This document shows, piece after piece, positions 1 through 64,000 of a stretch of 64,000 bases of DNA. The DNA lies in NCBI GenBank assembly GCA_016841945.1, contig JAENYC010000006.1, forward strand, positions 1 through 64,000. The letters are read 5' to 3'. A program made the translations under genes and the position numbers. This DNA comes from Haloplasma contractile (lineage in GTDB: Bacteria; Bacillota_I; Bacilli_A; Haloplasmatales; Haloplasmataceae). The notes below the pieces were generated by a model. The model saw only the letters and a list, made by a program, of their open reading frames with translations, did not search any database and was not told the DNA's origin. The first letter of the stretch is position 1, and each line of letters starts with the position of its first letter.

Positions 1-101
1 AACCTGGCGCCTTAAGTTCATTCTACTATTTTACACAATCTATTTTACACTACCTCAATTGATGCGTATTATTTTTTTAAAGAGGGCGAATAAGGATAAA
101 T

Positions 102-2042
102 CTATCTGGATTGACTATTCTCTTGATTAGGTGTTTGAAATAAATTCATTATCATTGTAGTTATTTGAGTACGTATCTCCTCTTGAGATAAAGATAAATC
201 TAGTTCTTCTAGAATTTCATCTCGAATTTCATCTTGTCTTTCTGGTGATAAATGATTCCATATGACAAGATTGAGATTGTTGACTGTATCATTGAATAAA
301 TCAATGACTTCTCGATTAATTGTTTGTTGATTCTCTTCTTCATCAAATATATCCTCTAATTCTTCTGTTAAGAGCGTTTGAATGATATTAATTAGATCAT
401 CTTGAGATAATGATAAATCAAGTTCTTGCAAAATATTATTTTGAATTTTTTCCTGTTGTTCTTCTGATAGATGATTCCACTGTTCAAGATTTAAATCATT
501 AACTGTATCATTAAATAAATCAATGATTTCTTGGTTAAAAGAAACATTATCATCATTTTCTTGTTTTCGTTGTCGATATCTTTCTTTAAATTGATTGATG
601 TTTTCAAATATATCGCGTTCTAAATCTAAATCATCTTTTATAATTTCAGATATTTGATTTAATATTTCATCGTAGTCTTGAACGTCAAATTCATTGTTTT
701 CGATTGCCACATTTATTCTTTCAGTAATTAATTGAATTTGTTCATCATTTAATGTAATGCCTCTTTCTTCTAAATTAGTTAATATATTTTCGAAGGCATC
801 TGTGATAACTTCTTGTGGATGACCTAATAGATAATTTAATACTTCCATTTGTTCTTCACTCATTTGAGATGAATCAATTTGTGTAGGGTCAACTGTTTGA
901 AGTTTCTCTTGTAATTCTGTTTGAATAAATTGAGCGATTTCTAATCTCATTTGTTCATAGTCATTGCGATTTAATTCATTATCTTGTATTTTGGCTATAA
1001 TTTCTTCTTTTATCTCATTTATTTCATCTAATATAATTTGTTTTTCATCATTTGTGATGATGCCTTGTTCAATTAGTACATCTAGTATTTGTAAATGCAA
1101 GTTAATATTTCGTTCTAAATGTGTATTAAGTTCGCTTCTACGTTCTTGTAAACGCTCATTTATTCTATTTTGAAATCTGTTTCTAATTCTTTCTTGTCTT
1201 TCTTCAATTTCTTCTTTTTTCTCTTCAGCTATATCTTTACCTTTACCTCTTTCTTTTATTTCATCTTTTACAGTATCTCTATATTCCTTTATTTGATTCA
1301 TAACATCTTCTTCTGTAATGCCTAACTCACTTGCGACTTTAGAAAAATCAATTTCTCCTAAATCATCATAAATATCTAATAACTTTAATTCTTCTATCGT
1401 TTGACCTGTGATTATTGATAAGGCATTTAGTTTTAGAATTTCACCATAACCATATCCTTGATCTTTTAGATGATTGATTTCATCTTCTGTCATACCGGAT
1501 GCTAGTGCAGTTAAAAATGTTTTATTTTTAATTTCATTGATTTTGTTTTTTACTTCATCGCTTATTTTTTCTTTTACTTTGTTTTTTAATGCATGAGAGA
1601 CATCAACTGTATGGTTTAATCTTTTTTGTAATTTATTTTTTGCTTTTTCTGGTAGTTTTTGTTCAAGTATTAAATCATTAATTCTTTCATTTGCCTGATT
1701 CAATCTATTGTTGTATTCATCTAATAAATCGTCGACATGTTCACCTATTTTTTCATCAGGTAAATGATTTAATTCACTCATTCTTTCTTCAGCGATTTTT
1801 AATAAGATTTCAGCTTTCTTCGCTTCATCACTTGTCAATCCTAAGTGAATCTCTTCAAACAGTTTATCAAGAAAATAGAATGGACTATCAGCCTTAATAC
1901 CAGGGTCAAGTTCGATTTCTTCAGTTGTTTCATTCACTACTTCAGTTTCATTTTCTGTAGTTGTTGTTTCTTCCGCATTTACACTGATACTTCCTGTTAG
2001 AATAAAACCTAATAAAAATAATATTGTTAATAATTTTTTCAT
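102..2042 (-). CDS. Secreted DUF5667-like helical coiled-coil protein
   Basis: A 646-residue protein with an N-terminal signal peptide (about residues 1-23, ending near VNAEE), then a short Glu/Thr-rich linker. Residues about 45-125 follow the DUF5667 pattern: DPGIKADSPFYFLDKLFEEI, followed by a helix rich in KKAEILLKIAEERM. The rest is almost entirely charged helix and probably coiled coil. Two segments of about 65 residues at the C-terminus, beginning FNQEIIDLFNDTVNDL and INREVIDLFNDTVNNL, are clearly duplicated. The start ATG has a strong AAAGGAGG site. It probably lies outside the membrane at or in the cell wall. The function of the family is not established. It is transcribed away from the L,D-transpeptidase gene. 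Confidence 0.7.
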   Translation of the reverse strand: MKKLLTILFLLGFILTGSISVNAEETTTTENETEVVNETTEEIELDPGIKADSPFYFLDKLFEEIHLGLTSDEAKKAEILLKIAEERMSELNHLPDEKIGEHVDDLLDEYNNRLNQANERINDLILEQKLPEKAKNKLQKRLNHTVDVSHALKNKVKEKISDEVKNKINEIKNKTFLTALASGMTEDEINHLKDQGYGYGEILKLNALSIITGQTIEELKLLDIYDDLGEIDFSKVASELGITEEDVMNQIKEYRDTVKDEIKERGKGKDIAEEKKEEIEERQERIRNRFQNRINERLQERRSELNTHLERNINLHLQILDVLIEQGIITNDEKQIILDEINEIKEEIIAKIQDNELNRNDYEQMRLEIAQFIQTELQEKLQTVDPTQIDSSQMSEEQMEVLNYLLGHPQEVITDAFENILTNLEERGITLNDEQIQLITERINVAIENNEFDVQDYDEILNQISEIIKDDLDLERDIFENINQFKERYRQRKQENDDNVSFNQEIIDLFNDTVNDLNLEQWNHLSEEQQEKIQNNILQELDLSLSQDDLINIIQTLLTEELEDIFDEEENQQTINREVIDLFNDTVNNLNLVIWNHLSPERQDEIRDEILEELDLSLSQEEIRTQITTMIMNLFQTPNQENSQSR

Positions 2043-2172
2043 GATTGTGCCTCCTTTGTAATTTGTGTACTTTTATTGTAGGTCATTTATGTGATGATAA
2101 AGTGATGAATTGATGAACATTTTGTGATAATTTTATACAATTTTTTAATATAATTTTATAGGAGGTGGTTTT

Positions 2173-2793
2173 ATTCAAATAGGAGATAAAGGCGCATTAA
2201 TACAAAAAATTCAATATCTTTTAAATAACTTGAATTATCATTTAGATATTGATGGTATTTTTGGCGTTAAAACAGAAGCGGCTGTTTTAGATTATCAAAA
2301 GAAGCAACAATTAGTAACAGATGGAATGGTTGGAATAAATACCTTAGAAAATTTATACATTTCTAATGGATTTGACAAAGGTGTTGCCTATGTTAACAGT
2401 CGTGATTTTTATAGCCGAACTGACTATTTTATATATACCCATGTAGAGGAATATCTTGTCTATTTATTTAAAGGATATCATAAAAGTTGGGAACTAATAA
2501 AAAAATATGAGACAGCTATAGGAAAACCGTTAACGCCAACTTTAAAAGGGTTTTTTACTGTGAAAGCTAAAGGACCTGGATATAGTAAGGTAAAAGAAGG
2601 TTTCAAGGTAAAATGGTATACCCAGTATTACGAGAATTATTTATTTCATTCCATCTTATTTAATTTAGATGGGACTGTGTTTGATGGTCGATTAGGTCTT
2701 CCCATCAGTGAGGGTTGTCTACGTCTTAAAGAAGAAGATGCAAAATATATTTATGATTATATTCCATATGGGTCTTTAGTAGTCATTAGATGA
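2173..2793 (+). CDS. L,D-transpeptidase (YkuD) with peptidoglycan-binding domain, apparent ATT start
   Basis: The protein has a PG_binding_1 domain (about residues 1-60, with GDKGALIQKIQYLL and DGIFGVKTEAAV) followed by a YkuD catalytic domain. The YkuD signature is visible as HSILFNLDG and then SEGCLRL, with the catalytic Cys. Such enzymes form 3-3 crosslinks in peptidoglycan. The first conventional start would be TTG at 2230, but that removes half of the binding domain. Reading upstream in frame, the domain continues to an ATT at 2173, 7 nt after a perfect GGAGG (2161-2165). A stop at 2146 excludes an earlier ATG. I therefore place the start at ATT, giving about 206 residues. No signal peptide is visible. 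Confidence 0.8.
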   Translation: MQIGDKGALIQKIQYLLNNLNYHLDIDGIFGVKTEAAVLDYQKKQQLVTDGMVGINTLENLYISNGFDKGVAYVNSRDFYSRTDYFIYTHVEEYLVYLFKGYHKSWELIKKYETAIGKPLTPTLKGFFTVKAKGPGYSKVKEGFKVKWYTQYYENYLFHSILFNLDGTVFDGRLGLPISEGCLRLKEEDAKYIYDYIPYGSLVVIR

Positions 2794-2815
2794 TGGTAAA
2801 GAAAAGGGGATATAA

Positions 2816-3301
2816 ATGAAGAGACCTTTTATACTAGCGTTCATCATTCTTATGATAGATCAAGGATTAAAAACATATTTTCAATATGCATATATTGATC
2901 ATTATAGACATTTTGGATTCACATATGTCGTGAATGATGGTTTGTGGATTGGTCCTAATATCAGTAATAAAATTATTTATTTATTGTTTTTATTTGCATT
3001 TTTAGTATGGTGTTTTACCATATATCTTTTAAGAATTTATCAGATTAAATATCGGAAAAGTATAGTTGTAGATTTCGCATTTGCTTTTTATACAGTAGGA
3101 ATTATTGGAAATATGATCGATAAATTAATATTTGGGTACATTAGAGATTTCTTTGTCACACCGTATGTAATATGTAACTTAGCTGATTTATCTGGGTTTA
3201 TCGGTCTATTTATCTTTATAATAGAATTTTTGATATATCCAAAATCAAGAGATTTATTAAAAATAAGGATGAGTTGTCAAAGAGATGATGATAGTTTATA
3301 A
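2816..3301 (+). CDS. lspA: Lipoprotein signal peptidase (signal peptidase II), divergent
   Basis: A 161-residue membrane protein with four hydrophobic segments, the normal size for LspA. It cleaves the signal peptide of prolipoproteins at the lipobox Cys. The family motifs are recognisable though divergent: VVNDGLW in the first half, then GNMIDKLIFGYIRDFF and NLADLSGFIG, which carry the two catalytic Asp residues. A good ribosome site (AAAAGGGG) precedes ATG. It lies 22 bp after the L,D-transpeptidase gene and probably shares its transcript. The window contains at least one likely substrate, the lipoprotein starting at 24048. Confidence 0.82.
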   Translation: MKRPFILAFIILMIDQGLKTYFQYAYIDHYRHFGFTYVVNDGLWIGPNISNKIIYLLFLFAFLVWCFTIYLLRIYQIKYRKSIVVDFAFAFYTVGIIGNMIDKLIFGYIRDFFVTPYVICNLADLSGFIGLFIFIIEFLIYPKSRDLLKIRMSCQRDDDSL

Positions 3302-3334
3302 TGAAGAAAAAGACATAGAATGTGAGGAAATAAG

Positions 3335-4363
3335 ATGAAAACGATTGATTTAAGAAGTGACACTGTAACAAAACCGACAAAAGCAATGAAGGAAGCCATG
3401 ATGACTGCTGAACTAGGGGATGACGTTTATCGTGATGATCCTACAGTGATTGAGTTAGAAAGACTGGCTGCTGAAATGGTAGGAAAAGAAGCCGCTTTGT
3501 TTGTTCCATCAGGAACTTTTGGTAATCAACTCGCCTTATTAACCCATGCTAATCGTGGGGATGAAGTGATTTTAGAAGGGAATTGCCATATTAAAAAATA
3601 CGAAGTTGGTGCTGCATCAGTGATTGCGGGTGTACAGTTAAATACAATTCCTGGTCATTTAGGGAAAATGGATATTAATAAAATTAAAAATGCGATTAGA
3701 GGTGAAAACATTCATTTTCCTAAAACATCACTTATTTGTTTAGAAAACGCGACTGGTTTTGGAACTGTATTAGATATTGAATATATGAAAGAAGTATCTC
3801 AAATTGCCAAAGAGAATGATATCAACATACATTTAGATGGCGCAAGAATATTTAATGCGGCGACTGCATTAAATACTTCTGCTAGTAATATTTGTAGGCA
3901 TGTTGATTCAGTCATGTTTTGTTTGTCAAAAGGGTTATGCGCACCCATTGGTTCTATTCTTGCAGGGAGTCAATCCTTTATTGAAAATGCAAGAAAAAAT
4001 CGTAAATTAATGGGTGGTGGTATGAGACAAGTAGGTATTATCGCAAGTTGTGGTATTGTTGCTTTAAAAGAAATGACTAAACGTCTTCATGTTGATCATG
4101 AAAATGCCAAATATCTTGCAGAAAAATTAGAAAAACTCCCTGGTTTTAATGTGATAAAAGAGCGATTAAACATCAATATGGTATTTACGACAGTTGATAA
4201 TCATATTAATTTCCCAAGAAATTTTGAAGAGAAACTTCTTGAACATGGAATTAAAGTGAATGGTTATCGAGGTGATGAAATACGTCTGGTGACCCATCAT
4301 GGTATTTCAAAAAATGATATAGATGAAGTGGTGAATGTGATTCGTGAAAAGGTATTTAAATAA
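3335..4363 (+). CDS. ltaE: Low-specificity L-threonine aldolase
   Basis: A 342-residue PLP enzyme of fold type I that splits threonine or allo-threonine to glycine and acetaldehyde in the cytoplasm. The N-terminus IDLRSDTVTKPT is diagnostic of the family. The PLP lysine lies in SVMFCLSKGLCAPIGS (about residue 205), and an HLDGARIFNA segment supplies the cofactor-binding Asp. Length is typical. It starts 34 bp after lspA and ends in a hairpin terminator that overlaps its stop codon. Confidence 0.93.
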   Translation: MKTIDLRSDTVTKPTKAMKEAMMTAELGDDVYRDDPTVIELERLAAEMVGKEAALFVPSGTFGNQLALLTHANRGDEVILEGNCHIKKYEVGAASVIAGVQLNTIPGHLGKMDINKIKNAIRGENIHFPKTSLICLENATGFGTVLDIEYMKEVSQIAKENDINIHLDGARIFNAATALNTSASNICRHVDSVMFCLSKGLCAPIGSILAGSQSFIENARKNRKLMGGGMRQVGIIASCGIVALKEMTKRLHVDHENAKYLAEKLEKLPGFNVIKERLNINMVFTTVDNHINFPRNFEEKLLEHGIKVNGYRGDEIRLVTHHGISKNDIDEVVNVIREKVFK

Positions 4364-4376
4364 TACCTTTTTTTTA
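4347..4376 (+). terminator. Rho-independent terminator of the ltaE transcript
   Basis: AAAAGGTATT (4347-4356) pairs perfectly with AATACCTTTT (4362-4371) and is followed by further T residues. The hairpin includes the last codons of the aldolase gene. Confidence 0.75.
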
Positions 4377-4446
4377 TAAATATCTTAAATATTAGCTTTT
4401 TTTATGATAAAATTGATTTATATGGAAAGGTAAGGAGGTTTTATTT

Positions 4447-6459
4447 ATGGCAAGTCAATTGAATCTAAAAGGGGTTAATAAATATTATGGAAAATTACAT
4501 GCACTAAAAAATATTAACCTAGTTGTTGAAGAAGGAGAGTTTCTTGGTATATTAGGTGAATCTGGAAGTGGTAAATCCACTTTATTAAATGTGATTAGTG
4601 GATTAGATACATTGGATTCTGGTGAAATTACCATTAATGGAATTACAACACGTGATTTTTCAAAAAAAGAATGGGCTATTTATCGAAACCATTATATTGG
4701 ATTTGTTTTTCAAGAATATAATTTAGTGGATCATTTAACGGTTGTTGAAAATGTTGAGTTACCACTACTTTTACAGGGAACAGATCCTTCAGTTGCGCGT
4801 GAAAGAGCACTTCAAAAATGTAAGATACTAGGACTGTCAAAGCATGTTCATAAATTACCTAAAAAGATTTCAGGCGGTCAACAGCAAAGAGCTGCAATTG
4901 CACGAGCACTTGTAACAGAGCCTAAAGTCATTCTAGCGGATGAACCAACAGGTGCTTTAGATAGTGAAAATGCTAGAATCATTTTAGATATTTTAAAAGT
5001 ATTATCAAAAGATCATATAGTGATACTCGTTACCCATGATGAAGAATTCGCGGAAGCATATTCAACTAGATTGATTCGACTAGAAGATGGTGTAATTGTG
5101 TCTGATTCTAATACCAAAAAAATAGGTTATGAGAGTACCTCTCAATTGGATTTAAAACGTCCGAATATGCGATTGAAGGTATTATGGAAGTTTGCCTATA
5201 ATAATTTAAAGAAACGATTGGTTAGAACATTCTTTACATCCCTTACGATGTCATTGGGATTAATCGCTATCTTTTTGATCATTTTCTTGGTCAATGGAAT
5301 TAGAACTGAGGTAACGGATGTGATAAAGGAAATAATTCCAGAAGATCAGTACTATATTACATCAGAAATGAATCATGCCAATATAACGGATGAAGAATAT
5401 GATTTTGTTGTTGCTCAATCGATAGTAAGTGAAGCATATTTTGATACAACGTTAATTCCTCTAACAAATCAGTTAATTGAATATTATAAAGATGGTGAAG
5501 AATATTACCAAGTGGCAAATTATTCCATTCGTTCCATCCCATTAAATGAACGAAATTTTATCTATCGCAATAATTTAATAGGAAATTATCCGCAAGATGA
5601 AAATGAAGTCATTATTACTTCAGGACTTGCTTCAGAATTAGTGGGTTCTTCAATTAATGAAAATGAATTAGACAGAGCCTTAGATTATATTAAACAAAAT
5701 GAAAAATTGACGATAGTAAGGCTATCAAGCGAAACATTATTAAATGAAGATTTCGATGTGGTTGGAATCATCTATAATAAACAACCAGTTTCCTATGCAC
5801 TACATACGAAGGTAGATGAACTGAAACAACAAATTACAGAAGAGGATATACAGTGGTATTATGGAGCCCCCTTAGAAGATAGGTCTAATCTTACGGTATA
5901 TTTAAGTACAGATAATGAAGATAGAATAGAAGATTTTGAAGATTTGTTATTTGAAAATGGCTTGATTTTAAATAATCCTGTCAAAATTATATTTAGTACG
6001 ATTGATGATTTCTTTGATACCATTTTATATATATTAGTTGGTACAGCGTCTATTTCATTATTAGTTTCAGGGATCTTAGTCGGATTAATGATTTATATCT
6101 CTGTATTAGAAAGAATAAAAGAAATTGGAATTTTAACTTCAATTGGGGCAAGAAGCTCAAATATAAGAAATTTATTTATCTTTGAATCAGGATTCTTAGG
6201 ATTTCTAAGTTCTTTTATCGCACTCTTTATCTCATTATTCTTTACATGGATGATTAATGCGATATTTAATCGAACAATTGGTAACTTATTTAGAGTATTA
6301 AATATGAATATTTTCGATCAATTTAAATTATTACATGTTGATATCATTGCAATCCTCGTTGTTTTTGGTTTGAGTATTATTTATTCTATTCTTTGTGGAC
6401 TCATTCCAGCATATAAAGCATCTAGGTTGAACGCAATAGAAGCATTGAGAAAAGAATAG
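4447..6459 (+). CDS. MacB/BceAB-like ABC protein, fused ATPase and permease (first of pair)
   Basis: A 670-residue fusion. Residues 1-220 are an ABC ATPase with Walker A GESGSGKST (about 37-45), signature SGGQQQR and Walker B VILADEPT. A single membrane segment near residue 265 leads to an extracellular region of about 240 residues. Three C-terminal membrane segments follow in an FtsX-like permease (LERIKEIGILTSIGAR). Proteins of this architecture act by mechanotransmission or export outside the membrane and often confer peptide-antibiotic resistance or lipoprotein release. The gene is 10 bp ahead of a paralogue of the same design, so the two probably form a heterodimer. The substrate is unknown. 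Confidence 0.88.
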   Translation: MASQLNLKGVNKYYGKLHALKNINLVVEEGEFLGILGESGSGKSTLLNVISGLDTLDSGEITINGITTRDFSKKEWAIYRNHYIGFVFQEYNLVDHLTVVENVELPLLLQGTDPSVARERALQKCKILGLSKHVHKLPKKISGGQQQRAAIARALVTEPKVILADEPTGALDSENARIILDILKVLSKDHIVILVTHDEEFAEAYSTRLIRLEDGVIVSDSNTKKIGYESTSQLDLKRPNMRLKVLWKFAYNNLKKRLVRTFFTSLTMSLGLIAIFLIIFLVNGIRTEVTDVIKEIIPEDQYYITSEMNHANITDEEYDFVVAQSIVSEAYFDTTLIPLTNQLIEYYKDGEEYYQVANYSIRSIPLNERNFIYRNNLIGNYPQDENEVIITSGLASELVGSSINENELDRALDYIKQNEKLTIVRLSSETLLNEDFDVVGIIYNKQPVSYALHTKVDELKQQITEEDIQWYYGAPLEDRSNLTVYLSTDNEDRIEDFEDLLFENGLILNNPVKIIFSTIDDFFDTILYILVGTASISLLVSGILVGLMIYISVLERIKEIGILTSIGARSSNIRNLFIFESGFLGFLSSFIALFISLFFTWMINAIFNRTIGNLFRVLNMNIFDQFKLLHVDIIAILVVFGLSIIYSILCGLIPAYKASRLNAIEALRKE

Positions 6460-6469
6460 GGGGGATATC

Positions 6470-8644
6470 ATGATTAAGTTAGTCGGAATACATAAAATTT
6501 ATGAAGATGGTAATAACGGATTTCTCGCATTAAAAGATATAAATCTTGATTTTAAAGATGACCATTTTGTTTGTGTATTAGGAAAATCGGGTTCTGGGAA
6601 AACAACATTATTAAATATAATTGGCGGATTAGATAAACCTAGTACGGGTCATATGGTGATAAATGGTGATTTGACAACCAAATTTACAAGAACTCAGTGG
6701 GATTATTTTAGAAATTATAAGATTGGATTTATCTTTCAAAATTATAGTTTGATTGAACATTTAACGGTTTTAGATAATGTGATGTTATCGATAAAGCTAC
6801 AAGGGATTGGAAAAGAAGAAGCAAAAAAAAGGGCACTTGATATCTTAGAACGTGTCCATATCTTAGACCAAGCTGAAAAAATTCCTAAAAAATTATCAGG
6901 TGGTCAAAGACAACGGGTTGCAATCGCACGAGCACTTGTTAATAATCCAGATGTAATATTAGCTGATGAACCCACTGGTAATTTAGACAAAAAAACTTCG
7001 GATGAAATTCTTGCATTACTAAGAGAAATTAGTCAAGATAAGCTCGTTGTCATGGTAACGCATAGTAAAAAAATAGCTAATAAATATGCGGATAGAATTA
7101 TTGAATTAAAAGATGGAAGTGTAGTAAGTGATACGAAGCCTTATTTAAATGAGCGAGTACATATTTTAAAACCAAAAATAAAAAATACAAGATTTACTTT
7201 TATCGATAAAATAAAACATTCATTTAAAAATATAAGAATGAAGTTTTGGCGTTCCTTTTTAATCTCTCTTGGCTTAGCCATTGGTGTCAGTAGTTATATT
7301 TTAATTGATGGAATTTCTAATGGTGTTAAGATAAATGTTAAAAGAATGATTGCTCAAGAACAAGTATCGCCAGATTTTAGATTTTATGTAGAAGATGAAG
7401 AATTAGAGCATTTAAATAAAGATAGTGATGAATACATCGAATATTTATTAGAAGATAATGCCATTAAAGCCGTTCGTTATGAGCGTCAATTGAATTTACA
7501 AGTCTTTGAAGTAGAAGGGAAATCCGTTTCTAATCAATGGGTTAATTTATCGTACAAATTTACTGATTTTAATCAAGAAGATGAAAAATTTGTAGGAAAA
7601 CCATATAAGGATGGAAGATGGCCTGAAAGTGATAATGAAATCATGTTATCCTATCGATTTGCGAATAATCTCTATAATATTGAAAACATGAATATTATAT
7701 GGGAGAGATTAAATGGAATTAATATTGAAATGGTCTCGGAGTATTACTATCACATTCCATATGAAGTATATGAAACGAATCTAGGCTATTGTACTGCCTA
7801 TCCATTCATTGATGAAGAAACACCTCCTGTTGGTTATGATGCAAGTACTTTTGGAAGTTATCAAGATCAAATCGCGATGCAAATAGATTATTATAATACA
7901 CTAATCAGAAATGGAGACAACATCTATTTTTGTAAGAATTATGATGAATTAAGTAATTATTATTCAAGAGAGGTTAAAGAGACAAAAGAATATACTGTAG
8001 TTGGAATCAATCATGCAACATACATTAATCATTCCTTTATCACGAAAGAAGAATACATGAATGTCCCAAATTTGGATAATATTGAACTTGATGATCCTAA
8101 TCATCAATTTCTTGTCTATTTGAATGAATATGGAAAAGAACATACATTTGATATAAAAGTTAATTATCCTGAGGCAATAAAACATGAAGTACCACAATCA
8201 CTTGATTCATCAAGTATCATCGATGTGTCGGTTGAAATCATTCAATTCATCATCGGATTAATATTGGTTGTTTCTGTTATTACAGCTGGTTTAATGCTGC
8301 TTATGGTATTATTAATTTCTGTTTTAGAAAGAAGTCGAGAAATTGGTATACTGAGGTCCTTAGGTGCAACAAGGAGTGATATATTATCTGTCTTTGTATC
8401 GGAATCTGCGGTATTAGGATTCTTTGCTGGTATTATAGGGATACTTATATCGATCATCGGTACAATAGGGGGTAACCTATATATTAAATATTATTTTGAT
8501 ACTGATGTTAACTGGATTGTATTAAAACCAATCTCATGTGTTTTCGCAGTAATTATTTCTATTTTATTTGCGATGTTGTGTGGTTTGGTTCCTGCGATAA
8601 AAGCGAGTAATAAAACACCAATCAATGCATTAAAAAGACTATAA
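6470..8644 (+). CDS. MacB/BceAB-like ABC protein, fused ATPase and permease (second of pair)
   Basis: A 724-residue paralogue of the preceding gene. The ATPase at residues 1-225 has GKSGSGKTT, SGGQRQR and VILADEPTGNLD. One membrane segment lies near residue 255, followed by an extracellular domain of about 310 residues. The FtsX-type C-terminus contains LERSREIGILRSLGAT. It is separated from its partner by 10 bp containing a GGGGG ribosome site, which supports co-translation and a two-protein transporter. No regulator or histidine kinase is adjacent, unlike classical BceRSAB loci, so control and substrate cannot be read from context. Confidence 0.88.
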   Translation: MIKLVGIHKIYEDGNNGFLALKDINLDFKDDHFVCVLGKSGSGKTTLLNIIGGLDKPSTGHMVINGDLTTKFTRTQWDYFRNYKIGFIFQNYSLIEHLTVLDNVMLSIKLQGIGKEEAKKRALDILERVHILDQAEKIPKKLSGGQRQRVAIARALVNNPDVILADEPTGNLDKKTSDEILALLREISQDKLVVMVTHSKKIANKYADRIIELKDGSVVSDTKPYLNERVHILKPKIKNTRFTFIDKIKHSFKNIRMKFWRSFLISLGLAIGVSSYILIDGISNGVKINVKRMIAQEQVSPDFRFYVEDEELEHLNKDSDEYIEYLLEDNAIKAVRYERQLNLQVFEVEGKSVSNQWVNLSYKFTDFNQEDEKFVGKPYKDGRWPESDNEIMLSYRFANNLYNIENMNIIWERLNGINIEMVSEYYYHIPYEVYETNLGYCTAYPFIDEETPPVGYDASTFGSYQDQIAMQIDYYNTLIRNGDNIYFCKNYDELSNYYSREVKETKEYTVVGINHATYINHSFITKEEYMNVPNLDNIELDDPNHQFLVYLNEYGKEHTFDIKVNYPEAIKHEVPQSLDSSSIIDVSVEIIQFIIGLILVVSVITAGLMLLMVLLISVLERSREIGILRSLGATRSDILSVFVSESAVLGFFAGIIGILISIIGTIGGNLYIKYYFDTDVNWIVLKPISCVFAVIISILFAMLCGLVPAIKASNKTPINALKRL

Positions 8645-8649
8645 AAAAT

Positions 8650-8672
8650 AAACGCATCATTTTGATGCGTTT
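8650..8672. terminator. Bidirectional terminator between convergent genes
   Basis: AAACGCATCA (8650-8659), loop TTT, TGATGCGTTT (8663-8672), with A-rich and T-rich flanks on both sides. It serves the ABC pair on the plus strand and the RDD gene on the minus strand. Confidence 0.75.
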
Positions 8673-9342
8673 AATCTTTTTTAGTTAAGATTTCTATTTC
8701 ATCTTCATTATCATTAGTCTCAGTTTGATTGTGTTGTTTGTTAAAAGGATTTGGTACTTCATCTTCATCATCAAATATAGCCCAATCCATCTGAGTTCTT
8801 TCTATAGCGTTTGTTTGTGTGACTTTATGAATATCAAAGTGTTTATCTACAACATAGGTTTTTGCGATAAAATCGTGAAGACCTCTTTCTTCTTGAGTAG
8901 AAAGAATCATAATAAAAATCGTTAGGGTCAGTCCAAAATTAATTAAAAAGATTAAAAAATAGATAATAAAACCAAACATCAATCTATTTGATAATGTACA
9001 TACATAAAATAATAATGCTTCAAAGAAAAAGATGTTTCGAAACGTTAATTGTAAGAAAGTTGGTCTATTATAGTTTAAGTTGGTTACTTTAACACCGATG
9101 ATTAATTTTCCTAATGTACAACCTTTAGTTATATATGGAAAAACAGTATAATAAATAAAAATAATTCCAAGAGGAATAATCGCATATATAATGGAAATTA
9201 AGGTATAATTATGATTATAACGATAAGTGCTAAAAAATATGAGGCTTGAAATAATGGATGAAAAAAATAAAATAAAAATAATAAAAATAATATCAATTAT
9301 AGCAGCGCCAATTCTTTTCCCTTTTATAGATGGCGTATTCAT
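8671..9342 (-). CDS. RDD-family membrane protein
   Basis: A 223-residue protein. The N-terminus KGKRIGAAIIDIIFIIFIL is typical of RDD proteins (Arg, then Asp in the first membrane helix). About four hydrophobic segments cover residues 10-150, including the family-typical GCTLGKLIIGVKVTN and a late LHDFIAKTYVV motif. The last 50 residues are an acidic cytoplasmic tail (DEDEVPNPFNKQ). RDD proteins are membrane proteins of largely unknown role; some have been linked to ion transport. It lies 32 bp downstream of the DegV gene on the same strand and is probably co-transcribed. Confidence 0.8.
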   Translation of the reverse strand: MNTPSIKGKRIGAAIIDIIFIIFILFFSSIISSLIFFSTYRYNHNYTLISIIYAIIPLGIIFIYYTVFPYITKGCTLGKLIIGVKVTNLNYNRPTFLQLTFRNIFFFEALLFYVCTLSNRLMFGFIIYFLIFLINFGLTLTIFIMILSTQEERGLHDFIAKTYVVDKHFDIHKVTQTNAIERTQMDWAIFDDEDEVPNPFNKQHNQTETNDNEDEIEILTKKD

Positions 9343-9374
9343 AATAAATCCCTGCTTTCTATTTTAAATTTCCT

Positions 9375-10220
9375 TTATTTTGTAATATATAGAATTCCAA
9401 TGGTACCTTTACCACAATGACTTGATATGACACAACCAGCTGTTGTTTCATATAAATTCTTAATATCTAAATTTGTCGATAATTCTTCTTTAAGGTATTT
9501 TGCAGCTTCAAAATTAAGTGAATGGGTAACCATAACAAACTCAGAATCTAATTTATCTTTATCAGCGTTAATTTTTTCTAAAAGAAGTTGATAAGCTTTT
9601 TTTCTTCCACGTGGTTTAGCACCAACTAACATACCACCATCAACCACATGAATAATGGGTTTTATTTTTAACATGGTGCCCACAAAATTAGCGATTCCTG
9701 AACATCTGCCACCTTTATATAAGTATTCCATCGTATCTATTACAAAAGCAGTTTCTACCTTAGGAACAATTTTTCTAACTTTTTCTGCAATTTCTTTGGC
9801 ACTCAAACCTTCTTCTTTTAATCTACAAGCTTTTAAAACAATTAAACCGACCCCTGATGATAGATTCATTGAATCAATAATATGTATTCTATCTTTTGGA
9901 AATTCACTTGCAGCAAGATTTGCACTTTGTATCGTTGATGAAAGTTTAGATGATATACTGACATGAACGATATCATAGCCTTCTTCTATATACGGTTCAA
10001 AAAAATCAATGAATGTTTTAGATGAGGGAGCTGCAGTTTTTGGAAGTATCCCTTTTTCTGTGACTAAATTATATAGTTTGTCAGTTGTAATGTTTACTCT
10101 ATCTTCATATGTTTTATCATTAAAACTAACATATAAAGGAATGACTCTTATATCGTAGTCGTGTAATATTTGGTCAGATAAATCACAAGTGCTATCAGTT
10201 GTAATAATAATTTTATTCAT
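9375..10220 (-). CDS. DegV-family fatty-acid-binding protein
   Basis: A 281-residue DegV protein with the family start IIITTDSTCDLSDQI. It also has the conserved middle segment ISSKLSSTIQSANLAA and the GGRCSGIANFVGTMLKIKPII block. DegV (FakB-type) proteins bind a fatty acid and present it to the kinase FakA for phosphorylation before phospholipid synthesis. No fakA gene is in the window. A second DegV gene occurs at 12561-13436, which would allow different acyl-chain preferences. Start ATG with a GGGAGG site. Confidence 0.9.
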   Translation of the reverse strand: MNKIIITTDSTCDLSDQILHDYDIRVIPLYVSFNDKTYEDRVNITTDKLYNLVTEKGILPKTAAPSSKTFIDFFEPYIEEGYDIVHVSISSKLSSTIQSANLAASEFPKDRIHIIDSMNLSSGVGLIVLKACRLKEEGLSAKEIAEKVRKIVPKVETAFVIDTMEYLYKGGRCSGIANFVGTMLKIKPIIHVVDGGMLVGAKPRGRKKAYQLLLEKINADKDKLDSEFVMVTHSLNFEAAKYLKEELSTNLDIKNLYETTAGCVISSHCGKGTIGILYITK

Positions 10221-10385
10221 AATAAATCCCTCCCATTTTTATAACTAGTTTTATTTTACTGAAAAATTAAACATATGTAAAGAAATTATAGTAAAAACTC
10301 CTATCATTTTTATGTATAAACATATAGCAAAGACCATATATTCATTGTATAATAGTGATAACAATCAAAAAAAGGGGAGAAATAA

Positions 10386-10970
10386 ATGGATGATATAAAG
10401 AAACTACCAACCTTAATCAGTGAACGTATTATTTTAAGACCGATTAATATAATAGACTGTGCTGATATGTATGATTATGCAAAGAGAGAAAATGTTGGTC
10501 CAATGGCAGGATGGGAACCTCATCAATCCATCGAGGAAACAAAGAATATAATCAAAACGATGCAGGATGAGATGTTAACAGAGACAAATATTGGTGTCTT
10601 TTCAATTGTTTATAAAAAAAGTATGAAAATGATTGGTACAGTTGGACTTCATCGTTTAAATAAACAGAGAAAAACAGCAGAATTAGGTTATATCTTAAAT
10701 CCTGATTATTGGGGAAAAGGCTTAATGGTTGAAGCAGTTACTAAAATAATTCCATGGTTTTTTGATGAACTTGGTTTATATCGTTTAGAATGTGGACATT
10801 TTGATATTAATCAACAATCTAAACGTGTGATTGAAAAATGTGGTTTCACATTAGAAGGAACATTTCGAAAGAAAATTGTGTTAAAGGATGAAAGTCGTTG
10901 TGATTTACATCATTATTCTATATTAAAAGAAGAATATGAAAATAATCAATTACCTTGGCAAAAAAGATAA
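10386..10970 (+). CDS. RimJ/RimL-like GNAT N-acetyltransferase
   Basis: A 194-residue acetyltransferase. The N-terminal LISERIILRPINIIDCADMYDY is characteristic of the RimJ/RimL group. The acetyl-CoA-binding motif is AELGYILNPDYWGKGLMVEAV (about residues 97-117), and VIEKCGFTLEGTFRKK near the end is also typical. Members acetylate ribosomal or other protein N-termini or small molecules. The substrate here is not predictable. It is preceded by a GGGGAGA ribosome site and followed immediately by a strong terminator, so it is probably monocistronic. Confidence 0.88.
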   Translation: MDDIKKLPTLISERIILRPINIIDCADMYDYAKRENVGPMAGWEPHQSIEETKNIIKTMQDEMLTETNIGVFSIVYKKSMKMIGTVGLHRLNKQRKTAELGYILNPDYWGKGLMVEAVTKIIPWFFDELGLYRLECGHFDINQQSKRVIEKCGFTLEGTFRKKIVLKDESRCDLHHYSILKEEYENNQLPWQKR

Positions 10971-10999
10971 AAATCAGCTTCAAAAAGGAGCTGATTTTT
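10971..10999 (+). terminator. Rho-independent terminator after the acetyltransferase gene
   Basis: AAATCAGCT (10971-10979) pairs with AGCTGATTT (10989-10997), followed by T residues. It begins directly at the stop codon. Confidence 0.8.
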
Positions 11000-11056
11000 A
11001 ATAAATGCATTAAACCTACATATAATAATGATAGAATTTTGAAAGGAGTTGTTTTT

Positions 11057-11467
11057 ATGCTTGATATTATTACCAAAAATCGTAATCATGATTTTTATGA
11101 TCAATTTTTCTCTGATTTTTATCCAGATAGTTATGATGGAAGACTGATGAAAGTGGATATAAGAGAAAATGAAGAATCTTATATGCTTGATGTTGAAATA
11201 CCAGGCGTTAGAAAAGAAGACATACGATTAATCACGAATGATGATATTTTAACTATCAATGTAAAAAGAGATGAAATTGAAACAGATCGAAATGATAAAT
11301 TTATTAGAAGAGAAAGAAAATTTGGTTCTATGAGTCGTTCGTTTACAATAAGGGATATTGATCAAGACAATATTTATGCGAAATATCAAAATGGCGTTTT
11401 ACATGTTTTGTTACCTAAGATTTCACAAGAACAGTATGAACGCACAAGAACAATAAAAATCGATTAA
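11057..11467 (+). CDS. Small heat shock protein, Hsp20/alpha-crystallin
   Basis: A 136-residue chaperone that holds unfolding proteins. The alpha-crystallin domain occupies about residues 35-130: VDIRENEESYMLDVEIPGV, RKEDI, then the RRERKFGSMSRSFTIRDID strand region and a final NGVLHVLLPK. The open frame extends to 10955, but that start lies inside the previous gene and upstream of its terminator. The ATG at 11057 follows AAAGGAG and gives the expected N-terminus MLDIITKNRNHDFYD. It stands alone between two terminators. No CIRCE-like palindrome was seen upstream. Confidence 0.92.
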   Translation: MLDIITKNRNHDFYDQFFSDFYPDSYDGRLMKVDIRENEESYMLDVEIPGVRKEDIRLITNDDILTINVKRDEIETDRNDKFIRRERKFGSMSRSFTIRDIDQDNIYAKYQNGVLHVLLPKISQEQYERTRTIKID

Positions 11468-11491
11468 GAAAAGCATCTGCTTTTCTTTTTT
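11466..11491 (+). terminator. Rho-independent terminator of hsp20
   Basis: AAGAAAAGC (11466-11474), loop ATCT, GCTTTTCTT (11479-11487), followed by T residues. Confidence 0.8.
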
Positions 11492-11557
11492 ATTTGCTTA
11501 TATAACATATAGTATGATAAACTGATAATGAATATTAGAATAGAAAGAGGATTTTTT

Positions 11558-12364
11558 ATGAAGAAACATTTATTGCTCATTGATTTAGATGGGACATTGC
11601 TTGATGATAGAAGTAAAATAAGTCATATGAACAAAAACGTTATAGAGAAGTTAAAAAAACAAGGTCATAAAATTGTGATAGCAACAGGAAGAGCACATTA
11701 TCGCTCGCACATGTTTTATGAAGAATTAGATTTACGGACACTAATGGTTAACAGGAATGCAAGTCATATTCATGGACCATATGATAAAGAGTTTAAACCC
11801 ATTTGTGAATATATGGATGAAGAAACAGTAGAAAAAATCTTAACAGGTGATATAAGAAATTACATGGACAAAATGTACCTAGAGCATTTAAATAACGTAT
11901 ACATTATTAAAGGAGATAGGACTTTCTATGAAGACTATCCATTATGTCAATTATATGATGAAAAAGAACAATCATTATCTCATCGTACGTGTTTTATTTG
12001 TATCACAATCGATAAAAATGTTTATAGTAAATCCATTCAATTTTTAAATCAATTTCCTATGATTAAGTATGAACAATATACAATGAGAGAAGATAAAGTA
12101 TTATTCAATGTTTATCCAATTAAATCTGATAAAGCCAATTCCTTTTCGTATTTAAGTGAATTTTATCATATCCCTCATGAAAGAATCATTGCCTTTGGAG
12201 ATGGTGTCAATGATATTAATATGATAAAAGATGCACATATTGGCGTTGCGATGAAAAATGCGATTGATGAGGTAAAAGAACATGCAAAATTCATTACGGA
12301 AGAATCAAATCATAAGTCAGGTGTAGGATCCTTTTTAAATCAATATTTTAATTTAAGTATATAA
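11558..12364 (+). CDS. Cof-type HAD-superfamily phosphatase
   Basis: A 268-residue phosphatase of the HAD IIB (Cof) group, acting on sugar phosphates or similar metabolites. All four HAD motifs are visible: LIDLDGTLLDD at the N-terminus, IVIATGRAHYR (motif II), a Lys in SDKANSFSYL (motif III), and FGDGVNDINMIKDA (motif IV). The ATG at 11558 follows AGAGGATTTTTT and yields MKKHLLLIDLDGT. The upstream ATG at 11528 has no ribosome site and would add ten unrelated residues. The true substrate cannot be told from sequence. Confidence 0.9.
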   Translation: MKKHLLLIDLDGTLLDDRSKISHMNKNVIEKLKKQGHKIVIATGRAHYRSHMFYEELDLRTLMVNRNASHIHGPYDKEFKPICEYMDEETVEKILTGDIRNYMDKMYLEHLNNVYIIKGDRTFYEDYPLCQLYDEKEQSLSHRTCFICITIDKNVYSKSIQFLNQFPMIKYEQYTMREDKVLFNVYPIKSDKANSFSYLSEFYHIPHERIIAFGDGVNDINMIKDAHIGVAMKNAIDEVKEHAKFITEESNHKSGVGSFLNQYFNLSI

Positions 12365-12367
12365 ATG

Positions 12368-12391
12368 AAAAAAGACCATATGGTCTTTTTT
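12368..12391. terminator. Bidirectional hairpin terminator
   Basis: AAAAAAGACC (12368-12377), loop ATAT, GGTCTTTTTT (12382-12391). It is symmetric, so it can end both the HAD phosphatase transcript and the reverse-strand DegV/small-protein transcript, whose stop codon it touches. Confidence 0.8.
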
Positions 12392-12551
12392 ATGATTTAT
12401 TTTGAATAAATAAGTATTCAATTAGGAGTAAGATTAATACGCCCATACTATAGCCAATAATAATACTAGTTGTTAGTTTGACATCAAAAATAAGCATCAT
12501 TATAAGTCCTACGCCAATATATGTTATAAGTCTTAACAATAATTTTTTCAA
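12390..12551 (-). CDS. Small membrane protein (53 residues)
   Basis: A short open frame starting at TTG (12551) with an AGGTGA site 7 nt upstream. It encodes MKKLLLRLITYIGVGLIMML, then IFDVKLTTSIIIGYSMG and VLILLLIEYLFIQNKS. Two hydrophobic helices separated by a short polar turn are visible, so it is probably a small inner-membrane hairpin protein. It begins 9 bp after the stop of the DegV gene and ends exactly at the shared terminator, which is the arrangement of a real second gene in an operon. I do not recognise a family. Confidence 0.55.
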   Translation of the reverse strand: MKKLLLRLITYIGVGLIMMLIFDVKLTTSIIIGYSMGVLILLLIEYLFIQNKS

Positions 12552-12560
12552 TACAATCAC

Positions 12561-13436
12561 CTAATCTCTTTCAAAATACAATCTTGGTCTTTTATTGAAG
12601 AAAAATACACCGACTCCACCAATTCCTAAGTGCGTACCTAATGCACTTCCGATTTGGCCGATGAACATTTCTATCTTACCCATTCTATCGATTATCATTT
12701 GTTTTAGTTTTAATGCAACATCTAAATCACCGGCATGCATAATCGCAAGGGTTTGATTTTTAAAACCTTTTATTCTTTCTTCTACCATGTCAATAATTGC
12801 TTTTAATGCTTTGTTTTTCCCTCTTATTTTCTTAAATAGTTTAATTTCACCTTTATCAACTACAAGTATAGGTTTTACATGTAGTAGATTCCCGATTAAT
12901 GCGGTTGCTCTACCTAATCTTCCACTCTTAAATAAATATTTTAAATTTTCAACGGTAAAGATGTGTTCACCATGTAATGCCATTTCTTTTAATAGTTCAA
13001 TAATTTCATCAAAAGATAGGTTATTTTGGACAAGACGTGAAGCTTGAATCGCCATGAGTCCAGGTAGCGCTGAACCTCCCATAGAGTCAATAATTTCTAT
13101 TTTTGATTCTGGATATTTTTCTTCTAAATCTTTGGCAACCATGTAGATGGTTTGATAAGTGCCTGATAATTTTTGCGATATGGTAATAAAAATAACATCA
13201 TGGTTATTTTTAAGTTCATTTTCTATTGCATCATATACATCTTGTGGGTTTGGTTGGCTCGTTTTAACATCAGCGCCATCTTTTAATGATTGATATAATT
13301 CATTAACTGAAATCGTCTTTTTATCTTTATATTCTACATTATTAATATTCACAATGAGTGGAACCGAGTTAATATCATATTTTTCATAATAATCTTGTGG
13401 TAAATCTGTGGTACTATCTACTATAATTTTAATCAT
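12561..13436 (-). CDS. DegV-family fatty-acid-binding protein (second copy)
   Basis: A 291-residue DegV protein starting MIKIIVDSTTDLPQDY, with ISQKLSGTYQTIYMVAKDL and the SGRLGRATALIGNLLHVKPIL block. The open frame runs up to 13478, but the ATG at 13436 has the AGAGGT site and gives the canonical family N-terminus. The predicted role is binding a fatty acid for phosphorylation by a FakA kinase encoded elsewhere. It is only distantly similar to the copy at 9375-10220, so the two are old paralogues. The small membrane protein gene follows it. Confidence 0.9.
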   Translation of the reverse strand: MIKIIVDSTTDLPQDYYEKYDINSVPLIVNINNVEYKDKKTISVNELYQSLKDGADVKTSQPNPQDVYDAIENELKNNHDVIFITISQKLSGTYQTIYMVAKDLEEKYPESKIEIIDSMGGSALPGLMAIQASRLVQNNLSFDEIIELLKEMALHGEHIFTVENLKYLFKSGRLGRATALIGNLLHVKPILVVDKGEIKLFKKIRGKNKALKAIIDMVEERIKGFKNQTLAIMHAGDLDVALKLKQMIIDRMGKIEMFIGQIGSALGTHLGIGGVGVFFFNKRPRLYFERD

Positions 13437-13652
13437 TTTATCAACCTCTTTTTTTATTCTCAATACATATTTTACCACTAAATCAATGAATACTCAATAG
13501 TCTAAAATCCAATGAAGAAAGATGGATATGTATATAACTATATAGTATAGGTCAAGGCGTTTTAAATAGAGAAGTATTATGAGATATCATGATCACATGT
13601 TTCTTTTTGTGTTTAAGAATGATGTTAACATACATAATAAATATAGGTGATT

Positions 13653-14447
13653 ATGATGTTAAATTTAAACGGTTATCTTGGTTCTGAAATCAATCATTCT
13701 AAACTAAAGATATATGAAGAGAATAAAGAGTTATTTGATTTATGTATTGAAATTAATCAATTTTGTCAAATATTTAAATACGAACTTAAGGTAGATGATA
13801 CCGATAACATTGGTATCATTTCAACACTTTTATTTTTTAAGTTGCTTGATACCTATCAAAGTGTTGTTTTATTATATCGTTATGGATTAGACACTCAAGC
13901 AAGAATTGTTAATCGAACGATTTTAGAAGGTTTATGGGTTTTGAAAAATTTATATTTAAATCCCGATGAAACTTTTCAATTATTAATAGAAGATGAATAC
14001 TATAAAAAAATTAACATGCTTCATGATATTAAAAATAATCATGATAATTTTTATGAATATATCACAAAAAACAATATTTTAGATGTCGAAGGAGAAATGA
14101 AAAAATTAGAGACGAGTATGAAAAAAATAGGGATTGAAAAAATACGTAAGATAAATGTAAAGGAAATGGCAATAAAATCCGATTCAGAATTAGAATATTA
14201 CTATGTTTATAAATTATTATGTCGAGATGTTCATGTTGATACCGGCCAACTCACCAATTATTTTATGAGTGGATTAGATGGTGATATACAAGGGTTTGAT
14301 GATTCACCGAGTACGAATAGTATAGAAGAAGTATTGATTACCACTTCAGATTTAATATTAAAGGCAGTTATTTTTTTAAGTAAGATATTAAATATTGATA
14401 AAAAGGAAGACATCAAGTATTATATTAATAGAGTACATACTTTTTAA
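13653..14447 (+). CDS. DUF5677-like protein
   Basis: A mostly helical soluble protein of about 264 residues. The core TYQSVVLLYRYGLDTQARIVNRTILEGLWVLKNL and the later YKLLCRDVHVDTGQLTNYF resemble the DUF5677 pattern, in which a conserved Arg and a late Asp/His segment are shared. The function of that family is unknown. Possible starts at GTG 13647, ATG 13653 and ATG 13656 are all close to an AGGTGA site; I chose 13653. The next gene starts 19 bp downstream, so the two may be co-transcribed. Confidence 0.55.
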   Translation: MMLNLNGYLGSEINHSKLKIYEENKELFDLCIEINQFCQIFKYELKVDDTDNIGIISTLLFFKLLDTYQSVVLLYRYGLDTQARIVNRTILEGLWVLKNLYLNPDETFQLLIEDEYYKKINMLHDIKNNHDNFYEYITKNNILDVEGEMKKLETSMKKIGIEKIRKINVKEMAIKSDSELEYYYVYKLLCRDVHVDTGQLTNYFMSGLDGDIQGFDDSPSTNSIEEVLITTSDLILKAVIFLSKILNIDKKEDIKYYINRVHTF

Positions 14448-14466
14448 TAAAAAAGAAGGTGAAATA

Positions 14467-15330
14467 ATGGAAGCAGGAAAGATGACTCAGTTAACCGTTA
14501 TTCGAGAATCTGATATTGGATATATATTAAATGATGGTGAAAATAAGGTGAATGAAATACTACTTCATTATAATGATTGTGGAGATAAAAAACCCAATAT
14601 AGGTGAAAATTTATCAGTTTTCTTATATTTTGACCATAAAAAAAGAATTGCGGCAACACTATATAAACCAAAAGTGACAGTATTTGATTGTGATTGGGTA
14701 GAAGTGGTAGAAGTGATGAATTTTGGTGTCTTTGTAGATATTGGTATTAGAAAAGATATTTTATTAAGTGGTGATGATTTACCACTTAATCAAAATCTTT
14801 GGCCCCATAAGGGTGATTTATTATATGGATATCTATTAAATGACAATGATAAAGGATTATTATTTCAACTAGGAGAAAGAGATGAGTTTTTAGAAATTAA
14901 ACAAGATGCGCCAAAAGATATTTATGGAAAGAAAATAACGGTTCGCGTCATTAAAACTGGGAAAATAGGACTTAATGTCATTAGTGAAGAAGGATACCTA
15001 GGATTTATTCATCATACAAAATATAAAGAAGAACCACATTTAGGCGAAATAATTGAGGCAAGAGTCATTTATGTGAAGGACAATGGGGAAATCAATCTTT
15101 CCTTAATACCACAAAAAGAAATAGCCATAAAAGATGATACTGAAGTGATATTAGAGTATTTGAATACGCATTTAGGAAACATGCCTTTAGGTGATGCTTC
15201 ATCTCCAGAAGAGATAAAATCATTACTTGGTATATCTAAATCAGCTTTTAAACGTGCGATTGGTAAATTAATGAAAGAAAAGAAAATTACACAAAATAAA
15301 GAAAAGAAAATCACTAGTTTAATAAAATAA
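14467..15330 (+). CDS. cvfB: CvfB/YitL-like S1-domain RNA-binding protein
   Basis: A 287-residue protein with repeated S1-type folds. VEVMNFGVFVDIGIRKDILLS and the third segment GYLGFIHHTKYKEEPHLGEIIEARVIYVKDNGEINLSL are typical. They are followed by a C-terminal winged helix (LGISKSAFKRAIGKLMKEKKI). This is the CvfB layout, an RNA-binding regulator known from staphylococci. The open frame extends upstream to 14395, overlapping the previous gene, but ATG 14467 follows AAGAAGGTG and gives a normal N-terminus. It is directly followed by a small acetyltransferase gene. Confidence 0.85.
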   Translation: MEAGKMTQLTVIRESDIGYILNDGENKVNEILLHYNDCGDKKPNIGENLSVFLYFDHKKRIAATLYKPKVTVFDCDWVEVVEVMNFGVFVDIGIRKDILLSGDDLPLNQNLWPHKGDLLYGYLLNDNDKGLLFQLGERDEFLEIKQDAPKDIYGKKITVRVIKTGKIGLNVISEEGYLGFIHHTKYKEEPHLGEIIEARVIYVKDNGEINLSLIPQKEIAIKDDTEVILEYLNTHLGNMPLGDASSPEEIKSLLGISKSAFKRAIGKLMKEKKITQNKEKKITSLIK

Positions 15331-15351
15331 AAAATGTGATAGGGAGATAAG

Positions 15352-15813
15352 ATGGAAACCATTCGTTTATTTGAAAATAAGGATCAACTCATTTTAATGG
15401 AATTAATCAAAGTGATGATTGGAGATGAAAATCCTCAAACGGTTAGCCGTGATGTGGTCACTGATTTTTATAAAAATCCAAATTACCATGTATTTGTATT
15501 AGAGATTGAAACGATAGTAAAAGGTTTTGGAGTATTAAAATTTAATTCATTTGAAGGTGCAAATCGAGTCTGTGAAATCGTTTGGTTAGGAATAGATAGT
15601 GATTATAAAAAAAGAGGTTATGGACGTAAACTTGTTAAATTTATGGAAGATTACGCTAAAAACAAAAATATTAGAAAGATTTATGTTAAAACAAGTGTTC
15701 GTAATAAAGTAGCAACTTGTTTTTGGATAAAACTAAATTATGAATTTGAAGCGAGATTATTAGATTTTAGTTTAACATCATTTGATGATTATTATTTTGG
15801 TAAAAATTTGTGA
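15352..15813 (+). CDS. GNAT-family N-acetyltransferase
   Basis: A single-domain GNAT enzyme of 153 residues. The acetyl-CoA loop is WLGIDSDYKKRGYGRKLVKFME (about residues 81-102), with the R-G-Y-G-R core. The C-terminal half (KIYVKTSVRNKVATCFWIKLNYEFEA) matches the family beta-5 to alpha-4 region. The acceptor is not identifiable. It starts 22 bp after cvfB with a GGGAG site and ends in a terminator that begins at its stop codon. Confidence 0.85.
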   Translation: METIRLFENKDQLILMELIKVMIGDENPQTVSRDVVTDFYKNPNYHVFVLEIETIVKGFGVLKFNSFEGANRVCEIVWLGIDSDYKKRGYGRKLVKFMEDYAKNKNIRKIYVKTSVRNKVATCFWIKLNYEFEARLLDFSLTSFDDYYFGKNL

Positions 15814-15838
15814 AAACTTCTTATTTAAGAAGTTTTTT
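15813..15838 (+). terminator. Rho-independent terminator of the cvfB-GNAT transcript
   Basis: AAAACTTCTT (15813-15822), loop ATTT, AAGAAGTTTT (15827-15836), then T residues. Confidence 0.8.
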
Positions 15839-15860
15839 CTATTATCTTCATATTGTAATT

Positions 15861-15886
15861 AAAAAAGCTATGCATGAATGCATAGC
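15861..15886 (-). terminator. Rho-independent terminator of corA
   Basis: GCTATGCAT (15867-15875), loop GA, ATGCATAGC (15878-15886). On the minus strand it is followed by a run of six T residues, just past the corA stop codon. Confidence 0.8.
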
Positions 15887-15895
15887 AAGTAAAGT

Positions 15896-16834
15896 TTAAA
15901 ATAAATTCTTTTTTCTCATAAATATGGCAACGATTAGGGATACCGCAAATGATAATACCACAATAATTAAGAGTCCTAAATCACTATTTTTAAATGGTAA
16001 TGGTACGTTCATTCCAAATAAACTCGCGATTAAAGTTGGAATTGCAAGTACAATAGTTATTGAAGTGAGAGTTTTCATCACCATGTTTAAATTATTAGAT
16101 ATAACAGATGCAAATGCATCCATCATTCCACTTAAAATTCCACTATAAATATTAGCCATTTCGATTGCCTGTTTGTTTTCAATGATTACGTCTTCAAGTA
16201 AATCTTCATCGTCAGGATAATGTTTTATATGCTCAACACGATGTAATTTATCTAAAACCACTTCATTTGACCGTAGCGATGTAGAAAAGAAGACAAGTGA
16301 TTTTTCTAAATCTAATAATTGAATCAATTCCTTATTTTTTAATGATTTGTGTAATTCTTTTTCAATTCGACCTGATTGTCTATCAATCAGTCTAAGATAT
16401 TGTAAAAATAAGGTTGCGTTTTTAAATAATATTTGATAGATAAAACGCGTTTTCTTGTATGTAAAGAATCCCTTTACCTTATTTTCAATAAAGTAGTCTA
16501 AAATCTTTAACTCCTTTAAACTAACTGTGATGATATGATTTTGAGTTGTCACGATGATTGCCAGTGGAATGGTAATAAAATATTCAGAATTTTCTTCTCT
16601 TTCAATCGTTGGGACATCAACTATAATTAATGTATAATGATCTTCTGTTTCTATACGTGCTGTTTCTTCTGCATCTAACACTGATTTAATATCATTTTCA
16701 TCGATATTAAGTTCTTGAGAGATAAATTCTATTTCTTCAAGAGTAGGTTTGACTAAATTTATCCAAGCACCTTCTTGAATATCATTTACTTTTTCTAACG
16801 TGTTATTTTCTTTTGTTTTGTAAATAGTTAGCAT
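15896..16834 (-). CDS. corA: CorA-like magnesium/divalent cation channel
   Basis: A 312-residue protein with a large N-terminal cytoplasmic domain and two C-terminal membrane segments. The selectivity signature GMN is present in LIASLFGMNVPLPF (about residues 269-282), followed by the second helix LLIIVVLSFAVSLIVAIFM and a basic tail RKKNLF. CorA pentamers pass Mg2+ and sometimes Co2+ or Ni2+; nickel or magnesium supply could matter for the hydrogenase operon elsewhere in the window. The ATG has an AAAGGAG site. The transcript has a long leader carrying a small ORF and a hairpin, described separately. Confidence 0.9.
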   Translation of the reverse strand: MLTIYKTKENNTLEKVNDIQEGAWINLVKPTLEEIEFISQELNIDENDIKSVLDAEETARIETEDHYTLIIVDVPTIEREENSEYFITIPLAIIVTTQNHIITVSLKELKILDYFIENKVKGFFTYKKTRFIYQILFKNATLFLQYLRLIDRQSGRIEKELHKSLKNKELIQLLDLEKSLVFFSTSLRSNEVVLDKLHRVEHIKHYPDDEDLLEDVIIENKQAIEMANIYSGILSGMMDAFASVISNNLNMVMKTLTSITIVLAIPTLIASLFGMNVPLPFKNSDLGLLIIVVLSFAVSLIVAIFMRKKNLF

Positions 16835-16894
16835 ACTGTCACTCCTTTACTTTTTCATCCCTCTTTTAAATGTTTGTAAAGAAGTCAAAAATAT

Positions 16895-16919
16895 ACTTTT
16901 TTTACATCACAAAAAAAGT
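16895..16919. promoter_or_regulatory. Hairpin in the corA leader
   Basis: A perfect 9-bp stem: ACTTTTTTT (16895-16903), a 7-nt loop, then AAAAAAAGT (16911-16919). On the minus (corA) strand it overlaps the last codons of the leader ORF and lies about 60 nt before the corA start. It could act as an attenuator or transcript stabiliser; it has no GC-rich core. Confidence 0.45.
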
Positions 16920-16975
16920 AGGGATAATTTTAATTTTATGTTTTTATTGTAATACCTACATATGTCTTCTGGCAT
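16907..16975 (-). CDS. Putative 22-residue leader peptide upstream of corA
   Basis: ATG at 16975 is preceded by a strong AAAGGGGTGA ribosome site. The frame reads MPEDICRYYNKNIKLKLSLL followed by FL and a TGA stop. It lies between the predicted corA promoter and the corA start, on the same strand, and its end runs into the hairpin at 16895-16919. The strong ribosome site and the position are the evidence that it is translated. It could be a regulatory leader peptide sensing Mg2+ or translation rate, or simply a tiny protein. No homologue is known to me. Confidence 0.45.
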   Translation of the reverse strand: MPEDICRYYNKNIKLKLSLLFL

Positions 16976-17010
16976 AAAATCACCCCTTTGTATTTGTTTA
17001 TTCGGTTATT

Positions 17011-17039
17011 AGTATATTTTATATGATTAATAATGTCAA
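17011..17039 (-). promoter_or_regulatory. SigA-type promoter for the corA transcript
   Basis: Read on the minus strand, TTGACA (17039-17034), a 17-bp spacer, then TATACT (17016-17011). This is near-consensus and implies a leader of about 170 nt before corA. Confidence 0.7.
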
Positions 17040-17069
17040 TATAATTTCTTCCATTATATGTTATTTGAC

Positions 17070-17115
17070 TTGAATTTAAGTTTGAATAGGTATATAATGA
17101 GTGAGTACTCACTCA
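17070..17115 (+). promoter_or_regulatory. Promoter with overlapping TetR-type operator
   Basis: TTGAAT (17070-17075), 17-bp spacer, TATAAT (17093-17098). A perfect 18-bp palindrome, TGAGTGAGTACTCACTCA (17098-17115), begins at the last base of the -10 box and covers the start site, ideal for repression. It precedes an ABC exporter operon that ends in a TetR-family regulator gene, the probable ligand of this operator. Confidence 0.75.
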
Positions 17116-17128
17116 CAGGAGGTTAGTA

Positions 17129-17854
17129 ATGGATATTGTAAATATTAAACAATTAATGAAGAAATATAATCAAAAAATAGTATTGAAGGACATAGAATTA
17201 AAAATTAAAACCGGTGATATCTTTGGATTATTAGGTCCATCAGGCAGTGGAAAAACCACTATTATAAAACACATAGTTGGAATTGAAAAAGCGACTAGTG
17301 GAAAGGTATATGTTTTAGATAGGTTAATGCCGAGTCATCATGTTGCTTTAGATATCGGTTATATGGGACAAAATGATGCTTTATATGAAGAGTTAACAGG
17401 ATATGAGAACTTAAGGTTTTTCGCTTCTTTATATGATATAAAACAAAAAGAGATAAAAAGTAAAATAATTCAAACATTCAAAATACTTGATTTGAAAAAT
17501 GCACTTCATAAAAAGGTAAGTCAATATTCAGGGGGAATGAAGAAAAGATTATCACTTGCGATTGCGATTATTCACCAACCTAAGTTGTTGATATTAGATG
17601 AACCAACAGTTGGTATTGACCCAGTTTTACGACAAAGCATATGGCAGAAATTTAATGAGATGAGAAAACGTGGGACTACTATTATTATGACAACGCATGT
17701 AATGGATGAAATAGATAAATGTGATAAGGCAGCACTCCTTCGTAGTGGTCAAATTGTTGCATGTGATACTGTATCACATTTAAAGGATAAAACAAAATCT
17801 GGAAGAATTGAAGAATTATTTTTTGCTAAGGAGAATGTCTATGAAAATCATTAA
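17129..17854 (+). CDS. ABC-2 type exporter, ATP-binding subunit
   Basis: A 241-residue ABC ATPase with Walker A GPSGSGKTT (about residues 36-44), signature YSGGMKKRLSLA, Walker B LLILDEPTVGIDP, and a His switch in TTHVMDEIDKCD. This is the DrrA/CcmA-like subgroup that pairs with ABC-2 permeases to export drugs, lipids or polysaccharides. It starts 13 bp after the operator with an AGGAGG site. It overlaps the permease start by 14 bp, and a TetR regulator is third in the operon, so a ligand-induced multidrug efflux function is the most likely reading. Confidence 0.88.
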   Translation: MDIVNIKQLMKKYNQKIVLKDIELKIKTGDIFGLLGPSGSGKTTIIKHIVGIEKATSGKVYVLDRLMPSHHVALDIGYMGQNDALYEELTGYENLRFFASLYDIKQKEIKSKIIQTFKILDLKNALHKKVSQYSGGMKKRLSLAIAIIHQPKLLILDEPTVGIDPVLRQSIWQKFNEMRKRGTTIIMTTHVMDEIDKCDKAALLRSGQIVACDTVSHLKDKTKSGRIEELFFAKENVYENH

Positions 17855-18881
17855 TTTAGCCATAAGAATTATTCAACAATTTAAAAGGGATCCTCGCACA
17901 TTAGTTTTAATATTTATCGTACCGATTGTTGTATTGTGGTTGTTTTCCATCATTTTATCCAATGGAAATAAAAATGTATCAATTGGTTTTATCAATCATG
18001 ATGATCCAATTGTTCAATTAAAGATTGATAGAATTAAAGATAACCTAACATTTGAAACAGTATCTATATATAATGTAACACAGGAAGAAGCTGAAATTAT
18101 GTTAGGTGAAAATGAACTAGATGCTTATGTTAAAATGGATAATGATCAATTGATTATAAAATTAGAAGGAAGTGATACATCAGGAAATAAAGAAGTTATC
18201 ACAAAAGTTCAAGAAGCATTAAAACAGTTAAATCCTTTAATGGATATAGAGATACAATATTTATATGGGACAGATAGTTTAGACTTATTTGATACCATTG
18301 GTCCTATATTTTTAGGTTTTTTTGCTTTCTTTTTTATATTTATTCTATCTGGCATTTCTTTTGTGCGTGAACGTTTAACAATGACACTTGAGCGTGTATT
18401 AATATCTCCTATTAAGAGGATCGAAATTGTATTAGGGTATGTACTAGGTTTTGGATTTTTTGCGTTAATACAATCAATCTTAATCACATTCTTTACTGTT
18501 CATTTTTTAGACATGTATAATGTCGGTAGATTTGTTGATGTTCTTATTATCACTTGTTTAATTGCTTTATCTGCGCTTACTTTAGGTACATTTTTATCTG
18601 CATTTGCTCATAATGAATTTCAAGTCATGCAGTTTATTCCAGTTGTTATTGTACCTCAGATGTTTTTCACAGGATTATTTCCTGTTGATAATTTGCCTTT
18701 ATGGTTTACTATATTAGGAAAATTATTTCCTCTAACCTATGGTGCAGACATATTACGGAATATAATGTTTAAAGGTCAATCTTTATACAGTAATCTATTT
18801 AATATAAGTATTTTATTTTTATTTTCTATAATTTTTATCTTTTTAAATATGATAGTCCTTAAAAAACAAGGGAGCCGATAA
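17841..18881 (+). CDS. ABC-2 type exporter, permease subunit
   Basis: A 346-residue ABC-2 permease. One membrane helix near the N-terminus (TLVLIFIVPIVVLWLFSIIL) is followed by an extracellular segment of about 130 residues. Five further helices include the ERLTMTLERVLISPIKR cytoplasmic loop and the FPLTYGADILRNIMF motif. ATG 17841 follows AAGGAGAATGTCT and is preferred to the in-frame start at 17808 inside the ATPase gene. It forms the channel of the exporter together with the product of the previous gene. Confidence 0.87.
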   Translation: MKIINLAIRIIQQFKRDPRTLVLIFIVPIVVLWLFSIILSNGNKNVSIGFINHDDPIVQLKIDRIKDNLTFETVSIYNVTQEEAEIMLGENELDAYVKMDNDQLIIKLEGSDTSGNKEVITKVQEALKQLNPLMDIEIQYLYGTDSLDLFDTIGPIFLGFFAFFFIFILSGISFVRERLTMTLERVLISPIKRIEIVLGYVLGFGFFALIQSILITFFTVHFLDMYNVGRFVDVLIITCLIALSALTLGTFLSAFAHNEFQVMQFIPVVIVPQMFFTGLFPVDNLPLWFTILGKLFPLTYGADILRNIMFKGQSLYSNLFNISILFLFSIIFIFLNMIVLKKQGSR

Positions 18882-18882
18882 A

Positions 18883-19545
18883 TTGAATTTAAAAAATGTC
18901 ATGCCTCAAAAAGAATATAAAAAATATAGTGAAACACAAATAAAAATCTTAGAATCAGCGATTGATATTATATCTGTAAAAGGATATGCTGGTTCTTCAA
19001 CAAGTGCAATAGCTAAAAAAGCTAAGATTGCTGAAGGAACAATATTTAGATATTATAAGACTAAAAAGGAATTATTGTTATCTATATCAGAACTATTTTT
19101 AAAACAGAACATACCATCATATGTTTTTCATCATTTTAAAGAAGCATTATTTACACATCAAGAAGATATGTCATTTGAAACGTTTATAACGAAAGCAGTT
19201 TATAATCGATATCAATTTGGAAAAGACAATTTACCACTTTTAAAGATTTTCTTTCAAGAACTTCTTATTCATACAGAAATTAAAAAACAAATTATCCATA
19301 CGTTTAAATTAGATATGATTGAACCCATCAATCAAATTTTTCAACAATTTAAAGATAGGAAAGAAATAATTAATATTCCAAATACTATGATATTAAGATT
19401 TATTATTTCATCTGTTGTAGGATTAATCATATCGAACTTAATATTTGGGAATATTGATGAGGAACAAGAATATATTGAAATAGATAAAACTATTAATTTT
19501 ATAATAAAAGGATTAAAGAGAAAAAATATAGAGAGGACGAAATGA
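18883..19545 (+). CDS. TetR-family repressor
   Basis: A 220-residue regulator. The N-terminal helix-turn-helix is KILESAIDIISVKGYAGSST, SAIAKKAKIAEGTIFRYYKT, with the classic TetR spacing. The C-terminal ligand domain is helical and unspecific. The start is taken as TTG 18883 with a GGGAG site; ATG 18901 is an alternative that keeps the whole DNA-binding domain. It begins 1 bp after the permease gene. The perfect palindrome at 17098-17115 upstream of the operon is its likely target, so the exporter should be autoregulated. Confidence 0.88.
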   Translation: MNLKNVMPQKEYKKYSETQIKILESAIDIISVKGYAGSSTSAIAKKAKIAEGTIFRYYKTKKELLLSISELFLKQNIPSYVFHHFKEALFTHQEDMSFETFITKAVYNRYQFGKDNLPLLKIFFQELLIHTEIKKQIIHTFKLDMIEPINQIFQQFKDRKEIINIPNTMILRFIISSVVGLIISNLIFGNIDEEQEYIEIDKTINFIIKGLKRKNIERTK

Positions 19546-19546
19546 T

Positions 19547-20515
19547 ATGTTAAAGATTATCCCTTTTCATAATGAATTTTTGGAGGAAGCATATGAGTTG
19601 TTTGTTAAAAAATATCAAAGAATGGTAAAAAAGAATAAATTGCTTCCTAAAAAATATTTGAAGAAAGAAGAAATTATATCAAGACTAGAATACATTTCAA
19701 AGAATTATAAAGGTGTCGTGGCAATATCTAATCATCAAGTTGTTGGTTATTTAACTGGTTTTTTAGTTGATGATTTTAAAAGTAGTCATAAGGGTATTTA
19801 TACACCAGAATGGGGACACGCTAGTCTAGATGATGATATTTCTGTTTTTAATGAGATGTATCAGGTGATGTTTGAACAATGGATTCAAAAAGGTGCTTGT
19901 TTACATGCGATTACAATATTAGAAGATGAAGAAGGTTTAAAAAAGAATTTATTTTATTATGGGCATGGATTATTAGTGATTGATACTTTAAGAAATGTAG
20001 GGCCTATTTCTAATATTAATGAAAACATCATGGTGCGTTTAGCTAGTTTTGAAGATGTATCTAATCTAATTGACATTATGAGAGAGCATCAACAGTATTT
20101 GTTACATTCACCTACTTTTTTGTATGACGATGAAAATATAGAAGATATGGTTAAAGAATTTATGAAAGATGATAGCATAAAAACATTTATCGCACTTTAT
20201 GAAGATAAAATTGTTGGAATGATGAATGTTTTATTGAAAGGTGGGGATTCGGCAACGATTGCTCGAGATGATGATATTTTAAAAATATCATCTACGCATG
20301 TATTAGGTGAATATCAAAATCAAAGCATTGCGAAAACGATGCTACATGAAGTGAATCGTTTTGCGATAGATAATGGATATAACAAGTTATCAGTTGATTT
20401 TGAATCAGCTAATCTTAAGGCCAGAGGATTTTGGTTAAAACATTTTGATATAATTTGTTATTCATTAATAAGATATATCGATGACAGAATTCAGAAAAAG
20501 GATAAGTTAAGATAA
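19547..20515 (+). CDS. Tandem GNAT acetyltransferase
   Basis: A 322-residue protein that appears to contain two GNAT folds. The N-terminal half is poorly conserved, with a VAISNHQVVGYLTGFLVDD strand pair. The C-terminal half (residues about 165-320) has FIALYEDKIVGMMNVLLKGG, then STHVLGEYQNQSIAKTMLHEV as the acetyl-CoA loop and NLKARGFWLKHFDIICYSL. Two-domain GNATs often keep one active site; here the second half looks the more complete. It starts 1 bp after the TetR stop codon with a GAGG site. Acceptor unknown. Confidence 0.75.
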   Translation: MLKIIPFHNEFLEEAYELFVKKYQRMVKKNKLLPKKYLKKEEIISRLEYISKNYKGVVAISNHQVVGYLTGFLVDDFKSSHKGIYTPEWGHASLDDDISVFNEMYQVMFEQWIQKGACLHAITILEDEEGLKKNLFYYGHGLLVIDTLRNVGPISNINENIMVRLASFEDVSNLIDIMREHQQYLLHSPTFLYDDENIEDMVKEFMKDDSIKTFIALYEDKIVGMMNVLLKGGDSATIARDDDILKISSTHVLGEYQNQSIAKTMLHEVNRFAIDNGYNKLSVDFESANLKARGFWLKHFDIICYSLIRYIDDRIQKKDKLR

Positions 20516-20548
20516 ATTCAAGTGCATTGTAATAATAAGGAGGATGAC

Positions 20549-21100
20549 ATGATTTTGTTTTTGACATCAGCTGGTTTTAGAAATATGAAAATAGCCAATC
20601 ATTTTGCACAATTTTTAACTAAACATCCATCGAAAATAAAAGTTTTATTTATCCCAACTGCAGCTATTACACCTGAAGAAAAATCTATGATTCCACTATG
20701 TAAAGAAGACTTAACAAAAATTGGAATATTAGAAAATAATATTACAAATTATAATTTAGATAAGCCAATATCTAATGAAGATATTGTGAAATATGATGTG
20801 ATGTATGTCTGTGGAGGTGAACCTAATCATCTATTATGTCAAATGCATCATGTACATTTTAACAACACATTAAAAACATTTCTTCAATCAGGTGGGATAT
20901 ATATTGGTGTTAGTGCAGGGAGTATGGTATTAGGAAACAATTATGAGAATGGTTATCATTATATTCCTAGTGTATTGCGTGTGCATAGAAAGAAAGGAAC
21001 AGCAAGTGGTACTTTAGATAGTAATAAAAATTCTATAGTCTATTTAACTGATCAACAAGCAATTATTAAAAGCGATAACAGGTTATATATCATTGAGTAG
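20549..21100 (+). CDS. Peptidase S51 (peptidase E/cyanophycinase-like)
   Basis: A 183-residue protein of the peptidase S51 family, Ser-dependent dipeptidases that resemble glutamine amidotransferases. The nucleophile elbow is GVSAGSMVLG (Ser near residue 128), and the upstream YVCGGEPNHLL matches the family. ATG 20549 follows AAGGAGGATGAC; the longer frame from 20522 has no ribosome site. It is shorter than cyanophycinase proper and closer in size to E. coli peptidase E, which cleaves Asp-X dipeptides. It follows the acetyltransferase by 33 bp. Confidence 0.82.
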   Translation: MILFLTSAGFRNMKIANHFAQFLTKHPSKIKVLFIPTAAITPEEKSMIPLCKEDLTKIGILENNITNYNLDKPISNEDIVKYDVMYVCGGEPNHLLCQMHHVHFNNTLKTFLQSGGIYIGVSAGSMVLGNNYENGYHYIPSVLRVHRKKGTASGTLDSNKNSIVYLTDQQAIIKSDNRLYIIE

Positions 21101-21226
21101 AGAAAAACCTTTGTTTTATGGATTGAAAATATTGCTATGGAACATGATGTGTATTTAGTCTCCTTTTTACATCGTATGATTTTCCTTAAATAGGTAAATA
21201 ATATAACGTAAAAAGGAGGTTTTTTT

Positions 21227-22915
21227 ATGATTATAAAGCATAAAGTGATGGTAGAAAATAATGAAGAAGTGTTAGTGGTCTACTTAGATAATAATTTAGA
21301 GGAGTTTGCCAATGGACTTGGTGATAATTCTTTAGAAGGTGAAAAAAATTTACTCGAACAAATAAAAGATTATATTAAGAGTAAAAATATTAATTTTACT
21401 GGAAACATGGTGAAAGTATTAGCGGGAGGACTATTACTAGCAACACTATCCTTTGCGCCTGGTGGAGGGATGGAAGCAAAAGCTGCTCCAATGCCAACTC
21501 AGTCCTATGTGGTAGAACCAGGCGATAATTTATGGACAATTGCAAGAAATTATGATTTGACAGTTGATGAATTAAAAGAAATAAATAATTTAGGGACCGA
21601 TATTATTCAACCAGGTCAAACTCTACAAATTAGGTCTTCAACACAAAATAGGTCGGTACATATTGCCTCAACTGGTGATAGTTTATGGGGGATTGCTAGA
21701 ACCTATCATTTGACTGTCTCTGAGTTAAAATCCTACAATAATATGACAAGCGATACCATACATAAAGGACAAGCACTATTATTAATACCAAATGCTGAAA
21801 TTGGGAGGTATAGGGTACAGACAGGCGATAGTTTATGGGGAATTGCAAGAAAATATCAAATGAGTGTGGATGAACTGAAACGTTTAAATGATACCACAGA
21901 TGTTATTCAACCAGGTCAAATGTTAAAAGTAGTACAAGCACGTTCACCCGAAACCTATACTGTACAACCTGGTGATTCTTTATGGTCTATCGCAAATCGA
22001 AACAATGTAACAGTATCACAATTACAATCGATGAATCAATTAGATACTACTATTATTCAACCCGGACAAACTATTTATGTTCCATATAATACGACACCAA
22101 CAGTTGAGGCTCCAGTAACTGATATGACAGTAACTGTTCAACGAACAAATGGTGCTGTTCAATCTATATCCCTTGAAGATTATGTTGTTGGTGTTGTAGC
22201 TGCTGAATTAGGTGCTGGGTTTAATGAGGCTTCTTATAAGGCGCAAGCACTAGCTGCAAGAACATATGCAGCTAAACATGTATCAGAAGGAAAAACAATT
22301 ACTGATACAGACAGTCATCAAGTTTATAGGGATGAGAGTCAAATTCGAAATGCATGGGGAGAACATGATTATCAAACATATTATCCAATGGTAAGACAAG
22401 CCGTATATGATACGAGTGGTCAGGTGATACAACATGATGGTGAATTTATTGATGCTTTATTCTTCTCAACTAGTAATGGAAGAACTGAAGAACCAACCTT
22501 TGTTTGGGGTGGTGAGCGTCCTTATTTACAATCAGTAGATAGTCATTGGGATACCAGGTCTCCATACTATTATCGCGAAACAATATTTACTAGTAGTGAG
22601 TTTGCCTCAAGACTTGGAATTAATGCATCAAATATTTATATAGATGTTTTATCTAGAACTGCAAATGGCAGCGTGAACACCATAAATATTTCTGGTAGAA
22701 CATTCACAGGTAACTATGTAAAACGTCGTTTAGGTCTTCGTTCAACTGACTTTGATATTCGCTTATCTGGAGGTAGGGTAAACATTGCACAAAGGGGATG
22801 GGGTCATGCTGTTGGTTTAAGTCAATATGGTGCTTATTTTATGGGAGAAGAAGGCTATACTCATGAAGAGATTATTCATCATTATTATCAAGGTGTTGAT
22901 ATTGTTAATATATAA
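21227..22915 (+). CDS. SpoIID/LytB-domain protein with four LysM repeats
   Basis: A 562-residue exported cell-wall protein. A cytoplasmic N-terminus of about 58 residues is followed by a hydrophobic segment (VKVLAGGLLLATLSFAPG). Four LysM modules follow at about residues 92-135, 142-185, 193-236 and 244-287, each with GD(N/S)LW.IA and IQPGQ or equivalent. The SpoIID domain spans about 298-560 (SLEDYVVGVVAAELG, YKAQALAARTYA, RGWGHAVGLSQYGA). SpoIID-type enzymes are lytic transglycosylases acting on stem-peptide-free glycan, in spores at engulfment; LysM modules bind glycan. The unusual cytoplasmic N-terminus before the membrane segment is notable. The gene has an AAAAGGAGG site and stands alone. 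Confidence 0.88.
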   Translation: MIIKHKVMVENNEEVLVVYLDNNLEEFANGLGDNSLEGEKNLLEQIKDYIKSKNINFTGNMVKVLAGGLLLATLSFAPGGGMEAKAAPMPTQSYVVEPGDNLWTIARNYDLTVDELKEINNLGTDIIQPGQTLQIRSSTQNRSVHIASTGDSLWGIARTYHLTVSELKSYNNMTSDTIHKGQALLLIPNAEIGRYRVQTGDSLWGIARKYQMSVDELKRLNDTTDVIQPGQMLKVVQARSPETYTVQPGDSLWSIANRNNVTVSQLQSMNQLDTTIIQPGQTIYVPYNTTPTVEAPVTDMTVTVQRTNGAVQSISLEDYVVGVVAAELGAGFNEASYKAQALAARTYAAKHVSEGKTITDTDSHQVYRDESQIRNAWGEHDYQTYYPMVRQAVYDTSGQVIQHDGEFIDALFFSTSNGRTEEPTFVWGGERPYLQSVDSHWDTRSPYYYRETIFTSSEFASRLGINASNIYIDVLSRTANGSVNTINISGRTFTGNYVKRRLGLRSTDFDIRLSGGRVNIAQRGWGHAVGLSQYGAYFMGEEGYTHEEIIHHYYQGVDIVNI

Positions 22916-22920
22916 TTTAA

Positions 22921-22953
22921 AAAACAATAATCTTTCCATTAGATTATTGTTTT
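22921..22953. terminator. Bidirectional terminator between convergent genes
   Basis: AAAACAATAATCT (22921-22933) pairs perfectly with AGATTATTGTTTT (22941-22953) around a 7-nt loop. T-rich tracts follow in both directions. Confidence 0.8.
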
Positions 22954-23394
22954 TTAATCATCCTGGTTTAAAACATTAATTAAATTTTCTATCTTATCTA
23001 TCTTTTCTTTTAAATCATCATAGGTGTTTTTAACATTATTTAGTGTTGTTTCTTTTGAATCTGAGATTTGTTGAAGAGGATGAATAAATTTATCATGGTA
23101 TTCTTGTTCGGATAAATTAGTTTTATTCATTATATAATGCATTCTACATTCCTTTTTTTCATTATAATCAGTATAAATATCACATTGTGTTTTTAGTTCT
23201 TGTGGATTGATTCCATAAGATTTTAGTATTTTATCATTGTATTTTTTTTCTAGAGAAATAAACTGTTGATAGAGATTGTTAAGTTCATTGGTATGAGTAT
23301 TATGATTAGCCTCAGAATCAGGTATATATTGTTTTATTGCATTTGATTGAAAGAGATATACACATAATATGAGTAAAATAGCTTTTTTCATCAC
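22954..23394 (-). CDS. Small exported helical protein of unknown function
   Basis: A 146-residue protein with a short signal peptide or N-terminal anchor (KKAILLILCVYLFQSNAI), then a mostly helical, charged region. Two Cys residues (TQCDIYTDY and KKECRMHYIM) lie 13 residues apart and could form a disulfide or bind a ligand outside the cell. The last 60 residues look like coiled coil (LNNVKNTYDDLKEKIDKIEN). I recognise no family. It converges on the SpoIID/LysM gene and shares its terminator. Confidence 0.6.
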   Translation of the reverse strand: MMKKAILLILCVYLFQSNAIKQYIPDSEANHNTHTNELNNLYQQFISLEKKYNDKILKSYGINPQELKTQCDIYTDYNEKKECRMHYIMNKTNLSEQEYHDKFIHPLQQISDSKETTLNNVKNTYDDLKEKIDKIENLINVLNQDD

Positions 23395-23458
23395 TTATCC
23401 TCCATTCTTTATTAGTATTAACATAAAACGCTTTATTCATTATTTTTACATAAAAATA

Positions 23459-23487
23459 TTGACAAATTTATGTTTAGCAGATATTAT
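23459..23487 (+). promoter_or_regulatory. SigA-type promoter for the hutP-like gene
   Basis: TTGACA (23459-23464), 17-bp spacer, TATTAT (23482-23487). It implies a very short untranslated leader before the start region at 23513-23525. Confidence 0.75.
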
Positions 23488-23512
23488 ATTATATAAATTG
23501 TAGGTTAGAAGC

Positions 23513-23941
23513 ATGGTGATGAATATGAAATCGAGTAGTATAATGATTTCTAAAGCTGCCATTTTAATGGCAATGACTGGTTCTCGTGAAGAGGAATATA
23601 AAAAGATAGAATCCTTAAAAAGAGATGGGATTAAAGCGGTTGCAGTTGATATCGGCGGTGATTTATTGGATTCTATTCCAAAGGTCATAGAACGAGCTAT
23701 AGTTGCTTCAAGACGAAAAAATGTGATAAAAGAATGTCATGTGAGTGATGGTGCCGTTGCAGGTGCAACGCGTGAAGCCATCATGCAGGTAGCAAGTAAA
23801 GCAACTGGCTTAAGTGTAGGTGGTAAAATAGGAATTGCACGTATGGAAGAACATCTTAGTGTCTGTATCTTTATGAGCATTGGATTACTTCATTTAAATG
23901 AAGTAGCCATTGGTTTAGCACATCGCTCAATTCCTGAATAG
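23513..23941 (+). CDS. HutP-family RNA-binding protein
   Basis: About 138-142 residues matching the clostridial-type HutP family. Recognisable segments are MAMTGSREEEYKKIESLKRD, a DIGGDLLDSIPKVIERAI helix, GAVAGATREAIMQVASKA and the C-terminal GLLHLNEVAIGLAHR. In Bacillus HutP is a histidine- and Mg2+-dependent antiterminator for histidine degradation genes. No hut genes are nearby, so this copy probably controls something else, as is common in anaerobes. Start choices are ATG 23513, 23519 or 23525; GGTGAT in front of 23525 makes the last attractive. The gene is monocistronic. Confidence 0.85.
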   Translation: MVMNMKSSSIMISKAAILMAMTGSREEEYKKIESLKRDGIKAVAVDIGGDLLDSIPKVIERAIVASRRKNVIKECHVSDGAVAGATREAIMQVASKATGLSVGGKIGIARMEEHLSVCIFMSIGLLHLNEVAIGLAHRSIPE

Positions 23942-23964
23942 AATGGTAGAATGGTAGAATGGTA
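23941..23964 (+). repeat. Three tandem copies of GAATGGTA
   Basis: Three exact 8-bp units directly after the hutP-like stop codon. A fourth copy at 24046-24053 contains the start codon of the next gene. Each unit contains ATGGTA. Confidence 0.8.
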
Positions 23965-23993
23965 GCTTATTTTGTGTTTTTTGGCTTGCAAGA

Positions 23994-24018
23994 AACTCCT
24001 AGCTATTAGGAGCTTTTT
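23994..24018 (+). terminator. Probable terminator after the hutP-like gene
   Basis: CTCCTA (23996-24001) pairs with TAGGAG (24007-24012), followed by CTTTTTTA. Confidence 0.65.
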
Positions 24019-24047
24019 TATTTACAAAAAAATTGGAGGAAGGTAGA

Positions 24048-25022
24048 ATGGTAGGAAAAAGATTGATGTTATTAGGAATTTGTACACTGTTTTTTAGTTT
24101 AATAATGGGTTGTACAAAAGAAGATGAAAGTAAAATTAAAATTGGTTTAACGCAATTTGTATCGCATGAAGCGTTAGATAGCTGTCGAGATGGTTTTATC
24201 GATGGTTTAGAAAGTGAAGGATTTACAGAAGAAGAAGTTCAGTTTGTGTTATCAAATGCACAAGGTGATGTTCCAACTACGAGTTTAATTGCTAATAACC
24301 TTGTTGATAAAAATGTGGACCTTATTATGGCAATTGCAACACCATCAGCGCAAGCAGTGAAAAATGTCACAGAAAATGCTGACATACCAGTGTTGTTTTC
24401 TGCAGTGACTGACCCTGTACAATCAGGATTAGTATCATCACTAGCGGAACCACAGGGAAATATAACGGGTACAAGTGATAAAACACCAATTGATAAACAA
24501 TTTACCTTAATTAAAGAATTATTCAGTGATGCTAAAAAAATTGGATTTATCTATAGTTTAGGTGAAAATAATTCCGTTATTCAATTGGACCAAGCTAGAG
24601 AAGAAGCACAAAAACAAGGGTTTACCATTGTCTCACAAGGTGTGACAACATCAAGTGAATTATCCGATGCTTTAGATGTACTATTAGATGATGTTGATAT
24701 ATTATATACGCCAACTGATAATTTAGTCGCCTCTTCAATGTCAATCGTTATTTCAAAAGCTTTGGAAAAAAATATACCTGTAGTGGGTAGTGAAAAAGCA
24801 CATGTTGAAAGTGGTGCTTTATTGACAGAAGGAATCGATTATTACGAATTAGGATTTCAAACCGGTTTAATGGCTGCGCGTATTTTAAATGGTGAAGACC
24901 CAAGAAACATTCCTGTTGAAACATTAAATGAAACTGAACTTGTTTTTAATATGAATACAGCAAATGCGCTTGGTCTTACAATTCCTCAAGAATTACTAGA
25001 TCAAGGCACGATTATAGAATAA
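24048..25022 (+). CDS. ABC importer substrate-binding lipoprotein (TrpX/ABC_sub_bind type)
   Basis: A lipoprotein of about 324 residues. The signal peptide ends in SLIMGC, a lipobox, so the mature protein is anchored by diacylglycerol-Cys. The mature part has the two-lobed ABC_sub_bind fold: KIGLTQFVSHEALDSCRDGF, LVDKNVDLIMAIATPSAQAV, PVLFSAVTDPVQSGLV and the late YYELGFQTGLMAARIL. Related operons with permease and ATPase have been linked to tryptophan or other aromatic or small-molecule uptake. ATG 24048 is preferred over the TTG at 24033, because the GGAGG site lies at the latter. It is first in a three-gene importer operon. Confidence 0.85.
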   Translation: MVGKRLMLLGICTLFFSLIMGCTKEDESKIKIGLTQFVSHEALDSCRDGFIDGLESEGFTEEEVQFVLSNAQGDVPTTSLIANNLVDKNVDLIMAIATPSAQAVKNVTENADIPVLFSAVTDPVQSGLVSSLAEPQGNITGTSDKTPIDKQFTLIKELFSDAKKIGFIYSLGENNSVIQLDQAREEAQKQGFTIVSQGVTTSSELSDALDVLLDDVDILYTPTDNLVASSMSIVISKALEKNIPVVGSEKAHVESGALLTEGIDYYELGFQTGLMAARILNGEDPRNIPVETLNETELVFNMNTANALGLTIPQELLDQGTIIE

Positions 25023-25856
25023 ATGCTTATTTCCGTAATTGAACAAGGATTAATATTTGGTTTACTTGCTTTAGGTGTTTATATTACATATAGAATACTT
25101 GATTTTCCCGATTTAACCGTTGATGGAAGTATTGTATTAGGAGCAAGTGTAACAGCTGTTTTAATAACCAGTGGATATCATCCAATGATGGCGACCGTTT
25201 TAGCTGTATTAAGCGGTGCGATTGCTGGTTTTGTAACCGGACTATTACACGTCAAGTTAAAAATCAGTCATTTATTATCAGGAATCCTTGTCATGATTAG
25301 TTTATATTCCAAAAATTTACGGATTATGAATAGTCCTAATATTCAATTTTTTCAATATGATACGATATTTATCATCCCCAAATGGATTTTATTAGGCTTA
25401 GTGGTTGTTGTTGTAAAACTACTATTAGATATATTTTTTAAAACCAAAATCGGTATGGTTTTAAGAATTACTGGTGATAATCCTCAACTTATCACTTCAT
25501 TAGGTGTTGATATTGGAAAAATGAAAATAATAGGATTAATGCTTTCAAACGCATTAGTCGCATTATCAGGTGCTTTACTTGCGCAATATCAGAGATTTTC
25601 AGATATAAACTCTGGTACTGGAACAATTGTAATTGGTTTAGCATCTGTGATAATTGGGCAATCACTATTTAAAATAAGGTTAATCACTAATACGACAGCC
25701 GTTATATTAGGTGCAACGGTATATAAACTTATTCAAGCCTATACTTTAAAATTAGGTCTTCTTGCTAATGATTTTAAACTGATTACTGCAAGTTTGATTG
25801 TTTTGATTTTAGGTATTCATCATTTAAAGTCACAAAGGACTGATGCCCTATGTTAA
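25023..25856 (+). CDS. ABC importer permease (BPD_transp_2 type)
   Basis: A 277-residue permease of the branched-chain amino acid/LivH-like class with about eight hydrophobic helices. Family features include YRILDFPDLTVDGSIVLGAS near the N-terminus and GSALLAQYQRF-like segments in the second half (LSGALLAQYQRFSD). The start ATG immediately follows the stop codon of the lipoprotein gene (TAAATG), with no separate strong ribosome site, so it is probably translated by coupling. The preceding and following genes provide the binding protein and ATPase. Confidence 0.87.
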   Translation: MLISVIEQGLIFGLLALGVYITYRILDFPDLTVDGSIVLGASVTAVLITSGYHPMMATVLAVLSGAIAGFVTGLLHVKLKISHLLSGILVMISLYSKNLRIMNSPNIQFFQYDTIFIIPKWILLGLVVVVVKLLLDIFFKTKIGMVLRITGDNPQLITSLGVDIGKMKIIGLMLSNALVALSGALLAQYQRFSDINSGTGTIVIGLASVIIGQSLFKIRLITNTTAVILGATVYKLIQAYTLKLGLLANDFKLITASLIVLILGIHHLKSQRTDALC

Positions 25857-26608
25857 CCTTAAAAAATATATGTAAATCATTTTATGAAAAAAAGCTTTTT
25901 ACTAATCTTAATTTAACTGTTTCTAAAAATGATTTCATTACAATAATTGGTAGTAATGGCGCAGGCAAATCTACTTTACTAAATCTTATCTCTGGCAAAC
26001 TGCAAGTAGATAGTGGTGAAATAAGATTAAATGATGATGATATTACATATTTAAAGCCATATAAAAAAGCTAAAAGATTGAGCAGAGTTTTTCAAAATCC
26101 ATTAATAGGGACCTCACCGAGTTTAACAATCATCGAAAATTTATCGATTGTAAGTACAAAATTACAAGGTTATGGACTTCGTTTTGCGGTCAATAAATCT
26201 AAAATAGATGACTTTAAATCGTTGTTAAAAAAATTAAAATTAGGTTTAGAAAATGAGTTGAATACAAAAGTAGGACTATTATCAGGTGGACAGAAGCAAG
26301 CATTATCACTCTTAATGGCAACATTAGCTGAACCAGAACTACTATTGTTAGATGAACACACAGCAGCTTTAGACCCAGAGACTTCTGTTACTATTCTAAA
26401 GATAACGGATCAATTAATAAAAGAAAAAAATATACCCGTTTTAATGGTCACCCATAATTTACAAGATGCGATTCAATATGGTAATCGATTATTGATGTTA
26501 GATAAAGGGAAAATAGTATTAGATATAAAAGAGAAAGAAAAAAAGAACTTAAAAACAGAAGATTTATTGTTGCTTTTTAGTCAAAAGTCTATCAGTTTAA
26601 TCAGTTAA
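25850..26608 (+). CDS. ABC importer ATP-binding protein
   Basis: A 252-residue ABC ATPase. Walker A GSNGAGKST (about residues 35-43), signature LSGGQKQALSLLMA, Walker B LLLLDEHTAALDP with His in place of the usual Pro, and VTHNLQDAIQYGNRL for the H-loop. DEHTAALDP is typical of the ATPase subunit of TrpXYZ-type importers. It overlaps the permease gene by 7 bp, completing a three-component uptake system. A terminator follows. Confidence 0.88.
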   Translation: MLTLKNICKSFYEKKLFTNLNLTVSKNDFITIIGSNGAGKSTLLNLISGKLQVDSGEIRLNDDDITYLKPYKKAKRLSRVFQNPLIGTSPSLTIIENLSIVSTKLQGYGLRFAVNKSKIDDFKSLLKKLKLGLENELNTKVGLLSGGQKQALSLLMATLAEPELLLLDEHTAALDPETSVTILKITDQLIKEKNIPVLMVTHNLQDAIQYGNRLLMLDKGKIVLDIKEKEKKNLKTEDLLLLFSQKSISLIS

Positions 26609-26632
26609 AAGGGAATTATTCCCTTTTTTTTG
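26607..26632 (+). terminator. Rho-independent terminator of the importer operon
   Basis: AAAAGGGAA (26607-26615), loop TTA, TTCCCTTTT (26619-26627), then T residues. Confidence 0.8.
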
Positions 26633-26698
26633 TTAAATCAAACCTATTTACATTCATAATGGTGATATGGGAATATTAAAAATGAAAGGAGTATTATC

Positions 26699-26953
26699 AT
26701 GAACATACCAAGAGAAGGAAACATATCAGAATATCTTCAAAAAAGGAATCATTTGAAACATGCTATGAATCAATTAAAATATGAAGTTGCAGAAGAAATG
26801 GGTTATGATCAATTTAAATTACCAAAAAATGGTAGTGATACGTCAAGTCGTGAAATTGGTTTATATGCTGGTCCTGTAGGTGGTGTTATTGTTAAAGAAC
26901 TGATTGCTCAAGGTGAAAAAGCGTTAATGGATAAATATGGTAGTCATAAATAA
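26699..26953 (+). CDS. Alpha/beta-type small acid-soluble spore protein
   Basis: An 84-residue protein with both diagnostic blocks of alpha/beta SASPs. The first is AMNQLKYEVAEEMGY, which contains the germination-protease cleavage region (YEVA then E-E-M-G). The second is TSSREIGLYAGPVGGVIVKELIAQGE, matching the usual T-SRENG-VGG-M-K-L arrangement. These proteins coat spore DNA, switch it to an A-like form and protect it from UV and heat; the protease GPR degrades them at germination. The N-terminal extension (about 20 residues) is slightly unusual. The gene has an AAAGGAG site and would be expected to need a forespore sigma factor; I could not assign the promoter with confidence. Confidence 0.88.
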   Translation: MNIPREGNISEYLQKRNHLKHAMNQLKYEVAEEMGYDQFKLPKNGSDTSSREIGLYAGPVGGVIVKELIAQGEKALMDKYGSHK

Positions 26954-27096
26954 AGTATATTATCTCTAATTATTAGTTTGAACAATTTTTATGTAATCAT
27001 TTATTGTCAAAAAAAACTAATGAAAAATATTTATAGATTCTTAAAAATAGTTCACAATATAAATGTCATCAATATAATCAAATAGGAGGATTATAA

Positions 27097-27576
27097 ATGA
27101 ATAATAATAACGATAATAACCGTAATAGAAATAATAACAATCGTAACTTCAATGTAGAATTTGGTACGATGGGACAAGGTATGTCACAAGAAGCAAAAGC
27201 GAGAAGTCAAGCTGCTCAACAACAATACCGTAATCAAAAACAACAACAAAATCAAGGCCAAGGTCAACAGCAACAACGTTATATGAATGAATATGCTCAA
27301 GGAACAGGATCTATGGCACAAAGAGGATATAATGCATATTCTCAAGAAGCAAAAGCTGGTACTCAAGCAGCTCAACAACAATATCGTAACCAAAGCCAAC
27401 AGCAAAATCAAGGTCAAGGTCAACAACAACAACAACGTTATATGAATGAATATGCTCAAGGAACAGGTTCTATAGGAAAGAACGCAATGAGTCAACAAGC
27501 AAGAGCAAATTCACAACAAGCTGCACAACAATATAAGAATCAATCAAACTTACCTAATCAAGGAAATAATCAGTAA
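27097..27576 (+). CDS. Asn/Gln-rich repeat protein, probable gamma-type SASP analogue
   Basis: A 159-residue hydrophilic protein dominated by Asn, Gln and Ala. Two nearly identical units run through SQEAKA, QAAQQQYRNQ, QQQNQGQGQQQQ and RYMNEYAQGTGS, with a partial third (SQQARANSQQAAQQYKNQ). Gamma-type SASPs (SspE) are also Gln/Asn-rich repeats and carry T-E-F-A-S protease sites. The segments VEFGTM and NEYAQ here could serve the same purpose. In known sporeformers they are amino acid stores. Its position directly after an alpha/beta SASP gene supports a spore role, but this is inference; it could be another Q-rich spore or surface protein. Confidence 0.6.
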   Translation: MNNNNDNNRNRNNNNRNFNVEFGTMGQGMSQEAKARSQAAQQQYRNQKQQQNQGQGQQQQRYMNEYAQGTGSMAQRGYNAYSQEAKAGTQAAQQQYRNQSQQQNQGQGQQQQQRYMNEYAQGTGSIGKNAMSQQARANSQQAAQQYKNQSNLPNQGNNQ

Positions 27577-27605
27577 CAAATAATATACTTCTAATTGATG
27601 ACCCG

Positions 27606-27636
27606 AATCTGTCAGTATATACTGACAGATTTTTGG
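27606..27636 (+). terminator. Strong terminator after the Asn/Gln-rich gene
   Basis: AATCTGTCAGTAT (27606-27618) and ATACTGACAGATT (27619-27631) form a 26-bp perfect palindrome followed by TTT. Confidence 0.8.
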
Positions 27637-27701
27637 TTATTTTTGAATAATCATTTCTAAATTACATAATATATGGTTGATATTTATTTCGGAGGTATCA
27701 T

Positions 27702-28658
27702 ATGAGTAAAATTGGGTTACCAAGAGGTCTTTTATATTATGAATTCGCACCATTATGGACCACTTTCTTTGAAGCATTAGGTGCGGAAGTTGTTGTGTCA
27801 CCAAAAACGAATAAAAAAATATTAGATGATGGGACACGTTATTGTGTTGATGATGCCTGTATTCCTGTCAAAGTCTTCCATGGTCATGTGTTAAATTTAA
27901 AAAATAAAGTAGATACATTATTTATTCCACGTATTATGGGGATTCATCAAAAGGAATATATCTGCCCTAAATTTTGCGGTTTACCTGAAATGATTAAATA
28001 CTCAATAAATGATTTACCGAAAATGATTAATACTAAAATTGATTATACAAAAAAAGATCAGTCTAAACGGACCATGAATCAAATTGCATCTTATATCACA
28101 ACCAATAAAAAGACAATACAAAAGGCCTATCAAATGGCCAATCAATCCTATACAGAATATAAGAAAAATCAAAAAGAGCTACTCATATCAAATAATCATA
28201 ATATTATGATAATGGGACATCCCTATATCATTTATGATGATTTTTTGAACATGAGTATAAAGAAAAAATTAAAGAAAGCAGGTCTATATCCAGTTACCTA
28301 TGATATTTTTGATGAGAGTATCCTAAATAAATATGCATTAGGCTATCATGGGAAAATCTTCTGGTTATTTTTTAGAAAAATGATTGGCGCTTGTTTATAT
28401 TTAATAGACCACAAATTAGTAGATGGTGTGATTTATTTATCCTCATTTGGATGTGGCATTGATTCTGTTGTTGCCGAGACAGTTGAAAGAAATATTAGAA
28501 GGAATAGTCAGATTCCTTTTATGTTAATCACCATTGATGAACATAGTGGAGAAGCTGGGTTTAATACAAGACTCGAAGCTTTTATTGATATGTTGAAATG
28601 GAGGAATAAAGATGAAAATTACCTTTCCCCATATGGGGACTACGTATATTCCCGTTAA
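27702..28658 (+). CDS. DUF2229-type protein related to 2-hydroxyacyl-CoA dehydratase activase systems (first)
   Basis: A 318-residue cytoplasmic protein. Its start KIGLPRGLLYYEFAPLWTTF, followed by the Cys-containing RYCVDDACIPVKVFHGHV and ICPKFCGLPEM, matches the DUF2229/CoA-substrate-specific activase-related family. In many anaerobes this region is fused to an activase in proteins above 1400 residues. Conserved Cys residues could hold an iron-sulfur cluster. The later segment SSFGCGIDSVVAETVE and IDEHSGEAGFNTRLEAFIDM is also typical. It is first in a tight three-gene operon that ends with the activase itself. The reaction is unknown. Confidence 0.8.
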   Translation: MSKIGLPRGLLYYEFAPLWTTFFEALGAEVVVSPKTNKKILDDGTRYCVDDACIPVKVFHGHVLNLKNKVDTLFIPRIMGIHQKEYICPKFCGLPEMIKYSINDLPKMINTKIDYTKKDQSKRTMNQIASYITTNKKTIQKAYQMANQSYTEYKKNQKELLISNNHNIMIMGHPYIIYDDFLNMSIKKKLKKAGLYPVTYDIFDESILNKYALGYHGKIFWLFFRKMIGACLYLIDHKLVDGVIYLSSFGCGIDSVVAETVERNIRRNSQIPFMLITIDEHSGEAGFNTRLEAFIDMLKWRNKDENYLSPYGDYVYSR

Positions 28659-29727
28659 AATGATGCTTGATGAATTAGAAGTTGAAGTTGTTTTACCGCC
28701 TAAAAGCAATAAGAAGACATTAGAATTAGGGACGAAGTATTCACCTGAAGGTATTTGTGTTCCTTTCAAAATCATCACAGGAAATATAATTGAAGGGATT
28801 GAACAGGGAGCAGATACTGTTTTTATGTTAACTGGATGTGGTCCATGTCGATTTGGTATTTTTCATGCGTTACAAAATGAGATTATACGAGATATGGGGT
28901 ATGAAGTAGAATTTATTACTGCAGACCGTTTTAGTAATTATCAAGGTTTAAAGGAATTTGTCGATCAGCTAAAAGAAGCGTCTTCTAGTAATCACTATAT
29001 TAAAATTTTAAAAACAATTAGAAAAGGATTAAAATTATTAAATGAGGTTGATGTACTTCATGATTTAGGTAATAAGATAAGACCTAAAGAAATAAATAAA
29101 GGTGAAGTAGATTACCTTTTTTCACATTATGAAAACGAAATTAGGAAATCATATGGGTATATCGAGATGATGGAGATAACTAAATCATATCAAGAGAAAA
29201 TAAAAAACGTATCTATCAATAAAAGTAGGGATTGTTTAAAAGTAGGGATAGTAGGAGAAATATATACGATTATCGAAAATTATATAAACTTTAATATAGA
29301 ACGAAAATTAGGAAATATGGGCGTTGAAGTGATTAGAACAACATCAGCAACTGAATTTGTTAGAGAACAATTAGATTTTATCCCTTTTATTCGTTCAGAA
29401 AAGAAAAAAATTTATCAAGCAGCCTCTTTATATTTGGATATCCCGATAGGAGGACATGCGATTAATACAATTGGAAATATTATACGTGGGGTGCATAATG
29501 AATATGATGGTTTTGTTCATCTATTACCCTTTACTTGTATGCCAGAAATTGTCGCATTGAGTATTTTACCTACAATAGAAAAAGAACAAAATGTACCAAT
29601 TATGAGTTTAGTATTAGACGAAATGACAGGAGAAGCAGGATATATGACAAGACTAGAGGCCTTTGTTGATTTAATACAAAGAAGGAGAGAACTAAAAAAT
29701 GAAGGAAAAAGTTTTTCTTGGTATTGA
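28612..29727 (+). CDS. DUF2229/HgdB-like protein of dehydratase-activase system (second)
   Basis: A 371-residue paralogue or partner of the preceding protein. KITFPHMGTTYIPVKMMLDE opens it. KYSPEGICVPFKIITGNI and MLTGCGPCRFGIFHALQNE carry Cys residues suited to an iron-sulfur cluster. LLPFTCMPEIVALSILPTIE and LDEMTGEAGYMTRLEAFVDL parallel the ending of the first protein. The start at 28612 follows a GGAGG site and overlaps the previous gene by 47 bp, so translation is probably coupled. The family resembles the HgdB-type or double-cubane-cluster proteins that receive electrons from an ATP-driven activase. Substrate unknown. Confidence 0.78.
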   Translation: MKITFPHMGTTYIPVKMMLDELEVEVVLPPKSNKKTLELGTKYSPEGICVPFKIITGNIIEGIEQGADTVFMLTGCGPCRFGIFHALQNEIIRDMGYEVEFITADRFSNYQGLKEFVDQLKEASSSNHYIKILKTIRKGLKLLNEVDVLHDLGNKIRPKEINKGEVDYLFSHYENEIRKSYGYIEMMEITKSYQEKIKNVSINKSRDCLKVGIVGEIYTIIENYINFNIERKLGNMGVEVIRTTSATEFVREQLDFIPFIRSEKKKIYQAASLYLDIPIGGHAINTIGNIIRGVHNEYDGFVHLLPFTCMPEIVALSILPTIEKEQNVPIMSLVLDEMTGEAGYMTRLEAFVDLIQRRRELKNEGKSFSWY

Positions 29728-30679
29728 TGTTGGTTCTGTTAGCACAAATATTGTTTTAATGAATGAGGAACAAGCGTTAATTGAAAAGATGTACTTACGA
29801 ACGATGGGAAATCCGATTAAAGTATTAAAAGATGCATTACATACATTAAGAGATTATCATGGAGATGAAATCGAAATAATAGGAGTGGGTACAACAGGAA
29901 GCGGTCGAGATTTAGCCAATTTTATAGTAGGAGCCGATATTGTGAAAAATGAGATTACATCCCATGCCATTGCGAGCTCTACTTATGTACCAGATGTCAA
30001 AACAATCATAGAAATAGGGGGACAAGATTCAAAAATTATTCTATTGAGAAATCAAATTGTCTGTGATTTTGCGATGAATACAGTATGCGCTGCAGGTACG
30101 GGTTCCTTTTTAGACCGACAAGCTGCGAGATTAGGAGTTCCCATTGAATCTTTTGGTGATATTGCACTTAAGTCTAAAACACCAGTTAGGATTGCAGGTC
30201 GTTGTGCTGTTTTTGCAGAATCTGATATGATTCATAAACAACAACTAGGATATAGTCAAGAAGATATTATCAATGGTTTATGTGAAGCGTTAGTCAGAAA
30301 TTATTTAAATAATGTAGGAAAGGGTAAGGATATTCAAGCACCTGTTGTATTTCAAGGAGGCGTTGCAGCTAATAAAGGAATAAAACGTGCATTTGAAAAA
30401 GCATTAAAATGCGAAGTTTATGTGCCAATACACTATAATGTCATGGGTGCATTAGGAGCAGCGTTGTTAGCTCAAAAGGAACTTAAAAAAACTAAGAAAA
30501 CAAAATTTTATGGCCTAAATACAGCTGATGTTGATTTTCAAGTAAAAGGATTCGAATGTTCTCATTGTCCAAATGCCTGTGAAGTTGTTGGAATATATAA
30601 AGATGGACAGCTCGCTGCAAGATGGGGAGATAAATGTGGAAGATGGTCTAATATTGACTTAGATAGTCCTGTTGCTTAA
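29699..30679 (+). CDS. BadF/BcrA/HgdC-type ATP-dependent activase
   Basis: A 326-residue ASKHA-fold ATPase that injects low-potential electrons into a partner protein. ATP motifs are FLGIDVGSVSTNIVLM, IIEIGGQDSKII and the late GVAANKGIKRAFEKAL. The two Cys that bridge the dimer's [4Fe-4S] cluster are visible in NTVCAAGTGSFLDRQAARLG and AGRCAVFAESDMIHK. Beyond the usual activase length there is a C-terminal extension with CSHCPNACEV and WGDKCGRW, probably a second cluster site. It overlaps the upstream gene by 29 bp. No dehydratase alpha/beta pair is adjacent, so the upstream two proteins are the likely electron acceptors. Confidence 0.88.
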   Translation: MKEKVFLGIDVGSVSTNIVLMNEEQALIEKMYLRTMGNPIKVLKDALHTLRDYHGDEIEIIGVGTTGSGRDLANFIVGADIVKNEITSHAIASSTYVPDVKTIIEIGGQDSKIILLRNQIVCDFAMNTVCAAGTGSFLDRQAARLGVPIESFGDIALKSKTPVRIAGRCAVFAESDMIHKQQLGYSQEDIINGLCEALVRNYLNNVGKGKDIQAPVVFQGGVAANKGIKRAFEKALKCEVYVPIHYNVMGALGAALLAQKELKKTKKTKFYGLNTADVDFQVKGFECSHCPNACEVVGIYKDGQLAARWGDKCGRWSNIDLDSPVA

Positions 30680-30696
30680 AAAAAATACTCAAAATA

Positions 30697-30725
30697 TTGA
30701 AATGAATGCTGATTTATTTTATAAT
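30697..30725 (+). promoter_or_regulatory. SigA-type promoter upstream of the 119-residue protein gene
   Basis: TTGAAA (30697-30702), 17-bp spacer, TATAAT (30720-30725). Confidence 0.7.
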
Positions 30726-30770
30726 AATAGTACAACTTGTAAAATTATGGATAGAAAATAGGAGTTTATT

Positions 30771-31130
30771 ATGAAGTTTGAAATTAAATTAAAAGAAATT
30801 CTTAAAAGTGAAAAAACTAACTTTATCGCGTTAACATTTATATTGATTTTTTTACTTCCTTTCCTAATTTGGTATATTTTTATGGAATATCATCCTCAAA
30901 AAATATTGAGTTTATTAGCGATTATTCCACTATATTTATTATTAGGATGTATCGTATATAAAAAGAGAAAGATTATAAAGGAAATAAAATGGTCAATTCG
31001 ATATTATGATGTTTATCCTACAAAAGTACAAGATATTCTAAAACAACGAAAGATTTCTTTAAATTATTGTCGTGGAAAAAATAGCTTGTATTCTTTATAC
31101 GATGAAGCATTAAAAATGAATAGTATATAA
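30771..31130 (+). CDS. Small two-helix membrane protein, unknown
   Basis: A 119-residue protein. A short amphipathic N-terminus precedes two hydrophobic helices (ALTFILIFLLPFLIWYIFM and ILSLLAIIPLYLLLGCIVY). A basic cytoplasmic tail of about 55 residues follows, with KVQDILKQRKISLNYCRGKN. It has its own promoter upstream and its own terminator downstream, so it is a monocistronic gene between the activase and hydrogenase operons. No family recognised; no link to hydrogenase can be claimed beyond proximity. Confidence 0.6.
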   Translation: MKFEIKLKEILKSEKTNFIALTFILIFLLPFLIWYIFMEYHPQKILSLLAIIPLYLLLGCIVYKKRKIIKEIKWSIRYYDVYPTKVQDILKQRKISLNYCRGKNSLYSLYDEALKMNSI

Positions 31131-31137
31131 GAAATTA

Positions 31138-31169
31138 GAGTTTACATAAATTGTGTAAATTCTTTTTTT
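31138..31169 (+). terminator. Terminator upstream of the hydrogenase operon
   Basis: GAGTTTACA (31138-31146) pairs with TGTAAATTC-type sequence (31152-31162, one G-T wobble) followed by seven T residues. Confidence 0.65.
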
Positions 31170-31197
31170 ATTTATAAATGGTAATAATGATGAGAAT

Positions 31198-31226
31198 TTG
31201 ACCGTATATTTTAATAAAGTTTATTT
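31198..31226 (+). promoter_or_regulatory. Candidate promoter of the hydrogenase operon
   Basis: TTGACC (31198-31203), 17-bp spacer, TTATTT (31221-31226). The -35 is good, the -10 is weak, which would fit an activator-dependent promoter. Confidence 0.45.
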
Positions 31227-31238
31227 TTATTTGGAGAC

Positions 31239-32111
31239 ATGCCAATGAATAAGTGTTTTATTTATGAACAAAAACCCATCGTTTGTCGTAGAATAATTGA
31301 ATACTATAAAGATGTTACTTCAAAGGAGAGACAGAATAAGATTAATTTAATATGGCTTGAAGCTTGTGGTTGTAGTGGAAATATTATTTCATTGTTAAAT
31401 GCCAATGATCCGGATGTTGTTTATTTTTTAGATGAAATGGTTAACATGACCTATAATAATAGTTTAATGGCTAATGAGGGAGAGATAGCGATTGAAAGAT
31501 TTCTAGAAACTTTAAATACTGAATTTATTTTAGTAGTTGAAGGTGCAGTATCTTTAAAAAGTAATGGTTTATACAATGTTGTGGCGCGATATCAGGAAGA
31601 ACTCATCACAGGTATGAAGGCAATCAAAATGGCTTCTGAAAAAGCAAAATATATTATTAGTGTTGGGAGTTGTGCCTCCTATGGTGGTCCATCTAGTGCT
31701 AGACCTAATTTAGCTGAATGTGTGAGCGTCTATGATTTTGTAGAAAAAGAAGTGATTAGAGTACCAGGTTGTCCAAGTCATCCACAATGGGTGATTGGTA
31801 CCATTGCGCATTTATTATCTTTTGGAAAGCCAACTTTAGATGAAGAGAATAGACCCATCATTTTTTACGGTGTAACGATTCATGATCTTTGTCCTAGAAG
31901 GTCATATTTTAATAAAAAAATTTTCGCAGAAACTTTGGGTGATAAGGAATGTATGATCAAATTAGGGTGCAAGGGTCCTTTAACCAAAACGGATTGTCCG
32001 ATTAGAAGATGGAATAGTAGTGATAATTGGCCTATTGGTGATAATACACCTTGTATAGGATGCGCTGCAAATGGTTTTCCGGATGCGATGGAACCATTTG
32101 TGAAGTTTTAG
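31239..32111 (+). CDS. [NiFe] hydrogenase small subunit
   Basis: A 290-residue electron-transfer subunit with ligands for three clusters. The proximal cluster uses EACGCSGN, VGSCASYGG and VPGCPSHPQW. The distal one uses IHDLCPRRSYF, ECMIKLGCKGP. The medial one uses the Cys of KTDCPIRRWN and TPCIGCAANGFP, with the NWP typical of a [3Fe-4S] site. There is no twin-arginine signal peptide and no C-terminal membrane helix, so the enzyme is cytoplasmic, as in group 2-like or other soluble uptake or sensory hydrogenases. Start may be ATG 31239 or ATG 31245; a GGAG site at 31231 serves either. First gene of a complete maturation operon. Confidence 0.92.
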   Translation: MPMNKCFIYEQKPIVCRRIIEYYKDVTSKERQNKINLIWLEACGCSGNIISLLNANDPDVVYFLDEMVNMTYNNSLMANEGEIAIERFLETLNTEFILVVEGAVSLKSNGLYNVVARYQEELITGMKAIKMASEKAKYIISVGSCASYGGPSSARPNLAECVSVYDFVEKEVIRVPGCPSHPQWVIGTIAHLLSFGKPTLDEENRPIIFYGVTIHDLCPRRSYFNKKIFAETLGDKECMIKLGCKGPLTKTDCPIRRWNSSDNWPIGDNTPCIGCAANGFPDAMEPFVKF

Positions 32112-32120
32112 GAGGGTTTT

Positions 32121-33521
32121 ATGAAAAAGATTGTGATTAATCCATTGACGAGAATTAGTGGATTTTTAGAAATACAAGTATTAATTGAAAATAATATTGT
32201 TAATAATGCTATATGTAGTGGGATGCTCTTTCGTGGTTTTGAAAAAATGCTTGAAGGAAGAAGTCCCCTTGATGCAATTTATTTCACAGAAAGGATATGT
32301 GGAATCTGTTCAACAGCGCATTCTGTTGCTGCCGCTAAAGCGTTAGAAGATACATTGGGGATAATACCGAAAGACAATGATAAGATGATTCGTGATTTTA
32401 TTCATGGATGTGAATTTATTCAAAATCATCTTAGACATTTTTATTTATATACTTTTCCTGATTTTGTCAAAGGTCCTAAATTAAATCCAGTGTATAATAA
32501 TGAAATTGCAGATTATCGTTTACCTAAAGAATTAAATGAAAAACTTGCTAATCATTATTTAAAAGCGGTTGAATACAGCCGATTAGCGCATAAAATGTTA
32601 GCGATATTAGCGGGAAAGGCGCCACATAATCATGGGATTTTTGTCGGTGGTGTAACAATTAATATGAATAGTTCTATTTTTATAGAAATTAAGTCAATAT
32701 TAACACAAATCAAAAGGTTTGTTGATGAAATCATGCTTCAAGATATAGACGTAATATCAAAGTATTATGATGACTACTTCTTAAATGGTAAGGGATATGG
32801 TAATTTCATTAGTTTTGGAGTATTTAATGAATATAAAGATGATAATATTCATTACGTTAATCCTAGTGTTTATATCAACAATAGGATAGAAAAATTAAAT
32901 CCAAGTCTTATTACTGAAAATATTGAACATGCCTGGTATATCAATCAACAAGATACTTACAAGCCATTAGAAGAGGGTGGTTTACCTGATGTATATAAAA
33001 AGGATGCCTATTCCTTTGTTAAGGCACCGAGATATAAAGGATTTCCTATGGAAACAGGACCCCTTGCAAGAATGTATTTAAGTGGGATATACACTAAAGG
33101 AATATCGACGATGGATAGAATGATTGCCCGTGTCTTAGAAACGAAAAAGATATGTGAAAGCATGTTAAATATACTGTCTCTTATTCAATTAGAAGATGCG
33201 AATCAAGAAAGGTATCAAATACCAGATGAAGCAGTTGGAATTGGTTTAGTTGGGACAACAAGGGGTGCTTTAGGCCATTATTTACAAATAAAAAATCAAG
33301 TGATTGAAAAGTATACCATCATCACACCAACAGCGTGGAATTTATCAACCATGGATTCAAAAGGGATTAAAGGGGTTATTGAGTATGCGTTAATGGGAAC
33401 AGAATTAAATGATCATAAGATTGCTAAAATTGGAAGAATTGTTCGTTCTTACGACCCTTGTGTTTCTTGTGCGACCCATGTTGTTTCAAACAAAGAAGAT
33501 GTAATGATTCGAGTGGTTTAG
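32121..33521 (+). CDS. [NiFe] hydrogenase large (catalytic) subunit
   Basis: A 466-residue catalytic subunit that binds the NiFe(CN)2CO centre. The N-terminal L1 motif is RICGICSTAH (about residue 60) and the C-terminal L2 motif is DPCVSCATH, giving all four Cys ligands. Thirteen residues follow the His and should be removed by the endopeptidase encoded next. The length is short compared with many periplasmic enzymes but normal for cytoplasmic types. It starts 9 bp after the small subunit with an AGGAGG site. Physiological direction (H2 uptake, evolution or sensing) is not readable from the sequence. Confidence 0.94.
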   Translation: MKKIVINPLTRISGFLEIQVLIENNIVNNAICSGMLFRGFEKMLEGRSPLDAIYFTERICGICSTAHSVAAAKALEDTLGIIPKDNDKMIRDFIHGCEFIQNHLRHFYLYTFPDFVKGPKLNPVYNNEIADYRLPKELNEKLANHYLKAVEYSRLAHKMLAILAGKAPHNHGIFVGGVTINMNSSIFIEIKSILTQIKRFVDEIMLQDIDVISKYYDDYFLNGKGYGNFISFGVFNEYKDDNIHYVNPSVYINNRIEKLNPSLITENIEHAWYINQQDTYKPLEEGGLPDVYKKDAYSFVKAPRYKGFPMETGPLARMYLSGIYTKGISTMDRMIARVLETKKICESMLNILSLIQLEDANQERYQIPDEAVGIGLVGTTRGALGHYLQIKNQVIEKYTIITPTAWNLSTMDSKGIKGVIEYALMGTELNDHKIAKIGRIVRSYDPCVSCATHVVSNKEDVMIRVV

Positions 33522-33974
33522 TTGATTAAAATTATCGCAATTGGTAATAAACTCATGTGTGATGATGGGATTGGTTTAGTTGTATTACAAGAAATAAAAA
33601 AAAGATTACCAAATCAAATAGAAACAATCATTGGAGAAACAGATTATATGTATTGTCTAGATAGAATCAAATCCAATGATATCCTTATTGTTATAGATAG
33701 TTCTAATTTAGGAATAGAACCTGGAAGTCTTTCTTTTTATACACTTGATGAAATAGTTAAAAAACAAAGTTTTTCTTCTCAGCATCAAGTGAGTTTACTC
33801 GATTTATTTAAAATTAATCAATTCAAAAACAAAGTTTATGTGATCTTGATTGAAGTCAGTGAAATAAAGTATCACAATGGATTATCTAAAGTGTTAAGTG
33901 AAAAATTTAGTTCGATTTGTGAAGGGGTGTTTCATATGGTTAAACAGATTTTAAAGGAGAATGATTATGCATGA
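33522..33974 (+). CDS. Hydrogenase maturation endopeptidase
   Basis: A 150-residue protease of the HyaD/HycI family, which removes the C-terminal tail of the large subunit after nickel insertion. IIAIGNKLMCDDGIGLVVLQEI carries the family GN-x-L-x-x-D-D-G-x-G motif with the nickel-sensing Asp. Other expected acidic and His residues are present (VIDSSNLG, SQHQVSLLDL). TTG start directly after the large-subunit stop codon, so translation is likely coupled. It is probably specific for the large subunit encoded just upstream. Confidence 0.9.
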   Translation: MIKIIAIGNKLMCDDGIGLVVLQEIKKRLPNQIETIIGETDYMYCLDRIKSNDILIVIDSSNLGIEPGSLSFYTLDEIVKKQSFSSQHQVSLLDLFKINQFKNKVYVILIEVSEIKYHNGLSKVLSEKFSSICEGVFHMVKQILKENDYA

Positions 33975-34236
33975 TACCTTTTTATTTAAAAAAATAGCGG
34001 ATCATTTATTTGAAGTATGTAAGGAAAATAAAATAATTAAAATCACTCATTTAGAAGTATCAGTTCATAAAAATAGTCATGTGAATAAAAAAAGTTTATT
34101 GAAACATTTATTAGATGAGATTCCAGAACTTATTGATTATGATACCGTGATTATTGTTCATAATGGACAAACTGAGGAATTAACAGCGATTATTAATACG
34201 GTTGAAGGTGTTCATGATGAAACGTTATGTGATTAA
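33967..34236 (+). CDS. Truncated HypA-like nickel chaperone lacking the zinc domain
   Basis: About 89 residues starting MHDTFLFKKIADHLFEVC. The position in the operon, the N-terminal Met-His-acidic nickel site and the VCKENKIIKITHLEVSVHK strand all resemble HypA. Normal HypA has a Glu at position 3 and a four-Cys zinc loop in the second half. Here position 3 is Asp and no CxxC pair exists; the only later Cys is the penultimate residue. ATG 33967 has the better spacing (GGAG 7 nt upstream) and gives MHD. It could be a reduced nickel-delivery protein or a different chaperone occupying the hypA slot. Confidence 0.6.
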   Translation: MHDTFLFKKIADHLFEVCKENKIIKITHLEVSVHKNSHVNKKSLLKHLLDEIPELIDYDTVIIVHNGQTEELTAIINTVEGVHDETLCD

Positions 34237-36451
34237 GATTTATGGAATTGTTCAAGGTGTAGGCTTTAGACCCTATGTTTATCAGACAGCTTTAAGGTAT
34301 CATATCAATGGATTTGTTAAAAATTGTGGCAGTTATGTAATCATTGATTGTGAAGGGTTAAAAAAAGATATAAAATCATTTTTAATAGATGTGGTAAAAA
34401 AGCCACCTGTATTAGCTCAAATTAGAAAGATAGATGTTTATTCTCTTGATACTTATTCATATGAAACCTTTAAAATACTTGAAAGTAGTACAAATCTTGA
34501 ACATTTTTACTATGTATCACCAGATATTGCAACATGTAATAAGTGTTTATTAGATATAGAGAATATGGATTCAAGATATTACCATTATCCATTTACTAAC
34601 TGTACTGATTGTGGACCACGATATTCAATTATAAAAGATTTACCTTATGATAGAATGACAACGACGATGAATGATTTTATGATGTGTGACGAATGTAAAA
34701 AAGAATACATCAATCCTTTAGATAGACGTTTTCACGCACAACCAATTGCGTGTAAAGATTGTGGTCCCTCTCTCATGTTATATAATAAAGAAGGAAAAGA
34801 GATTAAAGTAGATAATATCATACAGTATACCGCTCATTTAATCAATCAAGGTCATATCATGGCGATTAAAGGATTGGGTGGGTTTCATCTATGTTGTGAT
34901 GCAAAAAATGATGAGGCAGTCATAAACTTAAGAAAAAGAAAACAAAGACCAAATAAACCATTTGCGATTATGACAAAGGATATTAAGCATGTAAATGAAA
35001 TAGCAGTTATCAATGATTTTGAAGAGGAAATATTACGAGGGAAGGAAAAACCGATTTTACTATTAAAAAAGAAAGAAAATAAAATATTATCAAAATATAT
35101 TGCACCCCATTTAGATACAATTGGTGTATTTTTACCTTATACGCCATTACATGCATTATTATTGAAGCAGCTTGATTATATCGTTCTAACAAGTGGTAAT
35201 AATAAATCCTCTCCAATAACCTATAAAAATGAAAAGGTAATAGAAGATTTAAAAGAGATAGCGGATTATTTCTTAATACATGATAGGAAAATAGAAAGAC
35301 CACTTGAGGATAGTGTTTCAAAAGTCATATTAAATAAAAAACAGAATATCAGATTAGGAAGAGGGGTTATTCCCCTAACGATAGCCATAAATCACGATAA
35401 GCAAATAGTAGCACTTGGCATGGATGAAAAAAGCGGGTATGCCTTTTCACAAAACGGTTTGATCACATTAAGTCAGTATTTAGGGGATTTAAATCAGATG
35501 GCATGTTATGAAGGATTTAAAAATTCAATGCAAAACACCATTGAGTTTTATAATTTAAATATTGACTATATTGTCACAGATAAAAATCACCATCTTATAT
35601 CTTCACAGTATGGAAGTACTTTAGGTAAAAAAAGATTAGAAGTTTATCATCACCATGCCCATATGGCAAGTTGTATGGGGGAATTTGGTTTATATGATGA
35701 TGTTATTGGTGTTATTTTTGATGGCACTGGTTTAGGAGATGATGATTCTGTTTGGGGTGGTGAGTTTTTTGTAGGTAATCGAAAAACATTTACAAGAGTT
35801 GGTCACTTAGAACCCGTTTTGATACAAGGAAGGGAAAAGGCGATTAAAGACATCAGTAGAACTGCCTATAGTTATTTAAAACATTTTGATTTAGAATATA
35901 ATTTAAGAATAGAGTGTAAAAAAGAAAAAATATTAGAAAAAGCCATCAATCATAACATCAATTGTTTTAAGACAACGAGTATGGGAAGATTATTTGATGG
36001 TGTGAGCTACCTAATCAATCTAATAGATGAAGTAACCTATGATGGAGAGGCAGCGATACGTTTAGAAAGTATCGTTGATAACCATATAGATAAAAGATAT
36101 TCTTATTCCTTAAATGTTAATCATCATCAATTTATCTTAGATTTTAAAGAAGTAATAGAGGGTATAGTCGATGATCTAAAAAATGAAATTAGTCCTTCTA
36201 TTATTTCATCAAAATTTCACCTTACGATTATTGAAATGGTCGTAGATGGTGTGAAATTAATCAGTGATGATACGGGAATTAATCAAGTGGTATTAAGTGG
36301 TGGTGTATTTCAAAATCAGTTTCTTTTAGAAAAATGTTTTAACAGGTTAGTTGAAATAGGTTTTAAAGTTTATTTTAATCAAAAAATACCCATTAATGAT
36401 AATGGCATCGCATTTGGTCAATTAATTATTGCGAGTCAATTGATAGGGTGA
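34217..36451 (+). CDS. hypF: Carbamoyltransferase HypF (hydrogenase cyanide-ligand synthesis)
   Basis: About 744 residues. It makes the thiocarbamate on HypE that becomes the CN ligands of the active site. The domains are in order. Acylphosphatase comes first (IYGIVQGVGFRPYVYQTA, residues 5-90). Two zinc-finger motifs follow (CNKCLLDIE with CTDCGPRY, and CDECKKEY with CKDCGPSL). Then come a YrdC-like domain (IKGLGGFHLCCDA, LRKRKQRPNKPFAIM) and a Kae1-like domain (HHHAHMASCMGEFG, FDGTGLGDD, LSGGVFQN). ATG 34217 follows AAGGTG and overlaps the end of the HypA-like gene by 20 bp. Confidence 0.94.
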   Translation: MKRYVIKIYGIVQGVGFRPYVYQTALRYHINGFVKNCGSYVIIDCEGLKKDIKSFLIDVVKKPPVLAQIRKIDVYSLDTYSYETFKILESSTNLEHFYYVSPDIATCNKCLLDIENMDSRYYHYPFTNCTDCGPRYSIIKDLPYDRMTTTMNDFMMCDECKKEYINPLDRRFHAQPIACKDCGPSLMLYNKEGKEIKVDNIIQYTAHLINQGHIMAIKGLGGFHLCCDAKNDEAVINLRKRKQRPNKPFAIMTKDIKHVNEIAVINDFEEEILRGKEKPILLLKKKENKILSKYIAPHLDTIGVFLPYTPLHALLLKQLDYIVLTSGNNKSSPITYKNEKVIEDLKEIADYFLIHDRKIERPLEDSVSKVILNKKQNIRLGRGVIPLTIAINHDKQIVALGMDEKSGYAFSQNGLITLSQYLGDLNQMACYEGFKNSMQNTIEFYNLNIDYIVTDKNHHLISSQYGSTLGKKRLEVYHHHAHMASCMGEFGLYDDVIGVIFDGTGLGDDDSVWGGEFFVGNRKTFTRVGHLEPVLIQGREKAIKDISRTAYSYLKHFDLEYNLRIECKKEKILEKAINHNINCFKTTSMGRLFDGVSYLINLIDEVTYDGEAAIRLESIVDNHIDKRYSYSLNVNHHQFILDFKEVIEGIVDDLKNEISPSIISSKFHLTIIEMVVDGVKLISDDTGINQVVLSGGVFQNQFLLEKCFNRLVEIGFKVYFNQKIPINDNGIAFGQLIIASQLIG

Positions 36452-36455
36452 TTTT

Positions 36456-36683
36456 ATGTGTTTAGCGATTGTAGGAAAAATATTATCGATTAATAATGAT
36501 GATGCGATGGTCATTATTATGGGGATAAAAACCACTGTAAATATAATTTTAATTGAAGATTTACACATTGGTGATGAGGTCTTAATTCATGCAGGTTTTG
36601 CGATAGAAAAGATAAGTGAGGAAAAAGCTGATTTTATTAAACATCAGTTAAAAGCATTGATAATGGATGATAAAGATGGATGA
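36456..36683 (+). CDS. hypC: Hydrogenase assembly chaperone HypC
   Basis: A 75-residue chaperone that carries the Fe(CN)2CO unit with HypD and hands it to the large subunit. The N-terminus MCLAIVGKI contains the essential Cys2. IGDEVLIHAGFAIEKI is the second conserved block. Size is typical. It is 4 bp after hypF and overlaps the start of hypD by 8 bp. Confidence 0.92.
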   Translation: MCLAIVGKILSINNDDAMVIIMGIKTTVNIILIEDLHIGDEVLIHAGFAIEKISEEKADFIKHQLKALIMDDKDG

Positions 36684-37725
36684 AAAAAGATTAATAAATG
36701 AAATAAATCAACAGATAAAGAATAAAGTCAACCTAATGGAAGTATGTGGAACACATACCCATGAGATAAAACGTCTTGGTTTAGAATCTGTTTTATCAAA
36801 TAATGTTAATCTTATCTCGGGACCTGGGTGTCCGGTTTGTGTATCAAGTTGTGGTATGATAGACCAGGCAATTGAATGTCTTAAAGACAAGAAAACCATT
36901 GTGACCTTTGGTGACATGGTAAAGGTAAAGGGAACAACGAGTAGTTTAAAAGAGATGAAAATAAAAGGTTATAAAGTTATTGTCATCTATTCACCCCTTG
37001 ATTTATTTAATATTATTAGAAATAATATAGATGAAGAAATCATTTTCCTAGGAGTGGGCTTTGAAACAACAGCACCTGTTATCGCATCGGTTATTAAACA
37101 AATGAAAAAATCAAATCAAAAAAATGTTTCTTTTTTACTTGATATTAAAAGAATGAAACCCATATTAATATATATCTTAAGTAAGAATCATAAAATAAAT
37201 GGAATCGTAGCACCAGGACATGTGGCAACCATTACTGGAAGTGAATACTTCCGTTTTATCACAGAAGATTATCATATTTCTTGTGCAATATGTGGGTTTA
37301 CATCGTTAGATATTTTATCCGGGATTTATTATTTAAGTAAACATAAAGGTAAATTACAATTTATCAATTTATATAGTCGTGCCGTTAGGCCAAATGGTAA
37401 TCCTTTGGCAAAAAATATAATAAATGAAGTGTTTGAAGAAAGTGATGCATATTGGCGAGGCATAGGATCTATCAAATATTCAGGTTATCGATTAAATTCT
37501 GAATATAAAGATTATGATGCCATCAATAAATATCAGTTAAACATTGTGCACAACGAAATAGATAATGATTGTTGTTGTGATAAAATTATGTTAGGTTTGA
37601 AAAAACCTACTGAATGTAAGTATTTTCGCATAATATGTCATCCTAATAATCCCCTTGGACCATGCATGGTATCAAGCGAAGGGTGTTGTCTAGCTTATTA
37701 TAAATACGGGAGGAAATATGGATAA
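36676..37725 (+). CDS. hypD: Hydrogenase iron-centre assembly protein HypD
   Basis: About 349 residues, scaffold for building the Fe(CN)2CO group. Conserved motifs are MEVCGTHTHEI, GPGCPVCVSS, LGVGFETTAPV and the C-terminal Cys-rich cluster site (CKYFRIICHP, GPCMVSSEGCC). All Cys expected for the [4Fe-4S] and the active thiol pair appear present. ATG 36676, inside the end of hypC, gives MDEKRLINEINQQ; the upstream ATG at 36667 is less favoured. Confidence 0.94.
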   Translation: MDEKRLINEINQQIKNKVNLMEVCGTHTHEIKRLGLESVLSNNVNLISGPGCPVCVSSCGMIDQAIECLKDKKTIVTFGDMVKVKGTTSSLKEMKIKGYKVIVIYSPLDLFNIIRNNIDEEIIFLGVGFETTAPVIASVIKQMKKSNQKNVSFLLDIKRMKPILIYILSKNHKINGIVAPGHVATITGSEYFRFITEDYHISCAICGFTSLDILSGIYYLSKHKGKLQFINLYSRAVRPNGNPLAKNIINEVFEESDAYWRGIGSIKYSGYRLNSEYKDYDAINKYQLNIVHNEIDNDCCCDKIMLGLKKPTECKYFRIICHPNNPLGPCMVSSEGCCLAYYKYGRKYG

Positions 37726-38713
37726 GATTACATTAGTACATGGAGAAGGCGGAAGTGTTTCTGAAGAATTAATTCAAAACCACATTAAGAAACAGTTTAA
37801 TAATGTTTATTTAAAACAAAAGCTAGATTCAGCACTTATAGATGTCTCAAAAAAAATTGCTTTTACGACCGATTCATATGTTGTCAAACCTTTGTTTTTT
37901 AGTGGTGGTGATATAGGAAGATTGGCAGTTAGTGGGACCGTGAATGACTTAATGACTGTTTTTAGTACTCCATTATTCTTAAGTTGTAGTTTTATTATAG
38001 AAGAAGGTTTTGAAATGAAAAGTTTTAATCGTATTTTAAAATCGATGAAAGAAACTTGTTTAGAAGCAAATGTAGAGATTGTGACAGGAGATACAAAAGT
38101 TGTGCCAAAAGGTGATGCTGATGGGTTATATATAAATACCAGTGGAATTGGAATGGTTGATAAAAATCATGTCAAACCATTAGAAGAAGGAGATACTATT
38201 ATAGTATCAGGAAGTCTTGCCTTACATGGTACGGTAATATTAGTTGATAGATATCAATTAAAGATGGATATGAGTATTACAAGTGATTGTAAGCCCCTAA
38301 ATTATTTATTAGAGGTCATTAATAAATATAAAGATGGCATTAATATGATGCGAGACCCAACAAGGGGTGGATTAGGGACCTTATTAAATGAAATATCTAC
38401 ACAAAATAAAGTGACGATTGAAATAAATGAAGAAACAATACCTTTTCATGATGAAGTGAAAGCAGTCAATGAATTATTGGGGATTGATCCTTTATATGTC
38501 AGTAGTGAAGGTCGAATGGTATTTGTGGTAAAAAGTGAAATCGCAAATGAGATGGTAAATGATTTAAAGAAACTAGAGGATGGAGAAAATGCATCAATAA
38601 TTGGAAGAATAAAAAATAAGAATCGTGACTCAATAGTATATATGAATACCAAAATAGGGGGCAAAAGAATAGTGGGTGCTTTAGATGATTTAATTCTTCC
38701 TAGAATTTGTTAA
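37718..38713 (+). CDS. hypE: Hydrogenase maturation protein HypE
   Basis: A 331-residue PurM-like enzyme that dehydrates its C-terminal thiocarboxamide to thiocyanate. It begins with the usual LVHGEGGSVSEELI, has DSYVVKPLFFSGGDIGRLAVSGTVNDL for ATP binding, and ends exactly in LPRIC with the essential terminal Cys. It overlaps hypD by 8 bp and is the last gene before a terminator. hypB is missing from the operon and from the rest of the window. Confidence 0.95.
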   Translation: MDKITLVHGEGGSVSEELIQNHIKKQFNNVYLKQKLDSALIDVSKKIAFTTDSYVVKPLFFSGGDIGRLAVSGTVNDLMTVFSTPLFLSCSFIIEEGFEMKSFNRILKSMKETCLEANVEIVTGDTKVVPKGDADGLYINTSGIGMVDKNHVKPLEEGDTIIVSGSLALHGTVILVDRYQLKMDMSITSDCKPLNYLLEVINKYKDGINMMRDPTRGGLGTLLNEISTQNKVTIEINEETIPFHDEVKAVNELLGIDPLYVSSEGRMVFVVKSEIANEMVNDLKKLEDGENASIIGRIKNKNRDSIVYMNTKIGGKRIVGALDDLILPRIC

Positions 38714-38726
38714 TATAAAATAAAAA

Positions 38727-38754
38727 AAATTGTCTATCTTTAGACAGTTTTTTT
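38727..38754 (+). terminator. Terminator of the hydrogenase operon
   Basis: AAATTGTCTA (38727-38736), loop TCTT, TAGACAGTTT (38741-38750, one G-T pair), followed by T residues. A TATAAT at 38766-38771 just downstream may be the -10 box of the glmS transcript. Confidence 0.75.
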
Positions 38755-38818
38755 ATCTTTTATGGTATAATTAATTGCACATGTCTAATAAAACATAATA
38801 AAATAGATATGTAGAGTC

Positions 38819-38989
38819 GGCACAACTTATATAGGATAATAAAGCGCCTGGACTCATTAATGAGTTGACGAGGGGAAGGTTTATCGAAGGATTCGGCGGA
38901 TGCCTTCTAGTGTCCATCTACACTAAAAGTTATTTTCAAAACCATGGGGTGACTCATGGAACAAATAAATAGCAGGATGAAGTTGTGCC
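38819..38989 (+). ncRNA. glmS self-cleaving ribozyme (GlcN6P-responsive)
   Basis: Located in the glmS leader. Conserved core segments occur in order: AAAGCGCC (38841-38848), TTGACGAGG, TTTATCGAAGGATTCGGCGG, then a CCATG/CATGG stem (P4) around GGGTGACT. By comparison with known glmS ribozymes, cleavage should occur between A38843 and G38844. P1 is formed by GGACTCATT and AATGAGTT. Binding of glucosamine-6-phosphate triggers cleavage and decay of the glmS mRNA. An additional 10-bp helix, GGCACAACTT (38819-38828) with AAGTTGTGCC (38980-38989), encloses the whole element and would be split by cleavage. Confidence 0.93.
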
Positions 38990-39027
38990 ACACGCAAATG
39001 ATTAAATATTGAAAGGAGCGATTTTTT

Positions 39028-40809
39028 GTGTGTGGAATTGTAGGATATATTGGTTATAAAGATGTAAAAGACATCTTATTAACCGGTCTACAAACATTAG
39101 AATACCGTGGATATGATTCTGCGGGTGTTGCCTTATTTACTGATAAGGATATTGTTGTATATAAGGATAAGGGAAGAATTGAACATTTAAGACAGATTGT
39201 TGGAAGTGAAGCGAGTTGTACTGGAATTGGACATACACGTTGGGCAACCCATGGGGTACCTAATCATGTGAATTCACATCCCCATCAGAGTCTAGATGGA
39301 AGGTTTGTTTTGGTTCATAATGGTGTCATTGAAAATGATGATGAACTAAAACACAAGTATTTTGTTGATTACAAATTTAAAAGTGAAACAGATACTGAAT
39401 TAGTTGTTGAGTTACTGAGTTATTATGTTAGAAAATATAAGGCGGTAGATGTTGCCTTAAGACATCTCATGAATAGACTGCATGGGTCATATGCACTTGC
39501 GATATTAGATAAAGAAGACCCTGATGTCATTTATATTGTAAAAAATAAATCACCTCTTCTTATTGGTAAAGGTGATGGATTTAATATGGTTGGTTCTGAT
39601 GTCATGGCGATGTTAAAAGAAACCAATGAATTTTATGAATTAGATGATTTAGAATATGCTAAAATAACAAAAGAAAAAATAGAAATATATGAAATAACAG
39701 GTGCACTGATTGAAAGAGAATCATTTAGTTCTAAATTAGACCCAAATGATATGGAAAAAGGAACTTATGCTCATTTCATGTTAAAGGAAATTGAGGAACA
39801 ACCTTTTGTATTAAGAAGAATTATTGATGAATATAAAAAAGATGAAAAATTATATATGGATGAAGAGATAATAAACGCAGTAAGACAATCAGATCGTTTA
39901 TATATTATCGCAGCGGGTACGAGTTATCATGCAGGACTTATCGGAAAAGAATTATTTGAAAAAATAGCGAAGATTCCTGTAGAAGTTCATATATCAAGTG
40001 AGTTTGTTTATAATACACCACTGATGAGTCAAAAACCATTATTTATCTTTATATCACAATCAGGTGAAACAGCAGATAGTAGAGCATCGCTTGTAAAAAT
40101 AAAGAAAATGGGATATCAATCACTTGCGATTACCAATGTAGAAGGTTCAACGCTTTATAGAGAAACCAATTATCAACTACTCCTTCATGCAGGACCTGAA
40201 ATCGCTGTAGCCTCTACAAAGGCATATTCAGCTCAAATTGCGGTGTTATCAATTTTGGCTTACTTAGTTGGAGATATCAATGATTTTGATTTAAGACATG
40301 AATTATCACTTGTTGCCAATGTGATTGAAACACTATGTGATGAAAATGAATTATTTGAAGAAATAGCGAAAAAAACCTTTACAAAACGCAATTGTTTCTA
40401 TATAGGACGTTGTATTGATTTTTATGTTGCACAAGAAGCAGCATTAAAACTTAAAGAAATCTCCTATATTCAAACAGAAGGATTCGCATCAGGAGAATTA
40501 AAACATGGGACCATTGCATTAATTGAAGATGATACACCAGTCATTGCGGTTATTTCACAAGAAAATACGAACTTAAATACCCGTTCAAACATAAAAGAAG
40601 TAAAAGCAAGAGGTGCTAATACCGTCATTATATCACTTAAATCATTAAGTGCTGAAAAAGATCAAATCGTAATAGATGATGTACACCCACTATTAACACC
40701 ACTTGTAACGATTATCCCAACTCAACTCCTAGCCTATTATGCAGCACTTCATAGAGATTTAGATATTGATAAACCTAGAAATCTTGCGAAGAGTGTGACT
40801 GTTGAGTAA
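39028..40809 (+). CDS. glmS: Glutamine-fructose-6-phosphate aminotransferase (isomerizing)
   Basis: A 593-residue enzyme making glucosamine-6-phosphate, the first step toward UDP-GlcNAc for the cell wall. The N-terminal glutaminase has the nucleophile Cys right after the start (CGIVGYIGYKD), plus GIGHTRWATHG. Two SIS domains follow (AAGTSYHAGLIGKELF, ISQSGETADSRASL), and the protein ends in PRNLAKSVTVE, the invariant GlmS terminus recognised at DNA level by Tn7 TnsD. Start is GTG with an AAAGGAG site. Controlled by the upstream ribozyme. Confidence 0.97.
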   Translation: MCGIVGYIGYKDVKDILLTGLQTLEYRGYDSAGVALFTDKDIVVYKDKGRIEHLRQIVGSEASCTGIGHTRWATHGVPNHVNSHPHQSLDGRFVLVHNGVIENDDELKHKYFVDYKFKSETDTELVVELLSYYVRKYKAVDVALRHLMNRLHGSYALAILDKEDPDVIYIVKNKSPLLIGKGDGFNMVGSDVMAMLKETNEFYELDDLEYAKITKEKIEIYEITGALIERESFSSKLDPNDMEKGTYAHFMLKEIEEQPFVLRRIIDEYKKDEKLYMDEEIINAVRQSDRLYIIAAGTSYHAGLIGKELFEKIAKIPVEVHISSEFVYNTPLMSQKPLFIFISQSGETADSRASLVKIKKMGYQSLAITNVEGSTLYRETNYQLLLHAGPEIAVASTKAYSAQIAVLSILAYLVGDINDFDLRHELSLVANVIETLCDENELFEEIAKKTFTKRNCFYIGRCIDFYVAQEAALKLKEISYIQTEGFASGELKHGTIALIEDDTPVIAVISQENTNLNTRSNIKEVKARGANTVIISLKSLSAEKDQIVIDDVHPLLTPLVTIIPTQLLAYYAALHRDLDIDKPRNLAKSVTVE

Positions 40810-40843
40810 AAAATGTATTTATTTATATAAAGTATCATTTTTT
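40808..40843 (+). terminator. Probable terminator of glmS
   Basis: AAAAAATG (40808-40815) pairs with CATTTTTT (40836-40843) with additional weak pairs inside. AT-only apart from one pair, so of modest strength. In Tn7-type insertion the joint would fall about here. Confidence 0.5.
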
Positions 40844-40955
40844 AACAAATTTATCCAGAAATTCATTTATTAATTAAAAAAATATAATATAATAGAATTA
40901 ATAGTCAATAGTTTAATTATTAGGGTGGGTTTGTATAATTGAAAGGAGAGTTCAT

Positions 40956-41390
40956 ATGAGGAAGAAGATTTTAACACTTTTTAGTGTTTTGACACTTATA
41001 TTAATTTTGGGAGTTAATAGAGTTAGTGCAGAAAGTACTCAAACATACCTTACAGTAGCTAGTCCAGAGGGGACTTGTGACCCTGCAACTATACCGTGGT
41101 ATGGCGTATCTCAAACTTTGAAAGACAAGGTACACTATCATTCACCTGCTTTTACTGGGGTATCTAGTATCAAAGTTAGAACATATGATACTGATCATGA
41201 TATAACGGTAACTTTATACGAATGTAAATACGGTGGAGAAGTCGCAGATAAAAAAACTGGTAAAGTAAATAATGGTTGGTCAGAAATAGAATTTACAGGT
41301 TTGGATCCTGAGTATTATTATTTTGTAGATTATTATTATTTTACTTTATTTGGTGATACAGATACATTAAAAGTGGAATTAATAAACTAA
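40956..41390 (+). CDS. Small secreted protein associated with ABC genes
   Basis: A 144-residue protein with a clear signal peptide (RKKILTLFSVLTLILILGVNRVSA). The mature part is about 120 residues and rich in beta-type sequence and Tyr. It has two Cys (EGTCDPAT and LYECKYGG), possibly a disulfide. I recognise no family. It has its own GAAAGGAG site and is followed by two ABC permease genes and an ATPase gene on the same strand. It may be a secreted toxin-like or sensor protein served by the transporter, or an unrelated island gene. Confidence 0.6.
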   Translation: MRKKILTLFSVLTLILILGVNRVSAESTQTYLTVASPEGTCDPATIPWYGVSQTLKDKVHYHSPAFTGVSSIKVRTYDTDHDITVTLYECKYGGEVADKKTGKVNNGWSEIEFTGLDPEYYYFVDYYYFTLFGDTDTLKVELIN

Positions 41391-41448
41391 ATTACTAAAT
41401 TGTTGGTGGGGATTAAACTATACTATATTATTAAAATGAGGTGTGTTT

Positions 41449-42339
41449 ATGAAAAATTCCTTTAATAAAGAAATAAAATTATTTTTTTCAAAATATTCCT
41501 GGGTATTCGTTATCATTATTTTGTTTATATATGGTTTTTATTCTATAAATAATTATTTGGAAATATTAAAATCGTATGAAACAACCTCAAACAATATTAT
41601 TAATATCACTAGTGGACAATTCATTAATATATATAATGTAATGAAAGGATTTTATAGCGATACTACACAAATTGTGACTATACCACTTGTTTTGATTCTA
41701 ACTATTCTTTCTAATACTTCTCTTTCATCTTATATTGATGAAAAAAAAGGATTTATCAAATATGAATATTTACGCATATCCAAAAAAGAATATCTTATTT
41801 CGAAAATCTTAACAAATTCAATTTTAGTGGGGATAGTATTCATTATTCCAAATATATTACTATTAATTTATTATTCCTTTTTATACTCTTATCATTTACC
41901 AATTATATCTAATATTAATGATTGTAAGAATCTTGATGTATGTAACATTTCATTAATAAGTAATTTTTATAATATCAATTTTCCTATTTTGAATATTTTC
42001 ATTGATCATATATTTATACCATTTTTGATAGGTGTAACAATATCTTTGGTAGTAATAACCTTTTCTTTTATTACAAATAGAAAATCATTGCTCATGCTTT
42101 ATACCAATGGTTTTATGTTTGTATTTATTGTTCTATTTCTTTTATTTCAACAAGTTTTCTCTGGTATGAGTACTAAGCATGACCAACTTGATGAAATTTT
42201 TTCTTTTCCGTTTATTGGGTGGTACAGTAGCGATTCACCCTCCCATATTATATCGCTCATAATATCAATTTTTACTATACTATTTATTGTTATAGGACTA
42301 TTAGCTATTTTTTGGAGAAAGCAAAAATATGAAATATAA
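41449..42339 (+). CDS. ABC-2-like permease subunit (first)
   Basis: About 296 residues with six hydrophobic helices. SSYIDEKKGFIKYEYLRISKKEYLISKIL is the cytoplasmic loop typical of bacteriocin-immunity ABC-2 permeases. ATG 41449 follows GAGGTG; the frame starts with GTG at 41443. It overlaps the next permease gene by 11 bp, and the ATPase gene is third. Together they form a heteromeric ABC-2 transporter, probably exporting or expelling a peptide. Confidence 0.75.
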   Translation: MKNSFNKEIKLFFSKYSWVFVIIILFIYGFYSINNYLEILKSYETTSNNIINITSGQFINIYNVMKGFYSDTTQIVTIPLVLILTILSNTSLSSYIDEKKGFIKYEYLRISKKEYLISKILTNSILVGIVFIIPNILLLIYYSFLYSYHLPIISNINDCKNLDVCNISLISNFYNINFPILNIFIDHIFIPFLIGVTISLVVITFSFITNRKSLLMLYTNGFMFVFIVLFLLFQQVFSGMSTKHDQLDEIFSFPFIGWYSSDSPSHIISLIISIFTILFIVIGLLAIFWRKQKYEI

Positions 42340-43144
42340 TATATTGTCTTATTTTAAATCATTAAAGTTTATAATTGTTTCTCTTATTTATATAGTGATT
42401 TTTGTTTCAATAAAAATAAGTTTATATAATCTATTTTATAAACAAGGTGTAAATTTGGAACAATATTTATTCGCTGAGAATTTATCAATATTTTTGATTC
42501 CAGATGACACTACGAAATTATATGTTTTAATATATATTTTTATTTTATCATTTCCCACATTTCTATATATGTCATTTGTGATTTTATCTTATTTCCATCA
42601 TTCATTCGAAATGGATAGTGCCTTTATGTTTTTAAGAATTTCTCGAAGAAAAAAAATTACTAGCTATTTTATAGAAAACTTCGTTATATTATTTATAATA
42701 CTACTATTCATATCAGTTTACGAATTGCTTTTTATTGAAAGTTTTCATTATAGTTTAATTAACTACACAGTGACTATTAAATACTTTTTATATTTATTTC
42801 TTTTCTACTTATTAATCTCTGTAATAATGATCATTTTTCAATTGATATTTGGAGATTGGATAGCAGCTGTGGCAACTATTGTTAGTATGATTTTTATATC
42901 ATATGGTAATTATATAATAACATTTCCTATATTGAGCCATTTGACAAAAATGAAGTATGATTTTGATATAATTAATCGAATGAATAATGTTGTGTTAAAT
43001 AAATATTATCCAACTTTAATGAATGTAATTTATTTTAATAAAAATATATATTTTATTATTTATATAGGAGTAATACTCCTTCTAATATTAATTTCAATAA
43101 GATTATTTTTAAAGTCAGATATAAACAAAGAGGTGGTTAAATGA
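42329..43144 (+). CDS. ABC-2-like permease subunit (second)
   Basis: A 271-residue, very hydrophobic protein with about six membrane helices. The DSAFMFLRISRRKKITSYFIENF loop corresponds to the LRISKKEYL loop of the upstream permease, so the two are distant paralogues. Start ATG lies inside the end of the previous gene. Its stop overlaps the ATPase start by 4 bp (ATGA), a sign of tight coupling and fixed stoichiometry. Confidence 0.7.
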   Translation: MKYNILSYFKSLKFIIVSLIYIVIFVSIKISLYNLFYKQGVNLEQYLFAENLSIFLIPDDTTKLYVLIYIFILSFPTFLYMSFVILSYFHHSFEMDSAFMFLRISRRKKITSYFIENFVILFIILLFISVYELLFIESFHYSLINYTVTIKYFLYLFLFYLLISVIMIIFQLIFGDWIAAVATIVSMIFISYGNYIITFPILSHLTKMKYDFDIINRMNNVVLNKYYPTLMNVIYFNKNIYFIIYIGVILLLILISIRLFLKSDINKEVVK

Positions 43145-43785
43145 ATAGTATATTAAGTGTAAAAAATATTTCTAAAAAATTTAAAAATGAACAAGTATTA
43201 AATAATATATCATTTGAGTTAAATGAGGGAGAAATAGTTGGAATTGTTGGAAGAAATGGTTCTGGTAAAAGTGTACTATTTAAGATTCTTTGCGGATTAT
43301 ATATACCAGATTCGGGAACAGTTACTGTTTTTAATGAAGAAATAACATCTAAGCAAACATATCCCAAAAACACAAGAGCAATTATAGAAAATCCTAGTTT
43401 TTTAGGTCATATCTCCGGCTATAAAAATCTTGAATATTTATCTTTATTGACAGGAAAAATTGATAAAAATAAAATAGAAAGAACACTTGAGCTTGTTGGT
43501 TTAGAGAAAAAAGATTGGACAAAAAAAGTAAAAAAATATTCTATTGGAATGAAGCAAAAGCTAGCATTTGCCCAAGTATTAGTTGATGAGCCACAATTTG
43601 TTATTTTAGATGAGCCCTTTAATGGATTAGATGAAGGAAGTGTAAGTTTATTTCATTCTATTTTAAAAGATTTGAAAAACAAAGGTGTTACTATTTTGTT
43701 AGCTAGTCATATCAAAGAGGATATTGAATCCTTATGTGATAACGTTTATAAAATTGATTCAGGAGTTTTAAAATCGAATTATTAA
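43141..43785 (+). CDS. ABC transporter ATP-binding protein
   Basis: A 214-residue ATPase with Walker A GRNGSGKSV (about residues 36-44), signature YSIGMKQKLAFAQ, Walker B VILDEPFNGLD and LASHIKEDIESLCD for the H-loop. In the Q-loop region it reads IIENPSFLGHISGYKNL. It closely resembles the reverse-strand ATPase at 58536-59177 (GKNGAGKTVLFKILCG, YSLGMKQRLALAQ), so the two ABC operons in the island are related. It powers the two preceding permeases. Confidence 0.85.
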   Translation: MNSILSVKNISKKFKNEQVLNNISFELNEGEIVGIVGRNGSGKSVLFKILCGLYIPDSGTVTVFNEEITSKQTYPKNTRAIIENPSFLGHISGYKNLEYLSLLTGKIDKNKIERTLELVGLEKKDWTKKVKKYSIGMKQKLAFAQVLVDEPQFVILDEPFNGLDEGSVSLFHSILKDLKNKGVTILLASHIKEDIESLCDNVYKIDSGVLKSNY

Positions 43786-43804
43786 AAATTTTTCTGTAAT
43801 TTAT

Positions 43805-43941
43805 ATTCAAACTTTTTTATAAAGTATTTAATAAATATTATATAATCAAAAAAGATTTTATTTAAACTTTTTTATAAAATCTTTTTTATTATTTATATCA
43901 AAACTTATCTCAAAATCAAATTCTATTCAAACTTTTTTATA
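43805..43941 (+). repeat. Three spaced copies of ATTCAAACTTTTTTATA
   Basis: Copies at 43805-43821, 43860-43876 (ATTTAAAC variant) and 43925-43941, spaced 55 and 65 bp apart. A reverse-oriented partial copy (ACAAAAAGTTTGATTAA) lies at 45864-45880, on the far side of the ISL3 insertion. The middle copy sits within a hairpin (AAAAGATTTTA with TAAAATCTTTT) that may also end the ABC operon. Multiple spaced sites just upstream of a tnsA relic are what a Tn7-like transposon end (TnsB sites) would show. Confidence 0.55.
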
Positions 43942-43943
43942 TC
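43936..43943 (+). repeat. Left copy of 8-bp target duplication TTTATATC
   Basis: Identical to 45853-45860 on the other side of the ISL3 element. Confidence 0.85.
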
Positions 43944-44018
43944 GTAAGCGTAAAATAGGTTCTTTCCAAAGTTATTGGAGCCATAGAAAAAATATATAGT
44001 AGACTTTCTCGTCTACTT

Positions 44019-45308
44019 TTAGCCTTTTAATGATTCTAGTAATAATACCTTGACCCTCAGTAAATTAAATTGATTCCTTCCATTCATAATCCTTTTTATA
44101 GATTTTAATTTATTGACACTGCCTTCTGCAAGACCGTTATTATAACTATAATTTATCGCATTTTCTACTGCTTCTTGGTCACTTTGTATTCCATTGATAA
44201 AACTATCAATTTCCTGGACCTGAGATTCTCTTGCACGTTTTATCCATTTGCTTAAAGTATCATCTGATTCTTTAAGCAATAAAAGTCTAAATTCCTGTAA
44301 TCGTTCAAATAGTATCTTAATATTTGGATATTTTTTATAGAATTCATCTAATTGATCTTTAGTTATTCCTTTTATTTTTTCAAGTGGTTTGTACAATAAT
44401 TTATTTATTAAACGCTTGTCTATAAGTTCTGTGGGTTCTTTTAATGATGATATATCCTTAGCCAAGCGCTTTTCTTTTGATATAAAAAATCTCAATGCAT
44501 CTACAATTCCAGTATATCCTTTTTGTCTAATATGTTCTGTAATTTTCTTATAGGTCATTCCATCCGCACGCAAATCAATAACTTCATCTCTAAATGAGGA
44601 TAACTTACCATTTCGAGTTCTTCCATACTGCCCATTTACTGGATTAAATCCATCTTTTAAATAATCATCATTACTTGGAAGGCTATATCCTGTCTTTTTA
44701 GATATATCCCTTTTTGTGTACCCTTTATTCCACAATTCAAGCACTTTATTTCTTTTCTGTTCAACTTTCTGAATAGCGTTGATGTGTTCCTTTCCGCGTA
44801 CTGTTATTTTTTCTTTAGGAATATCTTCTTTCTTCATTTTTATGTATTTAGCTACTGTTGTTGGTGAAACACCTAACTTATGCCCAATTGTATTATAACT
44901 ATTTCCACCTTTTGCATATAAGTACCTGGCTTCAATAATTCTTTCTCTACGGCTTAAACCACAAAGATAGTCATAACGTTTCTTCCCGGCTTCAGATGTA
45001 AGTGGTATTTCAATTCTACCAGTAATAATTCGTTTCATATACTTTGAAATAGCTTTCACTAAGTTTTTAACCAAATGAAATCGATCACTTACCTGAATAG
45101 CTTTTGGATGAGCGTTTGCAATGGCTGAACGATAGGTTGCTGATCCGTCACGTGAGACAATTTTAATATTTGGAAATGTAGCAAACCATTCAGTAACTTT
45201 CATACTCTCCCTTGATTCTAATAAATCTATAATACAGTTAGTTTCGATATCTACCATAATTGTTCCATATGATTTCCGCTTTTTAATCGCAAAGTCATCT
45301 ATACACAC
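44019..45308 (-). pseudogene. ISL3 transposase, C-terminal part (after frameshift)
   Basis: A 429-residue segment with the ISL3 DDE domain beginning VCIDDFAIKKRKSYGTIMVD. It continues through SRDGSATYRSAIANAHPKAIQVSDRFHLVKNL and ends in the NNGLAEGSVNKLKSIKRIM region with the catalytic Glu. The visible GTG start at 45308 has no ribosome site. In-frame codons continue upstream (TLVLNKSKIRY) to a run of nine A residues (minus strand, 45341-45349), where the upstream part would join it if one A were absent or skipped. It is therefore the second half of one gene, possibly expressed by slippage. Confidence 0.85.
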
Positions 45309-45318
45309 ATACCTTATT

Positions 45319-45765
45319 TTACTCTTGTTTAAAACTAGAGTTTTTTTTTAGGTAATTACAAATAGAGCTTTTCTTGATATCAACGGTAGTATCTGAAAGG
45401 TATTTCGCTGCCGATACAGAACTCTGTGTCAATGATACTCGTATAATTTCCTCTATCAATCTTTTGGTTTTCTTTCCCTTTGGATCAATAAAATCAAAGG
45501 ATTCTGAAAAGGTATACTTCTTACATTTTGGATTAGTGCAGAACATATTTTTATTTTTTAATACAATAACGACTTTTTTTCCCTGTATTGGCAAGTCCTG
45601 AAAGCTTTTCTTGTATCTAGAATGTACTTTACTACTCTCCACTCCACATTTTGGACATGGTAGCGACTCTTTATTAGATTTTACATTAATATATAGTGTA
45701 TCATCTATAACCTCATGCGATATATAGTCAAGACATTCATCTAACATTTTAATTATTTCGTCCAT
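45319..45765 (-). pseudogene. ISL3 transposase, N-terminal part (before frameshift)
   Basis: A 148-residue segment with the zinc-finger domain (LPCPKCGVESSKVHSRYKK, MFCTNPKCKKYTF). A helix-turn-helix region (SSVSAAKYLSDTTVDIKKSS) follows before it runs out of frame after NYLKKNSSFKQE. The start ATG has a perfect GGAGG site just inside the right inverted repeat. The nine-A tract at 45341-45349 is where its frame and that of the downstream half meet. Confidence 0.85.
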
Positions 45766-45852
45766 AAGATACCTCCACGTTTGGGACCTTTATTATAACA
45801 TGTTTTGACATATTTTTCCAACAACTTTGGAAAGAACCTATTTGACGCTTAC

Positions 45853-45860
45853 TTTATATC
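45853..45860 (+). repeat. Right copy of 8-bp target duplication TTTATATC
   Basis: Matches 43936-43943 exactly. Confidence 0.85.
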
Positions 45861-45878
45861 CTTACAAAAAGTTTGATT

Positions 45879-45917
45879 AAAATCGCCTTTAGAGTATATT
45901 TTGCCTAAGGCGATTTT
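45879..45917 (+). terminator. Hairpin with terminator features upstream of the tnsA relic
   Basis: AAAATCGCCTT (45879-45889) pairs perfectly with AAGGCGATTTT (45907-45917), followed by TT. No gene directly precedes it apart from the ISL3 element. Confidence 0.6.
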
Positions 45918-46009
45918 TTGTGATATATAATGAGTTGATACAAGATTATATAAAATATGTTGTTAATTTGTCTACAAGAAAAAGGTTGCAAAATATTTAA
46001 AAATTCATA

Positions 46010-46265
46010 TAGGAAGGCAGGGGTTAAGGACAAGGAAAGATTATGAACCATGGATAACTATTCAGGATGTATTATCACAAGGTAATTCTACAAGAGTTAG
46101 AGGTATTACAACTGGTAGACAACATGATTTTTTATCTAAATAGAATCAAGTTTCCACTTTTTAGATCACGTTTATCAAGATTTTAGAGAACAGTTTCTAT
46201 TTAATTTAGTTGAAACAGTACTAATTGCTGATGAACTTGGAATTTAACATCCTGTTATGTAGGTG
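46010..46265 (+). pseudogene. tnsA: Decayed tnsA (Tn7-type endonuclease), fragment 1
   Basis: With frameshifts and stops allowed, the plus strand reads EGRG, GQGKDYEPWITIQDV, LSQGNSTRVRG, TTGRQHDFLS. After a gap it reads DHVYQDFREQF and NLVETVLIADELGI, then HP. Tn7 TnsA has the same order: EGRGQGHGKDYIPWLTVQEV, a KTGRVHHLLSDLE segment, DIREQFPLLP, and IKHP. At least three disabling lesions are visible (stop and lost base near 46025, TAG at 46141, TAA at 46245). The orientation is away from glmS, as in Tn7. The rest of the gene and tnsB/C/D are not recognisable. Confidence 0.8.
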
Positions 46266-46604
46266 GATTAATCGTATAAATTATATACTGTTCACTAATA
46301 GAGATTTTTTGAATAAATATTTTAGATGAAGAATTTTCTTAATATGCTGTTATTTAAGTAATAAACTTTAATTGTAAAATTAAGAGTATACAATTAAAGG
46401 TAATTAATAGGAGCAATGAACTAAATAAAAGGATAATATTTAAGCAAGTATTTATTTGAAATTAATTATGATTAAAATAATTTTGATTACTTGCAAACCT
46501 AAAATTTCTGGTAAATTAAAAAAGCAGGTGAATAGAACATACGCCTAAAGCTACAATATAATTTAAATAAATTGTATTGAGATTCGAACTTATTGAGGTG
46601 ATTA
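46266..46604. other. Non-coding stretch between the two tnsA relics
   Basis: AT-rich sequence with stops in every frame. I see no gene, RNA or clear repeat here; it may be decayed transposon DNA. Confidence 0.4.
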
Positions 46605-46722
46605 ATTTGGATAAAAGAAGAGCAATCAAAAATATAGAAAAATTAATATAAGAAGGGAGGGACAGGGACAGTTTGAAACCTATAAACCTTGGTTAAGAAT
46701 TAAGGACGTTCCCTCTCCTTGA
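46605..46722 (+). pseudogene. tnsA: Decayed tnsA, fragment 2 (5' end only)
   Basis: After a plausible ribosome site and start, the plus strand reads DKRRAIKNIEKLI, a stop, EGR, then in the next frame GQGQFETYKPWLRIKDVPS before homology ends. This is the same N-terminal TnsA region as fragment 1 but clearly diverged from it, so it derives from a second element, not from a recent duplication. Same orientation as fragment 1. Confidence 0.7.
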
Positions 46723-46804
46723 TTAATTTATTTTAACAATCTTACTCTAAGTTTTTAAGTCCAATAATTCTAACATCAATCCTACAGTTAAACTTTAACT
46801 AATC

Positions 46805-46837
46805 AATAACATTGGAGAGAACCACATTGACACTTAC
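46805..46837. repeat. Solo relic of an ISL3-type inverted repeat end
   Basis: AATAACATTGGAGAGAACC and the following bases to CACTTAC match the right end of the intact ISL3 element at 26 of 33 positions, in the same orientation as that right end. No partner end or transposase is present nearby. Confidence 0.6.
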
Positions 46838-46904
46838 GATAAAAGTATGGTTTATTGAATTTTATTTTTTTGTATTATGCAAAAACTTTTTTTATAAGAC
46901 AATT

Positions 46905-46933
46905 TTCGACAAAATTACATTTAAATCTATAAT
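46905..46933 (+). promoter_or_regulatory. Candidate promoter upstream of the 179-residue secreted protein
   Basis: TTCGAC (46905-46910), 17-bp spacer, TATAAT (46928-46933). Good -10, imperfect -35. The leader would be about 110 nt. Confidence 0.4.
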
Positions 46934-47053
46934 ATAGTTTAAAGGGAAAGGGTTTATATAATAATAAAGTTATCCTAGATGATAATATATCGATTTAAAG
47001 ATAATTATTATTTACTTTCCTGAAAATAATTATATTAAAATGGAGGAAAAAGT

Positions 47054-47593
47054 ATGAAAAGAGTTATGTTTCTATTTGTGATTACGTTAATAACGTTATT
47101 TAGTTTGAATATAGATGTTGAAGCTGCTACTACTGATTTTGTTACAATAAGACCTGACACAGATGAATATATTATAAATGATGATGGAAGATTTGAACAA
47201 GATTATGACAATATTAATTTAGAATGGTTGGGTCTTGATTATAATACATTGGTTAATCAGGGTTATGACTATCTAGAAATTTCAATAAGTATATTTGTTG
47301 CTGAGATTGATGATGGATATCAATGGTTTTTCATATACAATGGTTCTGATAATGATGATATGATGCTTGATAGTAAATATATAGAGCATGGTGTTGGTTA
47401 TAAGGAAACTGGTTATTCATGCGAAACAATAATATTTAGAATTAGTCTTGATGATTTAGATGATACCAATGATGTTGCAGATAATTTTTTTACTATAAGA
47501 TATGGAGCTAGTGGAAATTATGATGATGATTGGAAAAATAAAGATTTAAAGATAAGTATTATTCCTAAACATTGGCTTGTTGAACCTTTCTAG
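47054..47593 (+). CDS. Acidic secreted protein of unknown function
   Basis: A 179-residue protein with a signal peptide (KRVMFLFVITLITLFSLNIDVEA). The mature region is very rich in Asp and Tyr (DDGYQWFFIYNGSDNDDMM, DDLDDTNDVADN, ASGNYDDDWKNKD). The strand-like pattern suggests a beta-sandwich, possibly calcium binding, but that is a guess. One Cys. No family recognised. It precedes two very large ABC proteins by 325 bp, repeating the secreted-protein plus ABC arrangement seen at 40956-43785 and 54973-57330. Confidence 0.6.
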   Translation: MKRVMFLFVITLITLFSLNIDVEAATTDFVTIRPDTDEYIINDDGRFEQDYDNINLEWLGLDYNTLVNQGYDYLEISISIFVAEIDDGYQWFFIYNGSDNDDMMLDSKYIEHGVGYKETGYSCETIIFRISLDDLDDTNDVADNFFTIRYGASGNYDDDWKNKDLKISIIPKHWLVEPF

Positions 47594-47918
47594 TTTATTA
47601 AAAAGTAATTTATTACACATATTTATGTGAATAATCATTATATCTAGTGTTTGTTATACTATATAGATCCTTTCTCAAAGATATAATTATACGACAACTC
47701 CCTTGACAAGCTCTGTATTTTATTCTTCTGATTTGAATACTTAACATATATATTAAATGATAATTATATTTTAAAGGACTAGAATTATAGAATTAGATTT
47801 TGCTTATTTTTCATTTATATAAAAAGATTTATCTGAAATTATAATATTACAGTAAGGTAAAAAAGTCTAATCAATTTAATATTCAATTTTTATGAGAAAA
47901 TTTTTGTAGGGGGGAAAT
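47594..47918. other. Intergenic stretch before the large ABC pair
   Basis: No gene is visible. A weak hairpin around ACACATATTTATGTG (47616-47630) may end the upstream transcript. A TTGACA at 47703-47708 lacks a convincing -10. Nothing else could be supported. Confidence 0.4.
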
Positions 47919-50465
47919 ATGTTAGAGATCAAAAATATACAAAAATATTATAAAACTAAAAATGAAAAAATACATGCTTTGAAAAAAATTAATTTAAAAT
48001 TTGAACAAAGAGGATTAGTGGTTCTAACGGGAAAAAGTGGTAGTGGTAAATCCACATTGCTTAATTTAATTGGTGGTTTAGATTATTATGATAGTGGTGA
48101 AATGATTATAAAAGGGATAAAAACACATCAATTTAGTCACCAATCATTAGATGCTTATCGAAATACTTATGTCGGATTTGTTTTTCAAGAATTCTATCTC
48201 ATCAATAGCTTGTCTGTTTATGATAATCTTTCTATCTCATTGGAGTTACAAAATTATTCTAAAGATAAAATTGATTATAAGATAGATGAAATTTTAAAAC
48301 AAGTTGATCTTTTAGAATATAAGGAAAGTAAACCCAATGAGTTAAGTGGTGGGCAAAAACAAAGAATAGCTTTAGCTAGAGTTTTAATTAAAGACCCACA
48401 TATTATTTTGGCAGATGAACCAACAGGTAATTTAGACAGTGAAACAGGAACGATTATATTTGAATTATTAAAAAAGTTATCAAAAACAAAATTGGTGATT
48501 ATGGTCACTCACGATATTGAATTTGCGCATCTTTATGGTGATAGAATCATTGAATTAAAAGATGGTGAAGTTATAAATGATTATCTTAATGAACATAAGG
48601 ATGAAAATGAAGTCATCTATGATGGTCATAATGATATAAAGCATATTATTAAGATATCTAAAGGTCAAAAAATATCTAATTATCTTATTAACTATATCAA
48701 TAATATATTAATCGAAAGCGAAGAGAAATTATATATCACAATTGAGAAGGATACAGTATTAAAGAATATCACTAGAAAACAAAATGAAAAAAAGTTTGAA
48801 ATGATAGATTCAAAAAATGAACCCTTTAATTTAAAAAAGACTAAATTACCTTTTAAGTATGCATTTAAATTTGCATTGAATAGTTTATTTAAGAAGAAAT
48901 TTAGACTTATTTTAATGTTGTGCTTAATTATTTTTTCTTTAATATTTATTGGTGTAGCCACTAATTTAACACTTTATAACCCATATAAAGCAACCAATTT
49001 GACATTTTCTAAAATGAGTATAACCACACTTCCTTTAAGGAAACAAGAACTAGTTTGTGAATCAAATGAAACAGATTGCACGTATATAGATTCTTTTGAA
49101 TCGTATGATGTAGAAGATGTTTCATATTTTAATATAAAATATCCCAGTATAAAATTTATTAAAACATATGATAAGGAAGTGAGCATAGAACAACTTGTAT
49201 CAAATGACCCGACTTTGAATTCATATTATCAAGTACAGGGTTTTGGTTCAGTCACTATCTTAGATGAAGATCAAAATATATTTAGATTATATGATGGTCA
49301 GTATCCTAGTACTAATGAAATCGCTATTACTGATTATATGGCAGAAATGTTTATATATCATGAGGTTTTTCCTGATGTAGATGAATTTTCTGATTTAATT
49401 AATAAAGAATTAATGATATTTGATTCTCCTGTAAGAATATCTGGAATTATTAAAACTGATATTGATAAATTTTCTTCTTATAAAGATAGCACTAATAAGC
49501 CTAGAGAATTTATTTATTATAGAAGTCAGGGTAAATACAGGCAATTATATATGACTCAATCAACATATACTATACTTAATTCTATAGGTCCTTTAAATAT
49601 AAATGTTGATTTTAATTTTATTGATCAATCCTATTATGGTAAGGTATCTGGTATTAAAACTGAATATCATAATTATTTATTGGGTCGCTTACCTGAAAAA
49701 GATGATGAAATCGTCATAAATCAATCAACATTTAGTGATTTAGGATTTTCAACTGATAATATCAATCATTATCTAGAAAACACAATAGAACTTACTTTTT
49801 TAGATTATTCATATACTTATACGATTGTTGGAATTATAAACGATAATCAAGAGGTAACGGTACCGTTTAACTTCATGTTTTATGATAAGGAGCATACCCG
49901 TATAATTGATTTGTATAATGAAATAGAAGCAAGTGTAGTCCTTGGAGATGATGAAAAAGAAAACACACAATTTCTTAGTGATTTAAATTCTCATGGTTAT
50001 CGTCATGATACTTTTTATAGTGACGAAATTTATAGTATCCAAGATTCCATCCATCTATTTAAACTATTATTTTATATAATTGGGTTAGTGTTTTTAATCT
50101 TTGGTTCAGTTTTAATTTTTACATTTATGTTATTTAGTATTAAAGAGAAACAAAAAGATATCGGTATTTTACGTGCGATTGGAGCGAAAGGGATAGATGT
50201 AGGAAAAATTCTTATGATTGAAGGAATCATCATAGCTTTAATTTCAAGTATTATTGCCAGTATGGTTGTGATGATTTTAACTAGAAATATAAATGATTCA
50301 TTGATAAAAGAACTTAATTTAAACCTTGTCGTATTATACCATCATCCACTAAGTATCTTAATTATTATTTTTACTACTATATTAATTATAACTGTATCAT
50401 CATTTATCCCAATTAAAAAGCTGATTTTGATGAGACCAATTAAGGTTATAAAAGGAATAGGTTAG
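47919..50465 (+). CDS. Large fused ABC ATPase/FtsX-like permease (first of second pair)
   Basis: An 848-residue protein. Residues 1-225 form the ATPase (GKSGSGKST, LSGGQKQRIALA, IILADEPTGNLD). A linker of about 90 residues not usual in MacB follows (HIIKISKGQKISNYLINYIN). Then come a membrane helix near residue 335 (LILMLCLIIFSLIFIGVAT), a large extracellular domain of about 350 residues with Cys pairs (LVCESNETDCTYI), and three C-terminal helices with KEKQKDIGILRAIGAKG. It is 11 bp from a paralogue of the same architecture. Likely a peptide-handling mechanotransmission transporter; substrate unknown. Confidence 0.85.
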   Translation: MLEIKNIQKYYKTKNEKIHALKKINLKFEQRGLVVLTGKSGSGKSTLLNLIGGLDYYDSGEMIIKGIKTHQFSHQSLDAYRNTYVGFVFQEFYLINSLSVYDNLSISLELQNYSKDKIDYKIDEILKQVDLLEYKESKPNELSGGQKQRIALARVLIKDPHIILADEPTGNLDSETGTIIFELLKKLSKTKLVIMVTHDIEFAHLYGDRIIELKDGEVINDYLNEHKDENEVIYDGHNDIKHIIKISKGQKISNYLINYINNILIESEEKLYITIEKDTVLKNITRKQNEKKFEMIDSKNEPFNLKKTKLPFKYAFKFALNSLFKKKFRLILMLCLIIFSLIFIGVATNLTLYNPYKATNLTFSKMSITTLPLRKQELVCESNETDCTYIDSFESYDVEDVSYFNIKYPSIKFIKTYDKEVSIEQLVSNDPTLNSYYQVQGFGSVTILDEDQNIFRLYDGQYPSTNEIAITDYMAEMFIYHEVFPDVDEFSDLINKELMIFDSPVRISGIIKTDIDKFSSYKDSTNKPREFIYYRSQGKYRQLYMTQSTYTILNSIGPLNINVDFNFIDQSYYGKVSGIKTEYHNYLLGRLPEKDDEIVINQSTFSDLGFSTDNINHYLENTIELTFLDYSYTYTIVGIINDNQEVTVPFNFMFYDKEHTRIIDLYNEIEASVVLGDDEKENTQFLSDLNSHGYRHDTFYSDEIYSIQDSIHLFKLLFYIIGLVFLIFGSVLIFTFMLFSIKEKQKDIGILRAIGAKGIDVGKILMIEGIIIALISSIIASMVVMILTRNINDSLIKELNLNLVVLYHHPLSILIIIFTTILIITVSSFIPIKKLILMRPIKVIKGIG

Positions 50466-50476
50466 GGGAGTAGAAC

Positions 50477-53080
50477 ATGTTAGAAATTAAGAATATAGGA
50501 AAAATATATCGCTTTAAAAAAACAAAGGTTCAAGCTTTAAGTGGAGTTAACTTACAATTTGAACGTCATGGGTTTATCGTTATTACTGGAAAGAGTGGTA
50601 GTGGTAAATCAACTTTATTAAATTTAATCGGTGGTTTAGATCAATTTGATAAAGGTGAAATTATTCTAAATCATCAAAGTACTAAAGACTTTAATCAATC
50701 TTCCTGGGATAACTATAGAAATACTTATGTCGGATTTGTCTTTCAAGAGTTTTATTTAATTGAAGAATATACAGTAGGTAAAAATATTGCTTTAGCGTTA
50801 GAACTTCAAGGTTACTCAAAAGAAGAGATAAAGGACAAAGTAAAAGATATTTTAAAACAAGTGGACCTAATTAATTTAATGAATCGGAAACCATCTGAAT
50901 TAAGTGGTGGACAAAAACAAAGAATCGCAATAGCAAGAGCGTTAATCAAAAACCCAGAAATTATTCTTTGTGATGAGCCAACAGGAAACTTAGATAGTCA
51001 AACAGGAGAATTAATTTTATCAACCTTAAAGAAACTATCAAAAGAAAAATTAATTATTATGGTTACTCATGATAAAGAATTTGCGAATAAATATGGTGAT
51101 AGAATCATTGAATTAAAAGATGGTGTTGTGATTAAAGATACCGAGAATAAAAATGAACAATCAAAAATATACAGTCTAACGAATAAAACAGTGATTGAAT
51201 TACCAAAAGGAAAAAAACTAGATGAAGATGTCATTCATTATTTAGATAAAAAATTAGAATTTGATGATTTATATCTGTCTATCAGTAATCAAAATTATGT
51301 TAAAGATGATATAGATAAACCTAAAGAGACAAAGGAACTAAAGAATATAAAACGACAATCAATGATAGAAGATCGTAATAATTTATTAAAAATACCGTCA
51401 TTCTCATTTAAAAATGGTCTTGTCTTGGCATTTAGTAGTATTTTTCATAAAAAATTTAGACTTTTCTTAATGTTGTTTTTATTTATAGCTTCATTAATCT
51501 TTGTCGGTGTATTTTTGACATTTAGTTTTTATAATCCAAAACAAGCAATGGTAGAAACTTTTGAACAAGCTAATTTAAAAATGATTCCTTTTACAAAACA
51601 ACAAGAAGTATTTTGTTTTGAAGAGACTTGTTTTAAAAACATTGACGTTGATATATCAGATGATGAAATTATTCATTTAACTAATGAATTTCAAGGGATT
51701 AACTTTTATAAATCAATGAAAACATATTTGAAAATCCCAAATGCTCAAAGGTATACGATGAATTACTTTTATCAAGATGCTTTTACAAGAATCAGTATCA
51801 TTGAAAACAACACTCATTTAAATATAATTGGAGAATATCCTCAAAATAACGATGAAATTATGATTACTGACTATATGGCATTCATGATGAGACATTATCA
51901 CTTTGTGAAAGGAACATCTAATCAAAATGTGATTGGAAAATCACTCTATGATTTCACAATATCAGGTATCATTGAAACCAATTTTAAAAAGTATGAAAGT
52001 CAAAGTATAGATTTTGAAAATTATTATCATTCTCAATTTATTATAGACTATAATGAAGTTTATGGACAAATATTAATGACAAAAGAAACATATGACAGCT
52101 ATTTAAATAATCACCTATCAAACATTGAGTTTTCATTTGATAAAAACCATGGTCAAAATATTACCATGGTGTCTACTCATCATGTTAATCAAGCATCATT
52201 AGTAGGAAATTTACCTACAAAAAGCGATGAAATAGTGGTGAGTGAATCTTATTTAGAAAATGTGATATTAGAAGATTTAGAATTAACTGATTTAGATAAA
52301 GAGAATTACACGACTATACTTGGTAATTATTATCCATTTCATCACAATGTGGTAATTGAAGAAAGATATAATGGTGCAAATCATATCGTTATTGATAAAG
52401 AATATAAAATAGTAGGGGTAAAGAAAGAGGAAACAGATTATGATATTATCTTTTATGATACGGAGTATCAATTCCTTAATCAGCATAATAATATTTCCTA
52501 TGGTGTCGCTGTACTTGGTAATGATTCAAAAACAAATGCTTCATTTATTTACTTATTAGATTGGGAACAATATCGTAGTAAAACAGCTTACAGCGATGAT
52601 TTACATCGATTACCTTTTACTATTAATCGATTAAAAAGCTTACTCACAATTATAAGTGGTATCTTTATAGGTTTTGCAGTGGGTATGATTTTCTTCTTTA
52701 TTTCATCAAGTATAAATAGTAGACAAAAAGATATCGGAACATTACGAGCATTAGGTGCAAAAGGAAAAGATATCGGTATGATTTTTCTTTATGAAGCACT
52801 TATGATTGTATTAGTTGCTGCAATCATTTCGAATAGTCTTTTGTTTTGTATTATTAAATTTATTAATAGCTATATTACTAAAGGAATAAAAATTCAATCT
52901 AATTTTTTAACTATACATACAAATGGTTTTGATTTAGAAATCGTTGTTTTATATATGAACTTCTATGTCATTTTATATACGATATTACTAGCCATAATCA
53001 TTGTTCTATTCTCAACATATATACCGATTAGAAGAATCACATTGATGAAGCCAATCAATGCGATTAAGAAGGCATTCTAA
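50477..53080 (+). CDS. Large fused ABC ATPase/FtsX-like permease (second of second pair)
   Basis: An 867-residue paralogue of the preceding protein. It has the same ATPase (GKSGSGKST, LSGGQKQRIAIA, IILCDEPTGNLD) and the same linker (VIELPKGKKLDEDVIHYLDK). An N-terminal membrane helix near residue 330 precedes a large outer domain that also starts with a Cys pair (EVFCFEETCFKNI). The C-terminus contains NSRQKDIGTLRALGAKGKD. The shared linker and Cys pair distinguish this pair from the shorter pair at 4447-8644. The two proteins probably heterodimerise. A GGGGAG site precedes ATG. Confidence 0.85.
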   Translation: MLEIKNIGKIYRFKKTKVQALSGVNLQFERHGFIVITGKSGSGKSTLLNLIGGLDQFDKGEIILNHQSTKDFNQSSWDNYRNTYVGFVFQEFYLIEEYTVGKNIALALELQGYSKEEIKDKVKDILKQVDLINLMNRKPSELSGGQKQRIAIARALIKNPEIILCDEPTGNLDSQTGELILSTLKKLSKEKLIIMVTHDKEFANKYGDRIIELKDGVVIKDTENKNEQSKIYSLTNKTVIELPKGKKLDEDVIHYLDKKLEFDDLYLSISNQNYVKDDIDKPKETKELKNIKRQSMIEDRNNLLKIPSFSFKNGLVLAFSSIFHKKFRLFLMLFLFIASLIFVGVFLTFSFYNPKQAMVETFEQANLKMIPFTKQQEVFCFEETCFKNIDVDISDDEIIHLTNEFQGINFYKSMKTYLKIPNAQRYTMNYFYQDAFTRISIIENNTHLNIIGEYPQNNDEIMITDYMAFMMRHYHFVKGTSNQNVIGKSLYDFTISGIIETNFKKYESQSIDFENYYHSQFIIDYNEVYGQILMTKETYDSYLNNHLSNIEFSFDKNHGQNITMVSTHHVNQASLVGNLPTKSDEIVVSESYLENVILEDLELTDLDKENYTTILGNYYPFHHNVVIEERYNGANHIVIDKEYKIVGVKKEETDYDIIFYDTEYQFLNQHNNISYGVAVLGNDSKTNASFIYLLDWEQYRSKTAYSDDLHRLPFTINRLKSLLTIISGIFIGFAVGMIFFFISSSINSRQKDIGTLRALGAKGKDIGMIFLYEALMIVLVAAIISNSLLFCIIKFINSYITKGIKIQSNFLTIHTNGFDLEIVVLYMNFYVILYTILLAIIIVLFSTYIPIRRITLMKPINAIKKAF

Positions 53081-53145
53081 CATACAAAAAAACACACGTG
53101 GATTAATAATCTATGTATATTTTTTAATTAAATTAGTGTGTATTA

Positions 53146-53230
53146 TTAACTAATTTTCCATATTCAAGTAAATATGTTTTATCACATAATGATTCAATAT
53201 ATTCTTGATAATGAGGAGTCATTAAAATGG
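53146..53230 (-). pseudogene. 85-bp copy of the 3' end of an ABC ATPase gene
   Basis: Matches 58549-58633 (end of the ATPase gene at 58536-59177) with two differences in 85 bp, same orientation. On the minus strand it encodes ILMTPHYQEYIESLCD, then KTYLLEYGKLVN. Homology stops abruptly on both sides. It forms a direct repeat pair with the intact gene around about 5.3 kb. Confidence 0.85.
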
Positions 53231-53389
53231 ATCTTTTCTTTAATACTTATATCTTGATCATTCATATTTATCCCAAAATCCCGCCAAAATTATACATAGG
53301 ATTATTATTAAGCATGTTCAATCGAAATTCTTGTTTTTATCTAGTCAGTGTCTTTAATATCAATACGATTTAACGATGTAGATTATGAT

Positions 53390-53755
53390 CTTTTAGTCGT
53401 TTTACATCTATTTCATTTTTTAAATTATCAAATGCTTTTTCACTAACGTCCTTTGTTCTATAGGTATATAGTACTTTTTTTATATCTTTATGGTCGTTAT
53501 TTAAAATCACTAAATATCTTTCAGACTTTAGTTATGGGAATCTAGGTTTATATATCTTCAAATTCTTCTTTGCTTATTATTACACCTACTCTTTTTAGGA
53601 TAATCCGGAAATGGTAATTCATCTGGATCATCTAAAGTTATATTAGATGAAGTATTGTTTGTCTCATCATTTCGTACTAATTGATTTCAACTATTGATTA
53701 GTCCAAAAGACAATCCTGTAAAAACAAGTAAAAAAATAATCAATTTCTTCATCAT
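53390..53755 (-). pseudogene. Broken gene for a small secreted protein
   Basis: From ATG 53755 the minus strand reads a signal peptide (MMKKLIIFLLVFTGLSFGLI, then NS), a TGA stop, then in frame NQLVRNDETNNTSSNITLDD and PDELPFPDYPKKSR before further disruptions. A later open stretch, LVILNNDHKDIKKVLYTYRT followed by KDVSEKAFDNLKNEIDVKRL, belongs to the same decayed protein. A GGCGGAAGT site precedes the start. No family recognised. It shows that this part of the island is eroding. Confidence 0.6.
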
Positions 53756-53796
53756 ACTTCCGCCCTTCATTCTTTAAAAGTACAATAATACAACCA

Positions 53797-53810
53797 GCGA
53801 CATATGTCGC
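53797..53810. promoter_or_regulatory. Palindrome GCGACATATGTCGC, candidate operator
   Basis: A perfect 14-bp palindrome 20 bp upstream of the XRE/TPR regulator start. A half-conserved copy, GCGACATATATGCTAT (54796-54811), lies between the regulator and the operon that follows. The G/C-containing arms stand out in AT-rich surroundings. Confidence 0.5.
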
Positions 53811-53830
53811 TTTTTAAAGAAGGTGAAAAA

Positions 53831-54751
53831 ATGGATACAATGGGCTTCATGAATTTTATTGAAGATCTAAGATATTCTCGTGGTATGTCACAGGAGGACT
53901 TTTTGCATGATGTTATATCTGTAAGACAATATCAAAGATATAGAAATGGGGAAAGTGAAGTATCAATGGATTGTATTGAACGAATGTCAATAAAACTTGG
54001 TATAGAAACTAGAAAATTATTAGCTGATTTTCAGCATGAGAAGTTTCGAGAGAAAGAAAAGGTTGAGGAGTTTTACAACAGTGTGGTTTATAAGAAACAG
54101 GATGATGTTATCAAATTTGAGAAGTATTTCGATACACATAAGTTCTTGGATAAAACAAATGAAGAAATATATACTCTAGCTATAATATTGAAAGAATATT
54201 TGTTGCATAATTTAAACAAAGAACAGTTTTTAACAAAGGTATATAATCTGATTAATTATCCAAAAATATTGGATTATGATATATTAAGAGATGTAGAGAT
54301 TATAGGATTATTAGTTATCTACCAACATAATAAAAATATTAGGTCAGACATAATCAAGTTGGTAAAAAGCATTGATGAAAACAGAAATTTGCTAGTATCA
54401 GGACAGTCGTATTTTGTGCTAATTATATTTGCATATTTTATTGCTATTGATTACAATAACAAAGAGATGTATGAAGAAGCTGAAGAATATTGCTTTAAAG
54501 CAATAAATCTGCTGAGAAAAAAACATAGTGATTATTCACTTTATTTGATTTATTACCAACTGGCAAAATCTTATTTTTGTAGAGGAATGACATACCAGTT
54601 TAAAGAAACTCTCTATAAATGTATTATTCAGACTAGAGCAATAAACTCAACAAAGTTAACAGGACAAATTAATGAGATGATAAAAGAACACTTCAACATT
54701 AATGCTGATTCATTCTTAATGGAGTACATAAAAATGGAAAAGAAAACATGA
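53831..54751 (+). CDS. XRE-type regulator with TPR-like C-terminal domain (RRNPP-like)
   Basis: About 306 residues. The N-terminal helix-turn-helix (IEDLRYSRGMSQEDFLHDVI, SVRQYQRYRNGESEVSMDCI) is of the XRE/Rgg/PlcR kind. The rest is helical with TPR-like pairs (EEAEEYCFKAINLLRKKHSD, YYQLAKSYFCRGM). In that superfamily the C-terminal repeats bind short signalling peptides. ATG 53831 has a GAAGGTG site; the longer frame from 53804 starts inside the palindrome and is rejected. It probably regulates itself and the operon at 54973-57330 through the palindromes on each side. No peptide gene was convincingly found. Confidence 0.75.
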   Translation: MDTMGFMNFIEDLRYSRGMSQEDFLHDVISVRQYQRYRNGESEVSMDCIERMSIKLGIETRKLLADFQHEKFREKEKVEEFYNSVVYKKQDDVIKFEKYFDTHKFLDKTNEEIYTLAIILKEYLLHNLNKEQFLTKVYNLINYPKILDYDILRDVEIIGLLVIYQHNKNIRSDIIKLVKSIDENRNLLVSGQSYFVLIIFAYFIAIDYNNKEMYEEAEEYCFKAINLLRKKHSDYSLYLIYYQLAKSYFCRGMTYQFKETLYKCIIQTRAINSTKLTGQINEMIKEHFNINADSFLMEYIKMEKKT

Positions 54752-54786
54752 TTTTATCCTAAAAAAATCATATTTTCTTTTTAGGG
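54745..54786 (+). terminator. Probable terminator of the regulator gene
   Basis: AAACATGATTTT pairs with AAAATCATATTTT (one mismatch), followed by CTTTTT. Confidence 0.5.
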
Positions 54787-54795
54787 TTTATAGAA

Positions 54796-54811
54796 GCGAC
54801 ATATATGCTAT
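54796..54811. promoter_or_regulatory. Degenerate copy of the GCGACATATGTCGC palindrome
   Basis: GCGACATATATGCTAT keeps the left arm exactly and the right arm partly. It lies about 165 bp upstream of the next gene, in its likely promoter region. Confidence 0.35.
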
Positions 54812-54972
54812 GTTGATGTGATTAAAATGTATGATAATATGAATTAAAGATATGTCAAATTAGATGAGTATTAAGTTAGTGGATAATATCGATTCAATAA
54901 TAGAGTTTGGTTTAATTAAAAAAAAGCAAGCGCATTTCTTTTAAGTTTGATTTTGATTAAGGAGATAAATAT

Positions 54973-55491
54973 ATGAAAAAAATCATTTTTATAATGGCAA
55001 TTATATTTTTATTATTTTTTCTTTTTAGTAAGGATTATATTGACTACAAAAGAACTGGAGTGAACTATTTTATTAACAATGAGGATTACATTTATAGCCA
55101 AATTTATTACACTGAATCTTTTAGTTTTTCCCTAGATAATATTGATGAAGGATTTACATTTGATGATAAATATATGTTCCAGATAATAGATTACGAGCAA
55201 GAAGATGACACATTATTTATGAACTTTGTGATAAAGAATAATGATAATAAATATGGAATAGGTGAAATCCTATACTTATATTCATTTGAAACTTCAAATA
55301 GGGATTATTCAATATACCTTACATATAATGGAGTTTTGTACCAAGGTAAATTACAAAATGAAGGACCATTTAATAATGATGGATTTCGTTTTACAATTAA
55401 ATTCGAAGATATTCAGGATATAGTTTCAGATTCAAGTACAATTACTGTAGATTTTAATAATTTTATTATAACTACTTATGAAAGGAGATAA
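54973..55491 (+). CDS. Membrane-anchored small extracellular protein
   Basis: A 172-residue protein. The N-terminal hydrophobic helix (KKIIFIMAIIFLLFFLFS) has no clear cleavage site, so it is probably an anchor. The outer part of about 145 residues is acidic and strand-rich (YYTESFSFSLDNIDEGFTFD). No Cys. No family recognised. It starts with an AAGGAG site and lies 2 bp ahead of an ABC ATPase gene, so it is part of that transporter operon, in the position occupied by secreted proteins next to the other island ABC genes. Confidence 0.6.
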   Translation: MKKIIFIMAIIFLLFFLFSKDYIDYKRTGVNYFINNEDYIYSQIYYTESFSFSLDNIDEGFTFDDKYMFQIIDYEQEDDTLFMNFVIKNNDNKYGIGEILYLYSFETSNRDYSIYLTYNGVLYQGKLQNEGPFNNDGFRFTIKFEDIQDIVSDSSTITVDFNNFIITTYERR

Positions 55492-55493
55492 AT

Positions 55494-56396
55494 ATGAGTT
55501 TAATTGTGAAGGGTCTAAAGAAGTCTTATGGAAAAAAAACTGTGCTAGAGAACATTAACTTAAATATAACTAAGGGAGTTAGCATAGGCTTACTTGGACC
55601 AAATGGTGCTGGAAAGACAACTTTAGTTAGATGTTGCACTGGTTTATCTAAATTTAAATCAGGTGAAGTAATTATTGGAAGCAATAGTATTAGTAGTCAT
55701 TTTATTGATTATATATCAGAAATTTCAATTATATTTGATAAGTCTCATTTTTATGAGAATTTGACGGGGTATCAAAATTTACTAATGTGTTATGATTTGA
55801 AGGGTGTAGAGAAAAGTGGTTTAGATGACATTGTTGAAGTTGTTGGAATGACAAATCGTATTCACGAAAAGGTGAGTAAATATTCGTTTGGTATGAAGAA
55901 AAGACTTCAAGTAGCGATGAGTCTTATTGGAAATCCCTCATACATTTTTCTTGATGAACCATTCAATGGATTAGACTTGAATGCTACAAATGCATTTGTG
56001 AAGTTATTTAAGACTATAAAGGATCGAGGAGTGTCATTGATTATCTCTACTCACAATATAAGTGTACTTGATGAGCTAGTTGATGAATTATTTATACTTT
56101 TTAACGGCTCTATTATTGGTCAAGTGAAAGGTAGAGATATTCATGATCAAATAGTTAAAATTGAGTTAGAAAGTACAACTAAAGTTAATTATGATTCTGA
56201 ATTAGATCCAAAGTTTACTCTTATTGATATGACAGATGAAAAAATAGTTCTTAGGTGCGACGGTGATACATCAATATATAAATCATCTTTTTTAGAGAAA
56301 GTAAAAAAATATGTTAGAAAAATCACTATTGAAAAATATATAGAATTCTATTACTCAAGCTTATTAGGAGGGGATAACTGTGAACAGATTGTATAG
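55494..56396 (+). CDS. ABC-2 exporter ATP-binding protein
   Basis: A 300-residue ATPase: Walker A GPNGAGKTT (about residues 36-44), signature YSFGMKKRLQVAMSL, Walker B YIFLDEPFNGLD, H-loop ISTHNISVLDELVD. About 85 residues beyond the core resemble the C-terminal regulatory region of bacteriocin-immunity ATPases. The permease gene overlaps its end by 17 bp. Together they form an exporter controlled, by position, by the upstream TPR regulator. Confidence 0.85.
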   Translation: MSLIVKGLKKSYGKKTVLENINLNITKGVSIGLLGPNGAGKTTLVRCCTGLSKFKSGEVIIGSNSISSHFIDYISEISIIFDKSHFYENLTGYQNLLMCYDLKGVEKSGLDDIVEVVGMTNRIHEKVSKYSFGMKKRLQVAMSLIGNPSYIFLDEPFNGLDLNATNAFVKLFKTIKDRGVSLIISTHNISVLDELVDELFILFNGSIIGQVKGRDIHDQIVKIELESTTKVNYDSELDPKFTLIDMTDEKIVLRCDGDTSIYKSSFLEKVKKYVRKITIEKYIEFYYSSLLGGDNCEQIV

Positions 56397-57330
56397 ATTG
56401 TTAGTTTTAGAGTTTCGTAAAATGTATACAAAGAATTTTGTATTAGTAGCCTTCTTGTTTACTTTGTTGCTAATAGTGTTTAACGCTGATAGTTTAAGTA
56501 ATGAGGTTGAAACTGCTCCTAGAGATGAGTACTGGATTAGTGAGTTGGAAACTGAAAATTTGAATATTGATATTTATATATCAGAAAATCCTGATTTAGA
56601 TGATGATGTAATCACCGATTTAATTGAAAAAAAAGAAATTAACCTTTATAGGATTGAACATAACCTACAACCAAATAAAGATAAAAGCATAATAGGTTTA
56701 TTGAAGTATAACAATTTAATTTATATGTTGGTAGTTATTGCCACTCTTGTAGTTTCTACAAGGATTATTACTGACGAGTTTAAAAACGATTCATTAAAAC
56801 TTATCGCTACTTCTCCATATACGAGAAAAGAGATCCTGACTTGTAAACTTTTGGTAGTTGGTATTACGCCAATATTATTTATACTATCTATTTTGTTGTT
56901 TTCTATTTTAATTGGAGGATATTTTTTTTCTTTCTCAAATTTAAACAGTATGAGAGTTGATATGATTGGTGATGTTTTAGTTGTCGAATCAAATATTGTC
57001 TATATTATTAAACAATGGTTGCAACAATCATATTCATTAATAGCTATTAGTACCCTTGCAGTTTTCCTTGGTATATTATTTAAAAATGCGTTGATATCTA
57101 TCCTTACTAGCGTTCTTACATATTTATTTGGAACATATCTAACAGTTTTTCTTTCTAGATATGATTGGATTAAGTATTCGTTGTTCCCTCACGTGAATTA
57201 CTACCTTTATAACTATGATAATGTTGATTTGCCAGAAATTACTACTAGGTTTTCCTATACTATAATCAGTGTTTATTTCTTGGTATTCTTATTGTTTTCC
57301 TATTCTACATTTGAAAGAAAGGAATTATAA
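56380..57330 (+). CDS. ABC-2 exporter permease
   Basis: A 316-residue permease. The first helix is FVLVAFLFTLLLIVF, followed by an outer segment of about 80 residues. Five further helices include the STRIITDEFKNDSLKLIATSPYTRKEIL loop characteristic of bacitracin/lantibiotic-type ABC-2 permeases. GTG start with an AGGAGGGG site. The next gene encodes a subtilase, suggesting a peptide-processing or self-protection function. Confidence 0.82.
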   Translation: MNRLYRLLVLEFRKMYTKNFVLVAFLFTLLLIVFNADSLSNEVETAPRDEYWISELETENLNIDIYISENPDLDDDVITDLIEKKEINLYRIEHNLQPNKDKSIIGLLKYNNLIYMLVVIATLVVSTRIITDEFKNDSLKLIATSPYTRKEILTCKLLVVGITPILFILSILLFSILIGGYFFSFSNLNSMRVDMIGDVLVVESNIVYIIKQWLQQSYSLIAISTLAVFLGILFKNALISILTSVLTYLFGTYLTVFLSRYDWIKYSLFPHVNYYLYNYDNVDLPEITTRFSYTIISVYFLVFLLFSYSTFERKEL

Positions 57331-57339
57331 TAATTATTT

Positions 57340-57458
57340 AGGAAAGATGCACTGTTTAAACAAAAAGTAATAGTAGTTGTTCTCGTATTCTTATTGTATG
57401 TAATTTTAGTAGGGTTTCCTTTTAACCAAGAAAATAGCATGAATAATTACAGTGGTAT
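57340..57458 (+). pseudogene. Out-of-frame signal-peptide region of the subtilase gene
   Basis: Directly after the permease stop codon an AGGAAAG site is followed by an open stretch reading ALFKQKVIVVVLVFLLYVIL, then VGFPFNQENSMNNYSG, clearly an N-terminal signal sequence. It has no ATG in that frame (only CTG at 57352). It shifts frame near 57452-57460 relative to the protease body, which continues LVNDGQEINGYVG. An ATG at 57347 is in another frame. Two small lesions therefore separate the exported N-terminus from the protease. Confidence 0.55.
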
Positions 57459-58367
57459 TTGGTAAATGACGGTCAAGAAATAAATGGATATGTTGGTATT
57501 GAAGGTGAGGATATCAACTATATTAATCCCTTGACGATAGATTCGGAAGTTAGTATTGTTACAATAATTGATTCGGGAGTAAATTTTGATGTCTCAAATA
57601 TAGGGTTTAGTCAGTATATTAACTATGAAGAAATCGCAAATAACAGCATTGATGATGATGGTAATGGCTATATTGACGACGTATCAGGGTGGGATTTTAT
57701 TAATAATGATAATGCTCAACACGATTCATCTAAAGATTCGAACCATGGTACCTCAATAGTAAACATTTTAGTTGGAAATGACGAAGGTAATTATCGACCA
57801 TTGGTAAGAGGTGTGAAGATTCTAGCTCTTAAAGTTTTTGAGGATGATAAATACAAAATATCTGATATAGTTGAAGCAATAGAATACGCAGAGAGGATGG
57901 GTTCGAAAATAGTTATGATGGCATTTGAATTGCTTTCATATGATGATGAACTATACGAATTAATGTCTAATAGTAACATGTTTTTTATTTGTTCTGCAGG
58001 TAATTCAAGAAATACAAATCTTAATTATCCAGCAAGATTTGATATTGATAATATGATTGTTGGTGGTATTGATAATAATGGTTATCCATCACTTACAACT
58101 AATTATGGTAGCGATGTAGTCATATATGCTCCAGCAGAAAATATCTATTCTATAAATCAAGATGGAGACTATGAATTCTATACTGGTACTTCTTATGCTG
58201 TACCTCAGGTTACATCACTTGCCGTTTATTTGAACGAAGTGCATAATGTAGAAACCACTGTACTTAAAGATGAGATTTTACTATATTCTAGGGTATCTTC
58301 AAGAGCAATATTGGGAGGGAATTACTTGTATATATTAAACTTAGATACTGCCTCTAACAATAAATAA
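57459..58367 (+). CDS. Subtilisin-like serine protease (S8), N-terminus apparently disrupted
   Basis: About 302 residues covering the whole catalytic domain. The Asp motif is TIIDSGVNFD, the His motif DSNHGTSIVNIL, the oxyanion Asn CSAGNSRNTN and the Ser motif GTSYAVPQVTSLA. A calcium-loop-like DDDGNGYIDDVSGWDFIN follows the Asp motif. The visible TTG start at 57459 has no ribosome site. The natural signal peptide seems to lie upstream in another frame, so the gene is either recently broken or contains sequence errors. Such proteases next to ABC exporters often mature lantibiotic-type leader peptides; here no precursor was found. Confidence 0.75.
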   Translation: MVNDGQEINGYVGIEGEDINYINPLTIDSEVSIVTIIDSGVNFDVSNIGFSQYINYEEIANNSIDDDGNGYIDDVSGWDFINNDNAQHDSSKDSNHGTSIVNILVGNDEGNYRPLVRGVKILALKVFEDDKYKISDIVEAIEYAERMGSKIVMMAFELLSYDDELYELMSNSNMFFICSAGNSRNTNLNYPARFDIDNMIVGGIDNNGYPSLTTNYGSDVVIYAPAENIYSINQDGDYEFYTGTSYAVPQVTSLAVYLNEVHNVETTVLKDEILLYSRVSSRAILGGNYLYILNLDTASNNK

Positions 58368-58535
58368 CTCATCAGAAGATGTTCTTTTTTTAAATAAAAA
58401 ATTCGAGTATTAGAATTAGACCATGATACAAATTGACCAAGTGGTTACAATAGATTTCATATGTATTTAAAGATAGTACTTCTACTTTAGAATCGTGGAA
58501 AGTTAAAATGGCCAAATGACGATGAACTAGTTATA

Positions 58536-59177
58536 TTATTGAAAATTGTTAACTAATTTTCCATATTCAAGTAAATATGTTTTATCACATAATGATTCAA
58601 TATCTTCTTGATAATGAGAAGTCATTAAAATGGTTGCACCTCGTTCTTTTTCTTCATTAATAAGATTATAAGCCATTTCCCTAGCATCTTTATCAAGACC
58701 ATTCATTGGTTCATCAAGTAATATCAAATCAGGTTTTTCCATAATACTTTGAGCCAGTGCTAACCTTTGTTTCATACCGAGGGAATAAGCTTTCACTTTC
58801 TTTTTATCATGAGGATCTAAACCTACCTTTTTCAAAGCGTTTTTTACATCTTCTTTATTAATTTTCTTTTTTATACTTGCAAGATACCATAAGTTATCAA
58901 AACCTGTATAATGGTCTAAAAACCCAGGTTTTTCTAAAATAACACTGATGCTTTTGGGAAATGATATATCTTTATGTAATTCTTCACCAAATATCACGAT
59001 TCTTCCAGATGTAGGTTTTAGTAATCCACATAATATTTTAAATAGTACTGTTTTTCCAGCACCATTTTTACCAACAAACCCATAAGTTTTATTCTTATCT
59101 AATTGCAAATTAATATTATTTAATATCTTATTGTTTTTAATCACTTTGTTTAAATCTTTAATCAGTATCTTATCCAT
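58536..59177 (-). CDS. ABC transporter ATP-binding protein
   Basis: A 213-residue ATPase: Walker A GKNGAGKTV, signature YSLGMKQRLALAQ, Walker B LILLDEPMNGLD, H-loop MTSHYQEDIESLCD. It is a close relative of the island ATPase at 43141-43785, down to FKILCGL and the ILEKPGFLDHYTGFDNLWYL region. It is last in a reverse-strand operon with three permease-like genes. The last 85 bp or so of this gene are duplicated at 53146-53230. Confidence 0.87.
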   Translation of the reverse strand: MDKILIKDLNKVIKNNKILNNINLQLDKNKTYGFVGKNGAGKTVLFKILCGLLKPTSGRIVIFGEELHKDISFPKSISVILEKPGFLDHYTGFDNLWYLASIKKKINKEDVKNALKKVGLDPHDKKKVKAYSLGMKQRLALAQSIMEKPDLILLDEPMNGLDKDAREMAYNLINEEKERGATILMTSHYQEDIESLCDKTYLLEYGKLVNNFQ

Positions 59178-59192
59178 AATTCCTCCCTATAT

Positions 59193-59933
59193 TTATAATA
59201 ATTTAATATATATGTCTTGTTTGTTTTGATAAACTGATATGATAAACTTTAATAAGAAAATAAATAAAATTTTAATTAAGATGATGATAACTATCTCTAA
59301 ATCATTATAACCATCATTCAGTAATTGTTTGTATAAACCAAAATGCAATAAGGATTTTATATTCGGTAATCTAGTTCCTAAATAATAAAATCCAAATATA
59401 ATAAATGTTGCGATTTTATAATCAAATACATTTTTAATGAATAACCATATTTCTCCATGTAAAATAAAATTTAAAATTAGAATAACTGTTATTAAAAACA
59501 AAGTCTTATTATTTATGGGGAGTATTCCATACTGTAAGAATGATATCAGAACAGTAACTAGGATTAACAATACAACAAATAAAATGGTTATGATAAAGTG
59601 AATGATAAATTTGTTGTTCCAATATTTTTTAATTTTGATAAATCTTAAGATGACGTTCATATCATAATTATTATATACGGGTCGCCATACCACAGTTAGT
59701 ATAATGAGATACAATAAAATGATGTAAATCCAATAGACATAGAATAATCCTTTGTTAACATTTCCATACATGATTTTGACAATATCTAAGTTGTTATTAA
59801 GTTCAATATTTTTAATAATGATAAGATTAAATAATACTAAAATGATTAAAAGAAACATAAATAAGAATAAATATTTTTTTAAAAACATCAGTTCAAATTT
59901 TATTAATTTATACAAGTTATCACCAGTTTTCAT
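59193..59933 (-). CDS. ABC-associated membrane protein (permease subunit)
   Basis: About 246 residues with six hydrophobic helices (YLFLFMFLLIILVLFNLIII and others). The loop MNVILRFIKIKKYWNNKFIIHF parallels the LRISKK loop of the permeases at 41449-43144. ATG 59933 is chosen, as it begins just inside the previous gene (14-bp overlap) and gives MKTGDNLYKLIKFEL; the frame extends to 59951. No strong ribosome site is visible, so translation is probably coupled. Confidence 0.65.
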   Translation of the reverse strand: MKTGDNLYKLIKFELMFLKKYLFLFMFLLIILVLFNLIIIKNIELNNNLDIVKIMYGNVNKGLFYVYWIYIILLYLIILTVVWRPVYNNYDMNVILRFIKIKKYWNNKFIIHFIITILFVVLLILVTVLISFLQYGILPINNKTLFLITVILILNFILHGEIWLFIKNVFDYKIATFIIFGFYYLGTRLPNIKSLLHFGLYKQLLNDGYNDLEIVIIILIKILFIFLLKFIISVYQNKQDIYIKLL

Positions 59934-60588
59934 TGAAATCTTTTCGATCAACTAATACTTCATTTATACAATATATTAAAAAGTTGAATGATAATACGAC
60001 TAATACTGTGATTCCAAAGAATTTATTTTGATTAAAAGATTTCATTATAATTGAATTTGTATGGAAATCCCAAACTCCTATACCACTTAGGATTATTATT
60101 GGTAGAATTTTGTTTTTAGTAAGAAGATATAGAAGTAAATATAAATTTGAAATCGTAAAAAATAATAGGAAATATAAAATGATATGATAAAAGTCGTTTA
60201 TTGAGAAATTGAAACCTTTCGCTAAAAAATTAACTAAATACGATGATACAATCATGATGAGTGAATAACTGAGTGAAAAAATAAAGGATATGAAAATTAA
60301 AAAGTTCATAATATTTTTCCTAAATTTAAATTGAGACATTAAAATTAATTTAATATCTAAGTTAGTTATCTTTCCAAAGATATATAAATAAAAACAGATT
60401 TGAATATATATGAGATGAGGGGTAAATAAATATTGTAATTTGCCTTCTTGAATAATTCTTGAATCAAATAAAAAGTAATATAAGATTCTAAAAATAAAAA
60501 GATAAAATCCTAAGATAAATATATAAAATAATTTAAACCTTTTTAGTAATAATATAAAAAGATTCCAATTATTATAAATTGTTTTCAT
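59920..60588 (-). CDS. ABC-associated membrane protein
   Basis: A 222-residue membrane protein with about six hydrophobic helices, rich in Phe, Ile and Leu. It has the same general layout as its neighbours: an N-terminal helix, then ILMSQFKFRKNIMNFLIFISF as a cytoplasmic loop. It overlaps the genes on both sides (17 and 14 bp). Probably one of the permease subunits of the reverse-strand ABC system; a three-permease set is unusual. Confidence 0.6.
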   Translation of the reverse strand: MKTIYNNWNLFILLLKRFKLFYIFILGFYLFIFRILYYFLFDSRIIQEGKLQYLFTPHLIYIQICFYLYIFGKITNLDIKLILMSQFKFRKNIMNFLIFISFIFSLSYSLIMIVSSYLVNFLAKGFNFSINDFYHIILYFLLFFTISNLYLLLYLLTKNKILPIIILSGIGVWDFHTNSIIMKSFNQNKFFGITVLVVLSFNFLIYCINEVLVDRKDFNENW

Positions 60589-61477
60589 TATATAAAACCC
60601 CCACTATGAAAAAAACAATGGTCAAAACAAATAAAATTAAGATATTGATAATATACGAAGAAAAGGTGATGTTTACTACAGGTTGAGCTGGATATAAAAT
60701 ATTGAATGGATCAATATGACTTAACTTGAAAGCAGAAAATATGATCCAAAATCCTATATATATTAAAAAAGGCGTTAAAATTACTAGATAACGATTTTTA
60801 ATAAATAAAGAACAGGATAAACCGATTGATACATATAAACCACAAAAAATAGCGCCTAATATATACATAATAAAACCATATAGGTATGGATTATTAATAT
60901 ATAAACGAGAAAGAAATTCAAGTTGAAATCTATTTTCATATTGTGTAAAAAATATGTGTAAAGGATTATTTGAATCAAATATGTTATGAATGGTTTGAGT
61001 ATATAAAGAATAATTCCAAATCCCTGTTCGAATATTAATATAAATGATATTAGTTAAAATTGGAATTATAAATAAAATCATTGAAATTGTAAAGACGACT
61101 AGATATTTTCCAAAGTAATATTTTTTTCTAGACATTCGAGATAAATAATAATTAATATTACCAGATTTCAATTCATTATAAATTGTATCAACCGTTGACA
61201 TACCTATAACTAATGGGAAAATAAAATAATAAAATTGAGCATATAGGCTAATAGATATCGGCATGCCTAACCAATATTGATGGGATGATACTAAAGAAAT
61301 CATTTTTTTTCCATAAGTTTTATCTCCATAAATTAAAACTTGTAAATTATAATTTTCAAAAAATATTTCTAAATCTTGTAATGCTGATAATATAGAAATG
61401 AATATCATAATTAATAGTGAAATATAAAAGAATTTATTCTGAAATATTTTACGATATTCTGTTAATATATAATTCAT
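60572..61477 (-). CDS. ABC-2-type permease, first gene of reverse operon
   Basis: A 301-residue permease with six helices. The first is KFFYISLLIMIFISILSAL. TVDTIYNELKSGNINYYLSRMSRKKYYFGKYLV is the conserved ABC-2 cytoplasmic loop, here close to that of the permease at 41449-42339. ATG 61477 has a GGGGGG site. A promoter with TTGACA lies upstream at 61543-61571. Confidence 0.78.
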   Translation of the reverse strand: MNYILTEYRKIFQNKFFYISLLIMIFISILSALQDLEIFFENYNLQVLIYGDKTYGKKMISLVSSHQYWLGMPISISLYAQFYYFIFPLVIGMSTVDTIYNELKSGNINYYLSRMSRKKYYFGKYLVVFTISMILFIIPILTNIIYINIRTGIWNYSLYTQTIHNIFDSNNPLHIFFTQYENRFQLEFLSRLYINNPYLYGFIMYILGAIFCGLYVSIGLSCSLFIKNRYLVILTPFLIYIGFWIIFSAFKLSHIDPFNILYPAQPVVNITFSSYIINILILFVLTIVFFIVGVLYNENNL

Positions 61478-61542
61478 ATTCCCCCCTGTAATGTAAAACT
61501 AATTCTTAATAATTAATATTCAATTATCTTAACTATATTTAA

Positions 61543-61571
61543 ATATTAATATAATTTAAAATTACTGTCAA
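61543..61571 (-). promoter_or_regulatory. Candidate promoter of the reverse-strand ABC operon
   Basis: On the minus strand TTGACA (61571-61566), 17-bp spacer, TAATAT (61548-61543). Consensus -35, moderate -10; the leader would be about 60 nt. Confidence 0.5.
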
Positions 61572-61720
61572 TAGTCCAATCATAATAATGATCATTATAT
61601 AAGAAATGAAATTAATTTAAAACAAGTTTATGGTCTTTTTATTATAAAACATGAGGAGTTTGTCGAATTATGTCATTAAGATATGTTAGTATCATTATTA
61701 AAATATTAGAAGTTTACAGT

Positions 61721-61756
61721 AAAAACTCTTAAAGAATTAGTTTCCTTAAGAGTTTT
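61721..61756 (-). terminator. Terminator of the MMPL-type gene
   Basis: AAAAACTCTTAA (61721-61732) pairs perfectly with TTAAGAGTTTTT (61745-61756), with T residues after it on the minus strand. It begins 8 bp past the stop codon. Confidence 0.75.
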
Positions 61757-61763
61757 TGTTATG

Positions 61764-64000
61764 TTAATAATTATTTCTTTTACAAACTATTTTATCAAAT
61801 ATTAATAATAATTGTGGTAACAGAAATATCACCATTATAAATGATATTAAAGCACCTCTTCCGATTAGAATACCTAAGCTTGAAATTGAAGATATAGATG
61901 ATATCGAACCGACTGTAAAACCTGATACAATTAGAATTCCAGCAGAGGTTAAAATGATTGGAATAGAAACCTGTATGGTTTCTTTAACCGCATTGAACTT
62001 ATTGTTTTCTTTTCTAAATTCACGGTAACGTTCTGTTAAGACAATAGCATAATCAATAGTTGCTCCCATCTGTATTGCTGTTACGATAATATAACCGATA
62101 AAGACAATGGAGGTATTGGTGATATTGGCAAATGAGAAGTTAATCCAGATAGAACCTTGAATGATGAGTACCAACAGGATAGGGACAATAAATGATCTAA
62201 ATGTAATAATTAAGATAAACAGTATGGAGATAATGGTTATGAAGTTGACATTAAACACATCATGATTAAAAGATGCTTTGATGTCAAGGATATTTGATGA
62301 ATCTCCGAGTACATAATATTCATCGTAAAACTGATTCAAATCTGTTCTTAGTGATTTGACCAAATTCAGCGCTTTTTCATCATCGATATTCAGATTAATA
62401 TTAAAAAATATCCTCGCATATTCATCACTCTCAAAATTATTAAAAGCCGTACTCATGAGTTCTTTTGTATGTATAATTTTCTCTTTTTGCGCTTCATTTA
62501 GTTCCAATGTTTCTTTCTTATCATACATATAATTGATAATGTCTTTGAATACAAAATCATTATCCTGATAAGCATAATAAAGCACTGTTGTTTCATTTCC
62601 ATTCATTCCCAATAATGATGAGAATGTTTCTGTATCTAAACGGTCGTTCTTATGATTGATAAAATTGAGTGCTTGTGTAATGTCTAATATTTCTGTTTCT
62701 GATAACGCCAATAATGCATCGTTATCTTTCATAAACAATAGTAAATCATTCAGATTGATTGAGTTTGTCTCAATATCTAAATAATCGCCGTAATATGCAT
62801 AAATTCCGTATGCGAGATGATGACTAATATTTAATAAACGAGCGAATGTATCTGCATCTGTTTGATTGTCTTTATAATCGAATAAGTCGTTTATCTGACT
62901 GATTTTTGTTTTTTGTGAGTGATCAAATTGTAAATCTTCTGCATTGTGATTTATAAACTGTATCATATTATTTAATATAAATGAACTTGGTGTAAAGCCA
63001 AGACTTTCTGCATAATAGGTATATATACCATATCCATTTATGAGTTCAATATTAAATACATTGGAAAAATCATTTGGACTAACAGCGTTGTTATTCATTA
63101 ATAGATGAACAGTATTGAGACTATCTCTTTCTTCATCTGTTAAACTGAGTAAAAATAAATGATTCTGCATAAAAGAGATCATTGAATGTGCCACAATCAC
63201 ATCTTCATTCGTTCCGTTTAACTGGTTGTACAAATTATATAGTCTTGTAGCATCGGTTTCTGTGATATCAAGAAATTGTGCATACTGACTGGCTGTCATG
63301 GGTATATCTTTGTTGTTTATGATGTTTAATGCATTTGTAACTTTTTCGATTTGAGTTTGGTCGAGTCCTAACTCAACTTGATGATGATTCATATACTGAA
63401 CGATATCAGCGATTCCATAGGTTATGTTTTGTATGTCATAAATACAGTTGATGAAATAGGCCTCTTCCTGAGTTATTTCTATAAGATTTCCTAAGGTATG
63501 ATACTCTATATTTTGATGACTTAAATCAAGTAATGATTTTAATTGTAAAATCGTTGCTTGTTCTTCTTCACTTAATCCAAGGGATTCTCCGTTAACTGTA
63601 AGGAATGAGATTAAAGTGTAAGTGGTATATGTACTGAACCCTTGAGATGCATCATATATCATATAAATCATATCCGTATTATCCTTAGGTATTTCAAAGA
63701 GATCTGAAAATAAATCGGAACTGATTTCTTGGTTTGCTTTTTCTATTAGGTTTTTAATCGCATTGATTTGCATCACCTGTTCAGATGATAATCCTAGTTC
63801 ATCAGCCTGATGATGGATAAAATTAATCATGGTGTCAAATTGTATTACTTCAGTATCAATTCCCAGACTTTTAGCGTAGTAAGCATAGATGCCGTATGCA
63901 CTTTTTAAATCAATACCAGCCTTTTCACTAAATGCTTCTACATCTAATTGATCCCTTAATCCAAGGGGTTCAATACCACTTGCATTGTTAACATAAGGAT
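61764..64000 (-). CDS. MMPL/RND-type membrane protein with tandem helical repeats (partial, runs off window)
   Basis: The frame stays open to the window edge (upstream residues read LDVEAFSEKAGIDLKSAYGI and so on), so at least 745 residues are seen and the true start is beyond 64000. The C-terminal 190 residues are an MMPL/RND membrane domain with about five helices. It includes MGATIDYAIVLTERYREF, which carries the family Asp used for proton coupling, and VSIPIILTSAGILIVSGF. The exposed part preceding it consists of about seven units of roughly 70 residues, each with a helix like NMIQFINH, LxL, then KxLxxx and F-x-x-L-F-x-I. Likely exports a lipid or peptide; the repeat arms are not usual for the family. 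Confidence 0.8.
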   Translation of the reverse strand, partial: PYVNNASGIEPLGLRDQLDVEAFSEKAGIDLKSAYGIYAYYAKSLGIDTEVIQFDTMINFIHHQADELGLSSEQVMQINAIKNLIEKANQEISSDLFSDLFEIPKDNTDMIYMIYDASQGFSTYTTYTLISFLTVNGESLGLSEEEQATILQLKSLLDLSHQNIEYHTLGNLIEITQEEAYFINCIYDIQNITYGIADIVQYMNHHQVELGLDQTQIEKVTNALNIINNKDIPMTASQYAQFLDITETDATRLYNLYNQLNGTNEDVIVAHSMISFMQNHLFLLSLTDEERDSLNTVHLLMNNNAVSPNDFSNVFNIELINGYGIYTYYAESLGFTPSSFILNNMIQFINHNAEDLQFDHSQKTKISQINDLFDYKDNQTDADTFARLLNISHHLAYGIYAYYGDYLDIETNSINLNDLLLFMKDNDALLALSETEILDITQALNFINHKNDRLDTETFSSLLGMNGNETTVLYYAYQDNDFVFKDIINYMYDKKETLELNEAQKEKIIHTKELMSTAFNNFESDEYARIFFNINLNIDDEKALNLVKSLRTDLNQFYDEYYVLGDSSNILDIKASFNHDVFNVNFITIISILFILIITFRSFIVPILLVLIIQGSIWINFSFANITNTSIVFIGYIIVTAIQMGATIDYAIVLTERYREFRKENNKFNAVKETIQVSIPIILTSAGILIVSGFTVGSISSISSISSLGILIGRGALISFIMVIFLLPQLLLIFDKIVCKRNNY

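Follow-up and report, generated by a model that had tools for sequence, protein, structure and literature searches.

The described enzymes closest to the hydrogenase encoded in the window (the whole 64,000-nucleotide stretch of DNA analysed here, 28.7% GC) are those of 1cc1 and 4kl8, periplasmic [NiFeSe] and [NiFe] hydrogenases of sulfate reducers, belonging to group 1; they are the best solved relatives of both subunits, the small subunit matching 1cc1_S best (E 5e-55) and the large subunit 4kl8_L (E 2e-88). A second point of comparison is HofKG (5aa5) of Cupriavidus necator pHG1, a group 1h enzyme, whose operon has both HypA and HypB. Excerpts of three papers (PMC11212049, PMC3287977, PMC12134894) treat the gate glutamate and the HypA-HypB pair as something that [NiFe] hydrogenases have in general. 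The gate glutamate is presented there as an outer relay between a nickel-bound cysteine and solvent on the proton route (PMC11212049); HypA is said to bind nickel via His2 and Glu3, and maturation to have depended on its interacting with HypB in the systems tested (both PMC3287977). A natural branch of enzymes without the gate glutamate, one member of which also lacks most of the HypA-HypB pair, makes both rules testable.

That member is encoded at 31239-38713 of the window, where the ORF table shows eight genes, all on the plus strand and tightly packed with overlaps; their family assignments agree between Pfam and NCBIfam. In order, they encode the small subunit of a [NiFe] hydrogenase (290 aa, 31239-32111; TIGR00391 214.9 bits against a cut-off of 179.5; PF01058, PF14720), its large subunit (466 aa, 32121-33521; PF00374 329 bits), a large-subunit maturation protease with a TTG start (33522-33974; TIGR00072 87.5 bits against a cut-off of 47.45; PF01750 43.3 bits), a 91-aa HypA-like protein (33961-34236), HypF, again with a TTG start (34202-36451; TIGR00143 737.7 bits), HypC (36456-36683; TIGR00074 63.8 bits), HypD (36667-37725; TIGR00075 360.8 bits), in which the motif CGTHTHE is intact by alignment, and HypE (37718-38713; TIGR02124 394.5 bits), which ends in PRIC. 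The preliminary description of this DNA had already reported the compact operon, and its gene order, coordinates and overlaps hold up; its gene list was right for the structural genes, the protease, HypF, HypC, HypD and HypE, but missed the HypA-like gene. It was also right that the small subunit has neither a Tat signal (no RR motif with a hydrophobic stretch at the N-terminus) nor a C-terminal anchor, and that 31239-38713 holds no gene for a redox subunit. The source genome (G000; 3.43 Mb in 73 contigs, 98.96% complete) has a [NiFe] large subunit at this single place, matched as three pieces of one gene. GC at third codon positions is 20-24% in the five operon genes tested, slightly above the 18-20% of the three neighbours tested.

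Most likely the operon encodes a hydrogenase of the cytoplasm whose nickel loading is reduced and which would exchange electrons with an unlinked carrier; we infer the cytoplasmic location, and its putative role, in our view, is to take up H2 or to dispose of it by way of a soluble carrier. To the explanation as a whole -- a group-1-like cytoplasmic [NiFe] hydrogenase whose clade would have a cytochrome-b5 partner, with an unlinked carrier in this genome, half a HypA and an old operon -- we give a probability of about 0.65. In the proposed scheme, HypF, HypC, HypD and HypE, whose genes are intact, would build the Fe(CN)2CO group, nickel would be inserted with the HypA-like protein acting as the nickel-binding half, without the GTPase HypB, and the distal cluster would exchange electrons with the unlinked carrier, the b5 gene being missing from G000.

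The alignment to 1cc1_S sets ACGCSGN of the window against GQGCTGC of the structure, with Cys45 at the first proximal cysteine, Asn48 at the second, and Cys43 as an extra one. A 60-row multiple alignment -- the window, reference plasmid and E. coli sequences, two Desulfotruncus species and other genomes, with duplicates and short rows removed -- agrees in placing Asn48 at the second proximal cysteine. The altered motif, C43-G-C45-S-G-N48 (31365-31382, plus strand), reads CSGN and so departs from the CxxC of exported group 1 enzymes; the medial and distal cluster ligands are intact. The earlier statement had the ligands of all three clusters preserved in the small subunit, which is wrong for the proximal one. 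Asp, Asn or Glu occupies the second proximal place in 43 of the 60 rows and Cys in 17, a count that is not a frequency in nature, the rows having been largely fetched by a profile containing CDGD sequences; Cys43 is present in two rows (the window and L034). Natural changes of Cys to Asp and to Asn at this position are listed in the excerpted survey PMC4070099, where engineered C81D/N hydrogenase variants are given as active, and an excerpt of PMC7174314 describes a proximal cluster with a specific Asp for group 1h; the Cys-to-Asn change is not new as such. In the window enzyme the proximal cluster would be held by three cysteines and Asn48, or else by Cys43 as a fourth cysteine. Two further small subunits, at L128:1195-2160 and L130:4241-5194, align with Ser at the first proximal cysteine and Asn at the second; downstream of the former lie HypA, HypB-, HypC- and HypD-like genes.

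The large subunit has all four nickel-ligand cysteines (C60, C63, C447 and C450). Where 1cc1_L reads RVEGH it reads RISGF, which puts Ser13 (32157-32159, plus strand) at the place of the gate glutamate, also in the alignment to 4kl8_L. Compared with the two sulfate-reducer enzymes, the window enzyme thus has the same nickel, medial and distal ligands, and differs in its want of a Tat signal, in the Asn at the second proximal cysteine, in the Ser at the gate, and in having Cys, not Sec, in its last motif. HofKG resembles it in the non-Cys second proximal ligand (CDGD in HofK) and in lacking the gate glutamate (Val in HofG), but HofK has Asp where the window has Asn, its small subunit scores 98.9 bits against 190 for 1cc1_S, and HofG is placed, though only tentatively given the great length of its own branch (2.29), outside the window's branch of the tree.

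In the 57-row tree set, the gate glutamate is missing from all 36 rows of the window's branch (support 92/91, moderate) and kept in 17 of the 21 rows outside it; the four exceptions are HofG (Val), L098, L122 and L123, of which the last three also lack nickel ligands. The glutamate is kept, despite a non-Cys residue at the proximal place, in the Sulfobacillus plasmid enzyme and in L071 (the large subunit that goes with small subunit L053), which shows that one change can occur without the other; the window enzyme shares both with relatives, and therefore they are not local damage. Turnover would, judging by the sequence, proceed without the standard gate glutamate, whose natural loss we found nowhere discussed in the literature searched. 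The loci of the three exceptions other than HofG have a different character: L098 (small subunit 9493-10557), L123:1193-5299 and L122 (small subunit 4397-5458) encode Tat-bearing small subunits with all cysteines, followed by a large-subunit homologue in which the first motif has lost its nickel-ligand cysteines and which stops short of the last motif; in L123, genes for a cytochrome-b-like protein, HypA and HypB come next. Enzymes of this type may resemble hydrogenases but have no NiFe site.

Real relatives of the window enzyme were found neither in 395 genomes of its class nor in 392 of a phylum sample; each search returned two matches, the window's own and one in G051, which was rejected as a second hydrogenase genome, its match lying in a frame read as RecF from the translation. 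A pattern scan of 84,980 GTDB species, which requires exact 8-residue matches and so misses distant kin, gave two loci, both from Desulfotruncus (L013 and L014), at 41-42% identity. These belong to the same wider branch, have neither a gate glutamate nor a Tat pattern in the N-terminal 60 residues, and carry the proximal motif CDGD; they differ from the window in having a C-terminal extension, an adjacent cytochrome b561 gene, and HypB in their genomes. Of 348 genomes from the Desulfotruncus phylum searched with a profile, 107 had a small subunit (E up to 1e-20). Hydrogenase genes were also seen near spore-germination (gerA-type) genes, at L013:2311-5216 and L072:11709-15464 (by Pfam) and at L014:5930-7552 (by eye), where any tie with sporulation or dormancy would be speculative.

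Within the 57-row tree, the window large subunit lies in a seven-row clade with support 100/100, together with L036 (the same gene in L054, G534), L072 (G714), L073 (G539), L131 (G739), L127 (G821) and L129 (G578). The clade's enzymes come from Gram-positive bacteria, form part of a little-studied branch and have neither Tat signal nor anchor; identity to the window is 54-57% for the large subunit and, for the small subunit, 65% in G534 and 54-56% in L072 and L073. Directly upstream of the small-subunit start, or overlapping it, each of the six other members has a cytochrome-b5-domain gene; three of these genes were assigned by Pfam (E 5e-8 to 4e-10) and the rest by a profile built from the first three (E 7e-41 to 2e-26). 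Two histidines, His132 and His149 in the L054 protein, are common to the b5 domains and would suit a bis-His heme, and such an adjacent gene would provide a simple, single-heme electron partner. L126, which has a CxGN motif and stands outside the clade, shows no b5 match in the 1.2 kb upstream. By gene position, the native partner of the clade is probably a b5 heme protein that is absent in the window's genome. A limited literature search gave no description of a b5 partner for a hydrogenase, the "cytochrome b5" of one paper being just b559/b554.

Because neither the b5 profile nor PF00173 (E up to 1) finds a cytochrome-b5 domain anywhere in G000, an unlinked electron partner is the best reading for this genome, although, with 73 contigs, a b5 or HypB gene could lie in an assembly gap. 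To that extent the preliminary description, which had proposed an unlinked partner, stands for G000; it does not carry over to the six clade relatives, and an adjacent redox partner in close relatives, which it had named as speaking against its account, is what their b5-domain genes would encode. Its other suggestion, that the enzyme is an H2 sensor (a regulatory hydrogenase), would suit an operon without a redox subunit and a soluble heterodimer, and the loss of the gate glutamate might slow turnover; nonetheless we consider it very improbable, since no kinase, PAS or response-regulator gene was found beside the operon, the flanking genes also occur in sister genomes without the structural genes, the b5-domain gene of the relatives fits electron transfer, and HoxC, the large subunit of a known sensor, keeps its gate glutamate. 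One flanking gene, at 30771-31130, encodes a predicted membrane protein of 119 aa and adjoins a BadF-type gene. Clear homologues (E 4e-13 or better) are found in five of the seven other family genomes, all five without a full small subunit by our search, and it was rejected as a membrane partner or anchor.

The claim that HypB is lacking proved right for the whole genome: nothing in G000 exceeds the TIGR00073 cut-off, the one candidate (C5:359041), which was rejected, being a partial match of 21 bits in a 340-aa frame taken, on hand reading, for an FtsY/SRP GTPase. There is also a MinD-type HypB, a kind that the TIGR00073 model would miss. HypB over cut-off is found in 18 of 20 genomes, the exceptions being G000 and G529. 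Nor did the HypA model find a full HypA in G000. The 91-aa gene between the protease and HypF genes gives a product that matches PF01155 over residues 1-45 (E 0.026; 15 bits, below the cut-off of 28.9) and that has no CxxC, and so lacks the two-CxxC zinc domain. With translation from 33967, the protein begins with MH (His2), has Asp replacing Glu3, and would correspond, tentatively, to the N-terminal half of HypA. A HypA comparison set trimmed to the MHE start (30 of 31 sequences kept) was used for hhalign, which placed the protein on HypA over residues 1-44 with a score of 25.6 together with two homologues and 27.4 alone; the best of 200 column shuffles reached 21.6. A model made by AlphaFold without an alignment was of low confidence (pLDDT 54.5), and a PDB search with it put HypA in ranks 1-3 (probability 0.80-0.91, E 0.15-0.32), all fold E-values being above 0.1. 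No description of a HypA without its zinc domain was found in a limited literature search.

This protein may not be HypA at all, in which case nickel would enter without a chaperone or through another protein. The Pfam match is below cut-off, the hhalign probability is 33-51%, the homologues in G005 and G007, genomes without the structural genes, have lost His2 and match no HypA model, and high nickel can bypass HypAB according to an excerpt of PMC12134894. We consider this somewhat unlikely, given that the match is in register from residue 1 with MH kept, that none of the 200 shuffles does as well, that the top three PDB places are all HypA, and that the gene sits inside a hyp operon, overlapping both of its neighbours. 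If the protein is taken as a half-length HypA, G534 offers a comparison: HypB and a complete HypA are both retained there, encoded in a hyp cluster of their own, and the reduction of nickel loading therefore belongs to the window's lineage.

Judged by the small-subunit search, the window's genome is the one among eight of the order that has the whole operon, with G001, from the same family, as a possible second. There a b5 protein (PF00173 E 2.8e-8; profile E 1.1e-32) lies at the edge of a 4.2-kb contig, its end overlapped by a 31-residue open frame that begins MNDNCPI and runs off the contig; this frame is similar to the start of the small subunit, which is MNKCPI in G534 and MPMNKCFI in the window, and the rest of the subunit was not found in the G001 assembly. 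In G005, of the same genus, the interval between the 119-aa gene and glmS holds a HypA-like ORF (82 aa, 54%), a 99-aa HypF fragment with an altered acylphosphatase loop and a full-length HypD-like ORF of 354 aa (54%; L113:8368-9432), and no other operon genes; the HypD-like ORF has CGKHTNV for CGTHTHE, with its cysteines conserved, and, kept as it is without adjoining structural genes, possibly serves a new role. In G007 a HypA-like ORF (85 aa, 35%) follows the 119-aa gene and is itself followed by a 568-aa ORF and then glmS. In G003 and G004 the 119-aa gene adjoins an ORF of about 120 residues that lacks the DDG motif, likely a protease-like piece by its place and by weak BLAST matches (E 2e-5 and 1e-6, against a database of two sequences); in Pfam the protein from G003 matches no protease, and the next gene in that genome is not glmS.

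The simplest story is probably that the operon is an old possession of the family which its siblings have lost piecemeal; a recent horizontal gain is not the simplest, the G005 and G007 pieces lying between the same left-hand neighbour and glmS. In these pieces one can follow, as is seldom possible, the stepwise loss of a hydrogenase operon. They also show how easily the locus decays, and the window copy could itself be on its way out. It could even be past that point, its frames open but the enzyme no longer made or active: the b5 partner, HypB and the HypA zinc domain are missing, sisters keep only pieces at the same site, and one genome of eight has the operon whole. Such decay seems unlikely to us, as all eight frames are open with catalytic motifs intact, where eight neutral frames at 28.7% GC would be expected to collect stops, and as the proximal Asn and the lost Glu, being common to relatives, are not signs of decay.

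A hydrogenase that probably works is the reading kept here. A more far-reaching version of it, in which the enzyme would work with a zinc-free, half-size HypA and with neither HypB nor the gate glutamate, the soluble members of the branch would normally be wired to b5, and the HypD-, HypA-like and protease-like leftovers of the sisters would still be coding, maybe with new jobs, is possible but tentative, at rather less than even odds. NG86 estimates of dN/dS are about 0.22 for the protease-like ORF (G003 against G004) and about 0.24 for HypD (the window against G005), compared with 0.09-0.11 for the neighbours BadF and glmS, values that are indicative only, with dS at 0.9-2.7 near saturation; the leftover ORFs look to be evolving faster than their neighbours and still look coding. 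In G005, where a small subunit of the window type was not found, a large glutamate-synthase/ferredoxin-like fusion has HypB on one side and a full HypA on the other (L096:9972-13731).
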